Of a stretch of 64,000 nt of DNA, positions 1-64,000 are shown piece after piece. The notes under the pieces are model-generated. The model saw nothing but the letters and a program-made list of their open reading frames with translations, was not told where the DNA came from and did not search any database. Position 1 is the first letter of the stretch. Every line of letters begins with the position of its first letter. Both the position numbers and the translations under genes were made by a program. The stretch covers positions 742,937-806,936 of the forward strand of contig NZ_OBEH01000002.1 of assembly GCF_900215465.1 (NCBI RefSeq), written 5' to 3'. Origin of the DNA: Flagellimonas pacifica (GTDB lineage: Bacteria; Bacteroidota; Bacteroidia; Flavobacteriales; Flavobacteriaceae).

Positions 1-888
1 TGGCGGACTTTCATTGGAAAGAATGGACTGTGCCGTCGCCAAATCTACATCATTACCAAAAACGGCAGCTGGACTTTCCGGGGTTTCCATGACCACGTCA
101 TAAAAAACCTGTCTATACAATAGCGTTGCTACTCTTTTCTCTGTGGTCTTGGTATAATCAAATTGTGATTCAAAAGATGACCCTTTGGACCATTCGGTGC
201 TTACACCAAGGTCAAGGCTCATTTGTTCCCGACTATATGCCGTGGTTTTCTCAAAATAGGTGTCAGCATCTATCTCATATCCCTGAGGTTGGATTTGTGC
301 ATTCCAATATTCCAGAGCTCCATCAATACTGGCCTGCGTATTCTGAAAGGTAGGATTGTCAACAGTAATATTACCCCCCTCACCTATTCCGGGCAAATCT
401 ACACGAAGTTTTGTTGGGGCTTTGGAAACTTGCAAGGGCAACGGAGCCCCATTCAATAAATCTCCATTCCCAATAACCAAAGCTCCGGGGTAAATTACAC
501 CTATGGTTGGATCAAAGACCACTACGTCCTCAAAATTGGAGCGGATATTATAATCAATGGTTCTACATTCTGTAACCCATCCCAAATCCGTATTTTTATT
601 AGTTCGGTCATTGGTGGGCACTGTACCGGTGGTGCTTTGAACATTTAAAATTTGTTCAGGATCATAGTTTAAGTTGGCTATCGCCTCGTTGATTGCATCA
701 AGATCTGGATTGTTTTCAGTTTCGGGAGTCTCCTCTTCTGGAGTTTCAGTTACAGGATTTTCTCCTCCACCGGTTTCAACAGGTGGTTCTACGGGCTCAA
801 TTTCGCTACCGCAGGAAACTACACCTAATAATGATACACTTACAAGCATTATCATAAATACTCTTAAGGTTTGGTGTTTTGTTTTCAT
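1..888 (-). CDS. Cholesterol-dependent-cytolysin-like lipoprotein (thiol-activated cytolysin family), 5' part only
   Basis: The 296 visible residues start at ATG 888-886 and run off the left edge in an open frame. A lipoprotein signal ends at Cys26 (context GVVSC), followed by a Pro/Glu/Thr-rich linker to about residue 60. From about residue 68 the chain aligns, from memory, with the N-terminal domains of pneumolysin-type cytolysins: YPGAL at 133-137, VDLPG at 163-167, an FEKTTAYSREQM segment at 212-223 matching the YEKITAHSMEQL region, and the YRQVFYDV strand with a following AAVF at 258-277. Family members oligomerise into membrane pores. The C-terminal membrane-binding domain, including any undecapeptide, lies outside the window, so pore activity and target cannot be judged. 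Bacteroidota homologues are often called CDC-like proteins. A perfect -7 box sits 29 nt upstream. Confidence 0.85.
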   Translation of the reverse strand, partial: MKTKHQTLRVFMIMLVSVSLLGVVSCGSEIEPVEPPVETGGGENPVTETPEEETPETENNPDLDAINEAIANLNYDPEQILNVQSTTGTVPTNDRTNKNTDLGWVTECRTIDYNIRSNFEDVVVFDPTIGVIYPGALVIGNGDLLNGAPLPLQVSKAPTKLRVDLPGIGEGGNITVDNPTFQNTQASIDGALEYWNAQIQPQGYEIDADTYFEKTTAYSREQMSLDLGVSTEWSKGSSFESQFDYTKTTEKRVATLLYRQVFYDVVMETPESPAAVFGNDVDLATAQSILSNESPP

Positions 889-1196
889 AACTTTTTGGTT
901 TTTAAGGTTCAACACCCCAAACCTAGAAGAGAAAAACGCCCATCCCTAATTTTGGACATGGACAAAGTATGGACAAGCAGCATGGATTTCATTGAAAACC
1001 ACCATGGACAGCAGGTTTTTACCAAAAGCTAAAAATACCTGTGATTATCAATAAAATCAGCACTTAATGAGCTTTATTGATTTTTGTGAATTGGATAATT
1101 TCATGGACTTCTTATGCACAAGCACTTTTCACCCTCTGGAATCGAGCAATTTGGTAAATAATATAATTGGTATCTTGGTAAAACAATCATCATTCC
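889..1196. other. Divergent intergenic region
   Basis: This 308-bp stretch separates the minus-strand cytolysin-like gene from the plus-strand TPR gene. It holds the perfect -7 box at 918-925 (minus). On the plus side, TATCTTGG at about 1172 resembles a degenerate -7 box some 20 nt before the TPR start. Short frames here lack any recognisable protein features; no RNA gene or repeat was seen. Confidence 0.5.
918..925 (-). promoter_or_regulatory. -7 promoter box for the cytolysin-like gene
   Basis: On the minus strand this reads TAGGTTTG, a perfect match to the Bacteroidota TAnnTTTG element. It lies 29 nt before the ATG at 888, giving a predicted leader of roughly 20-25 nt. Confidence 0.6.
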
Positions 1197-3062
1197 ATGA
1201 AAAAACAGATAACTCTTTTTACGATTATCATGTTTTGGCCAATTTTTACATTCTCTCAGCTGCAGGGTCAAAAGCGTATCGACAGTTTACATACCGTTTT
1301 AAAAAGTCAAAAAGAAATTGCTTCCAAAGTTTCCACTTTAGAAAAATTATATGAAACCGCAAGTTATCTGGATTCAGAAAAAGGAAAACAGTATGCTTTG
1401 GAAATTATCTCCCTTTCAGAAGGTGATTCATATCCATTGGGCATGATCATTGGAAATTTTAGCCTAGGTGGATACTACTTCACCATAAGAAAAATGGATT
1501 CTGCAACGCTTCACTTTCAAAAAACCCTTGATTTAGCTTCCCAACATGACTTAAAAGATAACGTGGCTGGAGCATTGTCCAATCTATCGATAATTGAAGG
1601 TGATAAAGGTAACTATAGGAATGCCATACGATTAATGGACTCTGTAACACAAATTTCGTTGGACAATAAAGACTTCCTTAGGTATGGTGTTTCATTAAAT
1701 ACCAATGGTAACAATTATTATGAGCTCGGACAATATTTAAATGCGATGAACTCGTTTAAGAAGGCCCTTGAAGTATTAGATACTATAGATAGGGAAGTTT
1801 ACCGAAGGGGTGACGTCTATAGAAATATTGGAAAGCTCAACTATCAGCAAAAAGATTTTAATCAGGCGATAGAAAATTTTACAAATGCCTATGAAATTTA
1901 CAGGGAAGTTTCAGATAACCAATATAGTGCCCATGTTCTCAATGATATAGGCAATGTTTATATTTACTTTAAGGATTACTATAAGGCTATTGAATACTTT
2001 AATGAAAGTTTTGAAATCAGTCAAGAATTTAATTTTCCTGAAGCTGCGGCAAATGCCCTTTTCAACATTGGATATGCTCAAAGGGAAAATGGGAACTACC
2101 AAGAAGCGCTGAACTATTTCACTAAAGCAGGCGAGATCAACACTTATGACCAGTCTTCTTTAAACTATGTACTGGAACTATATCATGTAGGCCTAACGTA
2201 TTCACTTTTAGGTAATAATAAAAGAGCTATAGAATATCTGGACAAATCTGTGCGTTTGGCCGACTCCCTTAAGATTTCCAATGAACTTAAACATGCATTG
2301 GATTACAGGTCCAAAGCACATGTTAATGCAGGCAATTACAAATCGGCCTTTGAAGATTATGTCGCTTCGCAAAAAATCAAGGACAGTCTGTTCTCTATTG
2401 AGAAAACCAAGGCAATTGAGGAATTGGAGACTATCTACGAAACTGAAAAGAAGGAAGAAGAAATCAAAACTTTAAATGAAAAAGCCAAAGTGGATAAGCT
2501 AACCAAAGGGCTTTATGCCGGAGGTATGGCCTCTGCCCTAGCCTTATTCGGCTTATCCGTTTTCGGGTATCGTCAGCGCATTAAAAAGAACCGCATTGCT
2601 CGCGAAAAACAAGAAGAAATCTACAAACAGGAAATAGAACACAAGAAAAAAGAGTTAACCAGTCAGACGTTACACCTAGTGCAGAAAAACACCTTTATCC
2701 AAGAGCTCAAAGAAAATCTGGAAAACCTCAAAAACTCCCCGGAGAAGTTCAAAGTGGAGTTTCGACGTATTGTGATGCTGCTTAAAAAACAGAATGCTTC
2801 CGATAAAGATTGGGAAGTGTTTAAATCCTATTTCTCCGAGGTACATAATGACTTTGACCAAAAACTCAAAACGCTTTATCCTGATATTTCCGAAAAGGAA
2901 ATCCGCTTGGCGGCCTTTTTACGGATGAACTTGACCACCAAGGAGATTGCGGCCACGCTAAATGTGCTCCCGGACAGTATTCTGAAATCCAAATACCGTC
3001 TCAAAAAGAAATTGGAGCTGGACAAGGATATGGATTTGACCAGTTTTCTAAATAGCCTCTAG
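1197..3062 (+). CDS. TPR-repeat membrane protein with C-terminal LuxR-like helix-turn-helix
   Basis: 621 residues. A signal peptide (1-20) is followed by TPR repeats from about residue 40 to 400, a charged coiled-coil stretch (400-435), one membrane helix (about 438-457), a second coiled coil (460-515) and a C-terminal helix-turn-helix domain (about 561-608, with ISEKEIRLAAFLRMNLTTKE followed by a recognition-helix-like segment). This is the common flavobacterial architecture of an envelope sensor with periplasmic TPRs and a cytoplasmic DNA-binding tail. The ligand and target genes are not visible; the cytolysin-like gene on one side and the S10 peptidase gene on the other are possible targets. 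The ATG at 1197 gives an intact signal peptide, so it is preferred. Confidence 0.85.
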   Translation: MKKQITLFTIIMFWPIFTFSQLQGQKRIDSLHTVLKSQKEIASKVSTLEKLYETASYLDSEKGKQYALEIISLSEGDSYPLGMIIGNFSLGGYYFTIRKMDSATLHFQKTLDLASQHDLKDNVAGALSNLSIIEGDKGNYRNAIRLMDSVTQISLDNKDFLRYGVSLNTNGNNYYELGQYLNAMNSFKKALEVLDTIDREVYRRGDVYRNIGKLNYQQKDFNQAIENFTNAYEIYREVSDNQYSAHVLNDIGNVYIYFKDYYKAIEYFNESFEISQEFNFPEAAANALFNIGYAQRENGNYQEALNYFTKAGEINTYDQSSLNYVLELYHVGLTYSLLGNNKRAIEYLDKSVRLADSLKISNELKHALDYRSKAHVNAGNYKSAFEDYVASQKIKDSLFSIEKTKAIEELETIYETEKKEEEIKTLNEKAKVDKLTKGLYAGGMASALALFGLSVFGYRQRIKKNRIAREKQEEIYKQEIEHKKKELTSQTLHLVQKNTFIQELKENLENLKNSPEKFKVEFRRIVMLLKKQNASDKDWEVFKSYFSEVHNDFDQKLKTLYPDISEKEIRLAAFLRMNLTTKEIAATLNVLPDSILKSKYRLKKKLELDKDMDLTSFLNSL

Positions 3063-3123
3063 GAAATCGCTAAAAGTCAATTTTTAATCTTATTTTGAGG
3101 TCAAATCAAAACAACCCAACCTC

Positions 3124-4623
3124 ATGAAAAAATTGGCTTTTGCTCTAGTCTTAGCTTTCGTTACATTTCCATGCTTAGCACAAGAAAAAACAGCCAAAAA
3201 GGAAATCCCCGATGGGGAAATTTTTAGCTCTACCCAATCCGTGACCATCAATGGAAAGACCATCTCTTTGGCCACAGAAACTGGAACGGTACAACTACGG
3301 GACGAAAACGACAAACCCATCGCCCTATTTGGGTTTACCCACTACAGAAAAACTAACGCTACCAACAGGCCCATTGTTTTTGCCTTTAACGGAGGGCCCT
3401 TGTCCGCTTCTTTCTGGTTGCATTTTGGGGTGTTGGGGCCCAAGCGCATCGAAATCAATGATCCTGCCTACACCAAACCAGCTCCTTATAAGGTGGTGAA
3501 CAACCAATATTCCATTTTGGATAAGGCTGATTTGGTGATGATAGACCCTGTTGGGGTTGGTTTTAGCAAGCCCATTGGTGATGCCAAATGGGAGGATTTT
3601 TGGGGAGTTGACCAAGATATCAGAAGTATTGGCCTGTTCATAGAACAGTTTATCATAAAAACAGGTAAAATGAACGCCCCCAAGTATTTGCTTGGGGAAA
3701 GTTATGGCACTTTCAGAAACGCAGGATTAGTGAAACATCTACAGGACAAGGGAATTGCTATGAACGGTGTTATTATGGTATCTGCAGTTTTTGATCTACA
3801 GCATTTGCTGTTCGGCCCTGGAGACGACACAGCATATTTGATTCATTTCCCAACGTATGCAGCAACGGCCTGGTACCATAACAAAGTGAAAAACAAAGGA
3901 GAAAGCCTTAAAGCGTTCTTAGCTGATGTCAGAAAATTTACAGAAAATGAATATGCACCTGCCCTGCTCAAAGGAGATCAATTGAGCCACACAGAAAGGG
4001 CATCCATCGCTCAAAAATTGGCAGACTATTCTGGTTTGAGCCAAGATTTTTACATGAAAGCTGACTTAAGGGTAACTAATGGGGAATATTTTCAAGAACT
4101 GCTTAAGGACAAAGGACTTACAGTGGGTCGTTTAGACTCAAGGTTTACCGGTGTCAATGAAGATTTATTGGCGCAATCCTCCCTTACGGACCCACAAAGT
4201 GATGCCATTTCCCCTCCTTACATCTCAGCCTTCAAAGACTATTTGTACAATGACCTAAAGGTCAGAAAAGATTTAACCTATACCACTACCGCAAGCACAA
4301 GGAAAGGTTTTAAGTGGGATTGGAAACACAATGGCAATATTGCATGGAACATGCAAGTGGCCGTAACCACATTACCTGATATGACCTCTGCCATGAAACG
4401 AAATCCAGATTTAAAGATTCTGATTCTTAATGGATATTATGATCTGGCCACAGTGTTCTATGGTGTGGAACACTCCATTAATCATATGGGATTGGATGCT
4501 AATTTAAAAAAGAACATCATCATGAAATATTATGAAGCTGGACACATGATGTATACGCATATCCCCTCCATGCAGAAATTTAAAAAGGATGTGGATGAGT
4601 TCATTGATCAAACTTCCAACTAA
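3124..4623 (+). CDS. Secreted S10 family serine carboxypeptidase-like peptidase
   Basis: 499 residues with a signal peptide ending near AQ at residues 19-20. Peptidase S10 hallmarks are present: the oxyanion-hole region FNGGPLSAS (88-96), the nucleophile motif GESYG (191-195, Ser193), Asp440 in NGYYD and His474 in EAGHMMY, which together form the Ser-Asp-His triad. Family members cleave C-terminal residues from peptides. The length fits bacterial S10 proteins. It heads a probable operon: the next gene begins 23 bp after its stop. The TTATTTTG at about 3090 resembles a degenerate -7 box. Confidence 0.9.
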   Translation: MKKLAFALVLAFVTFPCLAQEKTAKKEIPDGEIFSSTQSVTINGKTISLATETGTVQLRDENDKPIALFGFTHYRKTNATNRPIVFAFNGGPLSASFWLHFGVLGPKRIEINDPAYTKPAPYKVVNNQYSILDKADLVMIDPVGVGFSKPIGDAKWEDFWGVDQDIRSIGLFIEQFIIKTGKMNAPKYLLGESYGTFRNAGLVKHLQDKGIAMNGVIMVSAVFDLQHLLFGPGDDTAYLIHFPTYAATAWYHNKVKNKGESLKAFLADVRKFTENEYAPALLKGDQLSHTERASIAQKLADYSGLSQDFYMKADLRVTNGEYFQELLKDKGLTVGRLDSRFTGVNEDLLAQSSLTDPQSDAISPPYISAFKDYLYNDLKVRKDLTYTTTASTRKGFKWDWKHNGNIAWNMQVAVTTLPDMTSAMKRNPDLKILILNGYYDLATVFYGVEHSINHMGLDANLKKNIIMKYYEAGHMMYTHIPSMQKFKKDVDEFIDQTSN

Positions 4624-4646
4624 AAATTATATACCATTAGCCAAAA

Positions 4647-5555
4647 ATGATTCATACTAAAAAACTTACTCTTTCAATTTTATTCATATTTATAGCGGTA
4701 TTAAGTGGTCTTGCCCAAACTGAAGAAGACAAAAGTGAAACCCTCAAAGTAATGAGCTATAATATTTGGAATGGCTTTGAATGGGGAAAGGACACAGAAA
4801 GAAAAGCAAAATGCATTGAATGGATCAAAAGCAAAAAGCCCGATGTGGTGGCACTGCAAGAATTATGTGGTTATACTGAGGAAATGTTGAAAGAAGATGC
4901 CCTAAAATGGGGACATGAATACGTTCAATTGCTAAAAACAGAAGGCTATCCAACAGCCCTTACCTCTAATAGACCCATTAAACTAAAAGAACGAAAAATA
5001 GATTCCTTTTGGCATGGCGTACTACATTGCGAAACCTATGGAATTGATTTTTATGTGGTACACCTATCCCCTGCTGATGCCAAATTCAGGCTAAAAGAGG
5101 CCAAAATGATTGCACAGGACATTCAAGAAAGTAAATCGGACAACTATATTATCCTAGGTGATTTTAATGCCAGCTCTCCTTTTGATGCCTATGCATTGGA
5201 AAAGAACAACAGCTTACACGAAAAGTATAGACCTAAAGGTGATAACAAATACTCTAACCTATTGAACGGAAATTTTGATTACTCCGTAATCGGTCAATTT
5301 TTGGCATGCCCAGCTGTAGATTTGGCTTTGAACAAAGTGGATTTGGTCAATGCGGGCCATACCTTCCCCACTCCCGCTTTAACGGGCAAATACAACAATA
5401 CAGATAAATCCATTGTGGCAAACCGGGTGCGCATCGATTATATTTTTGCGAGCCCAAATTTGTCGAATACATGTGAAAAACTTGAAATACTCAATCAAAA
5501 GAAGACCCACGAACTATCGGACCATTACCCATTAATGGCTGAATTTAAATTGTAA
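4647..5555 (+). CDS. Secreted endonuclease/exonuclease/phosphatase-family hydrolase
   Basis: 302 residues with a signal peptide (about 1-24). EEP-fold motifs are in order: SYN with Asn39, QE with Glu72, GDFN with Asp172 and Asn174, a DYIF segment, and SDHYP with catalytic His293 near the C terminus. The family covers nucleases, sphingomyelinase-like and inositol phosphatase-like enzymes; the substrate cannot be assigned from these motifs. Export to the periplasm or outside is predicted. It sits 23 bp behind the S10 peptidase and 10 bp ahead of the NTF2-like gene, so the three are probably co-transcribed. Confidence 0.85.
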   Translation: MIHTKKLTLSILFIFIAVLSGLAQTEEDKSETLKVMSYNIWNGFEWGKDTERKAKCIEWIKSKKPDVVALQELCGYTEEMLKEDALKWGHEYVQLLKTEGYPTALTSNRPIKLKERKIDSFWHGVLHCETYGIDFYVVHLSPADAKFRLKEAKMIAQDIQESKSDNYIILGDFNASSPFDAYALEKNNSLHEKYRPKGDNKYSNLLNGNFDYSVIGQFLACPAVDLALNKVDLVNAGHTFPTPALTGKYNNTDKSIVANRVRIDYIFASPNLSNTCEKLEILNQKKTHELSDHYPLMAEFKL

Positions 5556-5565
5556 ACATCGTTTT

Positions 5566-5943
5566 ATGAATTTAGAACAAAACAAAAAGAATGCCGTTGG
5601 TTTTTATCAAATGGCATACGATGGTAACCCTAGGGAAGCAGTGGAAAAATATGTTGGGGGCGACTACATTCAGCACAATCCTCTGGTTGGTGATGGAAAA
5701 GAACCATTTATTGCATATTTTGAAAGAATGTTCAATGAATACCCGAACAAATCCATAAAGTTTTTGCGTGCGGTGGCGGAAAAGGATTTAGTGGCCCTAC
5801 ACACGCATCAAACATGGCCCGGAAACGAGGAATATGTTACCATGGACTTCTTTAGGTTTGATGCCAACGGTAAAATTGTGGAACATTGGGATGCCATGCA
5901 ACAAATACCAGAAAGCTCTGCCAATGGAAATACCATGTATTGA
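5566..5943 (+). CDS. NTF2-like/SnoaL-like domain protein
   Basis: 125 residues, cytoplasmic (no signal peptide). The sequence has the SnoaL-like pattern: an N-terminal helix pair, YIQHNP near residue 45, an LVALHTHQTWPG strand and a C-terminal FRFDANGKIVEHWD motif typical of polyketide-cyclase-like NTF2 folds. These small proteins act as isomerases, hydrolases or ligand-binding pockets; no specific role can be assigned. It starts 10 bp after the EEP gene and is probably the third gene of that operon. The flavin monooxygenase downstream has its own promoter. Confidence 0.8.
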   Translation: MNLEQNKKNAVGFYQMAYDGNPREAVEKYVGGDYIQHNPLVGDGKEPFIAYFERMFNEYPNKSIKFLRAVAEKDLVALHTHQTWPGNEEYVTMDFFRFDANGKIVEHWDAMQQIPESSANGNTMY

Positions 5944-5990
5944 AAAGATAATCGCATAGAAAAAACTTACTTTTCCCCTCCTAGCCTCCG

Positions 5991-5998
5991 TATCTTTG
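5991..5998 (+). promoter_or_regulatory. -7 promoter box for the flavin monooxygenase
   Basis: TATCTTTG is a perfect TAnnTTTG match. It lies only 5 nt before an in-frame GTG at 6004 and 29 nt before the ATG at 6028. The same CTCCGTATCTTTG string occurs before the DCC gene at 17632. Confidence 0.65.
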
Positions 5999-6027
5999 TA
6001 GTTGTGCAAAACAACTACAAAACTAAC

Positions 6028-7158
6028 ATGACCATAGATATTATTGGGGCCGGAATAGGAGGATTGACCACGGCCATTGCCTTGGAAAAAAAGGGGCTCA
6101 AGGTTAGGGTATTTGAGCAATCCCCCGAATTGAAACCTATTGGCGCAGGAATTATACTGGCAAACAATGCCATGCAGGTGTACAGTAAGCTTGAGCTTAA
6201 GGAAGTAATCGAGCAAAGCGGAAATGCCATTTCTTCCATCAATATTACCAATGCTAACCTAAAACCAATTTCCAAAGTTGACCTTGCCTATTTTGAACAA
6301 AAACACAAAGTCCAGAACATTGCTATCCACAGGGGAAAACTGCAGCAGGTTTTGGCAGACCAACTCCGGTCTACCAAAATATATTTGAACCATAAGTTGA
6401 CCGACATAATACAGAACAATGGGCAATACCAACTCTTTTTTGATGGCAAGGAAGTATCGTCCCAAGTGGTTATCGGAGCCGATGGACTGAACTCGGTAGT
6501 ACGGCAAAAACTATTCGCTGGCAATAGCACCCGCAATGCAAACCAATTGTGTTGGAGGGGAATCGCAAATTTTGATTTACCCAAAACCTATACAAATGAA
6601 CTGAACGAAGCTTGGGGAAAAGCAGACCGATTTGGATTTGTTCAAATTGCACCCAAAAAAGTGTATTGGTACGCCTTAAAAACCAAAAAAGCATCCATGA
6701 ACGAGTTCGACAACGCTAAAATTGGCACCTACTTCAGCAACTACACTCCTCTTGTAAAAGATATTATTGCTGCAACTCAGCAAGACCAAATACATACCTC
6801 GGATATCATTGACCTAAAGCCCACAGCCATTTGGCATAAGGACAATGTGTGCTTACTGGGTGATGCCGCCCATGCCGCAACCCCAAACATGGGACAAGGC
6901 GCTTGCCAGGCCATTGAGGATGCCTACGTATTGTCCGAATGTTTGGCCAATGGTCTGCCCAATCAAGCTTTTCAAAAATTTCAAAAGGTCAGAATGAACA
7001 AGGCACACCAAGTGGTAAAAACAAGTTGGAGGTTGGGAAAATTGGCACATTTGTCCAACCCGTTTTTAATAGCGTTTCGGAATTTTGCTATGAAAATGGC
7101 CCCAAAAGCCGTAAACCGAAAACAAACGGAACAACTTTTTACATTGGCAAGGATATAA
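6028..7158 (+). CDS. FAD-dependent monooxygenase (UbiH/TetX-like aromatic hydroxylase group)
   Basis: 376 residues from the ATG at 6028. The dinucleotide-binding GAGIGG motif (7-12) begins almost at the N terminus, then a DG motif (GADGLNSVVR, near 150-160) and a GD motif (LLGDAAHAATPNMGQG, from about 276), the three signatures of group A flavoprotein hydroxylases. Such enzymes use NAD(P)H and oxygen to hydroxylate aromatic or tetracycline-like substrates; the substrate here is unknown. The ATG at 6028 is chosen because the flavin motif follows directly. A GTG at 6004 would add eight residues and would sit almost on the predicted transcription start. Single-gene unit with its own promoter. 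Confidence 0.88.
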   Translation: MTIDIIGAGIGGLTTAIALEKKGLKVRVFEQSPELKPIGAGIILANNAMQVYSKLELKEVIEQSGNAISSINITNANLKPISKVDLAYFEQKHKVQNIAIHRGKLQQVLADQLRSTKIYLNHKLTDIIQNNGQYQLFFDGKEVSSQVVIGADGLNSVVRQKLFAGNSTRNANQLCWRGIANFDLPKTYTNELNEAWGKADRFGFVQIAPKKVYWYALKTKKASMNEFDNAKIGTYFSNYTPLVKDIIAATQQDQIHTSDIIDLKPTAIWHKDNVCLLGDAAHAATPNMGQGACQAIEDAYVLSECLANGLPNQAFQKFQKVRMNKAHQVVKTSWRLGKLAHLSNPFLIAFRNFAMKMAPKAVNRKQTEQLFTLARI

Positions 7159-7214
7159 GGCTCCCCTCCCACTTACTGGATTTTCTTTCGTGCCACAACA
7201 CCTTCCTAAAGGCA

Positions 7215-7480
7215 ACACAAACGTCAGTTCGAGTGCGAAGCGTATCGAGAACGATATAAACCAACATCAGTTCGAGTGATTTTCTGTCAGATTGAGCTGT
7301 CATCCTGAGCTTTCCCGCACTGAGCATTGCCAAAGTGTCGAAGGAGCAGTCGAAATCAAAAAAAATTGTACTTCGGCAAGCTCAGCAGAACTATCGAGAA
7401 CCTTTATGATGACCACAACTTGATTCTCGATACAAATTCCGCTCATCTCCATGAGCAAAATTCACTCGAATTGACGCGCT
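7215..7480. repeat. Cluster of short palindromic intergenic repeats
   Basis: This gap of about 330 bp holds no gene. CAGTTCGAGTG occurs at 7225 and 7268, and an inverted partner CACTCGAATTG near 7463. GTATCGAGAAC near 7242 pairs with GTTCTCGAT-like partners near 7393 and 7422. A perfect hairpin GCTCAT-CTCC-ATGAGC lies at 7441-7456. CTGAGC/GCTCAG and GTCGAAG cores occur in between. The pattern resembles REP-like intergenic repeats that are common in flavobacterial genomes. It may also end transcription of the monooxygenase and of the convergent small gene. Confidence 0.6.
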
Positions 7481-7489
7481 TTGGGTTTA

Positions 7490-7771
7490 TTACCCTCTAA
7501 TTTCCTCCAAACATTCCCAAAGCCCTTTTACCCAATACAGGGCCACCTTTTCTGGGTCATCAATAAGGCCATCTGAATGGTACAGCGCCATATTATGAAC
7601 CAATTTTAGGGCCTTTACCAAATCGGGGGCATCTACAGGATTGCAAAAATTTAAAAGTTCTACTTGTGCTGGGGTAAGCAATTGGGAAATTCTTGATACG
7701 TCACGTGTATCTTCCGAAGCTATGTCAACACTATAATGTAGACATGGCTTATCGCTTTTTTCATTTAACAT
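7490..7771 (-). CDS. Small conserved-looking hypothetical protein
   Basis: 93 residues, soluble and acidic, with no signal peptide, membrane segment or motif that I recognise. The composition is protein-like: helical blocks such as LTPAQVELLNF and DPEKVALYWVKGLWECLEE. A degenerate -7 box (TATATTTA on the minus strand, near 7816-7823) lies about 45 nt upstream. It is convergent with the monooxygenase and divergent from the ATPase gene. Function unknown; a short orphan could also be a chance frame, but the codon pattern and intact start favour a gene. Confidence 0.55.
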   Translation of the reverse strand: MLNEKSDKPCLHYSVDIASEDTRDVSRISQLLTPAQVELLNFCNPVDAPDLVKALKLVHNMALYHSDGLIDDPEKVALYWVKGLWECLEEIRG

Positions 7772-7965
7772 AAGTTAATGGTATAAGTTAAGCCTAAAAT
7801 GTGCTGACGGTGTAAATATACATAATGCCTAAACCCAAAGGAATAGCTGTTAATAACTTCTTACAACCTAAAGGTTCCACAACTTGACAATGAAAGAAAT
7901 TTCAGTGAACTTCGTCATCTAAAGAGCGTAAAATCCTATTAAAACTATGTGCCACAAAATTAATT

Positions 7966-9888
7966 ATGGATAGAAAACAAAAACAGAAGTTGCGAGATGC
8001 GTTTGATTCTATACTACGAGCGGATTACATAACACTTGATAAAATAGAGGAATTAGACAATCTTTCTGAATACTACATTGACTATTTCGGAATTCTTCAA
8101 GGAGTACTTCAAAAACAGGATAACTTCATTTCTGGTAGACGTGGAACTGGTAAAACTACAAACCTATTAAGATCTTACTATGAGTGCCTAAAAACCATAG
8201 CACCTAAGCTGAAAGAAAAAGAATGTGTTTTAGGTGATACTAAGATTTTACCAATATTTGTCGACTTAAGTACGTGCAATGATCTTTTTGATTCTCAAAA
8301 TGATCTAGGCTTAATCGAGGTACATTTTATAAGACAGATAATTGATTCCTTAAAAAGACAACTTGCTCTTATGTTTGATGAATCATTTTTACTAATATTT
8401 AAGAAAGAAAACCCTGCTCTTGATGACTTGGACTATATAGAAAAAGTTTTGATAGAAGGTGTTAAGTTGTTTAATCAAAGAAACATTAATATAAAAGAAA
8501 GTAGAAAAAAAACTGCTTCCGACTCACTTTCAGCAAAAGCATCAATCAAAGATATCTCTTTGGAAACCAAACTATCAGAATCATCAGAAATAGATGAGCA
8601 AAGAGATTATTCTCAACTTCGAGGACTAAATGTTCAAGATTTTTTAAACAAAATAAATGACATTAAACGTAAAGCTAAAATTGATTCAATTTTTGTATTT
8701 ATTGATGAGTATTCTGATTTAAATAAATCATCGCAAATAAAATTCAGTTCATTACTTAAATTCTTCCTTGGTTCAAGAATAGGAATGTTTTTTAAGGTTG
8801 GTGTTATTACAGATAGATATGATTTTGGAGAGAAAATAATAGTAGGCAGAGATATTTTTCCAATACCATTAGATTTTAATGAATATGTAGAAAGATATGG
8901 TGGTGCTATTGCAGCAATGACAAGGATGCAAGACTTTGTTCAAATCCTTATTGAAAAAAGAATTGAAATATTCTGCCCAGAACTTAGTATTTCGGATGTA
9001 TTTAAAGGTGATTTGCCACAAGCATATTATAGAATAACAAGAGAAACTATTGGGGTGTCCAGAACAATCGGCATGATTTTACAAAATGCTTACATCCAAG
9101 CGCAGTCTACCCAAACAGATAATAAAATTGGGTTAAACGAGATTAACTATGGAATAAGTAGTGCGCGAAAAACATACCAAAAACAATTTATTGGCAGTAT
9201 TAAGAAAAAACTTGTGTATGGTTTTTATATGGATATGTGGAATGCAATACTTAAAAAAGCTCTAGCTGAGAAAGCAAAATATTCCGACAGGGCCGCAAGC
9301 CATTTTATGATAGATCCCTTGAGGAAAGATTATTTGAATGTTCTCTGCGAAAACTTTTTAATTCACTTTCTATCTGAGAATATTTCTTCAAAACATGGTG
9401 GTAATTATAATTTATATTCTATTGACTATGATATTTGCAATGAACATAGTATTCGTTATGCTAACAAAAAAGATGAATACACTCCTATCAGATTTGTATT
9501 TGATTCTGTTATCTCCGAGTTTGACCCCTATTTTTTAGAATCTAAGTCAAAAAGTTATAAATGTCCAAAATGTGATAGAATATATCCAGAAGAGGATGTG
9601 GTTAAAGTTAAGGTAAAACGATGTTTTGAAGATGATGAAAAGTTAGTGGAGATTATACATCAAGCGATGCCAATTACCGAGGGCAACTATGCCGAAGTTG
9701 AGATTAAAATTCTTGGATTAATTTCTCAGCTACCACAATCTGAAGCAATGACAGCCAGAGAAATAGCCGATTCGGTCGGATGCACAATTCAGAAAGTTTC
9801 AAGCTGGGGCACACGTGTGCTGGCAAAAAATGGACATATTAGTATTAAAAACAATAGGGGGAAGAATGTTTATTTTAATAATGAATAA
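7966..9888 (+). CDS. P-loop ATPase with C-terminal zinc-ribbon and winged helix; candidate defence protein
   Basis: 640 residues, no signal peptide. Walker A GRRGTGKTT at 57-65 and Walker B FVFIDE at 243-248 place it among ORC/Cdc6- or STAND-like AAA-type ATPases. Residues 175-215 form a Lys/Ser-rich low-complexity linker. Near the C terminus are CPKC (Cys533, Cys536) and a third Cys at 553, a zinc-ribbon-like element lacking the usual fourth Cys. Residues of about 575-640 look like a winged helix (MTAREIADSVGCTIQKVSSW). The gene is visibly more AT-rich than its neighbours and stands alone between small orphan genes and repeats. DNA- or RNA-sensing in phage or plasmid defence is an inference only; no nuclease partner is adjacent. 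It starts at ATG 7966. Confidence 0.7.
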   Translation: MDRKQKQKLRDAFDSILRADYITLDKIEELDNLSEYYIDYFGILQGVLQKQDNFISGRRGTGKTTNLLRSYYECLKTIAPKLKEKECVLGDTKILPIFVDLSTCNDLFDSQNDLGLIEVHFIRQIIDSLKRQLALMFDESFLLIFKKENPALDDLDYIEKVLIEGVKLFNQRNINIKESRKKTASDSLSAKASIKDISLETKLSESSEIDEQRDYSQLRGLNVQDFLNKINDIKRKAKIDSIFVFIDEYSDLNKSSQIKFSSLLKFFLGSRIGMFFKVGVITDRYDFGEKIIVGRDIFPIPLDFNEYVERYGGAIAAMTRMQDFVQILIEKRIEIFCPELSISDVFKGDLPQAYYRITRETIGVSRTIGMILQNAYIQAQSTQTDNKIGLNEINYGISSARKTYQKQFIGSIKKKLVYGFYMDMWNAILKKALAEKAKYSDRAASHFMIDPLRKDYLNVLCENFLIHFLSENISSKHGGNYNLYSIDYDICNEHSIRYANKKDEYTPIRFVFDSVISEFDPYFLESKSKSYKCPKCDRIYPEEDVVKVKVKRCFEDDEKLVEIIHQAMPITEGNYAEVEIKILGLISQLPQSEAMTAREIADSVGCTIQKVSSWGTRVLAKNGHISIKNNRGKNVYFNNE

Positions 9889-9991
9889 TATTCCCCTGCT
9901 GCCCACCCGCTGCCGCAAGATTATATCTTGTGGTATACGTATATCAAATACAAGAAAATACTTTGTTTTTGTAAACAAGTTGTTTTCTATA

Positions 9992-10022
9992 TGGATAAAA
10001 TGAAAAAACTGGTCCTAACCCT
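9992..10022 (+). repeat. Left copy of a 31-bp direct repeat (truncated 5' end of the ankyrin gene)
   Basis: The segment beginning TGGATAAAATGAAAAAACTG matches 10857-10887 at 30 of 31 positions. It copies the start region of the secreted ankyrin protein, including its ATG at 10001, but the match ends after about seven codons. The two copies bracket an 835-bp insert holding two small genes. Confidence 0.75.
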
Positions 10023-10083
10023 CGCTCTCGCAAAATCGTATCTTGTAGTCCGCAAAAGTATAACCGAAATCATCGCATACAAT

Positions 10084-10443
10084 TTGAGAAAAACCGTAAG
10101 CCTATCTTTAAAACTATTAATTCTTCTTATTTTATTAAGCTGTAGTGGACTGAAAAACAAAATGGAATTGGAGGGAACAGACCGAATTCCAAAAACTGCA
10201 TTTTTGGTTGAAAAAGACGGAATCAAAACTTGGTTTGACATTGAATGGATAAACAACCATCGGAATATGACCAGAATTTCAATATACGATGGTAATAATG
10301 GGAATTTAATTTCAAAAGGCCGCTTCATAAAAATATGTCCAGTCCAAAAATTACAACATATTGGAGAATTGAAAAATGAAATTGACTTTTATGATGGCAA
10401 GAATATCCAGTTGAAGGGTGATTGCTATCTATTAAAAAATTAA
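10084..10443 (+). CDS. Small lipoprotein of unknown function
   Basis: 119 residues from a TTG at 10084, chosen because it gives a textbook lipoprotein signal (start, Arg-Lys, a leucine-rich core, then LLSC with the lipid-accepting Cys near residue 19). The frame is open upstream to ATGs at 9991 and 10001, but those belong to the copied ankyrin-gene start and would bury the signal peptide internally. The mature part is beta-rich (IKTWFDIEWINNHRNMTR, IDFYDGKNIQLKGDCYLL) with no recognised domain. It lies 1 bp ahead of the next small gene, so the two form a pair inside the 31-bp repeats. Confidence 0.6.
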   Translation: MRKTVSLSLKLLILLILLSCSGLKNKMELEGTDRIPKTAFLVEKDGIKTWFDIEWINNHRNMTRISIYDGNNGNLISKGRFIKICPVQKLQHIGELKNEIDFYDGKNIQLKGDCYLLKN

Positions 10444-10444
10444 A

Positions 10445-10837
10445 ATGGAATTTGACCCTCCTATAAAAGAAAGAAGTGATAAAGAGCTATTCGAAATAAT
10501 TGAGAATAGGGATGATTGGGAACCTGAAGCCCTTAATCAAGCACAATCTGAACTAATCGAAAGAGGGGTTTCTATTGGAAAGCAAAATAATCGGAGTCGA
10601 AGTAAACGGAAATTCGAATCTCGCGTAAGTAAAATAAAAGCTTCCTCTCGCTATTCTACTTTGGAAATGGTATTGCTTGTAACCTTAGGTATTCCGTTTT
10701 GTCTATTTTTCTCTGATCTAGAAATATTTTGGCCAGGTGAAGGATTCAAAACAAAAAACAGACAAGGAATTCTCGCATTATTACTTGGAATATTGTTTTG
10801 GGGACTCTTACTTTACTTAGTTGTTGTATTTTTTTAA
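10445..10837 (+). CDS. Small membrane protein of unknown function
   Basis: 130 residues. The N-terminal third (SDKELFEIIENRDDWEPEAL, then AQSELIERG) resembles a short helical motif that recurs at the N termini of many small Bacteroidota proteins. A basic linker (50-72) leads to two membrane helices (about 76-92 and 110-129). The start follows the lipoprotein stop by one base, so the two are translationally linked. No function can be assigned; the pair could encode an envelope complex. Confidence 0.65.
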   Translation: MEFDPPIKERSDKELFEIIENRDDWEPEALNQAQSELIERGVSIGKQNNRSRSKRKFESRVSKIKASSRYSTLEMVLLVTLGIPFCLFFSDLEIFWPGEGFKTKNRQGILALLLGILFWGLLLYLVVVFF

Positions 10838-10856
10838 CCTTCCCGTTCTCAAAATT

Positions 10857-10887
10857 TGGATAAAATGAAAAAACTGATCCTAACCCT
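10857..10887 (+). repeat. Right copy of the 31-bp direct repeat
   Basis: This copy covers the intact start of the ankyrin/beta-propeller gene (ATG at 10865). It differs at one base from 9992-10022. The two copies lie 865 bp apart. Confidence 0.75.
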
Positions 10888-12253
10888 AATGGGTATTGTC
10901 TTTTGCTCAGGTCTTTGGGCACAAAATATACATAGAACGGTTTGCAAGGGCAATTTGGAACGGTTGGACAGTATGCTCACCACTACTCCCATTAATGTAA
11001 AGGATAACCGTGGCCGATCGTTATTGCACTGGGCGGTTGCCTGTAAACAACAAGAACTGTTTGACTATCTCATTAAAAAAGGAATACAAATCGATGGAGT
11101 TGATAATCAACAGAAAACACCCTTGCATGTAGCCGTTCAATTCAACAGTGAAGTATACGTTGACCGTCTGCTCAAACTACAACCTAACAATGGTTGGCAA
11201 TCTCGCCATGGGGCGTCACTTTTGCAATTTGCAGTGTTGAACGCAAATAAAGAGCTTACAGAAAAATTGATCACTAGCGGAGTTGACGTAAACCTCAAGA
11301 ACAAAAGAGGGAGCACCCCCTTGGAAATTTCACAACGGATTGTCGCAAATGATATTTCCAAATTGCTGATTTCCCATGGAGCTAACCAAAACCTTGTCCG
11401 TAAATTCAAATTGAAAGGGAAATATATGGGACAGGAGAAACCAGAGGCAAGTGGTAAAATGTTCGCACCTAACTTCATTTCCACCGAGGAGCAGGAATTT
11501 GGTTCGGTATTCAATAAAAAGGGCAACGAGTTTTATTTTGGTGTAGATGTGGGTGGTAGAAACGAAATACGATATACTCAAATAAAAGAAGGGCAATGGA
11601 CGAAGCCCATAACCATACTTTCCCATGAACAATACAGTTATAACGACCCATTTCTTTCCAATGACGAGGATAGGTTATATTTCATATCCACAAGGGCTTT
11701 AGATGGCATAGGAGACATTAAGGATGTTGACATATGGCACGTGCAGCGTATTGAGGGTGGATGGTCTGAACCCATTAACGCAGGTTCTAATATTAATACA
11801 GATGGGGATGAATATTACATTTCTTTCACCAATGAGGGAACAATGTATTTTGCTTCCAACGGCCATATCAGAAAAGACAGTACCCGAACAGACCATGACA
11901 TCTACTCCTCCAAGATGGTGGATAATGAATTCCAGGAACCCGTGTTACTTGATTCAGCGGTAAATACAACAGGTTATGAAGGGGATGTTTTTGTGGCTCC
12001 AGATGAATCTTATTTAATATTCTGTTCCACAAGGGACGGTGGTTTTGGAAGAGGAGATTTGTATATCAGCTTTAAGAACCTTGATGGAAATTGGACAAAA
12101 GCTGTCAATATGGGAAACGAAATAAACACGGAACATTATGAATACTGCCCTGTTGTAACCAAAGATGGGAAATACCTTTTTTACACAAGTAACCAAGATA
12201 TTTATTGGGCAAGTACAGCAATACTAAACGCGATTAGGAAAAAAGGCAAGTAG
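10865..12253 (+). CDS. Secreted ankyrin-repeat and PD40 beta-propeller protein
   Basis: 462 residues from ATG 10865. An upstream TTG at 10856 is possible but the signal peptide (MKKLILTL to WAQ, 1-20) starts cleanly at the ATG. About five ankyrin repeats occupy 21-178 (for example GRSLLHWAVACKQQELFDYL and KTPLHVAVQ). From about 195 a beta-propeller made of PD40/WD40-like TolB-type repeats follows (SNDEDRLYFIST, APDESYLIFCSTRDGG, TKDGKYLFYTS). Both modules bind proteins or ligands; together outside the cytoplasm they suggest a periplasmic or surface scaffold. The exact function is unknown. The natural promoter may lie before 9992, now separated from the gene by the two-gene insert. Confidence 0.8.
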   Translation: MKKLILTLMGIVFCSGLWAQNIHRTVCKGNLERLDSMLTTTPINVKDNRGRSLLHWAVACKQQELFDYLIKKGIQIDGVDNQQKTPLHVAVQFNSEVYVDRLLKLQPNNGWQSRHGASLLQFAVLNANKELTEKLITSGVDVNLKNKRGSTPLEISQRIVANDISKLLISHGANQNLVRKFKLKGKYMGQEKPEASGKMFAPNFISTEEQEFGSVFNKKGNEFYFGVDVGGRNEIRYTQIKEGQWTKPITILSHEQYSYNDPFLSNDEDRLYFISTRALDGIGDIKDVDIWHVQRIEGGWSEPINAGSNINTDGDEYYISFTNEGTMYFASNGHIRKDSTRTDHDIYSSKMVDNEFQEPVLLDSAVNTTGYEGDVFVAPDESYLIFCSTRDGGFGRGDLYISFKNLDGNWTKAVNMGNEINTEHYEYCPVVTKDGKYLFYTSNQDIYWASTAILNAIRKKGK

Positions 12254-12343
12254 TCTCCTGCTTATATAAGATCATACCTTACTGTAACAAAAAAATAAAA
12301 ACCGTCTCTTTCGTTAAAATTTATACATGGCTACCACTGGTTA

Positions 12344-12351
12344 TACCTTGT
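12344..12351 (+). promoter_or_regulatory. Possible variant -7 box (TACCTTGT)
   Basis: A TAnCTTGT element lies 28 nt before the amine-oxidase start. Similar strings occur at about 9923, 10037, 13517 and 17218, each in an intergenic region. It differs from the TAnnTTTG consensus by one position, so the call is tentative. Confidence 0.3.
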
Positions 12352-12379
12352 GGTTCAGCTTATTTTTAGAACATATAGA

Positions 12380-13489
12380 ATGAAAAGAGAAGAATTTATA
12401 AAAATTTGTGGCCTTTTTGGTATTGGATTACCCTTACAACATGGATTGATGGCATGCACAACTGATGACAATACAACCCAACCCTTTAAAGGAAAAGTTT
12501 TGATTATTGGTGCTGGGGCCGGTGGATTATCGGCTGGCTATTTTTTAAACCAACAGGGCATTGATTTTGAGATTCTTGAGGCTTCGGCGGTTTATGGGGG
12601 CAGAATGCGTATCAACACCGATTTTGCCGATTTTCCCATTCCGCTGGGCGCTGAGTGGTTGGAAACCAACCCCCGCATTTTCAAAGAAATAGTTAACGAT
12701 CCTTCGGTGCAGGTAAACGTAGAAACCGTTTCCGATGCCCCTGACCGGAAATTTGTAAATTATTCTTGGTTCAATTTTTTTGAAGATTATATTGTTCCTT
12801 CGGTCTCTGAAAAAATCTCTTATAACACGGTTGTACAATCCATTGATTATTCTGGCGACCAAGTTTTGGTCAACACCCAGGGCGGACAACGCACAGCAGA
12901 CAAAGTGGTGATTTCAGTACCGCTCCAAATTCTTAAAGACGGAGATGTTCGTTTTACGCCCAACCTTCCCCAAAGTAAATTAAATGCCATCAATAACACT
13001 GTGGTTTGGGAAGGGTTTAAAGCTTTTTTCGAGTTTTCCACCAATTTTTATGGCGATGATGAACACCAATTTCAGATTGAACCCGAGACGGATGGCCAGA
13101 AAATTTATTACAATGCCACTTTAGGGCAAAATACGACAAAGAATATCCTAGGGTTGTTTGTGGTAGGCAAACCTGCACAGGATTATATTTCCCGTACTGG
13201 AGAGGATTTGAAAAACTTCATTTTAAATGAACTGGATAGTATTTATGAGGGTAAGGCAACATCCAGTTACATCAACCATATTAGCCAAAACTGGAACAAC
13301 GAACCCTTTATTAAAGGTGGGTACATGACAGACCATGCAGATTGGAGAACGGTACAGGAACTTGGAAAGCCCATTGGCAACAAACTATACTTTGCCGGTG
13401 GAGCCTATACCGATGGAGAGGATTGGGTCTCTGTGCATACCGCTGCGCAATCAGCAAAAAGCGCGATTGAAGCAATAAACGATAAATAA
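12380..13489 (+). CDS. FAD-dependent oxidoreductase, flavin monoamine oxidase-like
   Basis: 369 residues from ATG 12380. The N terminus (KREEFIKICG then a hydrophobic stretch ending MAC) resembles a degenerate Tat or lipoprotein signal. The FAD-binding GAGAGG motif comes near residue 43, with ILEASAVYGGRM about 25 residues later, and the C-terminal FAD contact LYFAGGAYTDGEDWVSVH near 330-347. This is the NAD(P)-binding-like Rossmann and C-terminal layout of monoamine oxidases and related desaturases. At under 400 residues it is at the short end of the family. Substrate unknown. It stands alone with its own possible promoter. Confidence 0.8.
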   Translation: MKREEFIKICGLFGIGLPLQHGLMACTTDDNTTQPFKGKVLIIGAGAGGLSAGYFLNQQGIDFEILEASAVYGGRMRINTDFADFPIPLGAEWLETNPRIFKEIVNDPSVQVNVETVSDAPDRKFVNYSWFNFFEDYIVPSVSEKISYNTVVQSIDYSGDQVLVNTQGGQRTADKVVISVPLQILKDGDVRFTPNLPQSKLNAINNTVVWEGFKAFFEFSTNFYGDDEHQFQIEPETDGQKIYYNATLGQNTTKNILGLFVVGKPAQDYISRTGEDLKNFILNELDSIYEGKATSSYINHISQNWNNEPFIKGGYMTDHADWRTVQELGKPIGNKLYFAGGAYTDGEDWVSVHTAAQSAKSAIEAINDK

Positions 13490-13566
13490 AAATTGTTCTT
13501 CGCTTCCAAAGGATTGTATCTTGTAAATTGCTGTTTCACCAAATAGACTTTTACCCCAAGGCCCCT

Positions 13567-13574
13567 TACCTTTG
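13567..13574 (+). promoter_or_regulatory. -7 promoter box for the metallo-beta-lactamase-fold gene
   Basis: TACCTTTG is a perfect TAnnTTTG element 34 nt before the ATG at 13609. Confidence 0.6.
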
Positions 13575-13608
13575 CCACTACCAAGCACTAAATAAACATT
13601 CAAAATAA

Positions 13609-14550
13609 ATGAATAGTAAAAAGATAATACGTACCCTATTTCTGATTGGGCTGATTACAAACAGCACTTTGGCAAATACCAACACTGATTTTGAGGTGAC
13701 ACGCATTGCTGAAAATGTCTATAGCATTGTTTCACCCTCCTTTGGTTTGCCTACTCCAGAAAATAAAGGTTGGAACTCCAACAGTCACTTCATTATTACC
13801 AAAAAAGGGGTGCTACTTTTTGATACCGGTTCCTCTGAAGCAATAGGCAACAGAATTAAAAGCGCCATTAAAACGGTCACGGACCTACCAGTACGTTGGG
13901 TGGTGAATTCGCACAGCCATGCCGATCATTGGTTGGGCAATGCGGCGTTTGCAGATACAGTAACTGAAATTATTTCAAGTGAACAAGCGCTAAGTGAAAT
14001 GAAAAAGTACGGAGAGGAAGATGTAAAGTTTTATTCCAAAGTAACCAATGGTACAATTGGTCCAACCCGGCTTGTGTACCCTACTTTGTTATTGACCCAA
14101 GGCCAAAAACGTAATTTTGGAGGAGTAGATGTTGAAATCATTTTTGCCAATGATGGGCATTCACCTGGTGATGTTTTAATGTGGCTGCCCAAAGAAAAAA
14201 TCATGCTTGGCGGAGATGTGCTAAGTTCCGATTGGATGCCGGTGATCACTGGCCACGGAAATGTTCCAAACTTAATAAGCACCCTTTACGCCATAGCAAA
14301 GTTAGAACCCACTATTGTTTTAACTGGGCATGGTAGCGCAACTACGCCAGAGTCGATAAAAAGGGATGCTGATTTATTATCAAGTGTTTGGAAGCAGGTA
14401 CAATCTGATTATGGAAATGGTCGCACACCTGAGGAAATCCTGTTAACCGTCAAAGCCAAGCTGGAACCAAAATATGGTCCCTTATATAAAGATTTTGTCC
14501 CGGAAATTGAGCGCCATGTTAAGCTGATGTATAAATTGCAGCAAACATAA
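13609..14550 (+). CDS. Secreted metallo-beta-lactamase-fold hydrolase
   Basis: 313 residues with a signal peptide (about 1-22). The metal site is complete: HSHADH (His102, His104, Asp106, His107), His184 in NDGHSPGD, Asp203 in GGDVLSS and His241 in TGHG. The architecture fits SoxH/quinoprotein-relay-type periplasmic MBL hydrolases better than true class B beta-lactamases. Substrate cannot be assigned, and resistance activity should not be assumed from the fold. Monocistronic with its own promoter. Confidence 0.88.
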   Translation: MNSKKIIRTLFLIGLITNSTLANTNTDFEVTRIAENVYSIVSPSFGLPTPENKGWNSNSHFIITKKGVLLFDTGSSEAIGNRIKSAIKTVTDLPVRWVVNSHSHADHWLGNAAFADTVTEIISSEQALSEMKKYGEEDVKFYSKVTNGTIGPTRLVYPTLLLTQGQKRNFGGVDVEIIFANDGHSPGDVLMWLPKEKIMLGGDVLSSDWMPVITGHGNVPNLISTLYAIAKLEPTIVLTGHGSATTPESIKRDADLLSSVWKQVQSDYGNGRTPEEILLTVKAKLEPKYGPLYKDFVPEIERHVKLMYKLQQT

Positions 14551-14674
14551 AAATGATTTTGAAATTGGGAAAATGAACTCATCCCAAGGGAAAAATAATC
14601 CTATATTTAAATTGCAAATAGGCTACGTGTCTGCGGAATTGTTATGCATTGACTAAACCATAAATTATATAACC

Positions 14675-15232
14675 TTGGACCTAACAAAAAGAACACTGGA
14701 AGAACAGCGTGCTGAGTTTTCCAATCAAAAATTCCTGGCCACTCCCCTAGCCGGGTTGATTGTTTGGACCATTATTGGCATTACTGGAGTATTTTTTTCA
14801 GACAGAATAACCGTATGGACAATTTTTATAGGAACTGGGAGCATTGTCTACCTAGGGTTGTTCCTTTCCAAATTTACAGGTGAAAACTTTCTGGACAAAA
14901 GAAAACCCAAGAATGAATTTGACTCACTTTTTCTTTTTACCGTGGGGCAGGCAGTTTTGGTCTATGCCATTGCCATTCCTTTCTTTTTAGTGGATTACAC
15001 TTCTTTACCAATGACCGTTGGCATTTTGACCGGTTTAATGTGGTTCCCTTTTTCATGGATTATAAAGCATTGGGTTGGAGTTTTTCATGCCGCCTTACGC
15101 ACAGTTACTGTTTTAACATTGTGGTATCTTTTGCCAGAATATAGGTTTGTAACCATACCCTTTTCAATTGTTTTGATATATATAGTTACTTTATTTATCC
15201 TCAGAAATAGGAAAGGTATAAAGTTGCTATAA
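14675..15232 (+). CDS. Multi-pass membrane protein (DUF7010-like)
   Basis: 185 residues from a TTG at 14675; no ATG is suitably placed before the first membrane segment. Six hydrophobic segments lie at roughly 26-42, 47-64, 88-107, 112-130, 135-154 and 160-176. The N-terminal motif (ALEEQRAEFSNQKFLATPLAG type) resembles the DUF7010 family, which is a weak assignment from memory. A TATATTTA degenerate -7 box lies at 14602. The gene precedes the Crp-type regulator by about 50 bp and may share its transcript. Confidence 0.6.
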   Translation: MDLTKRTLEEQRAEFSNQKFLATPLAGLIVWTIIGITGVFFSDRITVWTIFIGTGSIVYLGLFLSKFTGENFLDKRKPKNEFDSLFLFTVGQAVLVYAIAIPFFLVDYTSLPMTVGILTGLMWFPFSWIIKHWVGVFHAALRTVTVLTLWYLLPEYRFVTIPFSIVLIYIVTLFILRNRKGIKLL

Positions 15233-15285
15233 CAATAGCATCTATGTCTCTCATCGTTTACCTTTTCCTTCTAAAACCAAAAAAA

Positions 15286-15873
15286 ATGGAAGACTTACTT
15301 TTTAACTCGTTTTCTCAGGTTTATCCTTTAAGTATAGAAGATTTTAAAACGTTTATGCAGAGTTTTAAAAGGGAGAGTTATAGGAAAGGTGATGAAATAT
15401 TGAGTTTTGGACAAATAGAAAACAGAACGAGTATGGTGCTGAGTGGCATGGTTCACCAAACCGTGATAATTGGTGGTGAAATTTTTACAGTGGATATTTC
15501 CCTATCCGGTATGTACTTCAACAATCTTAAAAGCTATCTGGAAGAAAGCCCTTCAATAGAAGTACAAACCGCTTTGACCGATGTGGACATACTATTTATT
15601 GAAAAAGAAGCTGCAGAAAGGCTTAGGCATGAAAATCATGCCTTTTGTTATATCTATTCCAAATCTTGGGAAAAGACACATTTAGAGAGAGAAAAAAGAT
15701 CGTACATGCTCCAAAATAAAAATGCCATCAAACGATTTGAGCTTTTCATGAGCACCAATGAAAATGCAAAAAGATATTTAGAGGAAGTACCACAGCGTAT
15801 CATTGCTGAATACCTTAATCTAACACCTGAAACCTTGAGCAGGGTGAAAAAGGAATATTTTAGAAAAAGTTGA
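15286..15873 (+). CDS. Crp/Fnr-family transcriptional regulator
   Basis: 195 residues from ATG 15286; a 14-residue extension to 15244 is possible but hydrophobic and atypical. A cyclic-nucleotide-binding-like beta-roll occupies about 15-120 (YRKGDEILSFGQIENRTSMV and GMVHQTVIIGGE). The C-terminal helix-turn-helix (VPQRIIAEYLNLTPETLSRV, about 168-187) is of the form seen in Bacteroidota Crp/Fnr proteins. The usual cAMP-binding residues are not evident, as is common in this phylum. Its targets may include the membrane gene before it or the serine hydrolase after it. Confidence 0.82.
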   Translation: MEDLLFNSFSQVYPLSIEDFKTFMQSFKRESYRKGDEILSFGQIENRTSMVLSGMVHQTVIIGGEIFTVDISLSGMYFNNLKSYLEESPSIEVQTALTDVDILFIEKEAAERLRHENHAFCYIYSKSWEKTHLEREKRSYMLQNKNAIKRFELFMSTNENAKRYLEEVPQRIIAEYLNLTPETLSRVKKEYFRKS

Positions 15874-15913
15874 TTTCTTGATTTCAAATAAGATTTACCC
15901 GAAATGTGCATGA

Positions 15914-15921
15914 TAGATTTG
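15914..15921 (+). promoter_or_regulatory. -7 promoter box for the serine hydrolase
   Basis: TAGATTTG is a perfect TAnnTTTG element 46 nt before the ATG at 15968. Confidence 0.55.
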
Positions 15922-15967
15922 TATATCTAGAATCTTTAACCCTAGTTGTAATCATCAAATCAATAAA

Positions 15968-17167
15968 ATGAAAACAATCTTAATATTAATCGGTTTATTG
16001 GCCTATTGTTCAATAACCTATGGTCAAATAAACAAAACCACAGCAGAAACCCTTACCCAAGAGTTAAACCAAATATATTCACAAGGACATATAACCGGGT
16101 TCTCTGTGTCCATAGTAAATCAAGACAGTATTTTATACACCAATGGTTTTGGTTTTTCTAATGCAAAAGTGCAAAAACCCTATACGCAGAATACCATTCA
16201 GAACATAGCGTCAATTTCTAAAACTTTTATTGGTATTGCTTTGTTAAAAGCGCAAGAACTTGGCAAACTAAATCTTGAGGACCCTATAAATAAATATTTA
16301 CCTTATGTTATAGAAAACCCCCATTTTCCAGATCAAACCATAACCATAAGGCATCTGGCAACACATACTTCCAGTATTGAAGACCCTTCAAGGTATGAGA
16401 AGAATGGATATGTGCTAAAAGAAAAGAATAATGGAGGAGCGAAAGTGAATCGTAATTTTCGCTCTCCTGATGAGATAATGGAACATGGTGCTTTCTTAGA
16501 AACCCTGCTGAGCAAAGATGGTGATTGGTATAAGAAAAGCACGTTTTTAAAAACAAGACCAGGGGCTATGTTTAAGTATTCCAATATTGCTTCCGGATTG
16601 GCCGCTTTCATTATACAAAATGCAACTGGTTATACTTTTCCTGAATTTACAAAAAAATACATTTTTAAGCCGCTAGAAATGTCTCATTCAGGTTGGTCCT
16701 TTACAGAAGTGGATTTTTCCCAGCACTCCAAACTATATCTAAACAAAGAAACTGAATTGGCGTTTTATAGATTGATCAACTATCCAGATGGAGGTTTGAT
16801 CACTTCATCATCAGATTTAGGTAAATATTTAACCGAATTAATTGCTGGTTATAGTGGAAATGGCAAATTATTGAGCAGGCAAGGTTACAGGGAATTGTTT
16901 AAAGCACAATTAACAGCTGCAAATTATTCTCAGAGAAATGAAAGTGTTTATAACGACGAATATAATATGGGGATATTTATGGGAATGTCCTCTAAAGGAC
17001 AAATAGGCCATACGGGTGGAGACCCCGGAGTTGCAACACACATGTTTTTTAATACAGAAACTAATATCGGAAAACTTTTGATAGTCAATACCGAACTCAA
17101 CAATGAAGGCATAAACGAGTTTATAGATATATGGCTAAAATTGGAAGAATATGAAACCAAATTGTAA
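15968..17167 (+). CDS. Secreted serine hydrolase of the beta-lactamase/class C (AmpC-like) family
   Basis: 399 residues with a signal peptide (about 1-20). The penicillin-binding motifs are present: SISK with Ser82 and Lys85 (SxxK), a YSN near residue 204 (YxN) and HTGG near residue 343 in place of KTG. The HxG variant is typical of esterase- and D-aminopeptidase-like members rather than true beta-lactamases. Probable location periplasm. It lies downstream of the Crp-type regulator but has its own promoter. Confidence 0.88.
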   Translation: MKTILILIGLLAYCSITYGQINKTTAETLTQELNQIYSQGHITGFSVSIVNQDSILYTNGFGFSNAKVQKPYTQNTIQNIASISKTFIGIALLKAQELGKLNLEDPINKYLPYVIENPHFPDQTITIRHLATHTSSIEDPSRYEKNGYVLKEKNNGGAKVNRNFRSPDEIMEHGAFLETLLSKDGDWYKKSTFLKTRPGAMFKYSNIASGLAAFIIQNATGYTFPEFTKKYIFKPLEMSHSGWSFTEVDFSQHSKLYLNKETELAFYRLINYPDGGLITSSSDLGKYLTELIAGYSGNGKLLSRQGYRELFKAQLTAANYSQRNESVYNDEYNMGIFMGMSSKGQIGHTGGDPGVATHMFFNTETNIGKLLIVNTELNNEGINEFIDIWLKLEEYETKL

Positions 17168-17217
17168 ATCAACCGTCAACGCTTTAAAAAATAATTGCCC
17201 TTACTATGGTAAGGTTC

Positions 17218-17225
17218 TATCTTGT
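17218..17225 (+). promoter_or_regulatory. Possible variant -7 box (TATCTTGT) before the ABM gene
   Basis: TATCTTGT lies 19 nt before the ATG at 17245, with a TTG 20 nt upstream (17195-17197) at the spacing expected for a -33 element. Confidence 0.4.
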
Positions 17226-17244
17226 GGTGCATAAAAAACAATAA

Positions 17245-17541
17245 ATGATACGGATAATATATAGTTGGAAGGTGGCTCCAGAAAAACGAGAGCTTTTTAT
17301 TCAGACCTGGAAAAAAACCACCAATAGTATCCATGAAACGGTTAAAGGTGCCAGAGGTAGTTTTATGTTGCAAAGTGAAACAGATGCTTCAGACATAAAG
17401 ACCATCGCCAAATGGGATTCCCTTGCTGACTGGGAAAAATTTTGGCAAGATAATAAACCCAGCCAAATGCAATCCATGCATGATATAGGGGAGCGAATCT
17501 CTGTAGAAATATTTAGGGAAGTAGATGATTTTACAAAGTAA
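17245..17541 (+). CDS. ABM-domain protein (quinol monooxygenase-like)
   Basis: 98 residues forming one antibiotic-biosynthesis-monooxygenase-like ferredoxin fold: an IRIIYSWKV first strand, a helix with KRELFIQTWKKTT, GARGSFMLQSE, and a C-terminal helix with DWEKFWQDN. Such small dimers oxidise quinols or bind haem without a cofactor of their own. Single-gene unit. The usual length for the family is 95-105 residues. Confidence 0.8.
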   Translation: MIRIIYSWKVAPEKRELFIQTWKKTTNSIHETVKGARGSFMLQSETDASDIKTIAKWDSLADWEKFWQDNKPSQMQSMHDIGERISVEIFREVDDFTK

Positions 17542-17631
17542 AGCGTCTTTTAATCCAATTGCCCATTAAAAATTTCATAGCCAACTATAAACCTCCCCTC
17601 CCACTAACTAGGCTTTCATCTAGGAGCTCCG

Positions 17632-17639
17632 TATCTTTG
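17632..17639 (+). promoter_or_regulatory. -7 promoter box abutting a GTG start
   Basis: TATCTTTG is a perfect TAnnTTTG element. Only four bases separate it from the GTG at 17644, so the transcript of the DCC gene is predicted to be leaderless or nearly so. Confidence 0.65.
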
Positions 17640-17643
17640 CAAT

Positions 17644-18054
17644 GTGGAAATCGACAAAAAAATAATCCTTTTTGATGGGGTCTGTAACCTATGCAACGGA
17701 GCTGTTCAATTTGTTATTAAACGAGATAAGCAAGATATGTTTCGCTATGCGGCCCTGCAAAGTGAAATTGGAAAGCAATTGATTACAGAACGGGCCATTG
17801 ACACATCCAAAGTGGATTCCATTATTTTTATAGAACCTGGGGTTGCCTATTTTACCAAATCGGATGCTGCTTTGCAGATAGGAAAAGGGTTTGGAGGGTT
17901 CTGGAATGTGTTGGCTATTTTTTCTTGGATACCAAAATCGTTTAGAGATACTATTTATGACTTAATAGCCCGCAACAGATACAAATGGTTTGGCAGAAAA
18001 GATGCTTGTATGATCCCAACGCCTGAGCTACAGGCCAAGTTTTTAGATTCATAA
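17644..18054 (+). CDS. DCC-family thiol-disulfide oxidoreductase (DUF393)
   Basis: 136 residues. The family-naming motif DGVCNLC (Asp11, Cys14, Cys17) follows the first strand; RYAALQSE and the C-terminal WFGRKDACMIP segment also fit. GTG at 17644 is the only start that gives the family's usual N terminus: the frame is closed by a stop at 17605-17607 with no ATG between, and an ATG at 17642 is out of frame. Redox function is inferred from the thioredoxin-like fold; substrates are unknown. The MscS gene begins 5 bp after the stop, so the two are co-transcribed. Confidence 0.85.
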   Translation: MEIDKKIILFDGVCNLCNGAVQFVIKRDKQDMFRYAALQSEIGKQLITERAIDTSKVDSIIFIEPGVAYFTKSDAALQIGKGFGGFWNVLAIFSWIPKSFRDTIYDLIARNRYKWFGRKDACMIPTPELQAKFLDS

Positions 18055-18059
18055 AACGT

Positions 18060-19304
18060 ATGGAAAAACTATCACACAAAATTTATGATTATTTAATAGA
18101 TTCAGGGCTATCTGCAGAGTGGGCCTCATATATCAATCTTACCATTCTATTGATTGGACTTGTTGTTGTACTGTTTTTGATTGATTTTATTCTAAGAAAA
18201 ATATTGGTTGGGTTGTTTACACGACTGTCCATAAATTCCAAAACTCATTTTGATGACCTTCTTGTTAAAAACAGGGCACCACGCAACATTGCGCACGTTG
18301 TTCCCTTGGTCCTGTTTTATAAGGCCATTCCATTTGTTTTTCGTGATTTTCCAGTAGCAGGCCCCTTTTTGTTGAAAACAATTGAAGTCATTGGTATTTT
18401 TCTTTTTTTATGGATTGTTAGAAGCCTTCTCCATACTATTAAGGACTTTCTCAAAACCCTTCCAATTTTAAAGGATAAACCAATTGATAGCTACATCCAA
18501 GTATTCATGATTTTTGCATGGGCCCTTGGGTTATTCTTTGCAATTTCGGTAATCACAGGTGTGGAATTATGGAAATTTTTTACTGCCTTAGGTACTGCAT
18601 CGGCCGTAATCATTTTGGTGTTCAGAGATACTATTATGGGTTTTGTGGCCAGTATTCAAGTCTCTATTAACGACATGGTCCGCATTGGGGATTGGATCAC
18701 TTTTGAAAAATACGGAGCAGATGGTGACGTCATAGAAATAAATCTGGCTACGGTAAAAGTCCAGAATTTTGATAAGACCATTACTACCATTCCAACGTAT
18801 GCCCTTATTTCGGATTCCTTTAAAAACTGGCGTGGCATGACCAATTCTGATGGCAGGCGAATTAAAAGGGCATTATTGATTAAACAGGAAAGTGTTCGTT
18901 TTCTAGATAAAAGTGATGTGGAATCTCTTCAAAAAATCCAATTGATAACCGAATACCTAAAAACCCGAAGTACTGATATTGACAAGTATAATACTGAGCA
19001 CAATATTGACAAATCAATGCTCATCAACGGCAGAAACCTGACCAATCTTGGCATTTTCAGAAAGTATATAGACGCATACCTTAACAACCATTCCGGAGTG
19101 AACAAAGAAATGACCATTATGGTTCGCCATCTAGATCCAACTCCTCAAGGTATTCCTATGGAGGTTTATGCTTTTAGCAATGATAAGCGTTGGGCCAACT
19201 ATGAATATATTATGGCTGATGTTTTTGATCATCTATTGGCAGCTATTTCATATTTTGACCTCGAAGGCTTTGAGCTGCCCAGCAGTACAAATTTTAAGTC
19301 ATAG
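18060..19304 (+). CDS. Mechanosensitive ion channel, MscS family (YbdG-like)
   Basis: 414 residues with about five membrane helices (near 24-47, 78-95, 104-125, 145-167 and the pore-lining 172-200 with GTASAVIILVFRDTIMGFVA). The MscS beta domain follows (VRIGDWITFEKYGADGDV and VQNFDKTITTIPT). The size and long C-terminal domain match the YbdG/MscM-type channels that open under hypo-osmotic membrane tension. It sits in the inner membrane. Second gene of the DCC operon. Confidence 0.9.
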   Translation: MEKLSHKIYDYLIDSGLSAEWASYINLTILLIGLVVVLFLIDFILRKILVGLFTRLSINSKTHFDDLLVKNRAPRNIAHVVPLVLFYKAIPFVFRDFPVAGPFLLKTIEVIGIFLFLWIVRSLLHTIKDFLKTLPILKDKPIDSYIQVFMIFAWALGLFFAISVITGVELWKFFTALGTASAVIILVFRDTIMGFVASIQVSINDMVRIGDWITFEKYGADGDVIEINLATVKVQNFDKTITTIPTYALISDSFKNWRGMTNSDGRRIKRALLIKQESVRFLDKSDVESLQKIQLITEYLKTRSTDIDKYNTEHNIDKSMLINGRNLTNLGIFRKYIDAYLNNHSGVNKEMTIMVRHLDPTPQGIPMEVYAFSNDKRWANYEYIMADVFDHLLAAISYFDLEGFELPSSTNFKS

Positions 19305-19326
19305 TAGTTTTTGTAAAACACCATGT

Positions 19327-19362
19327 CACTTCGAGCTGCTTGTACTGATCCGAGTCGAAGTG
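19327..19362. repeat. Short inverted repeat downstream of the MscS gene
   Basis: CACTTCGA (19327-19334) and TCGAAGTG (19355-19362) form a perfect 8-bp stem around a 20-base loop. The TTCGAG core links it to the repeat cluster at 7215-7480. It lacks a T-tract, so a terminator role is uncertain. Confidence 0.5.
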
Positions 19363-19472
19363 CAGTTGATTGGTAATAGAAGTTAATTTTAATAGGTCTA
19401 GATCGCGTCCGACCCGTTGCTTGCTTAAAAATTTCTTTACCCCACTGACATAGGGTTGTCACTACTCACCGT

Positions 19473-19480
19473 TAATTTTG
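19473..19480 (+). promoter_or_regulatory. -7 promoter box for the AlkD-like gene
   Basis: TAATTTTG is a perfect TAnnTTTG element 20 nt before the ATG at 19501. It also rules out the longer frame start at 19456, which would lie upstream of the box. Confidence 0.6.
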
Positions 19481-19500
19481 CCCCAAAATCATCAAGATCA

Positions 19501-20610
19501 ATGGCAGAACTATTCAAAAACATCTATAACCCAACCTTTTTTAGTCGGTTTACCGTATGCATGGAAGAAGTATTTCCCAAGTTTGATACTAATTCATTTT
19601 TAAAGGAAATCTATAATGACGAATGGGATAATAAGGAGTTAAAGCAACGGATGCGGCATATTACCCATATTCTCAACGATCATTTAACAAACGATTTTGA
19701 GTGCAATGTTGAGATGCTGCTTAAGCTCATTCCCATTTTAAAGCAAAATGATTTTAGGTCGGATAATCTGGAGTTCATTTTCCTACCCGACTTTGTGGAA
19801 GTTTATGGAACTGATGATTACAATATTTCCATCAATGCATTTGAGGAGATTACCAAGTTTGTTAGTTGTGAGTTTGCGGTAAGACCTTTTATTATTGATT
19901 ATCCAAAAAAGATGATACAACAAATGATAGATTGGTCACATCATGAACACCCGATGGTTAGGCGGCTTGCATCCGAAGGATGCAGACCACGGTTGCCTTG
20001 GGCCATGGCTCTACCCCATTTAAAAAAAGACCCCGCTCCCATACTGCCCATTCTCGAGAGATTGAAATCGGATACATCCGAATCTGTAAGACGCAGTGTC
20101 GCCAACAACCTAAACGATATTTCCAAGGACAATCCAGACATTGTCATTCGGTTGGCCAAAAAATGGAAAGGGAAAAGCAAAGAATTGGATTGGGTGGTTA
20201 AGCATGCCTGCCGTACCTTACTAAAACAAGGTATACCACAGGTGATGCGTTTGTTTGGTTTTGGAAAGGTGGGTAACATCAACATTAAAAAATTCGAAAT
20301 CCAAACTCCAACTGTCTCTATTGGCGGGGATTTGAAATTTTCCTTTGTTCTTAAGAATGCTAATGGCAATAGTACCAAAATCCGACTGGAATATGGCCTT
20401 TATTATCAAAAAGCAAATGGTACATTATCCAAAAAAGTGTTCAAGATCAGTGAGAAGGAATATGCAGGTGGCTCATCAACAGAAATCTTACGTAAACAAC
20501 CCTTTAAAATTATTACTACACGAAAGTTTCATGTGGGACATCATCAAGTATCGCTAATCATCAACGGTATTGAGTTGGAGAAAAAGGATTTTCAGCTCAT
20601 TGAAAAATAG
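19501..20610 (+). CDS. DNA alkylation repair protein (AlkD-like HEAT-repeat glycosylase family)
   Basis: 369 residues. HEAT-like helical repeats fill about 1-260, including MVRRLASEGCRPRLPW and SVRRSVANNLNDISKDNPDI, the signature of AlkC/AlkD-type DNA glycosylases that remove alkylated bases. A C-terminal beta-rich extension (about 265-369) has FVLKNANG and RLEYGLYYQKANG segments, like the Ig-like or beta-sandwich tails of AlkC-type proteins. ATG 19501 is preferred because the -7 box lies just upstream. Single gene. Confidence 0.85.
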   Translation: MAELFKNIYNPTFFSRFTVCMEEVFPKFDTNSFLKEIYNDEWDNKELKQRMRHITHILNDHLTNDFECNVEMLLKLIPILKQNDFRSDNLEFIFLPDFVEVYGTDDYNISINAFEEITKFVSCEFAVRPFIIDYPKKMIQQMIDWSHHEHPMVRRLASEGCRPRLPWAMALPHLKKDPAPILPILERLKSDTSESVRRSVANNLNDISKDNPDIVIRLAKKWKGKSKELDWVVKHACRTLLKQGIPQVMRLFGFGKVGNINIKKFEIQTPTVSIGGDLKFSFVLKNANGNSTKIRLEYGLYYQKANGTLSKKVFKISEKEYAGGSSTEILRKQPFKIITTRKFHVGHHQVSLIINGIELEKKDFQLIEK

Positions 20611-20820
20611 GTGACACGTAAAGTCCTTAGCTTTTGCTCAGGTTGATATTTATATCTTTCATTTTGTGTTTCTACTGGCAAACATTCTGAAAGTGATACT
20701 ACTTCCCTCCCACTCATTCAGAATATGGTTATACCCAACAATTGGCTGTGCTTGCACATTTATGATTCCGTAGGTTGATGGTTGTATTTAAGTTCACCCC
20801 AAACTTTAAATCCAACAGTC

Positions 20821-22893
20821 ATGAAAAAGCTATTATTCCTATTTGTTCTTTGCCCACTTTTAGTACTGGCAAATGATAAAAAGATTCCTTCCAAGATTAA
20901 AGATGTTACTGTCTATTTAAGTGGCGCACAAATCTATCGAAAAGCTCAATGTCAACTCAAAGAAGGTAAAAATGAACTTATTTTCACGGGACTCTCCCCA
21001 AAAATTGAAGAAAGTAGTATCCAGATTTCTGGACTGCAATCAGTTTCCATTTTATCCATGTCCTATGATTTGAATTACCTGGAAAAAGCAGAAAGTAGTC
21101 CACAGGTAAAGGAATGGGAAGATCAAATCCTTAAAATTCAGCATAAAACGACCATGTTAAAAAATACGATAGTTGGTCTGGAGGAAGAGGAAAAAGTGAT
21201 AACCACAAATAGATTGGTAAGTGCGGATAACCAAATGTTGGACCTAGAACGGGTAAAACAGATAAGCACTTACTATCGTGAGCGCATAACGGCGATAAAA
21301 AATGAGATTTTTAAAACCAATTTGGAAATAAACAAGTTTAAACTGGAAATTAGTAAGCTACAGAAACAACTGGCAGAAGTTAACAATGCTCCTGAAGAAG
21401 AACAGGGCGAACTCACAATTACATTTGATGCTCCCATTGCAGCAAACCTCAATCTATCCATTTCGTACTTGGTCAGAGATGCTGGATGGATTCCTAATTA
21501 TGACATCAAGTCCAAAAAACTCAATGCTCCCATAGATCTAGCTTATAAAGCCCATGTGTACCAAAAAACAGGAAAAGATTGGGATAATGTAAAAGTGACC
21601 CTATCTACTGGAAATCCAAACATAAATGTGAGCAAACCAAATTTGGGCACCAAATACCTGAACTTTGTAAGCAGATATGCCAAACGAAATAGAAACACTC
21701 CCAAGAAGAAAGGATATACCTATAACCCCATGGTTAGGCAGATAAGCGGAAACGTTGTTGATGAGTCTGGCACTCCACTGCCTGGAGTGAATGTTGTTGT
21801 AAAGGGCACAACACAAGGTGCTCAGACCGATTTTGATGGAAATTTTGTTTTAGATGTTACTTCTGGAGAAGAACTGTCCATTTCCTATTTAGGAATGGTG
21901 AGTCAAGAAGTTCCGATTTATTCTTCCATTATCAATGTGCAAATGGAGGAAGATGTGCAAGCCCTAGATGAAGTGGTAGTGGTAGGATATGGTTCACAAA
22001 CAAAAAGGTCATTAACTGGTTCTGTTGGTTCGGTTTCCATGGAACAAGCTTTGCAAGGGAAAGCAGCTGGGGTTTCTATTAGAGGATATAATAGCAACCC
22101 AAGGAGTCAACCACTCTATATTATAGACGGTATTCCTATGGATGGATTTACCGAAGGTGATCTTGATGAAAGTGAAATTCAAAGTGTGGAAGTATTGAAA
22201 GGACAAGAAGCTACTGTCATTTATGGAAATCGTGGTGCCAGCGGAATTGTGGTCATCACCACCAAAAAAAGTACCATGCAAGACGACCTGACCAATACCA
22301 AGTTTGTTATTAAAAAGCCTTATTCCATAGTTTCTGATGGAGATATCACCGCCATCCAGATCAATACTTTTCAATTGCCTGCGGAGTATGAATATTTTGC
22401 TGCTCCCATTGTCAATGAAAATGTGTTTCTAACTGCCAAATTGAAAGATTGGGAAAAATTACAACTGCTCCCCGGTGAGGCAAATGTTTATTATGAGGGC
22501 GGGTATGCCGGAAAAACCAATATTGATCCTTTTACGGTAAAAAAGGAAATGACCCTTTCATTGGGTATTGATCCCAATATCACCGTTAGTCGCAAGCAAC
22601 AGCGAAATTTCAAAAGCAAATCCTTCACAGGAAGCAATCGAATTTTAGATAGAATCTATGATCTGGAAGTGAAAAACAATAAAAGTTTAGCAATCAGCTT
22701 GAAACTGATGGATAGAATCCCAATTTCTCAAAACAAAGAAATTAAAGTGGATGATATTGATACAAAAACAGCCAGTTACGATAAAAAAACCGGTTTTTTA
22801 AGTTGGGAGTTGGAGTTAGCTAGCCAGAAAAGCAAAAAAGAAAGCTTCTCTTTTCAGGTGAAATATCCAAGGGGAAAATACATTTCACTATAA
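20821..22893 (+). CDS. DUF4140/DUF4139 (MuiA-like) protein with an inserted SusC-type regulatory and plug module
   Basis: 690 residues from ATG 20821. Signal peptide 1-18; DUF4140-like N-terminal domain (about 25-110); coiled coil (about 95-195); start of DUF4139 (about 198-300). Residues 305-375 are a carboxypeptidase-regulatory-like beta-sandwich (GNVVDESGTPLPGVNVVVKG), 380-403 carry the SusC signature (DEVVVVGYGSQTKRSLTGSV) and 404-482 look like a TonB plug (LYIIDGIPMDG then VEVLKGQEATVIYGNRGASG). DUF4139 resumes at about 490-690. There is no TonB-receptor barrel. A role in envelope or polysaccharide processes is inferred from MuiA naming only. A bidirectional terminator follows. Confidence 0.85.
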   Translation: MKKLLFLFVLCPLLVLANDKKIPSKIKDVTVYLSGAQIYRKAQCQLKEGKNELIFTGLSPKIEESSIQISGLQSVSILSMSYDLNYLEKAESSPQVKEWEDQILKIQHKTTMLKNTIVGLEEEEKVITTNRLVSADNQMLDLERVKQISTYYRERITAIKNEIFKTNLEINKFKLEISKLQKQLAEVNNAPEEEQGELTITFDAPIAANLNLSISYLVRDAGWIPNYDIKSKKLNAPIDLAYKAHVYQKTGKDWDNVKVTLSTGNPNINVSKPNLGTKYLNFVSRYAKRNRNTPKKKGYTYNPMVRQISGNVVDESGTPLPGVNVVVKGTTQGAQTDFDGNFVLDVTSGEELSISYLGMVSQEVPIYSSIINVQMEEDVQALDEVVVVGYGSQTKRSLTGSVGSVSMEQALQGKAAGVSIRGYNSNPRSQPLYIIDGIPMDGFTEGDLDESEIQSVEVLKGQEATVIYGNRGASGIVVITTKKSTMQDDLTNTKFVIKKPYSIVSDGDITAIQINTFQLPAEYEYFAAPIVNENVFLTAKLKDWEKLQLLPGEANVYYEGGYAGKTNIDPFTVKKEMTLSLGIDPNITVSRKQQRNFKSKSFTGSNRILDRIYDLEVKNNKSLAISLKLMDRIPISQNKEIKVDDIDTKTASYDKKTGFLSWELELASQKSKKESFSFQVKYPRGKYISL

Positions 22894-22912
22894 TATTTTC
22901 AACACAATCATG

Positions 22913-22959
22913 AATCAAGTGATGAATCTCAACCTTGGTATTGAGGTCTTCACTTGATT
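22913..22959. terminator. Bidirectional terminator between convergent genes
   Basis: AATCAAGTGA (22913-22922) pairs with TCACTTGATT (22950-22959), with an inner CTCAA/TTGAG stem. A and T runs on either side allow use from both strands, ending the DUF4139 gene and the minus-strand QEGLA operon. Confidence 0.65.
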
Positions 22960-22974
22960 TATTTTAATTGGTTC

Positions 22975-24147
22975 TTACTTTAGATTGTTCAAAATAAAAT
23001 CCAACGTCTGATTGGTATTCAATTTTTGTTCAAATGAAAGTCCTTTATGCGTAATTGGCTGGGCAAGCCCTAAGGTTTTTAGATATCGGATGACATCTTC
23101 ATCATCTAAGGCAACTTTACCGCTCAATAAGATATCCAAGTCTTCTTCTCTTTGATAACGTTTGTAAATTTTACGTAGTCCACTCAAATATAGTCGGTCC
23201 TTGGTGAATCCACCCCCTCGGTGTGCACGTAACGTGATTCCAAAGGCTTCGTGTTTATCTAATTTGTATTGCCCGTGAATCAGGTCAAACGTATCTGCAA
23301 ACGAATAGCCTTTGATCAAACTGTCAGATGCCAGAACACGATAGGCCAATTCTTTTAATCTTTTCAGAGTAAGGGCACCTCCCATATATTCACTAAAAAC
23401 GGCCAAACCTTCTTGGGTCTCCACATTTTTGGGTAATCCGTTAGAGAAAATCTTGAGTGGTTGTAGCAATCCATTATACGTAGTGACCAAATGGACTCCG
23501 ATCTCATGGTTGGCCAAGGTCAATAACTGATTTTTACTGAATTTGATGTTTTTTTTGATCAATAAAGCCCGTTCGCTATTGCTCACCATAGCCTCGGCAG
23601 CCATATTCTTTGAAAACCGGATATTCAATGGAAAACTATACTGTTCGGAGAAGTTTGCAAAATAATTGCCCGCCTCATCCGGAGGGAGTACTTTTTCCAT
23701 ATCCGAAGAAACCGGTTCGTCATCAAAATGCAGAATAAATCTTGCATTTTGCACATCCCGTTCCGTAGGTGTTCCATAAACACGTAAGGAATTGTAGTAA
23801 AATTTTTTACCCTTTCCAATGGTCTCTATGCACTGAATCATATTGGAATAGTGATAGATCACTTCTTGATATAACCGTCGAATCCGGTCATCAGTTATTC
23901 GTTCCAACCTTTGCGAAAAGAACAGTCTATGCAGTTTATAAGGGTCAAACTTTAGCTTAGGGTATTTAAATTCTGGTTCAATGGTAAATTTCGAAGCAAA
24001 AAAACGCTGTTTCTCCTTTTCTATATTTAAGGGATTCACATATTTAAGCAATTCTATCCGCCCCACCAATCGGTCAAGGTTGGCATCTATTTCAAAAACA
24101 TTGCCATGCTCCTTTTCCAAATCCTGTATTTCCTTTGTGCCCATCAT
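22975..24147 (-). CDS. QEGLA-motif metallopeptidase-like protein (DUF1704; MATCAP-related)
   Basis: 390 residues, cytoplasmic. The zinc motif HEIGVH (His214, Glu215, His219) is followed by QEGLA (245-249) and a Glu at 253, the arrangement that defines the flavohemoglobin-expression-modulating QEGLA family. Eukaryotic relatives (MATCAP) are tubulin carboxypeptidases that remove the C-terminal Tyr. The bacterial substrate is not known to me. The start overlaps the preceding amidohydrolase gene by 4 bp, so the two are translationally coupled. Last gene of the minus-strand operon. Confidence 0.85.
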   Translation of the reverse strand: MMGTKEIQDLEKEHGNVFEIDANLDRLVGRIELLKYVNPLNIEKEKQRFFASKFTIEPEFKYPKLKFDPYKLHRLFFSQRLERITDDRIRRLYQEVIYHYSNMIQCIETIGKGKKFYYNSLRVYGTPTERDVQNARFILHFDDEPVSSDMEKVLPPDEAGNYFANFSEQYSFPLNIRFSKNMAAEAMVSNSERALLIKKNIKFSKNQLLTLANHEIGVHLVTTYNGLLQPLKIFSNGLPKNVETQEGLAVFSEYMGGALTLKRLKELAYRVLASDSLIKGYSFADTFDLIHGQYKLDKHEAFGITLRAHRGGGFTKDRLYLSGLRKIYKRYQREEDLDILLSGKVALDDEDVIRYLKTLGLAQPITHKGLSFEQKLNTNQTLDFILNNLK

Positions 24148-25007
24148 GCCATAGCTTCTTCAAATTCTTTTACCATTTCGGGAATCAAGACCTTCAATTG
24201 GTTTTCTACAGAACGAATTACTTCCGGAAATATGATTCCTGATAGTTCATCACAGTATATTTTAGAGATTTCTGTTGCCAAAACCAAAGTGTTCTTAAAA
24301 TTTTGGGTGATAAACTTCAAAAAATAGCCTTTTCCATAAAAAGTATCATTGATTTTTGCCGTGGATGTAATACTGTGAGGTAATTGTATAGTCCCTAATT
24401 TACTTCTCCAGTTTTCCACCAAACTACCATATTTATTGTTATCAATATTGGTGGTCCCAAGATTCCAAACAGGCACTTCCCTATCCCATCGTTTCCAATT
24501 GTAACTATGCATATCAAATACAATTACGTTTTGAAACTTGGATTCCAATTTGGAAATCAATGCCTGCACTACACGAAAAAAATTCGAATGCTTTTTGAGA
24601 CTGTGCTGCTTTTCAGTTTCAGGTAATGGATTTTTCCAAAGCTGCTTTCCCCAAGCGGTATCAAAAATCGCAGTTTCCGGTGGTCGATTCAAGTCATACT
24701 CAAACCGACTATCGCATCCAGCAATTACTATGGGTAAACTTTGAACCATTTGTCTGGTACAAGGATCTTCTTCATACCATCTTTCATATTCTGTATGCAG
24801 GCAATTGTCCCAAAGTGATTTTCTGAACTGATGTCCATCATGCACAGCCCCACAAACAAATGGAACATAATCTTCAATCTTCAGCGTAAAGGAATAATCC
24901 TCAGAAACGACTTCAAAACAGGCTTCCTTTTCTATCAACCCAATTATGTCATCAATGCTACATTTACGCATTTTCCACTTCACTTCGTAATCTGGACCTT
25001 CTATCAA
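24144..25007 (-). CDS. N-formylglutamate amidohydrolase-like enzyme
   Basis: 287 residues with family features: VCGAVHDGHQFRKSL near the N terminus, a DSRFEYDLNRP segment near residue 95, VIFDMHSYNWKRWD (about 160-175) and a GKGYFLKFI segment towards the end. Family members hydrolyse N-formyl or related amide bonds of glutamate-like molecules using zinc. It begins 44 bp inside the ATP-grasp gene and overlaps the QEGLA gene by 4 bp. Such tight packing suggests that the three act on one substrate. Confidence 0.82.
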   Translation of the reverse strand: MIEGPDYEVKWKMRKCSIDDIIGLIEKEACFEVVSEDYSFTLKIEDYVPFVCGAVHDGHQFRKSLWDNCLHTEYERWYEEDPCTRQMVQSLPIVIAGCDSRFEYDLNRPPETAIFDTAWGKQLWKNPLPETEKQHSLKKHSNFFRVVQALISKLESKFQNVIVFDMHSYNWKRWDREVPVWNLGTTNIDNNKYGSLVENWRSKLGTIQLPHSITSTAKINDTFYGKGYFLKFITQNFKNTLVLATEISKIYCDELSGIIFPEVIRSVENQLKVLIPEMVKEFEEAMA

Positions 25008-25995
25008 AGGCCTTCAACTTGTCCATCACCTTACTTTCAATAAAGTCTATTACCTTACATTGGGCTTTTGTCTTATATACTTTATTGATATAGGTAATCC
25101 CTCCCGGTGACATTACATTGACCTCAACCAACTTACCCCCGATCACGTCAATACCAACAAAATACAGTCCGTCTTTTACCAATTTTGGTCCAATTTGCTT
25201 GCAAAGGGCTTTTTCTTCCTTGGTCAATGAATGCTTTGCCACAGATCCACCCGCTGATACATTAGAACGATGATCATCTGATCCAGGAATCCTTCGCATG
25301 GCACCAATAGGTTCCCCATTCAGTAACAAAATCCTGACATCGCCCTGATCGGCACCTTCAATGTATTCCTGAAGAATGACATAATTGGAAGAACCATCTG
25401 CATTGGTCACATAAAAATCCAACAACGATTTAATATTGGACATAGCTGATTTTTCAATAAGAATAACCCCAGAGCCCCCAAAACCATTAAGTGGCTTTAA
25501 AATCATTTTGTCTGCCTGTGATTCTTTGATCTGTTGTACCAAGTACCTTTTGTTCTTAGAAACATGAGTAACTGGAATAATATTGCTATGGCTATCCCCA
25601 AAGGCAGCAGTGTACAATTTGTTATTAGCTTCGCGAAGCCCTTGAAGGGAATTCACTATAAATACATCGTCCTTAACCGAATCCAAAAAATTGAGCATTA
25701 TAGGGTCTAATGGTGGATTGGCCCGCATAAAAATCACATCAAAGCCGGCCAATGGCAGCATTTCTTCGCGTAAGGAAGCTTGTTTGTAGAAAGTTTTAAG
25801 GCTACTGGAAACCTTGTCCATCCTATTGATCACTGTACAAAAGGCACTTGTAACACTGTTCCTGATAGTCAAATTTGCAGGGGTGCACAACGCAACACCG
25901 TGATTTCGTTTAACGCACTCGTGAATCAATGCTAGACTGGTGTCATTTTCGGGTTGGATTTCTTCCCAAGGGTACATTAAAAAACAGATGTTCAT
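24964..25995 (-). CDS. ATP-grasp ligase, glutathione synthetase-like
   Basis: 343 residues. An N-terminal pre-ATP-grasp domain (starting NICFLMYPWEEIQPENDTS) leads to the ATP-binding loop GFGGSGV (about 168-174) and to EYIEGADQGDVRILLL and the metal-binding VEVNVMSPGG, as in GshB. Products are carboxylate-amine amides. A classical glutathione pathway is not implied: no gamma-glutamylcysteine ligase is nearby. It overlaps the amidohydrolase gene by 44 bp and follows the symporter gene by 20 bp. Confidence 0.85.
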   Translation of the reverse strand: MNICFLMYPWEEIQPENDTSLALIHECVKRNHGVALCTPANLTIRNSVTSAFCTVINRMDKVSSSLKTFYKQASLREEMLPLAGFDVIFMRANPPLDPIMLNFLDSVKDDVFIVNSLQGLREANNKLYTAAFGDSHSNIIPVTHVSKNKRYLVQQIKESQADKMILKPLNGFGGSGVILIEKSAMSNIKSLLDFYVTNADGSSNYVILQEYIEGADQGDVRILLLNGEPIGAMRRIPGSDDHRSNVSAGGSVAKHSLTKEEKALCKQIGPKLVKDGLYFVGIDVIGGKLVEVNVMSPGGITYINKVYKTKAQCKVIDFIESKVMDKLKAFDRRSRLRSEVENA

Positions 25996-26015
25996 AACGT
26001 ATACTTTTTAGTTGC

Positions 26016-27341
26016 TTATCTAACTTCGTCCAAATGGTCGTCCCATTCTTTTACATTAGGTTTCCCTAGTTTACCAGCAGATTTTGCCACTAGCATTGAT
26101 ACTGTTGCATCACCTGTGATATTTACTACAGTACGGAACATATCCAAAGGTCGATCCACAGCAAAAATCAATGCCAATCCTATAGCAAATTTCTCAGGAG
26201 GAAAACCTACAGACTCCAATACAATAACCAACATAACCATACCGGCACCAGGAACAGCTGCAGTACCTATTGATGCCAAAAGAGCAGTCAGAACAATGGT
26301 CAACTGCGCAGAAAGAGGCAAATCAAATGCTAATGCCTGTGCTATAAAAACAGCTGCCACGCCTTGATATAAACTTGTACCATCCATATTAATGGTGGCA
26401 CCAACTGGCAATACAAAACTTGATACTTCTTTGTCCACTCCTATATGTTCCTCTACCCTCTCCATGGTTACTGGTAGTGTTGCTGCACTGGAGCTTGTAG
26501 AAAAGGCTAACAATTGTGCTGGACTCATTTCTTTAAGAAACCATAAAGGATTCTTTTTGGTAAAAACAGTTACCAAAATACAATAGAACACTACCATTAG
26601 CAGCAGCCCTAAAACTACTACCCCAGAATATTTTAATAAGGCAATCAGTAATTCTGGATCTCCCGATGAAACTACCACACTTGCCAAAAGCGCGAAAACA
26701 GCATAGGGAGCAACCAACATAATAAGGTCTACCATCTTTAGTACAACATCGTTTAAGGAATCAAAAAAGTCCTTAAGAGGCTTAGCCCTTTCTTCGCCAA
26801 CCAATAATAATGATATTCCCAAAAAAATGGTGAAGAATATCACTTGTAACATCAATTTATTGTTGCTCATTGCCGCTACGGCATTATCAGGTACCATATC
26901 TTCCAAAAATTGAAGCGGGCCTGCCGATTTCTGTTGAGCAGCTGTTTCCAGTTTTGAGGTTACTTCGCTATCCGTAGCGTAAGTTTCTGTTAGTTTGTTT
27001 ATAGTTTCTTCCGAAATCCCATCCCCTGGCTGTATTGCATTGACCAAAAGTAAGCCAATAACGATAGCCACTACCGTAGTACACATATATATACCTATTG
27101 TACGTAAACCAATATTTCGAAATTTGGAAATGTCCTTTAAGTCTGAAATACCTTTAATTAAAGAGGCCAGAATAAGGGGAATAGCAATCAGTTTGAGTAA
27201 TTTGACAAAAATGGTGCCCAATGGTTTTATCCAGTTAGAAACAAAAGAAGCACCTCCATCGATCCCAGTCATTACAAATCCAAAGATTAGTCCAAGAAGC
27301 ATTCCTATCAGAATCTTCCAATGCAATTCAAGTTTACGCAT
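26016..27341 (-). CDS. Dicarboxylate/amino acid:cation symporter (DAACS family)
   Basis: 441 residues with about eight membrane segments and two re-entrant loops. The serine-rich FSTSSSAATLPV loop and the NMDGTSLYQGVAAVF segment are the glutamate/aspartate transporter signatures for substrate and Na+ or H+ binding. It imports acidic amino acids or C4-dicarboxylates through the inner membrane. It lies directly upstream of the ATP-grasp gene on the same strand, so acidic amino acid substrate supply to the ligase is plausible. Confidence 0.9.
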   Translation of the reverse strand: MRKLELHWKILIGMLLGLIFGFVMTGIDGGASFVSNWIKPLGTIFVKLLKLIAIPLILASLIKGISDLKDISKFRNIGLRTIGIYMCTTVVAIVIGLLLVNAIQPGDGISEETINKLTETYATDSEVTSKLETAAQQKSAGPLQFLEDMVPDNAVAAMSNNKLMLQVIFFTIFLGISLLLVGEERAKPLKDFFDSLNDVVLKMVDLIMLVAPYAVFALLASVVVSSGDPELLIALLKYSGVVVLGLLLMVVFYCILVTVFTKKNPLWFLKEMSPAQLLAFSTSSSAATLPVTMERVEEHIGVDKEVSSFVLPVGATINMDGTSLYQGVAAVFIAQALAFDLPLSAQLTIVLTALLASIGTAAVPGAGMVMLVIVLESVGFPPEKFAIGLALIFAVDRPLDMFRTVVNITGDATVSMLVAKSAGKLGKPNVKEWDDHLDEVR

Positions 27342-27399
27342 GTGCAGTTATTTAGGAAAGTAAGATACTATTTTGATAGGAAAATACCCTATTCAACCC

Positions 27400-28464
27400 T
27401 TAGATTTTATTGGAACGTGCCAAAATGGTATGGTCGGCAAGTACCAATGCTGCCATCGCCTCAACTATGGGAACGGCTCTGGGAACCACGCAGGGGTCAT
27501 GTCTTCCCTTGCCTTGCGCGGCAACTTTTTCTCCTTCTTTATTAATGGTCTCGTAAGCTTGCAACACAGTTGCTACGGGTTTAAAAGCTACATTGAAATA
27601 GATATCCATCCCATTACTGATTCCTCCTTGAATCCCTCCACTGCGATTGGTTGTGGTGGTCCCATCATTGTTGTAAGCATCATTGTGCTCACTTCCTTTC
27701 ATTTTAACTCCTTCAAAACCACTTCCATATTCAAAACCTTTAACAGCATTGATAGACAGCATAGCTTTGCCCAAATCGGCATGCAGTTTATCAAAAACAG
27801 GTTCTCCAAGACCAATAGGTACATTTTGGATAACGCAAGTAATCACACCACCTATGGTATCCCCTTCTTTCTTGATGGATTTGATATAGGCTTCCATTTT
27901 ACCGGCCGTTTCCATATCTGGGCAGCGCACTGGATTGGATTCTATTTTTGTAAAATCAAGGTCTTGATACTTCTTTTCCAATTTCATATCACCAACCTGT
28001 GACACAAAGGCATTGATTTTTATTTTGCCCAAAAATTGTTTTGCAATGGCACCTGCAACTACTCTACTTGCGGTTTCCCGAGCAGAACTTCTACCACCTC
28101 CCCTATAATCTCTAAAACCGTATTTTTTATCATACACATAATCGGCATGTGATGGCCTATATGAATCCTTAATATGGGAATAATCTTTTGACTTTTGATT
28201 GGTGTTATGAATTGCAAATCCAATTGGAGTGCCTGTTGTTTTTCCTTCAAAAATACCGGAATAAAACTCAACGGTATCTGGTTCTTTGCGTTGGGTAACA
28301 ATAGCAGATTGCCCAGGTTTTCTGCGGTTTAGTTCCGTTTGAATCTGATCTAGGTCCAGTTCCAATCCGGCCGGGCAGCCATCTATTACTCCTCCCAATG
28401 CCCTACCATGTGATTCTCCAAAAGATAAAAGCTTAAAAAGTTGTCCAAAAGTATTTCCTGCCAT
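27400..28464 (-). CDS. aroC: Chorismate synthase
   Basis: 354 residues from ATG 28464. Converts 5-enolpyruvylshikimate-3-phosphate to chorismate, the last shared step of aromatic synthesis, using reduced FMN. Signatures are FGESHG (15-20), RPSHADY and GRSSARET, then near the C terminus [17 protein letters not shown] longer start at 28515 is rejected because a perfect -7 box lies inside that extension. The symporter gene follows on the same strand after 58 bp. Confidence 0.97.
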
Positions 28465-28486
28465 GTAGTAAAAATTCAATAAGCCC

Positions 28487-28494
28487 CAAAGGTA
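28487..28494 (-). promoter_or_regulatory. -7 promoter box for aroC
   Basis: TACCTTTG on the minus strand, a perfect TAnnTTTG match, 22 nt before the ATG at 28464. It fixes the start codon choice. Confidence 0.65.
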
Positions 28495-28656
28495 GAAGTT
28501 ATTAATCGTTTTCAAAAACCAGCAGGCCAGTTAAGGTTTATATAACATATGGCAAAACCAATTGATGTTTTTTTAACGATATGCTCAAAAATTAATGATT
28601 TGAATTTCATGTTAAGTTTATTCTTACAGAGTTAATTTGTTTTCAAACCTAACACA

Positions 28657-29574
28657 TTGAAAAAAAGGAAGATTGAACTGGCAGTAATCTCTGATGTACA
28701 TCTTGGAACCTATGGTTGCCATGCCGACGAACTTATTGCCTACCTCAACAGTATTCAGCCTAAGAAATTGATACTAAACGGCGACATTATAGATATTTGG
28801 CAATTTAGCAAACGGTATTTCCCTTCTTCCCACCTAAAGGTGCTCAAAAAGATAATTGGCATGGCATCAAAAGGAACCGAAGTTTTATATGTTACTGGAA
28901 ATCAAGACGAAATGCTTCGTAAGTTTAGTGATACTTCAATGGGAAATCTCAAAATTGTTGATAAGCTTGTATTAAATCTTGACGGTAAAAAAGCATGGAT
29001 TTTTCATGGAGATGTGTTCGATGTTTCTATACAAAACGCAAAATGGTTGGCCAAACTTGGAGGTTATGGTTATGACCTCCTAATTTTAATGAACAGTTTT
29101 TTTAATTGGTGCCTGTCCAAAATGGGGCGTGAACGCTATTCACTTTCAAAACGCATAAAGAACGGCGTTAAAAGTGCTTTAAAATACATTAATGATTTTG
29201 AAAAGACGGCAGCGGACCTTGCTATTGAAAACGGGTATGATTATGTAATCTGTGGACATATCCATCAACCTAAAAAAGAACGCTACGAAAACAAAAATGG
29301 AAATTGCGTCTATTTGAATTCCGGGGATTGGGTGGAAAATTTAACTGCTCTTGAATATTCTTTCAAACGTTGGAAAATATACCATTATAACCATGACCGG
29401 CTATCTCCTTTCTTTGTTGATGAAGATTTAAAGGAAATGGATATGAACGATTTGATTGCCTCAATAACTGATGTCAACCTTGAACCTGAAACGGAAGATA
29501 TTATTGAAGAGCACACAAAACTTATTGAAGTTGAGGAAAAAGATTTAGACAATCAAGGCCTGGCGCAAAATTGA
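28657..29574 (+). CDS. LpxH-like metallophosphoesterase (UDP-2,3-diacylglucosamine diphosphatase family)
   Basis: 305 residues from TTG 28657; no earlier ATG fits. Metal motifs in order: SDVHLG (12-17), NGDIIDIW (41-48), GNQDE (81-85), HGDVFD and GHIHQPK. The third motif has Gln83 where most relatives have His; LpxH itself has Arg there, so this need not mean loss of activity. The usual role is lipid A synthesis, removing UMP from UDP-diacylglucosamine. A Glu/Asp-rich tail (about 268-300) is unusual. Its 3' end overlaps the convergent dehydrogenase gene by 30 bp. Confidence 0.82.
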   Translation: MKKRKIELAVISDVHLGTYGCHADELIAYLNSIQPKKLILNGDIIDIWQFSKRYFPSSHLKVLKKIIGMASKGTEVLYVTGNQDEMLRKFSDTSMGNLKIVDKLVLNLDGKKAWIFHGDVFDVSIQNAKWLAKLGGYGYDLLILMNSFFNWCLSKMGRERYSLSKRIKNGVKSALKYINDFEKTAADLAIENGYDYVICGHIHQPKKERYENKNGNCVYLNSGDWVENLTALEYSFKRWKIYHYNHDRLSPFFVDEDLKEMDMNDLIASITDVNLEPETEDIIEEHTKLIEVEEKDLDNQGLAQN

Positions 29575-32481
29575 AACAGGATGCTGCGCATTCCTATCCG
29601 TACCATCCTTAATTTGATGTCGGCAACTTGTTCCGTTTGCTGAAATTATCGTATCTGTAGAACTTTTCCGTACCGTTGGGAACAATTTGAGTTCCCCAAC
29701 CTGCATACTAGTGCTGTAATGTTCTTTTTCATATCCGAAGGAACCAGCCATACCGCAACATCCCGAAGGGATTATGGTAACTTTGTAGTTTTTGGGAAGA
29801 TTCAATATGTCAAAAGTTACTTTTTGATTGGACAATGCTTTTTGATGACAATGGTTATGGATTTTCACCTCTTTTTCCTCTTGCGTAAAGCTTTCTGAAC
29901 CGATATGCCCTTTTTCAATTTCAGAGGCCAAAAATTCTTCAATCAATAATGATTTAGAAGCCAACTGGTCCACTTTTTCTGTATTGGAAGAAAGTCTTTT
30001 GTACTCATCCCTAAAAGATAGAATCGCGGAAGGCTCAAGCCCCACTATAGGAATATCCTGCTCCAAGATTCCTTCCAATTTGAAAATATTCTCTGCAACA
30101 AGCTTCTTTGCCTGTTTCAAATAACCTTTGGAGATAAAAGTTCGTCCACTTTCGGCATAAAACAGTTGTACATCATACCCTAATATATTGAGCAATTCAA
30201 TGGCATCTTTGCCCACTTCAATATCTAAGTACTGGGTGAACTCATCAATATATAAAACAACCCGTCCAGCTGAAGCTTTGGATTTCGGCTGTATTGCCTT
30301 AAGATGTTTTCCAAAATCAAACTTGTGAACTTTAGGAAAGCTACGCTCTTTAGCAATACCAGATGCTGATTTAAGCCACCCACCAAGAACTTTGGATTTG
30401 TAGACAGCATTGGTGAGTCCGGAAACCTGGCTCCCCAGCTTATTGAACTTTGTATTATAAGCAAATAGTTTACTTCGCAAGGAATACCCGTTCGATTCTT
30501 GGAATTGATATAAGAACTCTGCTTTTAACGCAGCTACATCTACATTACTGGGGCACTCACTTGCACAGGCTTTACAGCTTAAGCAAAGATCAAAGACCTC
30601 TTTTAATTCTTTTTGGTCAAAACGGTTGGGTTTTTCTGAATTAGTCAAAAATTCCCGAAGAGCATTGGCCCTTCCTCGTGTAGTATCCTTTTCATTTTTG
30701 GTAGCATGGTAGCTTGGGCACATGCCACCAGACATGTTATGGCTTTTTCTACAATCTCCACTACCATTACATTTTTCAGCTGCTTTTAGGATTCCTTCGC
30801 TATCCGAAAAATCCATCAAGGTTTTTACTTCTGGTTCTTCCCTATCCACTTCATAACGTAAGGATTCATCCATTGGAAATGCATCCACAATTTTTCCTGG
30901 ATTAAAAATATTGTTGGGGTCAAATAAAGTTTTTACCCGCTTTAGCAGCTCATAATTAGCTTCACCAATCATTAATGGGATAAATTCTGCCCTTACAATA
31001 CCATCTCCATGTTCTCCACTAAAACTTCCTTTGTATTTTTTGGTCAGTTTAGCTACATCAGTTGTGATTGCGCGGAATAGAGCAACGTCTGAAGATTTTT
31101 TCAAGTTAAGGATAGGTCTCAGGTGCAACTCCCCTGCCCCGGCATGGGCATAATACACGGCTTCTTGATCATATCCTTTCATGATTTGGGAGAATTCAAG
31201 GATAAAATCCTTCAAATCTTCTAAAGCAACAGCTGTATCCTCAATACAGGCCACTGCTTTTCGGTCCCCTACCATATTTCCCAACAGCCCCAGTCCTGCT
31301 TTTCGTAGTTCAATGGCCTTATTGATATCATTTCCTTTTAAAACGGGGTTTGCATAGCTTAAACCAGATGTTTTAATGGTATTGAGTAATTCGGTCAATT
31401 GTTTTTCAAGTTCTTCTTCCGTATGGGCTTTTACTTCCAGCATCAAAATTCCGGCAGGATCCCCGTCAACAAAAAACCTATTGGCCAATTGTGCCCTATT
31501 ATTTTTTGTACAGTCTAAAATCACCTTGTCCATCATCTCACATGTATGTAAGCTATGCTTCATAACGGGAGCTACATCACTTAAACAATCTTCCAAGGTT
31601 TTATAATGTGTGGCCACCATTGCAGACAACGGAGGTGGAAGGTCATCTAATTGTAAAGTAATTTCCGTGGTAAATGCCAAGGTGCCTTCACTTCCCGAAA
31701 GAAGTTCACACAGGTTGAAATCATTATCAGAATCACCAATAACTTTGTTTTTCAAAAGTTCGTCAACAGCATATCCAGTATTTCTTCTATGAATGCTTGC
31801 CTTTGGAAATTCTTCTTCAATATTTTTAATGTTTTCTTCATTGGAAAGCTCTTTTTCCAAAGTGGAATAGATTTTCCCCTCCAATGAGTTTTGCGATTTT
31901 TTGGATTGAAATGCTTCTTTGTCCAAATCACAAAAATAAGCTTCACTACCATCAGAAAGAATACAATTCATTGCAACAACCTTGTCCCTCGTAACTCCAT
32001 ATTGAATAGAAGTGGTTCCTGAAGAATTATTACCTACCATTCCCCCAATCATACACCGGTTGGAAGTAGATGTATTTGGCCCAAAGAAAAGACCAAAAGG
32101 TTTTAAATGCTGATTGAGCTCATCCCTGACCACACCGGGTTGTACCTTAACTTGCTTCCTCTTTTCATCCAACTCCAAAATCTCTGTAAAATGTTTGGAG
32201 ACATCTACTACAATGCCATCACCAACACATTGCCCGGCCAAAGAAGTTCCAGCAGTTCTGGGAATCAATCCTACTCCATTTTTATTGGCAAAAGCTACCA
32301 AAATCTTGATATCCTCCTTATTTTTAGGGTAAGTAACAGCGGTTGGTGTCTTACGGTATACAGATGCATCTGTGGCATAAAGTGCCTTACTTAAATCATC
32401 TGCCAATACTTCACCTTGTAGTTCTTTGGAAAGGTTTTTTAAAAGAGATTTATCCACAATGGAACAATTTTTGGTCGTCAA
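29545..32481 (-). CDS. Fused FAD-binding and Fe-S dehydrogenase (YdiJ-like D-2-hydroxyacid dehydrogenase)
   Basis: 978 residues from TTG 32481. An FAD-binding PCMH domain (about 45-280; GLIPRTAGTSLAGQ at 71-84) and a C-terminal FAD-oxidase domain (about 285-540; GEHGDGIVR at 489-497) are followed by Fe-S modules with cysteines at 571, 577 and 588, a CLSCKACASECP cluster (633-644) and a GlpC-like region with GCCGMAGSFG (about 925-935). Fused enzymes of this kind oxidise D-lactate or D-2-hydroxyglutarate and pass electrons to the membrane. Specificity cannot be read from the sequence. The N-terminal 40 residues fit a normal family start. Confidence 0.87.
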   Translation of the reverse strand: MTTKNCSIVDKSLLKNLSKELQGEVLADDLSKALYATDASVYRKTPTAVTYPKNKEDIKILVAFANKNGVGLIPRTAGTSLAGQCVGDGIVVDVSKHFTEILELDEKRKQVKVQPGVVRDELNQHLKPFGLFFGPNTSTSNRCMIGGMVGNNSSGTTSIQYGVTRDKVVAMNCILSDGSEAYFCDLDKEAFQSKKSQNSLEGKIYSTLEKELSNEENIKNIEEEFPKASIHRRNTGYAVDELLKNKVIGDSDNDFNLCELLSGSEGTLAFTTEITLQLDDLPPPLSAMVATHYKTLEDCLSDVAPVMKHSLHTCEMMDKVILDCTKNNRAQLANRFFVDGDPAGILMLEVKAHTEEELEKQLTELLNTIKTSGLSYANPVLKGNDINKAIELRKAGLGLLGNMVGDRKAVACIEDTAVALEDLKDFILEFSQIMKGYDQEAVYYAHAGAGELHLRPILNLKKSSDVALFRAITTDVAKLTKKYKGSFSGEHGDGIVRAEFIPLMIGEANYELLKRVKTLFDPNNIFNPGKIVDAFPMDESLRYEVDREEPEVKTLMDFSDSEGILKAAEKCNGSGDCRKSHNMSGGMCPSYHATKNEKDTTRGRANALREFLTNSEKPNRFDQKELKEVFDLCLSCKACASECPSNVDVAALKAEFLYQFQESNGYSLRSKLFAYNTKFNKLGSQVSGLTNAVYKSKVLGGWLKSASGIAKERSFPKVHKFDFGKHLKAIQPKSKASAGRVVLYIDEFTQYLDIEVGKDAIELLNILGYDVQLFYAESGRTFISKGYLKQAKKLVAENIFKLEGILEQDIPIVGLEPSAILSFRDEYKRLSSNTEKVDQLASKSLLIEEFLASEIEKGHIGSESFTQEEKEVKIHNHCHQKALSNQKVTFDILNLPKNYKVTIIPSGCCGMAGSFGYEKEHYSTSMQVGELKLFPTVRKSSTDTIISANGTSCRHQIKDGTDRNAQHPVSILRQALIV

Positions 32482-32506
32482 AATAGTTTATGATCAAGAA
32501 GCTTTG

Positions 32507-32520
32507 CAAAGCTATCTTTA
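32507..32520. promoter_or_regulatory. Overlapping divergent -7 boxes
   Basis: Minus strand: TAGCTTTG (32507-32514), perfect, 25 nt before the dehydrogenase TTG. Plus strand: TATCTTTA (32513-32520), one mismatch, 23 nt before the beta-barrel ATG. The two boxes share the central TA. The flanking GCTTTGCAAAGC (32501-32512) is a perfect palindrome. Confidence 0.55.
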
Positions 32521-32543
32521 ATTTTTAACTAAACGAGAAACTT

Positions 32544-33038
32544 ATGAGGATTACCACATTATTTAGTGTTGTTTTTTTGTTCACAACAATTGCAATGACC
32601 GGACAGGATATTTCAGAACATGCACTAGGGCTTAGATTGGGTGATAGTGACGGTTTTGGAGCCGAAATTTCTTATCAAAAATCCATTGGCCGATATAACC
32701 GTGCAGAATTTAACCTTGGATGGCGGGATAGCCGGAATTTTGATGCTTTTAAACTTGCAGGGGTCTACCAATGGGTTCACCAATTGGATGGAAATTTTAA
32801 TTGGTATTATGGCGTTGGTGGCGGACTGGGAAGTGTAGATTTTGCAACCACTCCAAATGGAGACAATGACGACGGACTGTTTGTTTTTGCCGCTGGGGAC
32901 ATAGGGGTTGAATATGATTTTGATATTCCTTTGTTGCTTTCTCTGGATTTTAGACCAGAAATTGGTTTATTGGGTTATGATGGATTCGATAATGGGTTTG
33001 ACTTTGACATTGCCCTAGGTATACGTTACCAGTTCTAA
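32544..33038 (+). CDS. Outer-membrane beta-barrel-like protein
   Basis: 164 residues with a signal peptide (about 1-20). The mature chain consists of alternating strands rich in Gly and aromatics (EISYQKSIGRYNRAEFNLGW, FNWYYGVGGGLG, DIALGIRYQF) and ends in Phe, as outer-membrane barrels do. An eight-stranded barrel is likely. No enzymatic motif; function unknown. A strong terminator follows. Confidence 0.75.
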   Translation: MRITTLFSVVFLFTTIAMTGQDISEHALGLRLGDSDGFGAEISYQKSIGRYNRAEFNLGWRDSRNFDAFKLAGVYQWVHQLDGNFNWYYGVGGGLGSVDFATTPNGDNDDGLFVFAAGDIGVEYDFDIPLLLSLDFRPEIGLLGYDGFDNGFDFDIALGIRYQF

Positions 33039-33060
33039 AACAAAACTCAACCTCTTTGAA

Positions 33061-33098
33061 AACCCTTTGTATTCAATCATTGAATGCAAAGGGTTTTT
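33061..33098 (+). terminator. Rho-independent terminator after the beta-barrel gene
   Basis: AACCCTTTGTATTC (33061-33074) pairs with GAATGCAAAGGGTT (33082-33095), with one G-T wobble and a 7-base loop, followed by a T run. Confidence 0.85.
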
Positions 33099-33143
33099 AT
33101 ATGCCATAAGTAATGAATATCTTAGCGACTTAAATAATTAACA

Positions 33144-34253
33144 ATGAAAAAAATATTTGTAGTCGTTTTAGGGGTGTTGTTTTTAGCATCGTGTAATTCC
33201 AAATCTGAAGGGTTTACCATAAATGGAACCGTTAGAGGTGATTTGGAGAATGGCACACAGGTTTTTCTAAAAACCATTGACTCCCTAAACAGATATATAG
33301 AGATTGACACTACAAAGGTTGAAAATGGCAACTTTACCTTCACTGGAACACAGGTAGAACCTAAACTCCATTATATCGCTATTGAATCTGGACAACAACT
33401 TATTCCCTTTTTCTTAGAAAATGGAGAGATCAGCCTAAAATTTCAAAAAGATAGTTTAAACCATGCCAAATTGAAAGGTACGCTTCAAAACGACCTATTC
33501 ATGAACTTTCTTGACGAGTCCAGAAAACTACAGGAAAGACACAGTTCAATGACACGTGATATGCGCAGTGCTGCGCAACAACGTGACACGGCTACGGCAA
33601 CAGCTCTACGAGAAGAGTTTATGGAGTTTCAAGAAGAAGCAAAAAGTTACAATGTTGATTTTGTAAAAGAAAATCCAAACGCTTTAATTTCTGTACTCAT
33701 TCTTGGCGACCTTCTTCAAAACAGAGTAGTCTCAGAAGATGAAGTAAAAGAACTTTTTGAGGCATTATCGCCCGAGATGAAACAGTCTACTCCCGGTAAA
33801 CGTATTAAGAAATTTCTTGATCAGTTAAAAAATGTAGAAATCGGAGGAGTGGCTCCTGAATTTTCCGCCCCAACACCAAATGGGGACCTTCTTGCTTTGA
33901 GCGATGTAAAAGGAAAGTTGACCCTCATTGATTTTTGGGCTGCTTGGTGCAGACCATGTAGGGCAGAAAACCCAAATATTGTATCCGTTTACAACAAATA
34001 TCACGACAAAGGATTCAATGTTATTGGGGTTTCTTTAGATTCTAGAGCAGAAGATTGGACAAATGCTATTGAAGCGGACGGTTTGACATGGAACCATATT
34101 TCCAATTTGAAGCGTTTTCAAGACCCTATTGCACAAATGTATAGCATAAATGCAATTCCTGCTGCATTCCTTATAGATGAGAATGGGGTTATTGTAGCTA
34201 AAAATTTACGTGGTCCTGCCTTGGAGCAAAAAGTAGCCGAATTGCTCAACTAA
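33144..34253 (+). CDS. TlpA-family thioredoxin-like lipoprotein with DUF4369
   Basis: 369 residues. The lipoprotein signal ends at Cys17 (LASC). A DUF4369-like beta domain occupies about 23-125, a helical linker 125-230 and a thioredoxin fold 232-369, with the active site AAWCRPC (Cys269, Cys272). Bacteroidota proteins of this layout keep periplasmic cysteines reduced, often for c-type cytochrome maturation or oxidative stress; the partner is not visible here. A clear terminator follows. Confidence 0.9.
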   Translation: MKKIFVVVLGVLFLASCNSKSEGFTINGTVRGDLENGTQVFLKTIDSLNRYIEIDTTKVENGNFTFTGTQVEPKLHYIAIESGQQLIPFFLENGEISLKFQKDSLNHAKLKGTLQNDLFMNFLDESRKLQERHSSMTRDMRSAAQQRDTATATALREEFMEFQEEAKSYNVDFVKENPNALISVLILGDLLQNRVVSEDEVKELFEALSPEMKQSTPGKRIKKFLDQLKNVEIGGVAPEFSAPTPNGDLLALSDVKGKLTLIDFWAAWCRPCRAENPNIVSVYNKYHDKGFNVIGVSLDSRAEDWTNAIEADGLTWNHISNLKRFQDPIAQMYSINAIPAAFLIDENGVIVAKNLRGPALEQKVAELLN

Positions 34254-34277
34254 AAAACATCCCTTTTATTTAGAAAG

Positions 34278-34303
34278 CCCGAGAACAAAACTCGGGTTTT
34301 TTT
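34278..34303 (+). terminator. Rho-independent terminator after the TlpA-like gene
   Basis: CCCGAG and CTCGGG form a 6-bp stem with a 7-base loop, followed by seven T residues. The convergent rhomboid gene ends 17 bp further on. Confidence 0.88.
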
Positions 34304-34319
34304 GTGCTAGTTTTTCATA

Positions 34320-34970
34320 TTATATCTTTCCCATTTTCTCTAGAATAAGAAGCAGAACAATTGGAATGGCCAATAAGATAACAATCATGGTATCTGTAAC
34401 AAAAAGGTCTGGCTTAAACAGTAAAGTGGTAACGTATCCCCCAATTGCACCCCCAAAATGAGCAGTGTGGCCAATATTCCCCAACCTACTCTTCATACCG
34501 TAAATAGAATACAACAAATAAGCTATCCCCAATACATATGCGGGCAATGGTATAGGAATGAACATAATACCAAGCTGCATATCAGGGTGTAGCAGAATAG
34601 CCGCGTACAAAATTCCGGTAACGGCACCACTTGCCCCTACGGCACTATAATAGGGTTCATTTTTATGAAAGAAAAGGGCCAAAAGACTACCACCAACAAG
34701 ACTTATAAAATAAATAATGAGAAATTTTGGAGCTCCAAACCAACTGATAACAACATTGGCAAAGAAATAGAGCGTAAACATATTAAAGAACAGGTGGGAA
34801 ATATCCACATGCAAAAAGCCAGAAGTAACAGTTCTTTCCCTTTGTCCGGCCTTTATTCCACCAATACTGAACTTATATCTTTCAAAAAAAGCTGAATCAT
34901 TAAATCCTCTTAATGAGACTAAAACATTGGCTGCAATAATGGCAATGGTAGCAGCATGCAAATTGAACAT
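34320..34970 (-). CDS. Rhomboid intramembrane serine protease
   Basis: 216 residues with about six membrane helices. HLFFNMF (59-65) matches the conserved helix-2 HxxxN region, GASGA (112-116) holds the catalytic Ser114, and AHFGG has the partner His171. Such enzymes cleave membrane helices of other proteins. The substrate is unknown. It shares a palindromic promoter with the divergent acyltransferase gene. Confidence 0.9.
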   Translation of the reverse strand: MFNLHAATIAIIAANVLVSLRGFNDSAFFERYKFSIGGIKAGQRERTVTSGFLHVDISHLFFNMFTLYFFANVVISWFGAPKFLIIYFISLVGGSLLALFFHKNEPYYSAVGASGAVTGILYAAILLHPDMQLGIMFIPIPLPAYVLGIAYLLYSIYGMKSRLGNIGHTAHFGGAIGGYVTTLLFKPDLFVTDTMIVILLAIPIVLLLILEKMGKI

Positions 34971-34989
34971 ACACTTTAAGATTTGGAAT

Positions 34990-35007
34990 CAAATATAGCT
35001 ATATTTG
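34990..35007. promoter_or_regulatory. Perfect 18-bp palindrome forming two back-to-back -7 boxes
   Basis: CAAATATAGCTATATTTG is fully palindromic. It gives TATATTTG on the plus strand (35000-35007, 16 nt before the acyltransferase ATG) and TATATTTG on the minus strand (34990-34997, 19 nt before the rhomboid ATG). The two polymerase sites must compete. Confidence 0.75.
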
Positions 35008-35023
35008 CCCACAAGAATTACGT

Positions 35024-35920
35024 ATGCAGTTAGCCGCTTTTATTTTTGCTTATCCAATCCTCTGGTTAATTTCCAAACTCCCATTTAAGTTACTTTATTT
35101 ACTTTCAGATGGTATATATGTATTGTTGTACCATATAATTGGTTACCGCAAAAAAGTGGTCAGAAATAACCTTGCATTGGCATTTCCTAAAAAATCCGAT
35201 GCGGAGCGACAACAAATTGAAAAAAAATTCTACAAACATCTTTCCGATATGTTTCTGGAGATGGCCAAAACTCTTGGAATCAGTGACAAACAAATGAAGA
35301 AAAGATATGTTTTCACTAATGTTGAGGAAATTCAAACCCTCGAGAACAAAGGCAAAAATGTAATGATAATGATGCCGCACTATGCAAGTTGGGAATGGGT
35401 TTTCAATTTAAATTCATATGTCAAAGCAAAAGCATATGCCATCTATCAACCAATTCAAAATAAATATTTTGACAAATTGGTGAGGGACATACGAAGTAAA
35501 TATGGCACAACACTGATCAGAACAAATGAAAGTCGACAAATAATTAAAGATGCCAAAGAAAGTGGCGAATTAATTACCGTTGGCATTATCAGCGATCAAT
35601 CGCCCATGCTACATAGGGCCCGACATTGGACAAAATTCATGAACATTATGGTTCCTATTCATGTTGGCGGTGAAGAGCTTTGTAAACAACATGACATTGT
35701 TCCTGTTTATCTTAAGGTTCAAAAATTAAAACGAGGACATTATCAAGCTACGTTCAAAGTACTAACGGAAAATCCGGGAGAAGTGGACGGGTATAAAATT
35801 TCGGAAGCTTTTTTGCAGGAAGTTGAAAAGTCTATTTATGAAGCTCCTGAGTACTATTTTTGGACGCACAAAAGGTGGAAGCACAAAGATAAGGTCCCAA
35901 AGGAATTTCAAAACAACTAA
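35024..35920 (+). CDS. LpxL/HtrB-like lysophospholipid acyltransferase
   Basis: 298 residues. An N-terminal membrane segment (about 2-25) anchors it in the inner membrane. The acyltransferase HX4E motif is HYASWE in MPHYASWEW (about 121-129), followed by ISDQSP and a C-terminal FWTHKRWK, as in lipid A late acyltransferases. It adds a secondary acyl chain to lipid A or acts on ornithine- or phospholipids. The gene is divergent from the rhomboid gene. Confidence 0.9.
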   Translation: MQLAAFIFAYPILWLISKLPFKLLYLLSDGIYVLLYHIIGYRKKVVRNNLALAFPKKSDAERQQIEKKFYKHLSDMFLEMAKTLGISDKQMKKRYVFTNVEEIQTLENKGKNVMIMMPHYASWEWVFNLNSYVKAKAYAIYQPIQNKYFDKLVRDIRSKYGTTLIRTNESRQIIKDAKESGELITVGIISDQSPMLHRARHWTKFMNIMVPIHVGGEELCKQHDIVPVYLKVQKLKRGHYQATFKVLTENPGEVDGYKISEAFLQEVEKSIYEAPEYYFWTHKRWKHKDKVPKEFQNN

Positions 35921-35968
35921 GAACCACATATAACTTGGGGAATAGCATCTCTGGCAGTTTCAATGTGA

Positions 35969-37036
35969 TTACAAGAAAATTGTATGCTGTTTTTCTTGAT
36001 ATACAGGTATGTTTTCTTTCGTAACAATTTCAATTGAAGACAAAATCTCCGTTTGAGGTATTTCGTTATACAACAATAACTTGGAAAGGCTACTTATAGC
36101 TCTATATCCTTGTTGAAACGGCTTTTGAGAAATCAAAAAAGTAATTTTCTCATCCATGAGTGCATGCAGGTTAGGCTCAGTGGTGTCAAAACCAATCAAG
36201 AACGGTATTTTTGCCCTGAACCCACTAACATGGTCTGCAATTGTATAAGATCTACTGTTAGGTACAAAAATCCCTTTTATTTTAGGCTCTTCCTTTAATA
36301 AATTAAAGATGATGGCTTTTACCTTCTCAGTATCCCAAAAATCCACTATCTCAATGGAGTGATTGGTGTTTTTAAGATGTTTTTCCTTAAAGTAGGTATC
36401 AAAACCTTTAATTCGCTGTTCAATATTATTGAAATTGGACAAATCTGGTCTGGAATGAACAGTTAGGATGTGATCATTTTCCTTCAAGCACAATTGCATT
36501 AGTTTTCCGGCTAGATAACCACTTTTATAGGAATCTTGCCCTATGAAAGAAAGATTATTGTATCCCTCCAGAGCTATATTCAAAAAAACATATGGTATAT
36601 TCTCCTGTACCAGAATATTGGTAAGCTCCTTAGTTTCCTTCTTAAAGGTTGGTACCAAGACAACTCCTTGTGGATTTGCTTTGAGCAGCTCTCCAAAAGA
36701 ATCAATATAGGTTTTTGGGTTCTTCTGGTCAAAATAAAAAGTTTCTACTGCCACACCAAAACTCCTAACCTCTTCCTTGGCTTTTTGAATTCCTTCTAAA
36801 GGCGACCTCCAAAACGGATTCTCTTCATCATAGCCAGGCATAAGAACAGCAATTGTATACTTTTTTTTCATTGCCAATGATTGGGCTATTCTGTTTACCT
36901 TAAAATTATGTTCTTTTAAAATGACTCTTATACGTTCTGCCGTTTTTTCAGAAACACCTTCCCTATTGTGTATCACTCTATCTACAGTGCCCGGTGACAC
37001 CTTGGCCAATTTTGCTATTTCTTTTATTGTAATCAT
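35969..37036 (-). CDS. LacI-family transcriptional regulator of the hexuronate operon
   Basis: 355 residues. The N-terminal LacI helix-turn-helix (TIKEIAKLAKVSPGTVDRVI, 3-22) and hinge precede a periplasmic-binding-like sensor domain (from about 60) of the sugar-responsive type. It is transcribed away from the uronate genes, and the palindromic operator at 37123-37136 lies between. A uronate or pathway intermediate such as KDG is the likely inducer, by inference from position. Confidence 0.88.
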   Translation of the reverse strand: MITIKEIAKLAKVSPGTVDRVIHNREGVSEKTAERIRVILKEHNFKVNRIAQSLAMKKKYTIAVLMPGYDEENPFWRSPLEGIQKAKEEVRSFGVAVETFYFDQKNPKTYIDSFGELLKANPQGVVLVPTFKKETKELTNILVQENIPYVFLNIALEGYNNLSFIGQDSYKSGYLAGKLMQLCLKENDHILTVHSRPDLSNFNNIEQRIKGFDTYFKEKHLKNTNHSIEIVDFWDTEKVKAIIFNLLKEEPKIKGIFVPNSRSYTIADHVSGFRAKIPFLIGFDTTEPNLHALMDEKITFLISQKPFQQGYRAISSLSKLLLYNEIPQTEILSSIEIVTKENIPVYQEKQHTIFL

Positions 37037-37111
37037 AGATTAAATACTGGCATCAATATACAACCTTAATAGATTTTTCGGCTTAACAATTTGTTTTGTC
37101 AAGAACGAATT

Positions 37112-37119
37112 TATATTTT
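37112..37119 (+). promoter_or_regulatory. -7 box of the hexuronate operon
   Basis: TATATTTT fits TAnnTTTG with one mismatch. A TTG 18 nt upstream (37091-37093) may be the -33 element. The operator begins 3 bp downstream. Confidence 0.5.
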
Positions 37120-37122
37120 TAC

Positions 37123-37136
37123 CGTGTACGCACACG
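37123..37136. promoter_or_regulatory. Probable LacI-type operator
   Basis: CGTGTACGCACACG has CGTGT/ACACG arms around a 4-base centre, as expected for a dimeric LacI-family site. It directly follows the -7 box and would overlap the transcription start, a repressing position. It lies 28 bp before the first uronate gene. Confidence 0.6.
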
Positions 37137-37163
37137 AAATTAATTATTATCAGTAATAACTGG

Positions 37164-37982
37164 ATGACAAAACAAATCTTCGACCTTACAAACAAGGTAG
37201 CTATAATTACAGGTGGAACTGGTGTTCTTGGAAGTGCAGCAGCCTTAAGTTTATCCACTGCTGGGGTAAAATTGGCACTACTCACCACAAAAAAAAGCAA
37301 TGGAACTAAACTTGAAAGCACAATAAGTTCTAATGGAGGAGAAGTAATTGTACTAGAAGGAAATGTACAATCTCAAATATCAATGGAAGAAGTAAAAGAG
37401 ATTGTATTGAGAAAATTTGGTCGTGTTGATATTCTTTTGAATACAGCCGGAGGCAACATGCCAGGAGCTACAATAGGTCCTGACCAAACTATTTTTGATT
37501 TGAATATGGATGATTTTTCTAAAGTAACTGAGTTAAATTTAAATGGCACCGTTATCCCCTCTTTGGTGTTTGGCAAAGTGATGGCTGATCAAGGATGGGG
37601 CTCCATCATAAACTATTCCTCCATGGCAGTTCCCAGAGTACTGACAAGAGTGGCAGGTTATTCTGCTTCCAAAGCGGCCATGGAGAATTTTACCAGATGG
37701 ATGGCTGTTGAAATGGCCACAAAATTCAGCAATAGAATAAGGGTTAATGCCATTGCACCAGGGTTTTTTATTGGAAACCAAAACAGAAAATTACTCCTTA
37801 ATGCAGATGGTACTTACACCGAAAGGGGAGCTACAATTATAAAAAACACTCCTATGAAAAGGTTTGGGGAACCGGATGAGCTCAATGGCGCCTTGCATTT
37901 TCTTTGTAGTGATGCCTCTAAATTTGTGACGGGAGCTGTAATTCCTATTGATGGCGGGTTCAATATTTTTAGTGGAGTATGA
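37164..37982 (+). CDS. uxuB: SDR-family D-mannonate oxidoreductase (fructuronate reductase)
   Basis: 272 residues. The SDR cofactor motif TGGTGVLG (16-23), NTAGG in the expected place, and the catalytic YSASK are all present; the C terminus has the usual VIPIDGGF. It would reduce D-fructuronate to D-mannonate with NADH. Bacteroidota use this SDR type in place of the long-chain enterobacterial UxuB. Specificity is inferred from the neighbours. First gene of the operon; it overlaps uxuA by 4 bp. Confidence 0.8.
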
Positions 37983-39190
37983 TGGAACCAAAAATGAAAC
38001 AAACTTGGAGGTGGTATGGACCTGATGATCCAGTTTCCCTAGCTGACATTAAACAAACTGGGGCAACCGGAATAGTTTCAGCACTACATCATTTAAAAAA
38101 TGGAGAGGTTTGGCCAGTCCAAGAAATTATCAAAAGAAGAAACGCTATAGAGTCCAAGGGATTGGAATGGACGGTTGTTGAATCCGTTCCGGTTCACGAA
38201 AACATTAAAACACAAAATGAAAACTTTGGTCAGTACATAGAAAATTATAAACAAACCATTCAGAATTTGGCAAGTTGCGGTATCCATGTGGTCTGTTACA
38301 ATTTTATGCCCATTTTGGACTGGACACGAACCTCGTTGGATTATGAAATGCCTGATGGATCTAAAGCTCTGGTCTTTGAAAAGAATGTTTTTGCCGCTTT
38401 TGATCTCTATATTCTAGAAAGACCAGGGGCCGAAAGAGATTATTCGCTTGAAGAAAAATCCAAAGCAAAATCTGTTTTTGAGTTGATGGGTCACAAGGAT
38501 ATTATCAAACTTACCAAAAACATCATTTCTGGCTTGCCCGGTGCAGAGGAAGGATATTCGTTGGAAAGCTTTCAAACTGTTCTTGATACCTATAAAGAAA
38601 TCTCAAAATCAAAATTACAAGAACACCTAGTTTATTTTCTTTCAGAAGTGGTACCCGTAGCCGAAGAAGTTGGCGTGTTACTTTGCGCGCATCCAGACGA
38701 CCCACCCTACCCTATTCTTGGCTTACCAAGAATTTTGAGCACAGCCAATGACTACAAATATATCTTCAACAAGATTCCGTCCATACATAATGGTATTACT
38801 TTTTGTACAGGATCTTTGGGTGTTAGAGAAGATAATGACCTGTCAGAAATCTTTCAGCAATTTGCACACCGTGTTCATTTTCTTCATTTTAGAAATACAA
38901 CACGTACCAAAGATGGAGATTTTTATGAAGCCAATCATTTGGAAGGCGATTCCAATATGTATGAAATGGTAAGACTGGTGCTTTTAGAACAACAAAAACG
39001 ATTTAAAGAAGGGCGAAAAGATATTCAAATACCAATGCGGCCTGATCATGGACACCAAATGATAGATGATCTAAACAAAAAAACAAACCCGGGATATTCC
39101 TGTATTGGAAGATTAAGAGGGTTGGCAGAACTTAGGGGGCTTGAACTAGGCATATACAATCAATTGCAGTCAGAAAATAGAATATGCTAA
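37979..39190 (+). CDS. uxuA: Mannonate dehydratase
   Basis: 403 residues, the usual length. Dehydrates D-mannonate to 2-keto-3-deoxygluconate (KDG). Recognised by the N-terminal [19 protein letters not shown], the metal-site region with CAHPDDPP, the FCTGSLG motif and MRPDHGHQ near the end. ATG 37979 overlaps the stop of the upstream gene by 4 bp; an ATG immediately after it is an alternative. It overlaps uxaC by 7 bp. Confidence 0.95.
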
Positions 39191-40596
39191 AGAAACTTTC
39201 ATTTATCAACGATAACTTTCTACTGCAAAACAGTTTTGCTGAAAAACTATATCATGAATATGCCAAAAATTTGCCTATAATAGATTACCACTGTCATCTT
39301 TCTCCAAAAGATATTGCAACCAATCGTGTTTTCAACAACATTACCGAAGCTTGGATTCATGGAGATCATTATAAATGGAGAGCTATGCGAACTGTAGGGA
39401 CTCCCGAGGATTATATTACGGGAGATGCTTCCGACAAAGAGAAGTTCTCAGCTTGGGCCAAAACAGTTCCCCAAACCATCAGAAATCCATTGTACCATTG
39501 GACACATTTGGAATTAGCAAGGTATTTTGAGCTTTTTGATTTATTAAATGAGAACAATGCCCAAGCAATTTATAATTCGACTAGTGAATCGTTAAGGTCA
39601 GATGATTTTTCTTGTAGATCGCTGCTTTCTAAAATGAAAGTGGAAGTAGTTTGTACCACAGATGACCCATTGGATTCTTTGGAATACCATAAAAAAATGA
39701 CAAATGAAGAGTCAGATTTATTTATGGGAACTTCTTTTAGACCGGACAAAGCCATTCATATTGGGTCAGAAAGTTTTAATAGCTACGTGAATGCGCTTGC
39801 TGAAGTGGCAAACCTGGAGATAAACTGCTATAATGATTTATGTGATGCATTGGCTAAGCGAATAGCATATTTTAATGCCAATGGTTGTACTTTATCAGAT
39901 CATGGATTGGAAAATATCCCTTTTGAGATGGCTAGCCATATTCAAGTTTCGAACATTTTCATCAAAAAAAGAAGCGGGAAACAACTTGAAGATAAAGAAG
40001 TAAAACAATTTGCAACGGCCATACTCTTATTTCTTTCCGAAACCTATAATCAATATGGATGGGTACAACAATTCCATTTAGGCCCTTTGAGGAATAATAA
40101 CTCGAGAATGCTGAAAGCTTTAGGTCCGGATACTGGCTGGGATTCCATTGGTGATTTCTCACAGGCTCGTAATTTGTCCCGTTTTTTGGATGCGCTGGAT
40201 TCCAAGAACAAGCTGACAAAAACAATTTTATACAATTCCAATCCGGCAGACAATGAAGTCTTTGCGGCAATGGTGGGGAATTTTAACGATGGCTCAATCA
40301 AAGGGAAGGTACAGTATGGTTCCGGATGGTGGTTTTTGGATCAAAAAGATGGTATTACCATGCAATTGAACGCCTTATCTAACATAGGGCTCATTAGCTG
40401 TTTTGTTGGAATGTTGACTGATTCCCGTAGCTTTCTATCATTTCCAAGACACGAATATTTTAGACGTGTACTATGTAATCTGTTCGGGGAAGAAATTCAA
40501 AAAGGAGAGTTGCCAAATGATACAGAATTGATTGGGAAGATGATACGAGATATTTGTTACTTTAACGCAAAGGAATATTTCGATTTTAAAAACTGA
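39184..40596 (+). CDS. uxaC: Glucuronate isomerase
   Basis: 470 residues, the normal size. Interconverts D-glucuronate and D-fructuronate (also galacturonate and tagaturonate). Signature segments are [15 protein letters not shown] (about 31-45), the [12 protein letters not shown] region and the C-terminal [20 protein letters not shown]. Start and stop overlap the neighbours (7 bp with uxuA, one base with the kinase gene). Confidence 0.96.
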
Positions 40597-41645
40597 TGAA
40601 AACGATGAAAAAAGTAGTCACCTTTGGTGAAATTATGTTGCGGTTGTCCCCTCCGGGATTCTTACGATTCTCGCAGACCAACCAGTTCGATGTTGTATAT
40701 GGCGGTGGGGAGTCCAATGTGGCCGTTTCCTTGGCAAATTATGGGATTCCTGTTGATTTTGTAACCCGTTTGCCAAAAAACGACCTAGGAGATTGTGCAA
40801 AGATGGAAGTGCGCAAACGTGGAGTCAATACGGAAAATATCATTTATGGTGGGGATAGATTGGGCATCTATTTTCTGGAGACCGGAGCGGTAAGCCGTGG
40901 AAGCAAAGTGGTATATGACAGGGCACATTCAGCAATTGCAGAAATAGCACCAGGAATGATCAATTGGGAAAAAGTATTCGACGGAGCGCAATGGTTCCAT
41001 TGGACAGGGATTACACCCGCCATTTCCCAAGGTGCCGCCGATGCATGCCTGGAAGCTGTCAAAACTGCAAAAAAAATGGGCATTACAATATCCACTGACC
41101 TAAACTATCGCAAAAAGCTCTGGAAGTATGGTGGGGATAGGGAGGAAATAATGACAGAACTTACATCCTATTGTGATATCATTCTGGGTAATGAGGAAGA
41201 TGCTGAAATGCATTTTGGCATAAAACCAAAGGGATTGGACATCACCACCCAGGGGCATGAGGTAAAGGCAGAGGCATTTTTGTCCGTGTGCAAACAGATG
41301 ATGGAAAAATTTCCAAATGCAAAAAAAGTGATCACCACGTTGAGAGGCTCCATTTCGGCATCGCACAACACTTGGGCAGGAGTACTATATGATGGCAAGA
41401 AAATGTACGATACCCGTCAATACCAGATTACCCATATTGTAGATCGTGTAGGTGGTGGGGACTCCTTTATGGGCGGATTAATCTATGGATTGTTGACCTA
41501 TCCGGGCGATGACCAAAATGCGCTGGATTTTGCGGTTGCTGCATCATGTCTAAAACATACTATAAAAGGCGATGCAAATTTGGTCACGGTCGAAGAGGTA
41601 GAAAAATTAATGGGAGGAGATGCCTCTGGCAGGGTCTCCAGATAA
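40596..41645 (+). CDS. kdgK: 2-keto-3-deoxygluconate kinase (PfkB family)
   Basis: 349 residues. N-terminal FGEIMLRLSPPG and the C-terminal PfkB signature GGGDSFMGGLIYGL with the catalytic Asp identify a ribokinase-type sugar kinase. In this context it phosphorylates KDG to KDPG. The ATG overlaps the uxaC stop by one base (TGATG), a translational coupling arrangement. Confidence 0.9.
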   Translation: MKTMKKVVTFGEIMLRLSPPGFLRFSQTNQFDVVYGGGESNVAVSLANYGIPVDFVTRLPKNDLGDCAKMEVRKRGVNTENIIYGGDRLGIYFLETGAVSRGSKVVYDRAHSAIAEIAPGMINWEKVFDGAQWFHWTGITPAISQGAADACLEAVKTAKKMGITISTDLNYRKKLWKYGGDREEIMTELTSYCDIILGNEEDAEMHFGIKPKGLDITTQGHEVKAEAFLSVCKQMMEKFPNAKKVITTLRGSISASHNTWAGVLYDGKKMYDTRQYQITHIVDRVGGGDSFMGGLIYGLLTYPGDDQNALDFAVAASCLKHTIKGDANLVTVEEVEKLMGGDASGRVSR

Positions 41646-41655
41646 AAAGATAAAA

Positions 41656-42324
41656 ATGGCACAATATTCAAGATTGGAAGTTGCAACAGTAATGAAGGAA
41701 ACGGGAATGGTTCCCTTATTTTATCATTCTAATGTCTCCGTTGCAAAAAAAGTGCTCAAAGCATGTTATGACGGAGGAGCTAGATTGATGGAATTTACTG
41801 CGCGCGGCGATTTTGCCTTTGAGATATTTGGACAATTGGCAAAGTATGCACAAAGCGACTTACCGGGAATGATCTTGGGTGTGGGCTCGATTACTGATGC
41901 AGGCGCGGCTTCCTTGTTCATGCAATTGGGAGCCAATTTTGTGGTCACACCAATTTTTAGGGAAGATATTGCCAAGGTCTGTAACCGAAGAAAAGTGCTG
42001 TGGTCTCCCGGCTGTGGTTCGCTAACCGAGATTGCCCAAGCCGAGGAACATGGCTGTGAGGTAGTGAAACTGTTTCCAGGAGGTATTTATGGTCCGGACT
42101 TTGTAAAGGCCATTAAAGGCCCCTGTCCATGGACCAATGTTATGCCCACTGGTGGGGTTTCTCCAACCGAGGAAAATTTGTCCGCATGGTTCAATGCAGG
42201 AGTTTACTGTGTGGGAATGGGCTCCAAACTCATCTCAAAAGAAATCATAGCAAACCAAGATTATAAAGGCCTTCAAAAGAAAGTCTCGGAAACCATAAAC
42301 CTAATAAAGAAATTGAGAGAATAA
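41656..42324 (+). CDS. eda: KDPG/KHG aldolase
   Basis: 222 residues from ATG 41656, chosen over an in-frame start at 41620 that overlaps the kinase gene. Splits KDPG into pyruvate and glyceraldehyde-3-phosphate. The Schiff-base Lys lies in VVKLFPGG (about 134-141), and the phosphate-binding MPTGGVSPTEENL follows. Family length is 205-225. It completes the Ashwell-type uronate route. Confidence 0.94.
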   Translation: MAQYSRLEVATVMKETGMVPLFYHSNVSVAKKVLKACYDGGARLMEFTARGDFAFEIFGQLAKYAQSDLPGMILGVGSITDAGAASLFMQLGANFVVTPIFREDIAKVCNRRKVLWSPGCGSLTEIAQAEEHGCEVVKLFPGGIYGPDFVKAIKGPCPWTNVMPTGGVSPTEENLSAWFNAGVYCVGMGSKLISKEIIANQDYKGLQKKVSETINLIKKLRE

Positions 42325-42325
42325 A

Positions 42326-43309
42326 ATGATGGGTAAGAAGGCCAAATATCTCTTTCTAACAGTTTTTGCTTTCCTTTTATGGGGATGTAATAATATTGGA
42401 ACCTCAAAGATCATTAAACTGGCGCATGGTTTGGATGTAAATCATTCTGTGCATAAAGCCTTGGTTAAAATGGGTGAAGATTTGGCCCAACTTTCCAAAG
42501 GAAAATTAACTGTTGAGATATATCCAAACCAACAATTGGGTACCGAAAGGCAGATTATGGAATTGTTACAAATTGGTAGTGTTGACATGACCAAGGTTTC
42601 TGCAGCAACCTTAGAGAATTTCGCGCCAAAAACCAAAGTTCTTGGCCTCCCTTACCTCTTTAGGAACAGAGAACATTCTTTTAAAGTATTTGATGGTCCT
42701 ATAGGTCAAGAATTGTTAAATGATGGTAAAAAATATTGGCTGAAAGGACTTGGTTTCTATGATGCTGGTAGCAGAAGCTTTTACACCAAAGAAAAAGTGG
42801 TGGAACACCCAGATGATTTGAAAGGACAAAAAATACGGGTAATGCCAAGTGTGACAGCAATGGAAATGGTAAGAGGCTTTGGTGGTTCACCCACGCCAAT
42901 TTCATGGGGAGAACTATATACTTCCTTACAGCAAGGAGTTGTTGATGGTGCAGAGAATAATCCTCCTAGTTTTTACCTATCCAAACACTATGAAATCTGT
43001 AAATATTATTCCCTTAATGAACATACCTTTTCTCCAGATGTAGTAATTGTAGGAACCCAATTTTGGGACCAACTAACCACAGAAGAGCAAAATTGGGTTC
43101 AAGAAGCAGTAAACGCATCAGTAACCTATCAAAGAGAACTATGGGCAATGGCCGAGGCCGAGGCATTGGAAGCCATTCAAAAATCAGGGGTAAAAATTAT
43201 TAGACCCGATAAGGTTCCTTTTTCAAAAAGGACGGATAAATTATATGAGAAGTACCAAAGTGACAAGTCCCTTTATTCCCTTATTCAACAGATAAGAGCT
43301 GTAAAGTAA
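42326..43309 (+). CDS. dctP: TRAP transporter solute-binding protein (DctP family), predicted lipoprotein
   Basis: 327 residues. The leader ends in LLWGCNN, a lipobox, so it is probably anchored to a membrane rather than free in the periplasm as most DctP proteins are. Family features are SKGKLTVEIYPNQQLGTERQ, a conserved Arg in GQKIRVMPS and DGAENNP. It binds an organic acid, here probably glucuronate or a related uronate, through the Arg-carboxylate pair, and delivers it to DctQM. The gene is two bases after eda. Confidence 0.9.
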   Translation: MMGKKAKYLFLTVFAFLLWGCNNIGTSKIIKLAHGLDVNHSVHKALVKMGEDLAQLSKGKLTVEIYPNQQLGTERQIMELLQIGSVDMTKVSAATLENFAPKTKVLGLPYLFRNREHSFKVFDGPIGQELLNDGKKYWLKGLGFYDAGSRSFYTKEKVVEHPDDLKGQKIRVMPSVTAMEMVRGFGGSPTPISWGELYTSLQQGVVDGAENNPPSFYLSKHYEICKYYSLNEHTFSPDVVIVGTQFWDQLTTEEQNWVQEAVNASVTYQRELWAMAEAEALEAIQKSGVKIIRPDKVPFSKRTDKLYEKYQSDKSLYSLIQQIRAVK

Positions 43310-43310
43310 A

Positions 43311-43775
43311 ATGAAAACAAGAAAAAACATAGATAGAGTATTGGGAGGTGCGTTAGTCATAATAATGTCTGCAATGGTTTTGAATGTGTTATGGCAAGTT
43401 TTTACCAGATTTGTTATAGGTACACCTAGCTCATTTACAGATGAACTTGCAAGATATCTGATGATTTGGGTTGGAATTCTTGGAGCAGCGTATACAGCTG
43501 GGAAGGATATGCATGTGGCCATTGATGTACTACCACAACGATTTAGCAAGGCTATTCAAAAAAAGTTATCCATTACTGTTAAAATTTTGGTGATTTTATT
43601 CGCCCTTTCGGCCATGGTAATAGGTGGAAGTAGATTGGTGTATGTTACTTACGTATTGGGACAATTGTCACCAGCTTTACAAATACCTCTGGCCTATGTT
43701 TATTTGGTACTTCCAATCAGTGGGCTTTTGGTTATATACTATAAGATTATGGACATTTTAAAACCAACAACTTAA
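43311..43775 (+). CDS. dctQ: TRAP transporter small membrane subunit (DctQ)
   Basis: 154 residues with four membrane helices (about 14-33, 52-66, 87-107, 127-147). The DctQ motif EELARYLMIWVGILGAAY-like segment is present as TDELARYLMIWVGILGAAY. It partners DctM as the membrane part of the importer. Begins 2 bp after dctP; its stop overlaps the dctM start by one base. Confidence 0.92.
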   Translation: MKTRKNIDRVLGGALVIIMSAMVLNVLWQVFTRFVIGTPSSFTDELARYLMIWVGILGAAYTAGKDMHVAIDVLPQRFSKAIQKKLSITVKILVILFALSAMVIGGSRLVYVTYVLGQLSPALQIPLAYVYLVLPISGLLVIYYKIMDILKPTT

Positions 43776-45079
43776 TGGAATACATACCCGTCTTAGTATT
43801 GATCATAAGTTTTATTGGTCTTTTGGCCATTGGCACTCCGGTTGCATGGAGTATTTCCATTTCAGCTTTGCTGACCATGCTTGTGAGTATTCCTTTTTTA
43901 CCTGCAACAACAACATTGGCGCAAAGAATGGGAGCAGGATTAGACAGTTTTGCCCTTTTGGCCATACCTTTCTTTATCCTTGCAGGAAATTTAATGAACA
44001 AAGGAGGCATGGCGCATCGATTAATTGCGTTTGCAAAAACCTTGGTAGGCGCCCTTCCAGGTGGACTTGCATTGATTAATGTTGTTGCTGCCATGTTAAT
44101 GGGAGCTATTGCAGGGTCAGCCATGGCATCGGCATCGGCCATGGGAAGCATCCTTGGACCGGAAATGGAAAAAGAAGGGTATTCCAAAGAATTCGGTGCT
44201 GCGGTCAACATTACATCGGCCACAACCGGTTTGGTGATTCCACCAAGCAACATACTTATTGTATATTCTTTGGCAAGTGGGGGCGTTTCAATCGCAGCCC
44301 TATTTTTGGCGGGATATATTCCTGGAATCTTAACTGGTCTCTTTTTGATGATAGTAGCCATGATTTGGGCCAAAAGAAAAGGGTTCACCGGTAAGACCAA
44401 TAAAGGAAGTATTCGTTTTGCTCAGGTAGTAAAAACTTTTATCAGTGCTTTCCCAAGTTTATTACTCTTATTTATAGTCATTGGCGGAATTGTAGCGGGT
44501 GTTTTTACCGCTACAGAAGCTTCGGCAATTGCCGTTTTGTATTCTTTGGTTTTAGGTTTTATCTATAAGGAAATCTCATTTAAGAACTTGCCCAACATTC
44601 TATTGGATTCGTCTCTTACCACAGCCATTGTGATGTTACTTATTGCCACATCCATTGGAATGTCATGGGCAATGTCCTATGAGAATATACCACAGGCCAC
44701 GAGTGATGTTTTATTGGGAATCAGCAACAATAAATTTATTGTTCTACTGATTATTAATATCATCTTGCTGTTTGTTGGGATTTTTATGGATATGACTCCT
44801 GCCGTTCTCATATTCACTCCTATTTTCTTGCCCGTAGTCTCCAAACTTGGTATAGACCCTGTACACTTTGGTATTATCATGGTGCTCAATCTCTGTATTG
44901 GACTATGCACACCTCCAGTTGGGTCTGTATTATTTGTAGGTGTTGGTGTTGCAAAAACTTCTATTCAGAAAGTGATAAAACCACTGGTGCCTCTTTTTTT
45001 GGCCATGGTTTTAGCACTGTTTTTAATAACCTATATCCCACAACTAACAATGTGGTTACCCAATTTATTTGATTTATAA
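43775..45079 (+). CDS. dctM: TRAP transporter large membrane subunit (DctM)
   Basis: 434 residues with about twelve membrane helices. The GTPVAWSISISALLTM start, FFILAGNLMNKGG, the GSAMASASAMGSILGPEME segment and the C-terminal NLCIGLCTPPVG are DctM features. It carries the organic acid with Na+. Together with dctP and dctQ it forms a full TRAP system embedded in the uronate operon. Confidence 0.95.
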   Translation: MEYIPVLVLIISFIGLLAIGTPVAWSISISALLTMLVSIPFLPATTTLAQRMGAGLDSFALLAIPFFILAGNLMNKGGMAHRLIAFAKTLVGALPGGLALINVVAAMLMGAIAGSAMASASAMGSILGPEMEKEGYSKEFGAAVNITSATTGLVIPPSNILIVYSLASGGVSIAALFLAGYIPGILTGLFLMIVAMIWAKRKGFTGKTNKGSIRFAQVVKTFISAFPSLLLLFIVIGGIVAGVFTATEASAIAVLYSLVLGFIYKEISFKNLPNILLDSSLTTAIVMLLIATSIGMSWAMSYENIPQATSDVLLGISNNKFIVLLIINIILLFVGIFMDMTPAVLIFTPIFLPVVSKLGIDPVHFGIIMVLNLCIGLCTPPVGSVLFVGVGVAKTSIQKVIKPLVPLFLAMVLALFLITYIPQLTMWLPNLFDL

Positions 45080-45089
45080 TAAACAGAAC

Positions 45090-46490
45090 ATGAATAATTT
45101 AAAATGTAGAAAAGTGAAGAACACGCAAAAGACCTCTTATTGGATACCGGTGATTTTGGTTTTGGCCATAATGGCCAGTTGCAACCAAAAACCAAAGGAC
45201 GACACGCCTTGGATATCCATTTTTGATGGAGAAAGCCTTGATGGATGGACAGTAAAAGGCGGCAATGCTGAATACTCAGTAAGTGATGGGTCCATAGTTG
45301 GAAAAACAAAACATAATACCCCAAATACCTTCCTCACTTCTAATAAAATGTATGGTGATTTTATTTTAGATTTGGAATATTTAGTAGATTCTACAATGAA
45401 TTCGGGCATTCAAATCCGAAGCAATAGTATTCCTGGCTATCATAACGGGCGCGTACACGGTTACCAAGTAGAGATTGATCCATCTGATCGTGCATGGAGT
45501 GCAGGAATCTACGATGAAGGCAGAAGAGGTTGGTTGAATCCATTATCCAAAAATGAAGCTGCTCAAAATGCATTCAAACAAAATGACTGGAACCACTATC
45601 GCATCGAAGCTATTGGTGATACCATCAAAACTTGGATCAATGGGGTTCCGGCAGCATACCTTATTGATGATGCCACTGCTTCCGGATTTATTGGCTTACA
45701 AGTGCATAGTATTAATAAAAAACGTAAAGCCGGAACTGAGATTCGGTGGAAAAATGTTCGTATTCTTACAGAGAATCTTGAAAAATATAGCACAGAATCT
45801 CCCTTACAACCAGTAATAACAAAAAATCATCTTACCGAACATGAAGAAAGTGATGGCTGGAAATTACTATGGGATGGTGAAACAACCAACGGATGGCGCG
45901 GTGCAAAACTAGCTCATTTTCCAGAAAATGGATGGGTTGTGGAAAACGGCGAGTTAACAGTCTTAGCTTCCGGAGGTGGAGAATCTGAAGCCGGTGGTGA
46001 TATTGTCACTCAAGAGCAATATGATAATTTTGAGGTGAAACTTGAATTCAAGATCACGGAAGGAGCCAATAGCGGAATAAAATATTATGTAAATACTGAT
46101 CTGAACAAAGGTGCCGGATCTTCCATTGGGCTAGAATTTCAGATTTTGGATGACGAGCGACATCCCGATGCGAAACAAGGCAGTCATGAGGGTAGTCGAA
46201 CTTTAGCCTCACTATATGACCTTATTAAAGCAGACACAACCAAATATGTAAAACCCATCGGGGACTGGAATACTGCCCATATCATTTCAAATAACAATCA
46301 TGTAGAACATAGGTTGAATGGGATAAAGGTATTGGAATATGAACGCAAAAGTGATGCATACAGGAAATTGGTATCTGAAAGTAAGTATGTAAAATGGCCT
46401 GGGTTCGGCGAAGCCGACAAAGGAAACATCTTGCTGCAAGATCATGGAGATAGAGTAGCCTTCAGAAATATTAAAATCAAACAACTTTAA
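45090..46490 (+). CDS. Lipoprotein with two DUF1080 (3-keto-disaccharide hydrolase) domains
   Basis: 466 residues from ATG 45090; a start at 45069 overlaps dctM. Lipoprotein signal ending in IMASC (Cys about 31). Two DUF1080 jelly-roll domains follow (about 40-225 and 250-465). Each begins with the W-x-x-LFDGE-like motif (ISIFDGESLDGW; LLWDGETTNGWRG) and contains the SGIQIR/SGIKYY core and the LNG-hairpin. Characterised relatives cleave 3-keto-glycosides, often with Gfo/Idh/MocA partners, such as the two that follow. It is probably in the periplasm. Confidence 0.88.
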   Translation: MNNLKCRKVKNTQKTSYWIPVILVLAIMASCNQKPKDDTPWISIFDGESLDGWTVKGGNAEYSVSDGSIVGKTKHNTPNTFLTSNKMYGDFILDLEYLVDSTMNSGIQIRSNSIPGYHNGRVHGYQVEIDPSDRAWSAGIYDEGRRGWLNPLSKNEAAQNAFKQNDWNHYRIEAIGDTIKTWINGVPAAYLIDDATASGFIGLQVHSINKKRKAGTEIRWKNVRILTENLEKYSTESPLQPVITKNHLTEHEESDGWKLLWDGETTNGWRGAKLAHFPENGWVVENGELTVLASGGGESEAGGDIVTQEQYDNFEVKLEFKITEGANSGIKYYVNTDLNKGAGSSIGLEFQILDDERHPDAKQGSHEGSRTLASLYDLIKADTTKYVKPIGDWNTAHIISNNNHVEHRLNGIKVLEYERKSDAYRKLVSESKYVKWPGFGEADKGNILLQDHGDRVAFRNIKIKQL

Positions 46491-46500
46491 ACCTTACATC

Positions 46501-47832
46501 ATGGGCACAAGAAGAAATTTCATCAAAAAAACAACTGCAGGTACAACTGGTTTGGCTTTGGGAGGGATATTACTGCCAAATACAGGTTTTGCCAGTATTT
46601 TGGGTGCGAATGACCGCCTAGGAGTTGCTGTTATTGGAGTTCGGAGCAGGGCAAAGGCGCATTGTATTGCAATCCATCAAGACCTTAATGCCAAAATTCT
46701 ATACAACTGTGATGTGGATGATACCATAATTGAAGAACACAATACATGGTGCAGAAAAAACATTGGATATGTACCGAAAGTCGAAAAAGATTTCCGGAAA
46801 ATACTGGAAGATAAAGATGTGGATGCGGTTTTTATAGCTACACCAGAGCACTGGCATGCCCCTATGTCCATTATGGCCATGCAAGCTGGAAAACACGTTT
46901 ATGTTGAAAAACCATGTAGTCATAATCCCCATGAAAATGAAATGCTTGTTGCTGCCCAAAACAAGTATGGCAAAAAAGTGCAGATGGGAAACCAACAACG
47001 ATCTGCAAGAACATCAGCTTCAGCCATAGAAGATATAAGAAATGGAGTCATTGGAGAGGTTTACAAAGGCGAAGCATATTATTCCAATAATAGAGGTTCC
47101 ATAGGAAAAGGAAATGAAATTGGCATACCTAAAACCTTGGATTGGGAGCTTTGGCAAGGACCTGCGCCAAGAGAAAGTTATCGAGATAATGTCCACCCAT
47201 ATAATTGGCATTGGTTCCGTACCTGGGGAACTGGTGAGATTCATAATAATGGAACCCACGAAATTGATATTTGTCGTTGGGCGCTAGGAGTAGATTTACC
47301 CTCTACAGTAACTTCCTTTGGAGGAAAGTACACCTATGATGATGATTGGGAGTTTGTGGACAACCAGCAAGTGACTTATTCCTTCCCTGGAAACAAGTTT
47401 ATTACCTGGACCGGCCATAGTAGGGGCATTATGAAACCGGAACGTCCTGGAAGAGGTGTAACCATATACGGAAGCAAAGGAAGCATTGAGTTGAGCAGGA
47501 ATTTTTATAAATTATATGATCTTGCAGGCAATCCAATTAAATTGGAGTTTGAAAAAACGCAAAGCGCGACTACCAATACCCAAGGAATTGGAGGATTGGA
47601 TGTAGATCATGTGGGCAACTTTTTTAACGCTATCCGAAAAGATGAATCTTTAAAAGCGGATATTAACGATGCCAGTATTTCTACAATGCTATGTCATTTA
47701 GGTAATATGGCCCAAGATGCGGGGCACTCATTGAAAATTGATTCAAAAACCGGAAAGGTACTCAATGATGACGCCATAATGAAAAAGAGTTGGAAAAGAG
47801 AATATGCAAAAGGTTGGGAGCCTAAACTTTAA
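46501..47832 (+). CDS. Tat-exported Gfo/Idh/MocA oxidoreductase (first of two)
   Basis: 443 residues. Tat signal with RRNFIKK (4-10) and a hydrophobic core to about 31. Rossmann domain from about residue 40 (VAVIGVRSRAKAH), EKPCS-type catalytic region (HVYVEKPCSHN) and a C-terminal beta domain with HEIDICRW. Tight NAD(P) binding would allow export of the folded enzyme. A 3-keto-glycoside-forming or -using role is inferred from DUF1080 next to it. It begins 10 bp after the DUF1080 gene. Confidence 0.88.
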   Translation: MGTRRNFIKKTTAGTTGLALGGILLPNTGFASILGANDRLGVAVIGVRSRAKAHCIAIHQDLNAKILYNCDVDDTIIEEHNTWCRKNIGYVPKVEKDFRKILEDKDVDAVFIATPEHWHAPMSIMAMQAGKHVYVEKPCSHNPHENEMLVAAQNKYGKKVQMGNQQRSARTSASAIEDIRNGVIGEVYKGEAYYSNNRGSIGKGNEIGIPKTLDWELWQGPAPRESYRDNVHPYNWHWFRTWGTGEIHNNGTHEIDICRWALGVDLPSTVTSFGGKYTYDDDWEFVDNQQVTYSFPGNKFITWTGHSRGIMKPERPGRGVTIYGSKGSIELSRNFYKLYDLAGNPIKLEFEKTQSATTNTQGIGGLDVDHVGNFFNAIRKDESLKADINDASISTMLCHLGNMAQDAGHSLKIDSKTGKVLNDDAIMKKSWKREYAKGWEPKL

Positions 47833-47835
47833 GAA

Positions 47836-49017
47836 ATGAAGCGAAGAGATTTTGTAACAAGCACTGGGATGGCCATTGCTGGAGTATCTGCAATGAATGC
47901 GGGAATGTTATATCCATCAAAGAATAATATCATTAATATTGGGGTTATTGGCACGGGTGATCGTGGAGGTGGATTAATTCCAATAATCAATAAAATTGAA
48001 GGATTAGAAGTAACTGCATGCTGTGATGTACTGCCTTTCAGATTGAAAAGCGCCATGGACAAGGTTGAAGGAAAGGCGAAGGCATACTCAGACTACAAAG
48101 TGCTTTTGGACGATAAAAATGTTGAAGCCGTTTTGATTGCGACCCCATTCAGTGAGCATTCCCAAATTGCAATGGATGCACTAGACTCGGGAAAACATGT
48201 ATATTGTGAAAAGACCATGGTAAAGGGATATGATGCCATTAAAAATTTAGTCGGCAAGGCTTCAAAATCAAAACATATTTTCCAAACAGGGCATCAATAC
48301 CACAGCTCAAGACTATACTCCCATGTAGTTGATTTAATTCAGAATGGAAAAATTGGAAAAATAACCGCAATTGAATGCCAATGGAACCGAAATGGAAATT
48401 GGCGTAGACCTGTTCCAAGCCCTGAACTTGAAAGAGCTATTAACTGGCGCATGTACAAGGAGTTTTCTGGAGGTTTGCTGGCTGAACTCTGCTCCCACCA
48501 ATTGGATTTTTGTAATTGGGTATTGGATGCAGTTCCTACCAAAGTGGTAGGAGATGGAGGAATCGATTATTGGAAAGATGGGCGAGAAACCTTAGATAAT
48601 GTTCATATGATCTATACCTATCCCAATGGGGTAAGAGCCAAATTCACTTGCCTTACCAGTAATTCAAAGGATGATTACCAGATCAAAGTTCTTGGAGACG
48701 AGGGTACTATTACCATTGATTATAAAAAGGCATGGTTCTATCCAGAGAAGAAGGAAAAATCTAAAGAAATGGGCGAAGTTGACGGCGTTTCTGGTGCTAC
48801 TATTAACTGGAATCAAGACAAAGGTGTTCCCATTGAAGTTGAACATTTAGACCCTAGTAAACAGGCATTACTTGATTTTAAGGATAGTATTTTGAGCAAC
48901 ACCATGCCCAAATCCAACATCCTGAGTGGAGCAAAAGCTGCAATTTGTGTGCAAATGGGATTGGATGCGGTTCACAATGGGAATGTGATCCATTGGAAGA
49001 ATGGGTTGCTTCAATAA
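47836..49017 (+). CDS. Tat-exported Gfo/Idh/MocA oxidoreductase (second of two)
   Basis: 393 residues. Tat-like signal with KRRDFVTS (2-9). Rossmann motif GVIGTGDRGGG (about 36-46), the CEKTMV catalytic segment (HVYCEKTMVK) and a C-terminal domain with AELCSHQLDFCNW. It differs enough from the preceding gene that a distinct substrate or reaction direction is likely. Last gene of the operon, 3 bp after its partner. Confidence 0.88.
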   Translation: MKRRDFVTSTGMAIAGVSAMNAGMLYPSKNNIINIGVIGTGDRGGGLIPIINKIEGLEVTACCDVLPFRLKSAMDKVEGKAKAYSDYKVLLDDKNVEAVLIATPFSEHSQIAMDALDSGKHVYCEKTMVKGYDAIKNLVGKASKSKHIFQTGHQYHSSRLYSHVVDLIQNGKIGKITAIECQWNRNGNWRRPVPSPELERAINWRMYKEFSGGLLAELCSHQLDFCNWVLDAVPTKVVGDGGIDYWKDGRETLDNVHMIYTYPNGVRAKFTCLTSNSKDDYQIKVLGDEGTITIDYKKAWFYPEKKEKSKEMGEVDGVSGATINWNQDKGVPIEVEHLDPSKQALLDFKDSILSNTMPKSNILSGAKAAICVQMGLDAVHNGNVIHWKNGLLQ

Positions 49018-49151
49018 GGTGCTTACTTTGGACATGCTAACTTGCTTAACTATAAAATGTTAGTTGGCAAAAATGACTTATTGATAAGCCGCAGAATGCT
49101 GTTTGTCTAAATTTTGCAAAGCCTAAGCTTTAAATTCCATATACTTCATCT

Positions 49152-50144
49152 ATGGAAATCTTATCAATAGTATTAAACGAAATAACCGGGTTTTTAGGGA
49201 TAACCCAAGCTTTGGAAATTCTAAAAAGTGGGGACTATGCAGCATTCAAAACTTATGATGGAATTGCATCACTCATATATCCCATAATTCCATTGTTACT
49301 TTTATTGGAATTAGTTGTTGGACTCGTTTATAAAAAACCACAGATTAAAGTCTACAAAGTAAATTTCCTTATTTATATTTTCAATCGGTTTGTTGGGCGC
49401 TTTATAGCTATAGCCATGGTAACGTTTTGCATTGGGGTCTTTAGCTCGTATGCCCTATTCAAAACAAGTAATACATGGTATTGGTTTATCTATGCCTACA
49501 TTGTATGGGAATTGGGTCATTTTGTATACCATTATCTGGGGCATAAAGTACGTCTTTTTTGGTGCCTGCATTCCACGCACCATGCTCCAGAAGATATGAA
49601 CCTATCAGTAACTCATGCTCACTTTTTTTTAGAAGCCCCCTATGCTGATACCATCAGAACAACCGTATGTATTCTCCTTGGAGTACAGCCAGAGCTTTTG
49701 TTCACTATAATGTTTATTGATGGAACCTATGGCGCCTTCATACACATTGGAGAAAATCTCATTAAAGATGCAAGGTTTGGGTTTTTGAATAAAATCATGC
49801 TAACCCCATCACATCATAGGGTGCACCATGCCAGAAACCCTTTGTATATGGATACCAATTTTTGTAACCTTTTGAACATATGGGACAAAGTGTTCAAGAC
49901 TTATCAAGAAGAAGAAAAAAGTGTTCAAATAGAATATGGTATTACACGTGAAATGGATTCTGGGAATTTCATTGATGTCTACTTTGGTGAAGTCATAGCA
50001 CTAGTAAAAGATGTTGCTAACGCTCCTGGTTTAATCAATAAATTCCGCTATTTAATAATGCCTCCCGGCTGGAGTCACACCGGAGATCACAAAACAGCAA
50101 AAGTTGTTCGGAGTGCCTATTTAAAAAATAGTTTGGGCATATAA
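49152..50144 (+). CDS. Sterol desaturase/fatty acid hydroxylase-family membrane enzyme
   Basis: 330 residues. Four or more membrane helices (about 38-57, 66-97, 109-128 and a later pair) carry the diiron His motifs: HFVYH with HYLGH, LHSTHH and HAHF in the middle, then HHRVHH. This superfamily hydroxylates or desaturates lipids or carotenoids with oxygen. The substrate is unknown. It stands alone after the uronate operon. Confidence 0.88.
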   Translation: MEILSIVLNEITGFLGITQALEILKSGDYAAFKTYDGIASLIYPIIPLLLLLELVVGLVYKKPQIKVYKVNFLIYIFNRFVGRFIAIAMVTFCIGVFSSYALFKTSNTWYWFIYAYIVWELGHFVYHYLGHKVRLFWCLHSTHHAPEDMNLSVTHAHFFLEAPYADTIRTTVCILLGVQPELLFTIMFIDGTYGAFIHIGENLIKDARFGFLNKIMLTPSHHRVHHARNPLYMDTNFCNLLNIWDKVFKTYQEEEKSVQIEYGITREMDSGNFIDVYFGEVIALVKDVANAPGLINKFRYLIMPPGWSHTGDHKTAKVVRSAYLKNSLGI

Positions 50145-50212
50145 ACTTTTCTTAAAGTTGGTTTCAACAAGATGATTGTTTCATAAATTATCTCCAATTC
50201 AAAAATCAAAAA

Positions 50213-50749
50213 ATGAAACATCTCTTTAAAATAACGCTGTTTTTGGTAGTAGGTTTTGTATCTGCCCAGCAAAATGAGCCCCCAAAAGAAATCATTGAAT
50301 CCATCAAAACTGATATCTGGATTCCCTTTATGGAAGCCTATGCCGAATTGGATTCGGATAAATTAAAATCTATTCATACCAAAGATATAGTCAGAATTAC
50401 TATAGATCAGAACGAAATTAAAACCGGAACAAGCTATTTAGAGCATTTTGGGGGCTTTCTAGACAATGTAAAACAACGTGGGGGTCAATTGGGTATCGCA
50501 TTTGCCATTCTTTCCACAGCTATAGATGAAAGCCAAGATATTGCTTACCAAACAGGCTATTATCGATTTAGCTCAAAACGCAAAGATGATGAAAATTTGG
50601 TGCCTCGTGGCTACGGTTATTTCAACGTAGGCCTAAGAAAGGAAAACGGTACGTGGAAGTTATGGATGGATTCCGATAAAAGAACGGATATTTCCCATTC
50701 CGATTTCCACGAGGTGGACATCATCTATGACCTAAACAAACAGATTTAA
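50213..50749 (+). CDS. Secreted NTF2-like (DUF4440/SnoaL-like) protein
   Basis: 178 residues with a signal peptide (about 1-19). The remaining NTF2-like fold has an N-terminal helix (IWIPFMEAYAELDSDKLKSI), a HTKDIVRI strand and a C-terminal GTWKLWMDSDKR hairpin. No catalytic residues recognised. Its stop codon overlaps the glmM stop inside TTAA (50746-50749). Confidence 0.75.
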   Translation: MKHLFKITLFLVVGFVSAQQNEPPKEIIESIKTDIWIPFMEAYAELDSDKLKSIHTKDIVRITIDQNEIKTGTSYLEHFGGFLDNVKQRGGQLGIAFAILSTAIDESQDIAYQTGYYRFSSKRKDDENLVPRGYGYFNVGLRKENGTWKLWMDSDKRTDISHSDFHEVDIIYDLNKQI

Positions 50750-52137
50750 TTCAACCCAGCAACTTCTTTTATTTCACCAATAATTTTATCGGCCAAACTA
50801 TCTGCTTCTGTTTGAGATTTTGCTTCGGTATACACCCTAATTATAGGTTCAGTATTTGATTTACGAAGGTGCACCCAATTCTCAGGAAAATCAATTTTCA
50901 CCCCATCTATGGTTGATACTTGTTCATTTTTATATTTGTCATTCATGGCGCTCAACAATGCATCAACATCAAGGTCGGGAGTAAGTTGTATTTTCTTTTT
51001 ACTCATGAAGTAGCTGGGATAGCTAGCTCTTAACTCTGCTACTGTGCCTCCTTTTTCAGACATCAACATTAAAAACAAGGCAGTTCCTACCAAAGCGTCC
51101 CTTCCATAATGACTCTCCGGATAAATGATCCCACCGTTGCCCTCTCCTCCTATTATGGCATTGTTGTTCTTCATTTTAGTGACCACGTTCACCTCTCCCA
51201 CAGCCGCTGCATCATAAGTTCCCCCATGCTTTTCCGTAATATCACGAAGTGCTCTGGTAGAGGATAAATTTGAAACTGTGTTTCCTTTGGTCTTGCTTAG
51301 TACGTAATCCGCACAAGCCACCAAGGTGTACTCTTCCCCAAACATTTCACCATCATTGCTAATAAATGCCAATCGGTCTACGTCAGGATCTACCACAATA
51401 CCAAAATCTGCTTGCTCCTTCACAACCAAATCACAGATATCTGCCAAATGTTCTTTTAGTGGCTCTGGGTTATGTGGAAAATGACCGGTAGGGTCACAAT
51501 ATAATTTTATCACTTCTACTCCCAATTCTTCCAATAGTTTTGGAATGGCAATTCCACCAGTGGAGTTGACACCATCAACAACCACTTTAAAACCAGCTTT
51601 TCTAATTACCTCTTTGTCAACAAGGGAAAGGTTCAATACTTCGTCTATATGTACATCGATATAGGAATCATTTTTGGTGATTTTCCCCAAATCGTCCACC
51701 TCTGCAAAATTAAAGTCTTCTTTTTCAGCTAATTCCAATATTATTGCACCTTGTTTTGCATCCAGAAACTCCCCACGTTCGTTCAACAATTTAAGTGCAT
51801 TCCATTGTTTTGGATTATGACTAGCTGTTAGGATAATTCCGCCATCTGCTTTTTCCAAAGGAACCGCAATTTCCACTGTAGGAGTTGTGGAAAGGTCTAA
51901 ATCAACCACATCAATTCCAAGTCCTACTAAAGTAGATACCACTAGGTTTTGAATCATTTCACCAGACAACCGAGCATCACGACCAATTACAACGGTCAAA
52001 TCATCCTTTCCTGAATATTCTTTTAACCAAGTACCATATGCCGCTGCAAACTTTACAGCATCTATTGGGGTTAGATTATCGTTTGTAGTTCCTCCAATGG
52101 TTCCTCGTATCCCAGAAATCGATTTAATCAGTGTCAT
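50746..52137 (-). CDS. glmM: Phosphoglucosamine mutase
   Basis: 463 residues. Converts glucosamine-6-phosphate to glucosamine-1-phosphate for peptidoglycan and LPS precursors. The phosphoserine loop TASHNPKQWN (Ser106), the metal loop DPDVDRL and the C-terminal phosphate-binding RKSNTEPIIRVY are present. The length and motifs fit the Bacteroidota glmM; a phosphomannomutase would be the only alternative. A perfect -7 box lies upstream. Confidence 0.9.
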   Translation of the reverse strand: MTLIKSISGIRGTIGGTTNDNLTPIDAVKFAAAYGTWLKEYSGKDDLTVVIGRDARLSGEMIQNLVVSTLVGLGIDVVDLDLSTTPTVEIAVPLEKADGGIILTASHNPKQWNALKLLNERGEFLDAKQGAIILELAEKEDFNFAEVDDLGKITKNDSYIDVHIDEVLNLSLVDKEVIRKAGFKVVVDGVNSTGGIAIPKLLEELGVEVIKLYCDPTGHFPHNPEPLKEHLADICDLVVKEQADFGIVVDPDVDRLAFISNDGEMFGEEYTLVACADYVLSKTKGNTVSNLSSTRALRDITEKHGGTYDAAAVGEVNVVTKMKNNNAIIGGEGNGGIIYPESHYGRDALVGTALFLMLMSEKGGTVAELRASYPSYFMSKKKIQLTPDLDVDALLSAMNDKYKNEQVSTIDGVKIDFPENWVHLRKSNTEPIIRVYTEAKSQTEADSLADKIIGEIKEVAGLN

Positions 52138-52157
52138 AATTGTTAAAAAAGTTTTTG

Positions 52158-52165
52158 CAAATATA
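52158..52165 (-). promoter_or_regulatory. -7 promoter box for glmM
   Basis: TATATTTG on the minus strand, a perfect match, 20 nt before the ATG at 52137. Confidence 0.65.
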
Positions 52166-52228
52166 AAAGCCTATCCCCTATTCAAGGTTTCTAATTTGTA
52201 AATTTCCGATGAAAAGAAGATTGTACCC

Positions 52229-52822
52229 ATGAATTTCTTAGCTCATATTTATTTATCCTTTGGCGACAAGGAAATTACCTTGGGCAATTTCTTTGCCGAT
52301 CATATAAGGGGAAATAAATTCAAACATTTCCCAGATAAAATTCAGAAAGGTATTCTATTGCACCGAGAAATTGACACTTTTACAGACTCCCATCGTATTG
52401 CTAAACAGAGTAGTAAAAGACTCCATAAAAATTACAGTCATTACAGCAGGGTCATTGTAGATATTTTTTATGATCATTTTTTGGCTAAAAATTGGTCCAG
52501 CTATTCAAATGTTCCTTTAGAAAGGTATGTTGATGATTTTTATGATTTGTTAGAGGACAATTACAATATATTGCCTTTGGCAACCCAGCGTATGATGCCT
52601 TATATGATTACGGACAATTGGTTGTTGAGCTATTCCAATCTTAAAGGGATTTCAAAGGTTCTGGATGGAATGAACCGCAGGACAAAAAATAAATCCAAAA
52701 TGAACTTTGCCGTTTTGGACCTTGAAGAACATTATGCAGAGTTTGAAAATGAATTTGTGCTGTTTTTTGAAGAATTGATTACCTTTTCCAAACAAAAATT
52801 TATCTCTTTATGCAAAGATTAA
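52229..52822 (+). CDS. acpH: Acyl carrier protein phosphodiesterase-like (AcpH family)
   Basis: 197 residues, no signal peptide. Starts with NFLAHIYLSFGD and has GNFFADHIRGN and GILLHREIDTFTDSH, the signature of AcpH, which removes the phosphopantetheine arm from acyl carrier protein. An HD-like alpha-helical fold with metal-binding His/Asp residues is expected. Divergent from glmM; its last 13 bp overlap the gamma-glutamyltransferase gene. Confidence 0.85.
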   Translation: MNFLAHIYLSFGDKEITLGNFFADHIRGNKFKHFPDKIQKGILLHREIDTFTDSHRIAKQSSKRLHKNYSHYSRVIVDIFYDHFLAKNWSSYSNVPLERYVDDFYDLLEDNYNILPLATQRMMPYMITDNWLLSYSNLKGISKVLDGMNRRTKNKSKMNFAVLDLEEHYAEFENEFVLFFEELITFSKQKFISLCKD

Positions 52823-54495
52823 TACTTGTTACCTCTCTTCTACTATTATTCATAAACTGTAAACAACAACCTGCTATACCAACCGGATTGGTTACTGAAA
52901 ATGCCATGGTAGTATCCGCTCGCGAAGAAGCTTCTAGGATTGGTTCAGAAATTATGGAAAAAGGTGGTAATGCTTTTGACGCTATGGTAGCCACAGAATT
53001 GGCATTGGCTGTTGCATATCCCTTTGCCGGGAACCTTGGAGGTGGCGGTTTTATGGTATACCGAAAGAACACAGGAGACATTGGAGCCATAGACTATAGA
53101 GAAAAAGCTCCGCTTTCCGCCCATAAGGATATGTATTTGGATTCTTTGGGCAATGTTGTTCCAGATATGAGTACCGTTGGCGCTACAGCTGTTGGTGTAC
53201 CCGGAACAGTCGCTGGAGTTATGGAAGTGCACAAAAAGTTCGGTTCCCTTCCGTTATCTGATATTATGAAACCCGTAATTGCTTTAGCAAAAAAGGGCTT
53301 GATCGTTACTGAAAAACAAGCAAAAAGATTGGAAAGCTATCGGGAACGCATTGTTTCTGTGAATGGAGACAGCACCAAATTTGCCAATGTCTATAAAGCT
53401 GGAGATACCATTAAATATCCTGCCCTGGCAAAGACGTTGGAAAAGATTCTAGAAAAGGGTCGAGACGGGTTTTACACAGGTGAGGTGGCCAAAAAACTAG
53501 CAACGTTTATACAAGAAAAAGGAGGATTTGTTACGGAAGAAGATTTGACAAAGTATGAAGCCAAATGGAGACAGCCCATTGTTTTTAAATACAAAGACTT
53601 GAGCATCATTTCCATGAGCCCCCCAAGCAGTGGCGGAGCAACGATCAACCAAATATTCAAAATGGTAGAGCCATATAATATTTCTGAATATGGACATAAC
53701 TCAGTTAAGTCCGTTCAATTATTTACGGAAGCCTCCAGACGTGCTTATGCAGACCGAAATTATTTTTTGGGTGACCCAGATTTTGTGGATATCCCACTAG
53801 GCGAGTTGTTGAGCGACTCCTATCTTAAAGAGCGTATGAAAAATTTCTCCTTTGACAAAGCCACTTTATCCTCAGATGTATCCCATGGCGAAGTAGAAAT
53901 TGTTGAAAGCTCTGAAACTACCCACTATTCTATTATTGATAGCGAAGGAAATGCAGTTTCGGCTACCACAACTTTGAATGGCGGCTACGGTTCAAAACTA
54001 TATTCAGATGAGCTTGGCTTCTTTTTGAACAATGAAATGGATGATTTTAGTGCCAAACCAGGAATCCCAAATATGTTTGGGCTTATTGGAGCAGAAGCAA
54101 ATAGCATTGCTCCCGAAAAGCGCATGTTGAGCAGTATGACCCCTACTATTGTAGAAAAAGACGGTAAGCTTTTTTTGGTGGTAGGAACCCCAGGTGGCTC
54201 AACCATAATTACGGCAGTTGCCCAAACAATCCTCAATGTATATGAATTCAATTTGAGCATGCAAGAAGCGGTAAATGCGCCCAGATTCCACCATCAATGG
54301 CTTCCAGATTTAATTTCCTTTGAAGAGGAGGGATTTTCAGATGAAATAAAAGCTGAATTGAAACAAAAAGGATATAAAATTCATGAAGGTAGAAACCGAA
54401 TCATTGGCAAAGTTGATGCGATAAGGGTACTACCTGATGGAAGTTTGGAAGGTGGTGCCGATAAAAGAGGTGATGATACTGCCGTAGGCTTTTAA
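52810..54495 (+). CDS. ggt: Gamma-glutamyltransferase (lipoprotein)
   Basis: 561 residues. Lipoprotein-like leader ending in FINC (Cys17). The precursor cleaves itself before Thr370 (ETTHYS; the usual TTHYS context), giving the catalytic N-terminal Thr of the small subunit. GGGGFMV in the large subunit and GTPGGSTI in the small subunit are conserved substrate contacts. It breaks gamma-glutamyl bonds, for example of glutathione, outside the cytoplasm. It begins within the acpH gene, and the following ATP-grasp gene starts 11 bp later. Confidence 0.93.
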   Translation: MQRLILVTSLLLLFINCKQQPAIPTGLVTENAMVVSAREEASRIGSEIMEKGGNAFDAMVATELALAVAYPFAGNLGGGGFMVYRKNTGDIGAIDYREKAPLSAHKDMYLDSLGNVVPDMSTVGATAVGVPGTVAGVMEVHKKFGSLPLSDIMKPVIALAKKGLIVTEKQAKRLESYRERIVSVNGDSTKFANVYKAGDTIKYPALAKTLEKILEKGRDGFYTGEVAKKLATFIQEKGGFVTEEDLTKYEAKWRQPIVFKYKDLSIISMSPPSSGGATINQIFKMVEPYNISEYGHNSVKSVQLFTEASRRAYADRNYFLGDPDFVDIPLGELLSDSYLKERMKNFSFDKATLSSDVSHGEVEIVESSETTHYSIIDSEGNAVSATTTLNGGYGSKLYSDELGFFLNNEMDDFSAKPGIPNMFGLIGAEANSIAPEKRMLSSMTPTIVEKDGKLFLVVGTPGGSTIITAVAQTILNVYEFNLSMQEAVNAPRFHHQWLPDLISFEEEGFSDEIKAELKQKGYKIHEGRNRIIGKVDAIRVLPDGSLEGGADKRGDDTAVGF

Positions 54496-54506
54496 ACTAT
54501 AGTATT

Positions 54507-55421
54507 GTGAACTACGATATTGTAATCCTTACCGACCCAAGGTATACAAATCCCAAAGAACTAAATTCAGGAATTGAAAACGTACTTCTAGAAGACCAAC
54601 TCGTTCTTGATGCTCTTAAAAAGATAGGATTTAGTGCCACAAGAAAATCTTGGGATGACCCAGATTTTGATTGGACAACTACCCAATATGCAATTTTTAG
54701 AAGTACTTGGGACTGTTTCAATCGTTTTTCAGAGTTTTCAAACTGGTTGAATGACGTTTCAGGTAAAACAAAGCTTATCAACTCCAAAAAACTCATCAAT
54801 TGGAATATAGACAAACACTATATGAAGGATTTGGCAGCCAATGGTATTGCCATTCCAAAAACTTTGTTCATTGAACAGGGAGAAACAATAACATTGTCCG
54901 ATGCTATTAAAAAAGCAATAGAGGGTTATGGTTTCGATAATACTTCCTTAGTGCTCAAACCTTGTATTTCGGGAGGAGCTAGACACACTTACAAAATCCT
55001 TCCCTCAGAAGTTGTACAATATGACGAACTTTTTCAGGAATTAGTTACCAATGAAGCTATGATGTTGCAAGAATTTCAACATAACATTGTAACCAAAGGG
55101 GAAATATCCATGATGGTCTTTAACGGAAAATTTACCAATGCAGTTCTTAAAATTGCTAAACTAGGTGACTTTAGGGTTCAGGATGATTTTGGAGGTAGTG
55201 TCCAAAAATATAACCCATCAAAAGAAGAAATCAGTTTCACAGAAAATGTGGTCGCTGCAGCTCCAGAAATGCCTATTTATGCCAGAGTAGATATTTTTAG
55301 AGATAACGACAATAATCTAGCCCTGGCCGAGTTAGAAATTTTTGAACCAGAACTTTGGTTTAGACTTTTTCCAGATGCTGCAAATGTTTTGGCAAATAGT
55401 ATTAAAAGTAGATTGTTTTAA
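54507..55421 (+). CDS. ATP-grasp domain protein, glutathione synthetase-like (second in window)
   Basis: 304 residues from GTG 54507; no ATG lies near the start. A short N-terminal domain (YDIVILTDPRYTNPKELN) precedes ATP-grasp elements: VLKPCISGGARHTYKI (about 149-164), MLQEFQ, a GEISMMVFNGKF strand and ALAELEIFEPELWF with acidic metal ligands. Members ligate a carboxylate to an amine. Substrate unknown. Its position right after ggt suggests gamma-glutamyl or small peptide metabolism. No stop-to-start overlap, but a common transcript is likely. Confidence 0.82.
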   Translation: MNYDIVILTDPRYTNPKELNSGIENVLLEDQLVLDALKKIGFSATRKSWDDPDFDWTTTQYAIFRSTWDCFNRFSEFSNWLNDVSGKTKLINSKKLINWNIDKHYMKDLAANGIAIPKTLFIEQGETITLSDAIKKAIEGYGFDNTSLVLKPCISGGARHTYKILPSEVVQYDELFQELVTNEAMMLQEFQHNIVTKGEISMMVFNGKFTNAVLKIAKLGDFRVQDDFGGSVQKYNPSKEEISFTENVVAAAPEMPIYARVDIFRDNDNNLALAELEIFEPELWFRLFPDAANVLANSIKSRLF

Positions 55422-55454
55422 AAATTCATGTAAATTAGGGTAAACCGCTTTATA

Positions 55455-56348
55455 TCAATCACTTATTATTTTTAGAAAATCATTGAGAGCTTCATTGTTT
55501 GTTTTCTTTTTCCAGACAGCAAAAAGTTCAGTTTTAAAAGGCTCATCTTCCAATTCAATGAACCGTACTTTATATTTAGTTGCCAGGGTAAGGGATTTTG
55601 GGACCACGGAAATTCCCAATCCACTTTCCACCAGTTTAAAAATAGTAGGACCATGAATGGATTGGTGCGAAATTTTCGGCATAAAACCATGGCTGGCGCA
55701 TAAACTTATAATTTGTTGGTAATACAATTGACTTTGCAGATTGGGAAAAAGAATAAAAGATTCTTGGGAAAACTGTTCCATACTCTCAAAGTTTACACTG
55801 GTAATGGGATGTTCCTTGGGCAATACTACACAGAGATTCTCCACTGCCACCGACTTAAAATCCATAGTTTCCGGTACTTCGTTAGATCTCATGAAACCAA
55901 TATCCAATTGATTTTTTTCAAGCTGTTCCAATTGAGTTTGATTACTTCCTTCTTGCAAAACAAATTTGATTTTAGGATGCCGTTCACTCAATTCTTTAAT
56001 TTTCTTTGGAAGGTATTCCTGCATTGCGGAACCAACAAAACCAATCTTCAACATCCCAGAATGCCCCTCCAGTGCAACATTCCAACGCTCCATGGAACTG
56101 GACAACTGACCAATAATGATCTCAGCTTCCTTTTTGAACAACTTACCAGCTGCGCTTAATTCTACACTTCTATTGCTCCTATTAAAAAGTTGCTGCTTCA
56201 CTATTACCTCAAGCCTTTGGATTTGTTGACTCAATGCCGATTGAGAAATCAACAAACGCTCAGCTGCCTGTCCATAATGCAAAGTCTCCGCCAAAACAAG
56301 AAAGTAGTGCAGGTGTCTAATCTCCAATTGATTATTTAAACTAATCAT
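55455..56348 (-). CDS. LysR-family transcriptional regulator
   Basis: 297 residues. N-terminal winged helix (LEIRHLHYFLVLAETLHYGQ, then RLLISQSALSQQIQRLE) and a two-part effector-binding domain (about 92-297). The first effector-domain strand GHSGMLKIGFVGSA is typical. It is divergent from the DUF1338 gene, so that gene is its likely target. The common LysR autoregulation model would apply to the 68-bp gap between them. Confidence 0.93.
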   Translation of the reverse strand: MISLNNQLEIRHLHYFLVLAETLHYGQAAERLLISQSALSQQIQRLEVIVKQQLFNRSNRSVELSAAGKLFKKEAEIIIGQLSSSMERWNVALEGHSGMLKIGFVGSAMQEYLPKKIKELSERHPKIKFVLQEGSNQTQLEQLEKNQLDIGFMRSNEVPETMDFKSVAVENLCVVLPKEHPITSVNFESMEQFSQESFILFPNLQSQLYYQQIISLCASHGFMPKISHQSIHGPTIFKLVESGLGISVVPKSLTLATKYKVRFIELEDEPFKTELFAVWKKKTNNEALNDFLKIISD

Positions 56349-56388
56349 TCATTTTAAATTAACAATTAAATGTGATTAAATATATAAT

Positions 56389-56396
56389 TAGTTTTG
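56389..56396 (+). promoter_or_regulatory. -7 promoter box for the DUF1338 gene
   Basis: TAGTTTTG is a perfect TAnnTTTG match 20 nt before the ATG at 56417. A degenerate TATATTTA on the minus strand (56377-56384) may serve the LysR gene, so a regulator bound here could affect both. Confidence 0.6.
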
Positions 56397-56416
56397 TACA
56401 CAAATAAATTCGTGCT

Positions 56417-57340
56417 ATGCAATTCAATGACAACACTCCGTTAGAAATCGTTCTAAAGGCCATTTTTGATCCCTATAAAGAAAGTGTCACAGATGTGGAA
56501 ACCATCAGTACTGCAATGATCCGTAAAGGCTTGATCAATAGGGAAGAGGATATTATCAATGACCATATTGCTTTCCGAACCTTAGGTGTTCCTAACCTTG
56601 GCATTAAATCCTTGGAAAAAATATTTCTTGCATATGGTTACCAAAGAAAAGATGCTTTTTATTTCGAAGAAAAGAAATTGGATGCTTATTGGTATGCACC
56701 ACCAAGTCCAAAATATCCAAGAATTTTCATAAGCGAACTAAGGGTAGATGACTTGTCTCAAAATGCACAATCCATCATTAGAAAACATACCCAAGATATA
56801 GTAAAAGACCCTGTCGATGCTCTTGATTTTGAAAAACCCAAAGAAGTTGGAGAGTTCTTTTACCAACCACTATGGGAAGCTCCAACGGTAGATGATTTCT
56901 TAGAATTGGGCAAGGAAAGCGAATACACCGCCTGGGTAATTTACAATAGATATTATCTAAATCATTATACCATAAGTGTGCATGCCTTGCCAGAGCCATA
57001 CAATAAGCTTGAAAAGTTCAACGCCTTTTTGGAGGAAACCGGTATTGTGCTAAATACCGCAGGAGGGAAAACAAAAACCAGTAAAGATGGTCTTTTAAAA
57101 CAAAGTAGTTCTGTTGCCAAAATGGTAAACGCTACATTTGCCAATGGTGAACAAATGAAAATTGCTGGTAGTTATGTGGAATTTGCGGAGCGATTACCCT
57201 TACCTGAGTTCCAAGCAATGGACAAAAGTCTTTTAAAGCGTGAACATTTGCGAGAAGGTTTTGAATCTGCCAATGCCGATAAGATTTTTGAAAGCACCTA
57301 TGATGAACAGGTAAAAAAGACGGCTACGTACCACTCTTAA
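56417..57340 (+). CDS. DUF1338 protein (2-oxoadipate dioxygenase/decarboxylase-like)
   Basis: 307 residues, cytoplasmic. Family motifs NDHIAFRTLG (48-57, His50), LNHYTISVHALP (181-192, His183 and His189) and GSYVEFAERLP (251-261, with Glu255 or Glu258) supply the His/His/Glu iron site expected from HglS, the Fe(II) enzyme that converts 2-oxoadipate to 2-hydroxyglutarate in lysine breakdown. It is shorter than HglS. The role in this organism is an inference. Regulated by the divergent LysR gene. Its 3' end overlaps the convergent XRE gene by 17 bp. Confidence 0.85.
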   Translation: MQFNDNTPLEIVLKAIFDPYKESVTDVETISTAMIRKGLINREEDIINDHIAFRTLGVPNLGIKSLEKIFLAYGYQRKDAFYFEEKKLDAYWYAPPSPKYPRIFISELRVDDLSQNAQSIIRKHTQDIVKDPVDALDFEKPKEVGEFFYQPLWEAPTVDDFLELGKESEYTAWVIYNRYYLNHYTISVHALPEPYNKLEKFNAFLEETGIVLNTAGGKTKTSKDGLLKQSSSVAKMVNATFANGEQMKIAGSYVEFAERLPLPEFQAMDKSLLKREHLREGFESANADKIFESTYDEQVKKTATYHS

Positions 57341-58091
57341 CCTGCCCTACCTGCTTTTTCAATTCCTCCATAGATTGTTGGAGCTGTCTCAGCAATCCAG
57401 TTTCCGTAGTGGCATCGACATTGAAAGTTAGTTTACTGCTTACCTCCCATATTTCCTGTATCTGAAAAGGTTTAATGTCATATGGAGGATAGGTCTCGTT
57501 CAAGGAAACCAAGGTAATGTTATTGGAATTTGGTTTTCTTTCAATCTTTTTCACCATTACAGAATCTTGAAGTACCACTACATACATTTTATTTGGACTT
57601 ACATGGTCAATATGTTCTATCGCCCTAGACAACACCCATTCTCCAGGTCTTAAATTGGGTAACATACTGTCCCCTTCCACCTGAAATCCACGATAGGTCG
57701 CATTTCTAAACTCTGGAATGGGCATATCAAAAGCAGGTAATTGTTGATACCAGCTTGTATCTTGAATATTCTGTGGATAACCGGCCGCCGCCTTGGCATT
57801 GACCAATACCATATTATCTTGCTCGGCGCTATCAACGGTTACAACTTTGGGAATCACGCTGGTTTTCGATGTATCCAAGTGCTTTTGATCACTTTCACCA
57901 AATAACCATAATGGATTGATCTTAAACTGTCGCAACAATTCAGCCACAACCTTACCCGATAATTTCGTTCGTCCCCGTTCAATATCCGCTGTGGTATTCT
58001 TAACGCCCAGCAGTTGCGCAAAATCAGTTTGAGTATGGCCCAACTCTCTTCGTATCTCAATAAATCGTTTTAAGGTCAGTTCGTTCTCCAT
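57324..58091 (-). CDS. LexA-like XRE-family repressor with S24 peptidase domain
   Basis: 255 residues from ATG 58091; a longer frame to 58208 reads through the promoter and operators and is rejected. XRE helix-turn-helix (about 7-56, HTQTDFAQLLGVKNTTADIE). The S24 domain has a possible self-cleavage Ala103-Gly104 bond, Ser142 in GDSMLP and Lys181 or Lys182 in VMVKKI, the LexA-type Ser-Lys dyad. It probably represses itself and the divergent radical-SAM operon through four repeats at 58110-58188, and cleaves itself on DNA damage; this is inference from the family. The -7 box sits four bases before the ATG. Confidence 0.88.
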   Translation of the reverse strand: MENELTLKRFIEIRRELGHTQTDFAQLLGVKNTTADIERGRTKLSGKVVAELLRQFKINPLWLFGESDQKHLDTSKTSVIPKVVTVDSAEQDNMVLVNAKAAAGYPQNIQDTSWYQQLPAFDMPIPEFRNATYRGFQVEGDSMLPNLRPGEWVLSRAIEHIDHVSPNKMYVVVLQDSVMVKKIERKPNSNNITLVSLNETYPPYDIKPFQIQEIWEVSSKLTFNVDATTETGLLRQLQQSMEELKKQVGQVKSGT

Positions 58092-58095
58092 ACTA

Positions 58096-58103
58096 CAAAA
58101 ATA
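58096..58103 (-). promoter_or_regulatory. -7 promoter box abutting the XRE-S24 start
   Basis: TATTTTTG on the minus strand, a perfect match, only 4 nt before the ATG at 58091. A leaderless transcript is predicted. Confidence 0.65.
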
Positions 58104-58109
58104 GACTTT

Positions 58110-58188
58110 TTGGATTATTTCCAAAATTTTCACTGGATTATTTCCATTATTTGGAATATTTCCATAATTTTGATTGGAATATTTCCAA
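58110..58188. promoter_or_regulatory. Four-copy operator array for the XRE-S24 repressor
   Basis: Four 15-bp imperfect palindromes match TTGGAwTATTTCCAA: 58110-58124, 58133-58147, 58151-58165 and 58174-58188. Starts are 23, 18 and 23 bp apart. Copy 1 lies 6 bp upstream of the minus -7 box; copies 3 and 4 flank the plus -7 box. The layout suggests cooperative repression of both divergent units. Confidence 0.8.
58165..58172 (+). promoter_or_regulatory. -7 promoter box for the radical-SAM gene
   Basis: TAATTTTG is a perfect TAnnTTTG box between operator copies 3 and 4, 19 nt before the ATG at 58192. Confidence 0.65.
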
Positions 58189-58191
58189 GTT

Positions 58192-59454
58192 ATGGATTTT
58201 AAACGCATTCAAGAAAAACTGAACATTCTAGCAGACGCTGCAAAATATGATGTGTCCTGTGCCAGCAGTGGCAGTGATCGTGCCAATAAGGACAATGGGT
58301 TGGGAAATGCGTCCAAGATGGGCCTTTGCCATAGTTATACGGAGGATGGTAGATGTATATCACTCTTAAAGATTCTGTTGACCAACCATTGCATCTTTGA
58401 TTGTGCCTATTGCGTGACCCGTAAAAGCAATGATGTACAAAGAGCCGCTTTTAAAATTCAGGAAGTTGTAGATCTCACCATCAATTTTTACCGTAGAAAT
58501 TATATTGAAGGGCTCTTTTTAAGTTCAGGAATTTTTAAGAACCCAGATTACACCATGGAGCGTTTGGTTGCCGTTGCCAAAAAACTTCGAAAAGAGGAAA
58601 ATTTCAATGGCTATATCCATTTGAAGTCCATTCCCGGGGTGAGTGATGAATTGATGTATGAAGCTGGATTGTACGCGGATAGACTTTCTGTTAACATAGA
58701 GGTGCCCACCATTTCCGGTTTAAAGCTTTTGGCTCCTGATAAAAAACATGAAGACTTTACCAAGCCCATGTTAAAAGTTAAAAATGAATTGAACCGCTAT
58801 AAAAATGAGCGAAAAGTCATTAAAAGCACTCCTAAATATGCTCCAGCAGGACAAAGCACCCAGATGATTGTTGGCGCTTCTGGTGAAACTGATAAAGACA
58901 TTATGTATTCCGCAACCTACTATTATAAAATGTATCAAATGAAAAGGGTCTACTACTCTGGCTATGTTCCCGTTTCCAATGATAGTCGTTTGCCGTCCAT
59001 TGGATCTCAAGTTCCCATGTTGCGGGAGAATAGATTGTACCAAACAGATTGGCTTCTCAGATTTTACGGTTTTGCAGTCAATGAAATCCTGAATAAAGAA
59101 CACCCAAATTTGGATGTTGATATAGACCCTAAACTGTCTTGGGCGCTAAGGAACCTACATCATTTTCCGGTGGACATCAACAAAGCGGATAAGCCATTAT
59201 TGGCCAGGGTGCCAGGAATTGGTATGTTATCGGTTGATAAAATTATAAAGGCCAGGCAGTTTCGAAAATTAGGATGGGAACATCTTAAAAAGATAGGTGT
59301 GGCACTCAACCGGGCCAAATATTTTATTGTTTGTGATTCCAGAAACTGGGAACGTCGGGATTTGGATGCTGATAGAATCAAAGGACTGATTCTACAGAAC
59401 TCACAAGGTAAATTTAGAAAGCAATACAGTCAACAATTGCAATTATTCAATTGA
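58192..59454 (+). CDS. Putative DNA modification/repair radical SAM protein (TIGR03916-like)
   Basis: 420 residues from ATG 58192. Radical SAM cluster motif C-x3-C-x2-C at Cys67, Cys71 and Cys74 (NHCIFDCAYC). An N-terminal SCASSGSDR segment and a C-terminal helix-hairpin-helix (about 325-375, LLARVPGIGMLSVDKIIKAR) support DNA binding. The family usually travels with the TIGR03915 partner and, in some genomes, a uracil-DNA glycosylase. The exact reaction is unknown. Operator copy 4 ends 3 bp before the ATG, so expression is tied to the LexA-like repressor. The partner gene follows after 43 bp. Confidence 0.9.
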   Translation: MDFKRIQEKLNILADAAKYDVSCASSGSDRANKDNGLGNASKMGLCHSYTEDGRCISLLKILLTNHCIFDCAYCVTRKSNDVQRAAFKIQEVVDLTINFYRRNYIEGLFLSSGIFKNPDYTMERLVAVAKKLRKEENFNGYIHLKSIPGVSDELMYEAGLYADRLSVNIEVPTISGLKLLAPDKKHEDFTKPMLKVKNELNRYKNERKVIKSTPKYAPAGQSTQMIVGASGETDKDIMYSATYYYKMYQMKRVYYSGYVPVSNDSRLPSIGSQVPMLRENRLYQTDWLLRFYGFAVNEILNKEHPNLDVDIDPKLSWALRNLHHFPVDINKADKPLLARVPGIGMLSVDKIIKARQFRKLGWEHLKKIGVALNRAKYFIVCDSRNWERRDLDADRIKGLILQNSQGKFRKQYSQQLQLFN

Positions 59455-59497
59455 TATAATGGAATTAAAAATAAGAAACATCAAAAACGAATAGATT

Positions 59498-60274
59498 ATG
59501 AACCCATCTAAAACCCTCATCTACGACGGAAGCTTCAATGGCTTCCTTACTGCAATCTTCGTATCCTTCGAAGAAAAAATAAATGTGGCCGACATTCAGC
59601 GGAACTCACAAGGCCAAAACGGACTGTTTTCAGAAACGGAGACTATTTTCACCAATGTTGAAAAGGCCAAACGGGTATGGAATGGTATTCGAAACAAAAG
59701 CCATAATGCCATTACCAATGTCTATTTCGCTTTTTTGAGCGAAGCCGAAGGTGTTGAGCTTACCCTTTATACTTATATCCAAAAACTGATGGCTTCCAAA
59801 AATGGCAAGCAGTTGGATTATTCGGATGGTATTGTGTTACGTATTTCCCAATTGGCCCGTTCTGTTGGTCGAGAAAAACATAGAATGGAAGCCTTTGTTC
59901 GGTTCCAGCTCACGAAAGATGATATTTATTTTGCCAATATTGAACCTGATTTTGATGTGCTTCCATTGATTTCAAAACATTTCAGAAATCGATATGCAGA
60001 CCAACAATGGTTGATTTACGATGTGAAACGTAAGTATGGTATTTTCTACAACTTGGAACATGTGGAACTGGTATCCCTAAATTTAAAGCAGGTACATTTC
60101 AACAAAATTCATAAAAGTGATGCTTTCTTAAGTGAGGAATATGACTACCAAACCCTTTGGAACGATTATTTTAAAAGTACCCACATTAAATCAAGAATCA
60201 ACAGGAAATTGCATACCCAACATGTACCCAAACGGTATTGGAAGTATCTTTCAGAAAAGAAAGAAATTGCATAG
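59498..60274 (+). CDS. TIGR03915-family putative DNA metabolism protein
   Basis: 258 residues. The family start YDGSFNGFLTAIF (9-21) is clear, as are the RISQLARSVGREKHRMEAFV core and the DYQTLWNDYFKSTHI tail with Arg/Lys-rich end (RINRKLHTQHVPKRYWKYL). This family is the standard partner of the radical-SAM protein just upstream. It is thought to act in DNA repair; no activity is established. It belongs to the same damage-responsive transcript. Confidence 0.88.
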   Translation: MNPSKTLIYDGSFNGFLTAIFVSFEEKINVADIQRNSQGQNGLFSETETIFTNVEKAKRVWNGIRNKSHNAITNVYFAFLSEAEGVELTLYTYIQKLMASKNGKQLDYSDGIVLRISQLARSVGREKHRMEAFVRFQLTKDDIYFANIEPDFDVLPLISKHFRNRYADQQWLIYDVKRKYGIFYNLEHVELVSLNLKQVHFNKIHKSDAFLSEEYDYQTLWNDYFKSTHIKSRINRKLHTQHVPKRYWKYLSEKKEIA

Positions 60275-60304
60275 ATTTTAAATTAAGGCTAACGGTTATC
60301 TGAA

Positions 60305-60829
60305 TTACTTGCTCCGTTCTCCTACAAAATGATCACTCTTGCTTTTAAAGAGCACATTGAATGTGGTCAAACTACCATAGATTCGAGTAATATACTGTTG
60401 CAAATCAATTTTTTCTTGATCGTCAAGGTTTTTACTGCTATTTATTTTTTGTTCCATTACTCTGATACGATCCCGAACCATTACAATTTTATGGAAAAAA
60501 GTATCAATGGGCATTTCCTTATTGGCCAGATCATCTCCTGGTTCCAGAATTAATTTACCGCCTCGCCACTTATCTCCAATAGCAACTTTTTCATGGGTAT
60601 CACTCCACTTTTCCAAAATGCTTACCAATGAACGTTCTACATCAAAAAAACTTACGGTGTCCACTTCATCCTCCACTCTATCAATAACTTCAAACTCAGA
60701 ATCCAAATCAATGGTTTCAAGACCATTTTCTAAAAAAGTCACCCAATAATGTTTGGAAGTTACGTTGGTAACCACTCCTTTCCCGTATTCCAAGTGATTA
60801 ATTCTAGAGCCAATGCCCAATAATTTCAT
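60305..60829 (-). CDS. Conserved hypothetical protein with SH3-like N terminus
   Basis: 174 residues. The N-terminal strand pattern GSRINHLEYGKGVVTNV resembles the SH3-like module found at the ends of UvrD/Rep-type helicases, followed by helical parts with a VRDRIRVMEQKINSSKNL coiled coil. I do not recognise a named family. A degenerate -7 box (TACGCTTG on the minus strand, 60854-60861) lies upstream. It is divergent from uvrA. Confidence 0.65.
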   Translation of the reverse strand: MKLLGIGSRINHLEYGKGVVTNVTSKHYWVTFLENGLETIDLDSEFEVIDRVEDEVDTVSFFDVERSLVSILEKWSDTHEKVAIGDKWRGGKLILEPGDDLANKEMPIDTFFHKIVMVRDRIRVMEQKINSSKNLDDQEKIDLQQYITRIYGSLTTFNVLFKSKSDHFVGERSK

Positions 60830-60956
60830 AGTAAAAAAGCTTATAGGTCACCTCAAGCGTAGCCAAGAAGCAACACGTTTATCATGAACCCAAAAATACA
60901 TCATCAATTAACAAAAACGAAAACAAACCCTACTTCCTTTTTAAGCTTCAAATGTG

Positions 60957-60964
60957 TACTTTAG
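60957..60964 (+). promoter_or_regulatory. Possible -7 box for uvrA
   Basis: TACTTTAG differs from TAnnTTTG by one base and lies 11 nt before the ATG at 60976. It overlaps an upstream in-frame ATG at 60952, favouring the later start. Confidence 0.4.
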
Positions 60965-60975
60965 CATCTTGTGCT

Positions 60976-63837
60976 ATGATTAACTACGAAGAAAATATTG
61001 AGGTCAAGGGAGCAAGGGTCCACAACCTTAAAAACATAGATGTTACCATTCCGAGGGAAAAACTGGTCGTCATAACCGGGCTCTCCGGGAGCGGAAAATC
61101 ATCTTTGGCCTTTGATACCATTTATGCTGAAGGACAACGCCGCTACATTGAAACCTTTTCCGCCTACGCAAGGCAATTTTTGGGCGGTTTGGAACGCCCT
61201 GATGTTGATAAAATAGACGGCCTTTCACCTGTAATTGCCATAGAACAAAAAACCACCTCAAAATCCCCTCGTTCTACTGTCGGCACCATTACCGAGGTTT
61301 ATGATTTTTTACGTTTGCTTTTTGCTCGCGCCGGAGATGCTTATAGTTATAATACTGGAGAAAAAATGGTCAGTTATAGCGATGAGCAAATCAAAAATCT
61401 AATCATCGACATTTACCGGGAGAAGAAAATAAACATCTTGGCCCCTGTGGTCAAATCCAGAAAAGGACATTATCGGGAACTTTTTGAACAGATTGCAAAG
61501 CAAGGTTTTGTAAAAGTGCGTGTTGATGGTGAAATTTTAGATATCACCAAAGGCATGAAGGTGGATCGTTACAAAACCCACGATATTGAAATTGTCATTG
61601 ACCGTTTGAAAGTATTGGAAAGCGAAGATTTCCATAAACGGTTGAATGAAACCATCAATACGGCCATGTACAGTGGTAATAATGTTCTCATGGTCTTGGA
61701 AGAAGGTGAAGAAACCCCTCGCTACTTTAGTAGAGATTTGATGTGTCCCTCATCTGGCATTTCCTATCCTACTCCCGAACCGAATACTTTTTCATTCAAT
61801 TCCCCAAAGGGCATGTGTCCAAAGTGCAATGGTCTGGGCCATGTATTTGAGGTCAATGAACAAAAGATATTTCCTAATAAAAGTTTATCCATCAAAGCTG
61901 GTGGAATTGCCCCATTAGGAGAGTATAAAAAATCCTGGGCCTTTAAACAGCTAGAAACTATTGCCCAACGGTATAAGTTTGAACTGACGGATCCCATAAA
62001 AAAAATACCTTCGGATGCCATGGAAGTTATTTTGAACGGTGGCAAAGATAGTTTTGAAGTCGATTCCAAAACCTTGGGAGTAAAACGGCAATATAAAATT
62101 GATTACGAGGGGATTTCCAACTTCATTAAAACCCAGTTTGATGAAGCCAATTCCACCTCCATAAAACGATGGGCAAAAGAGTATATGGACAAGGTCTCTT
62201 GCCCCAATTGTGAAGGGGCAAGACTCGGAAAGGAATCCCTCTATTTTAAAATTGGTGAGAAAAACATAGCAGAATTGGCCCAATTGGATATTGCTGAGCT
62301 GGCCACATTCTTTTATGAACTTCAGGATAATCTTGAGGGCAATCAAAAGAAAATTGCAGAAGAAATTGTCAAGGAAATTAAGACACGAATTCAATTTTTA
62401 TTGGATGTGGGACTGGATTATCTATCCCTGAACCGAAGCTCAAAATCATTGTCCGGAGGGGAAGCGCAACGTATTAGACTGGCTACACAAATTGGGTCTC
62501 AGCTGGTTGGGGTGCTTTATATTTTGGATGAGCCCAGCATTGGATTACACCAACGTGACAATGAACGTCTGATTAATTCCTTGGTATCACTTCGTGATAT
62601 TGGAAACTCTGTAATTGTAGTCGAACATGATAGGGACATGATTGAGCATGCGGATTATGTAATTGATATTGGCCCCAAAGCAGGAAGGCATGGTGGGGAA
62701 ATAATTTCCGAAGGAAAACCTGAAGATTTAAAGCAATATCATACCCTTACTGCTGAATACATAACTGGTGAAAGGGAAATCCCCGTTCCGCAAAACCGAA
62801 GAAAAGGAACTGGAAAGAAAATAGTGCTTTCTGGATGTACAGGAAATAATTTAAAGAACGTTACGTCAGAATTTCCATTAGGAAAACTTATTGGGGTTAC
62901 AGGAGTATCTGGCAGTGGAAAATCTACCCTGATTAATGAAACCCTCTACCCTATCATGAATGCCCACTACTTTAATGGGGTCAAAAAACCTATGCCCTAT
63001 AAAAAGATAACAGGACTACAACATATTGACAAAGTGATTGATATCAATCAATCACCCATAGGTCGAACTCCACGCTCCAACCCTGCAACCTATACCGGTA
63101 CTTTTAGCGAAATCAGGGCGTTATTTGCTAAAACCACCGAAGCGACCATTAGAGGTTATAAACCAGGAAGGTTCAGTTTTAATGTGGCTGGGGGAAGGTG
63201 TGAAACATGTCAAGGAGGAGGCCTTAAAGTCATTGAAATGAACTTTTTGCCAGATGTATATGTAGAATGTGAAACCTGTAACGGAAAACGTTTTAATAGG
63301 GAGACCTTGGAAATACGATACAAAGGAAAATCCATTGCCGATGTTTTGGAAATGACCATTAATGAAGCCGTGGATTTCTTTGAGAACATTCCCAAAATCC
63401 ATAGAAAACTTAAAACCATCAAAGATGTTGGCTTGGGCTATATTTCCCTTGGGCAACAGTCCACTACCTTATCTGGAGGGGAAGCACAGCGTGTAAAATT
63501 GGCTACGGAACTTTCCAAAAGGGATACCGGGAATACATTTTACATTCTAGATGAACCCACAACGGGACTACATTTTGAAGACATTAGGGTGCTTATGGAA
63601 GTTTTAAACCAATTGGTAGACAAAGGAAATACTATTTTGGTCATAGAACATAATATGGACGTTATTAAAATGATGGACCATATCATTGATATTGGGTACG
63701 AGGGTGGCCGTGGTGGTGGAATGATCGTTGCCAAGGGAACCCCAGAAGAAGTAGCAAAAGACAATAAAAGTTATACAGCCAAGTTTTTGAAGAAGGAGTT
63801 GGACATTTCCAAGCGCAAGATTGCGCCTGCGATTTAA
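60976..63837 (+). CDS. uvrA: Excinuclease ABC subunit A
   Basis: 953 residues from ATG 60976 (961 from 60952). Damage-recognition ATPase of nucleotide excision repair. Two ABC modules are complete: Walker [10 protein letters not shown] (about 35-43) and GVSGSGKST (about 647-655), and two SGGEAQR signatures with the downstream DEPSIGLH and DEPTTGLH regions. The zinc-binding CPKCNGLGH and CETCQGGG segments are present. No second uvr gene is nearby, as is usual. Reading frame intact. Confidence 0.98.
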
Positions 63838-63851
63838 TATAAAATATTCAT

Positions 63852-64000
63852 ATGCGAAAAGAACAACATCACAAGGGATGGAATGAAATAAAGACAAACG
63901 ACTCATGGGCCATATTCAAAATTATGGGTGAGTTTGTCAGTGGATTTGAAAAAATGAGTGCCATTGGTCCTTGTGTTTCAATTTTTGGTTCTGCTCGGAC
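63852..64000 (+). CDS. LOG-family (TIGR00730) protein, 5' end only
   Basis: 49 complete codons before the right edge. The SAIGPCVSIFGSART segment is the N-terminal Rossmann strand of LOG-family proteins, which include cytokinin-riboside-phosphate phosphoribohydrolases and lysine decarboxylase-like annotations. The catalytic PGGxGT and ER motifs would lie beyond the window. It begins 14 bp after uvrA and may be co-transcribed. Confidence 0.8.
   Translation, partial: MRKEQHHKGWNEIKTNDSWAIFKIMGEFVSGFEKMSAIGPCVSIFGSAR

Follow-up and report, generated by a model that had tools for sequence, protein, structure and literature searches.

The window analysed here is a stretch of 64,000 nucleotides of Flagellimonas pacifica, and it contains a divergon in which a gene for a LexA-like repressor faces away from a two-gene operon encoding a radical-SAM (rSAM) protein and a DUF4130 protein. 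The intergenic region contains four putative operators and two candidate -7 boxes. The features are as follows (window positions):

57324..58091, minus strand: repressor assigned to the non-canonical LexA type, 255 aa, HTH_3 and Peptidase_S24 domains, Ser142/Lys181, Ala103-Gly104
58096..58103, minus strand: candidate -7 box of the repressor promoter, TATTTTTG (minus strand)
58110..58124, no strand assigned: putative operator O1
58133..58147, no strand assigned: putative operator O2
58151..58165, no strand assigned: putative operator O3, touching the rSAM -7 box
58165..58172, plus strand: candidate -7 box of the rSAM promoter, TAATTTTG
58174..58188, no strand assigned: putative operator O4, after the rSAM -7 box and before the ATG, the least conserved of the four
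58192..59454, plus strand: radical-SAM protein TIGR03916 with a C-terminal helix-hairpin-helix (TIGR and Pfam matches)
59498..60274, plus strand: TIGR03915/DUF4130 protein with the C-terminal motif PKRYWKYL (TIGR and Pfam matches)

Both products of the plus-strand operon, named in the initial annotation as a TIGR03916-TIGR03915 pair, score above the curated cut-offs of their families. The rSAM protein matches TIGR03916 at 667.5 bits (cut-off 343.5), and the DUF4130 protein matches TIGR03915 at 268.6 bits (cut-off 112.25) and PF13566 at 176.5 bits (cut-off 27). The repressor is the sole PF00717 (Peptidase_S24) match found in the genome (50.7 bits, cut-off 23.3) and carries an HTH_3 domain (PF01381, 32.5 bits, cut-off 23) instead of the canonical LexA winged helix PF01726, which is absent among its Pfam matches to E 0.001. 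A search of its profile against PDB to E 0.01 retrieved three chains, all HTH-only, with no LexA, CI or UmuD chain. The open reading frame as listed has 294 aa and spans the operator array; the likely start is the ATG at 58091, which gives 255 aa. The Ser142/Lys181 dyad and the candidate Ala-Gly cleavage site were both correctly noted at the outset, the latter being Ala103-Gly104, and they are invariant in 110 of 110 aligned repressor rows (the window, 29 family loci and 80 named relatives, a small number of the relatives being duplicates), the residues being assigned by motif and not by alignment to a solved structure. Domains, residues and array layout together support the original description of a LexA-like repressor with four operators facing the rSAM operon, a protein that is potentially self-cleaving and appears placed to control both its own gene and the rSAM-DUF4130 operon.

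All four operators fit TGGA-N5-TCCA (from 58111, 58134, 58152 and 58175), with spacing of 23, 18 and 23. The four sites and their spacing agree with the copies of TTGGAwTATTTCCAA first described, but only two of them are letter-perfect, at 58110 and 58174, the sites at 58133 and 58151 having two mismatches and one mismatch, respectively. Their placement between divergent -7 boxes likewise holds for O1-O3, whereas O4 closely follows the rSAM box on its downstream side and ends three bases before the rSAM ATG (58192). The Bacteroidetes -7 consensus is TAnnTTTG, and both boxes were scored against it. Among the 80 named relatives, 77 repeat the array spacing of 23(22)-18, in some cases extended by another 23; one of the 77 has an additional site at a distance of 65 bases. 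Of 8000 single-base shuffles of the upstream 110 bases, 0 gave three sites. In a footprint of 79 loci, which omits L082, the repressor -7 box (CAAAnnTA) stands at a constant offset from O1 in 75 relatives, is one base off in three and is missing in one, and the rSAM -7 box keeps a constant offset from O3 in 76. Counts over the 80 named relatives are not independent, since these are closely related (83-94% identity). The fixation of the array and of both -7 boxes in nearly all 79 relatives is a new observation. Within the family set of 29 loci, six (L017, L027, L030, L034, L036 and L038) have no strict site within 130 bases upstream of the repressor.

A search of the 4.44 Mb genome for the motif outside the array, suggested with the initial annotation, gave no other exact copy, the two exact matches of the 15-mer both lying inside the array, but a looser pair pattern identified 19-bp operator pairs before dinB-dnaE2 and before a PA0069-type radical-SAM gene. 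This looser scan yielded nine forward matches versus one and none in the control; among its 18 rows, nine belong to the divergon, dinB and PA0069 promoters and nine lie inside coding frames. Both sites at PA0069 overlap the opening codons of its longest frame; since the family match does not start before residue 21, they are taken to lie upstream. Outside the array, seven single sites have one mismatch or none; five were examined, all in coding frames, and the others are C8:373932 and C13:260340, so that single-site targets may exist. A second dinB gene (L123) has no operator.

According to the initial annotation, the divergon may serve a local damage response with novel base or lesion chemistry in a group that often lacks a canonical SOS regulon, and in its strictest form this reading describes a dedicated switch whose repressor has no targets but its own gene and the rSAM-DUF4130 operon, apart from any SOS regulon. 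The four-site array is indeed unique in the genome, the strict tandem pattern (gap 2-32) matches the array alone (three forward places; none in the reversed-pattern control), and recA of this genome has no operator upstream. However, the pairs at dinB-dnaE2 and the PA0069 rSAM gene extend the motif beyond the array, relatives carry pairs at the same gene set, and the class corresponds to a published SOS regulator, the Bacteroidetes non-canonical LexA reported in 2021 (Sanchez-Osuna et al., PMC8565304). In that report, the operator is given as GGA-N5-TCC, mainly in Flavobacteriaceae; gel shift, RT-qPCR and mitomycin C induction are shown in a relative; WP_075324850.1 of S. agarivorans is the proven member; and the regulon includes dinB/dnaE, an SplB-type radical SAM and a COG1573-COG4277 operon. 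Given the operator pairs elsewhere in this genome and this publication, we dropped the local-response reading, and a switch confined to its own two transcripts appears very improbable.

The distribution of operators across the family also connects them to the repressor. Among 149 family genomes, tandem operators outside coding frames are found in 33 of the 54 with a close repressor homologue versus 0 of the 95 others; such a pair is lacking in 21 of the 54, and five genomes were left out of the operator count because their sole tandem pair lies inside a coding frame. We inspected 46 family tandem-pair loci (29 retrieved and 17 chosen, with about 15 further places, nearly all beside the repressor, left out). 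Eighteen of them precede dinB and/or dnaE2 (in three cases the repressor is adjacent as well), 11 precede a PA0069-like gene and eight the repressor/rSAM/DUF4130 block; one lies before a DnaQ/GIY-YIG exonuclease gene, one before a short ORF followed by an SRAP gene, and seven within unrelated coding frames. By its domains, residues, operator motif and regulon genes the switch is assigned to the Bacteroidetes non-canonical LexA (SOS) type, and we put at roughly 0.9 the probability that the divergon is under such control together with dinB-dnaE2 and the PA0069 rSAM gene.

The CI-type architecture of HTH_3 and S24, together with the phage origin argued in PMC8565304 for the whole class, could also point to a domesticated or cryptic prophage repressor with operators that are phage leftovers. 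Such a reading is hardly credible for this locus, since the neighbouring frames examined are chromosomal-type genes, including uvrA, and the repressor with its array is kept across genera with rSAM, DUF4130 or dinB as the partner.

Under SOS control of the non-canonical LexA type, repressor dimers would occupy O1-O4, of which O1 adjoins the repressor's own -7 box, O2 and O3 immediately precede the rSAM -7 box and O4 covers the short rSAM leader, so that both divergent genes would be held down. We infer that, upon DNA damage, RecA filaments would stimulate Ser142/Lys181-mediated self-cleavage at Ala103-Gly104, and that the divergon, dinB-dnaE2 and the PA0069-type rSAM gene would then be expressed jointly. 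In repair or modification, the rSAM enzyme and the DUF4130 protein would probably function as a single unit.

The rSAM gene always occurs with DUF4130 (33 of 33 genomes), and the loci examined show the two as neighbours in four phyla. Thirteen genomes without rSAM have an open DUF4130 frame, in each case adjoining the repressor. The C-terminal PKRYW motif of DUF4130, which is conserved across phyla, is present in 33 of 33 genomes with rSAM versus 0 of 13 without it. This contrast singles out the tail as coupled to rSAM, and on these sequence comparisons we consider it reasonably probable that the tail is the part working with rSAM. A further PF13566 genome, G132, was excluded from the 13 intact genes; its DUF4130 is a start-less relic of 70 codons, yet carries PKRYWKYL. 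The rSAM-less loci L045 and L057, where rSAM absence was judged at the locus only, keep the tail motif. A sign test of the tail/rSAM association on the repressor tree, omitting L099, which has no DUF4130, and L113, whose DUF4130 frame stops short of the tail, gave p 0.25 from four well-supported independent pairs, a number with which the test is unable to reach significance.

Loss of the tail would be uninformative on the rSAM interface if the rSAM-less DUF4130 genes were merely decaying. Their PF13566 scores are 42-143 bits versus 159-188 in copies with rSAM, one of the 14 copies is the G132 relic, and dN/dS of rSAM-less pairs exceeds that of most rSAM-bearing pairs. Nevertheless, 13 of the 14 are still open frames beside the repressor, the N-terminal motif is retained in 11 of these 13 frames (the same pattern is found in 29 of 32 rSAM-bearing relatives), and dN/dS of rSAM-less pairs is roughly 0.06-0.10 (in the 6 comparisons out of 12 that gave a whole-gene value, dS being near saturation). 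Simple decay therefore seems unlikely, although it retains some weight.

Fold searches were carried out for both proteins. The predicted structure of rSAM, built from 17 closely related rows, reached a pLDDT of 38.5 and was unusable, and its profile matched only two RuvA chains in PDB to E 0.1 (best E 0.0014). The DUF4130 profile gave no match in PDB to E 1, no DHH family is among the 18 Pfam matches listed to E 10, and the DHH motif is found in 0 of 36 DUF4130 sequences. In hhalign comparisons with RecJ (25 rows) and NrnA-like proteins (5 rows), the probability was ~0.1%, versus 0.6 and 0.35% for unrelated controls. Cdc45 is a catalytically altered member of the DHH/RecJ-Cdc45 phosphoesterase superfamily; if DUF4130 is related to this superfamily, it would be catalytically altered as well, no DHH motif being present. 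We tentatively propose, at less than even odds, that rSAM works only as half of a two-protein machine, in which DUF4130 would be a non-nuclease DNA-binding scaffold of DHH fold (RecJ/Cdc45-like) and its tail (LW..YFK..I..R.N.KL...H.PKRYWKYL) would present the lesion to rSAM or dock it, and that rSAM-less lineages keep the core under LexA for a second, rSAM-independent job in DNA damage.

The divergon thus offers a clean conserved example of a switch in which an array of three to four operators is locked to two -7 boxes. The tail/rSAM rule points to residues that may couple rSAM and DUF4130, and the tail-less DUF4130 that rSAM-less genomes retain at their SOS promoter provides a natural test of DUF4130 alone.

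SplB-like radical-SAM repair with DUF4130 was proposed previously (PMC3765255); in the passages of that article consulted, in contrast to the present analysis, the relation between partner and tail and the rSAM-less DUF4130 are absent. In the open-licence literature, supplements excluded, we found no established reaction for the rSAM-DUF4130 pair, nothing on the DUF4130 tail or on rSAM-less DUF4130, and nothing on UdgX together with radical SAM. The Alpha- and Betaproteobacteria loci L205, L207 and L208 likewise have a TIGR03916-type rSAM gene followed by DUF4130, but their DUF4130 frames of 472-503 aa contain an extension not seen here; those of L205 and L207 are annotated as UdgX family uracil-DNA binding protein and that of L208 is unannotated.

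The closest known system is the non-canonical LexA with GGA-N5-TCC operators (PMC8565304). The present switch shares with it the HTH_3 and S24 domains, the Ala-Gly bond, the Ser/Lys dyad and self-regulation, with the motif at its own promoter, an error-prone polymerase and other SOS genes. Two or more sites are noted there at several promoters, whereas here a fixed array of three to four operators is common to the repressor and the divergent rSAM-DUF4130 operon, and no UDG domain was found in the DUF4130 protein; neither particular appears in the sections of that report consulted. HdiR of Lactococcus/Streptococcus, as presented in the same report, is likewise a repressor with CI-type HTH and S24 domains and a small SOS regulon. 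The regulator itself is already known, and the new elements are the tail/rSAM rule and the conserved layout of array and promoters.

The repressor is the only PF00717 match found in this 4.44-Mb Flavobacteriaceae genome, whose closest named relatives, judged by that protein, are Allomuricauda/Flagellimonas. Together with the genes facing it, it forms the following divergent locus (the divergon):

Genes and operator sites of the divergon and its surroundings
56417-57340, + strand: gene of the 2-oxoadipate dioxygenase/decarboxylase (HGLS) family, convergent to the repressor
57324-58091, - strand: repressor, 255 aa, with HTH_3 and Peptidase_S24 domains
58111, 58134, 58152 and 58175: four TGGA-N5-TCCA sites (O1-O4), between the repressor and radical-SAM start codons
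58192-59454, + strand: radical-SAM gene (TIGR03916; rSAM), divergent from the repressor
59498-60274, + strand: DUF4130 gene (TIGR03915/DUF4130), downstream of rSAM
60305-60829, - strand: 174-aa protein, between the DUF4130 gene and uvrA, on the opposite strand
60952-63837, + strand: uvrA, two genes past the DUF4130 gene

The HGLS and repressor reading frames share positions 57324-57340. The 174-aa protein matches nothing in Pfam up to E 0.5 or in NCBIfam up to 0.01; L040, L045 and L049 are among the relatives in which its neighbourhood with uvrA recurs, with extra genes inserted.

Within the window, the 15-mer TTGGAwTATTTCCAA with up to three mismatches gives 23 matches against 15.4 expected, a loose count that on its own is no verdict on chance versus a real array; the genome scan decides. 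When the search proposed in the initial annotation was run across the 4.44-Mb genome, it returned two exact matches, both in the divergon array, and strict tandem pairs were likewise confined to the divergon. Between the repressor and its partner gene, 80 relatives from named genomes carry 2 to 4 GGA-N5-TCC sites, spaced 23-18-23 in 34, 23-18 in 29, 22-18 in 10, 22-18-23 in three, 65-23-18 in one and otherwise in three, counts that, like those for the -7 boxes below, are not independent because the relatives compared are close kin. Single-base shuffling of the 110 bases upstream never produced three sites in 8000 trials. In 79 loci an array was located within 450 bases and used for alignment: the -7 box of the repressor begins 16 bases ahead of the O1 GGA in 75 loci and 17 ahead in three, with no box in one, and that of the partner gene begins 12 bases past the O3 GGA in 76. 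Across the 66 loci with a 23-bp first spacing, the O1-O3 half sites are nearly invariant, O4 is often degraded and sequence just outside the promoters varies freely. A strict site also lies within 130 bases upstream of the repressor in 23 of 29 further, partly more distant family loci, and is absent in six. Several Flagellimonas/Muricauda relatives (L045, L050, L060, L078) have up to ~140 extra bases between array plus -7 box and repressor start, forming a long leader with GTCGAG/CTCGAC-like repeats; this additional stretch is absent from the window.

The pair scan of the same genome gave 9 forward matches against 1 and 0 in the controls, and identified three promoters: those of the divergon, of dinB-dnaE2 (G000:C13:5007-5037) and of a second, PA0069-type radical-SAM gene (G000:C5:932541-932571), the latter two pairs (L190/L191) both with 19-bp spacing, against 23 and 18 in the divergon. 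The remaining 9 of the 18 scan rows fall within coding frames. According to a 2021 paper (PMC8565304), CI-like S24 repressors of Bacteroidetes are "non-canonical LexA"; their GGA-N5-TCC motif, chiefly of Flavobacteriaceae, was demonstrated in Salegentibacter agarivorans by gel shift and mitomycin C RT-qPCR, and the predicted regulon comprises dinB/dnaE, SplB-type radical SAM, a COG1573-COG4277 operon, SRAP and a GIY-YIG exonuclease. The suggestion that the lineage lacks SOS and that this response is local is not supported, given this published class and the operator pairs at dinB-dnaE2 and the PA0069-type gene; the divergon is an SOS switch of a known kind, in a new genome.

The family comparison covered 149 genomes, this one among them. 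A repressor homologue (E up to 1e-20) is present in 69, and in 54 of these it is close, at 226 bits or more; 38 genomes contain strict tandem pairs. After removal of five genomes whose only pair lies inside a coding frame, pairs remain in 33 of the 54 close-repressor genomes versus none of the 95 others. Of 46 pair loci read, 39 are at SOS-type genes and 7 within unrelated coding frames; spacing is mostly 19 bp away from the repressor, and mostly 22-23 and 18 in rSAM or DUF4130 divergons. At one locus (L031) dinB, not rSAM, is divergent from the repressor.

The sequence shows the repressor architecture, the operators and -7 boxes, and operators at other SOS-type genes. By analogy with the published class, a repressor dimer would bind the operators until RecA triggers its self-cleavage, which would lead to derepression; judged by position, O1 would block the repressor's own promoter, and O2/O3 and O4 the rSAM promoter and leader.

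On the rSAM-DUF4130 pair this analysis gives a new, testable lead. TIGR03916 occurs in 33 and PF13566 in 47 of the 149 genomes, DUF4130 being present in 33/33 rSAM genomes. The 14 DUF4130-only genomes comprise 13 open frames, all by coordinates within ~650 bases of the repressor, and one relic (G132, L285 3116-3310), start-less and 70 codons long, which retains PKRYWKYL; its genome has no TIGR03916 match. Of the 80 relatives, 65 have rSAM as the partner gene, 14 have only DUF4130 and one has neither. A C-terminal DUF4130 stretch (the tail) with core P-K-R-Y-W is conserved across phyla and varied in L205-L208. P-x-R-Y-W is kept in the window and in all 32 rSAM-positive relatives read (PKRYW then K or R in 30, PKRYWQ in G023, PRRYWK in G143) and in none of the 13 intact rSAM-less genes, 11 of which carry the N-terminal YDGSFNGFL-type motif, as do 29 of the 32. 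In the 80-relative set, PKRYWK is found in 63 of 65 rSAM-bearing loci (the others having PKRYWR or a frame stopping before the tail) and 2 of 14 rSAM-less ones. The repressor tree of this set shows 10 changes in rSAM state, four or more of them on well-supported branches; in four independent pairs, too few for significance, the tail accompanies rSAM in an average of 2.8 and in no case goes against it. The comparisons show an association of the tail with rSAM at the sequence level.

Purifying selection appears to act on the rSAM-less DUF4130 genes: dN/dS over the whole gene is 0.06-0.10 in 6 of 12 comparisons and 0.07 over the first 185 codons in one further, the other five having no value because dS was saturated. 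Where rSAM-bearing pairs yield a value, it lies at 0.01-0.09.

DUF4130 runs on into a long C-terminal extension in the Alpha- and Betaproteobacterial loci read, a form named UdgX-family in the two annotated cases. No operator site was found upstream of recA in our genome, which agrees with PMC8565304, where recA of S. agarivorans is reported not to be induced, and the genome matches the GGA-N5-TCC non-canonical LexA class as described there.
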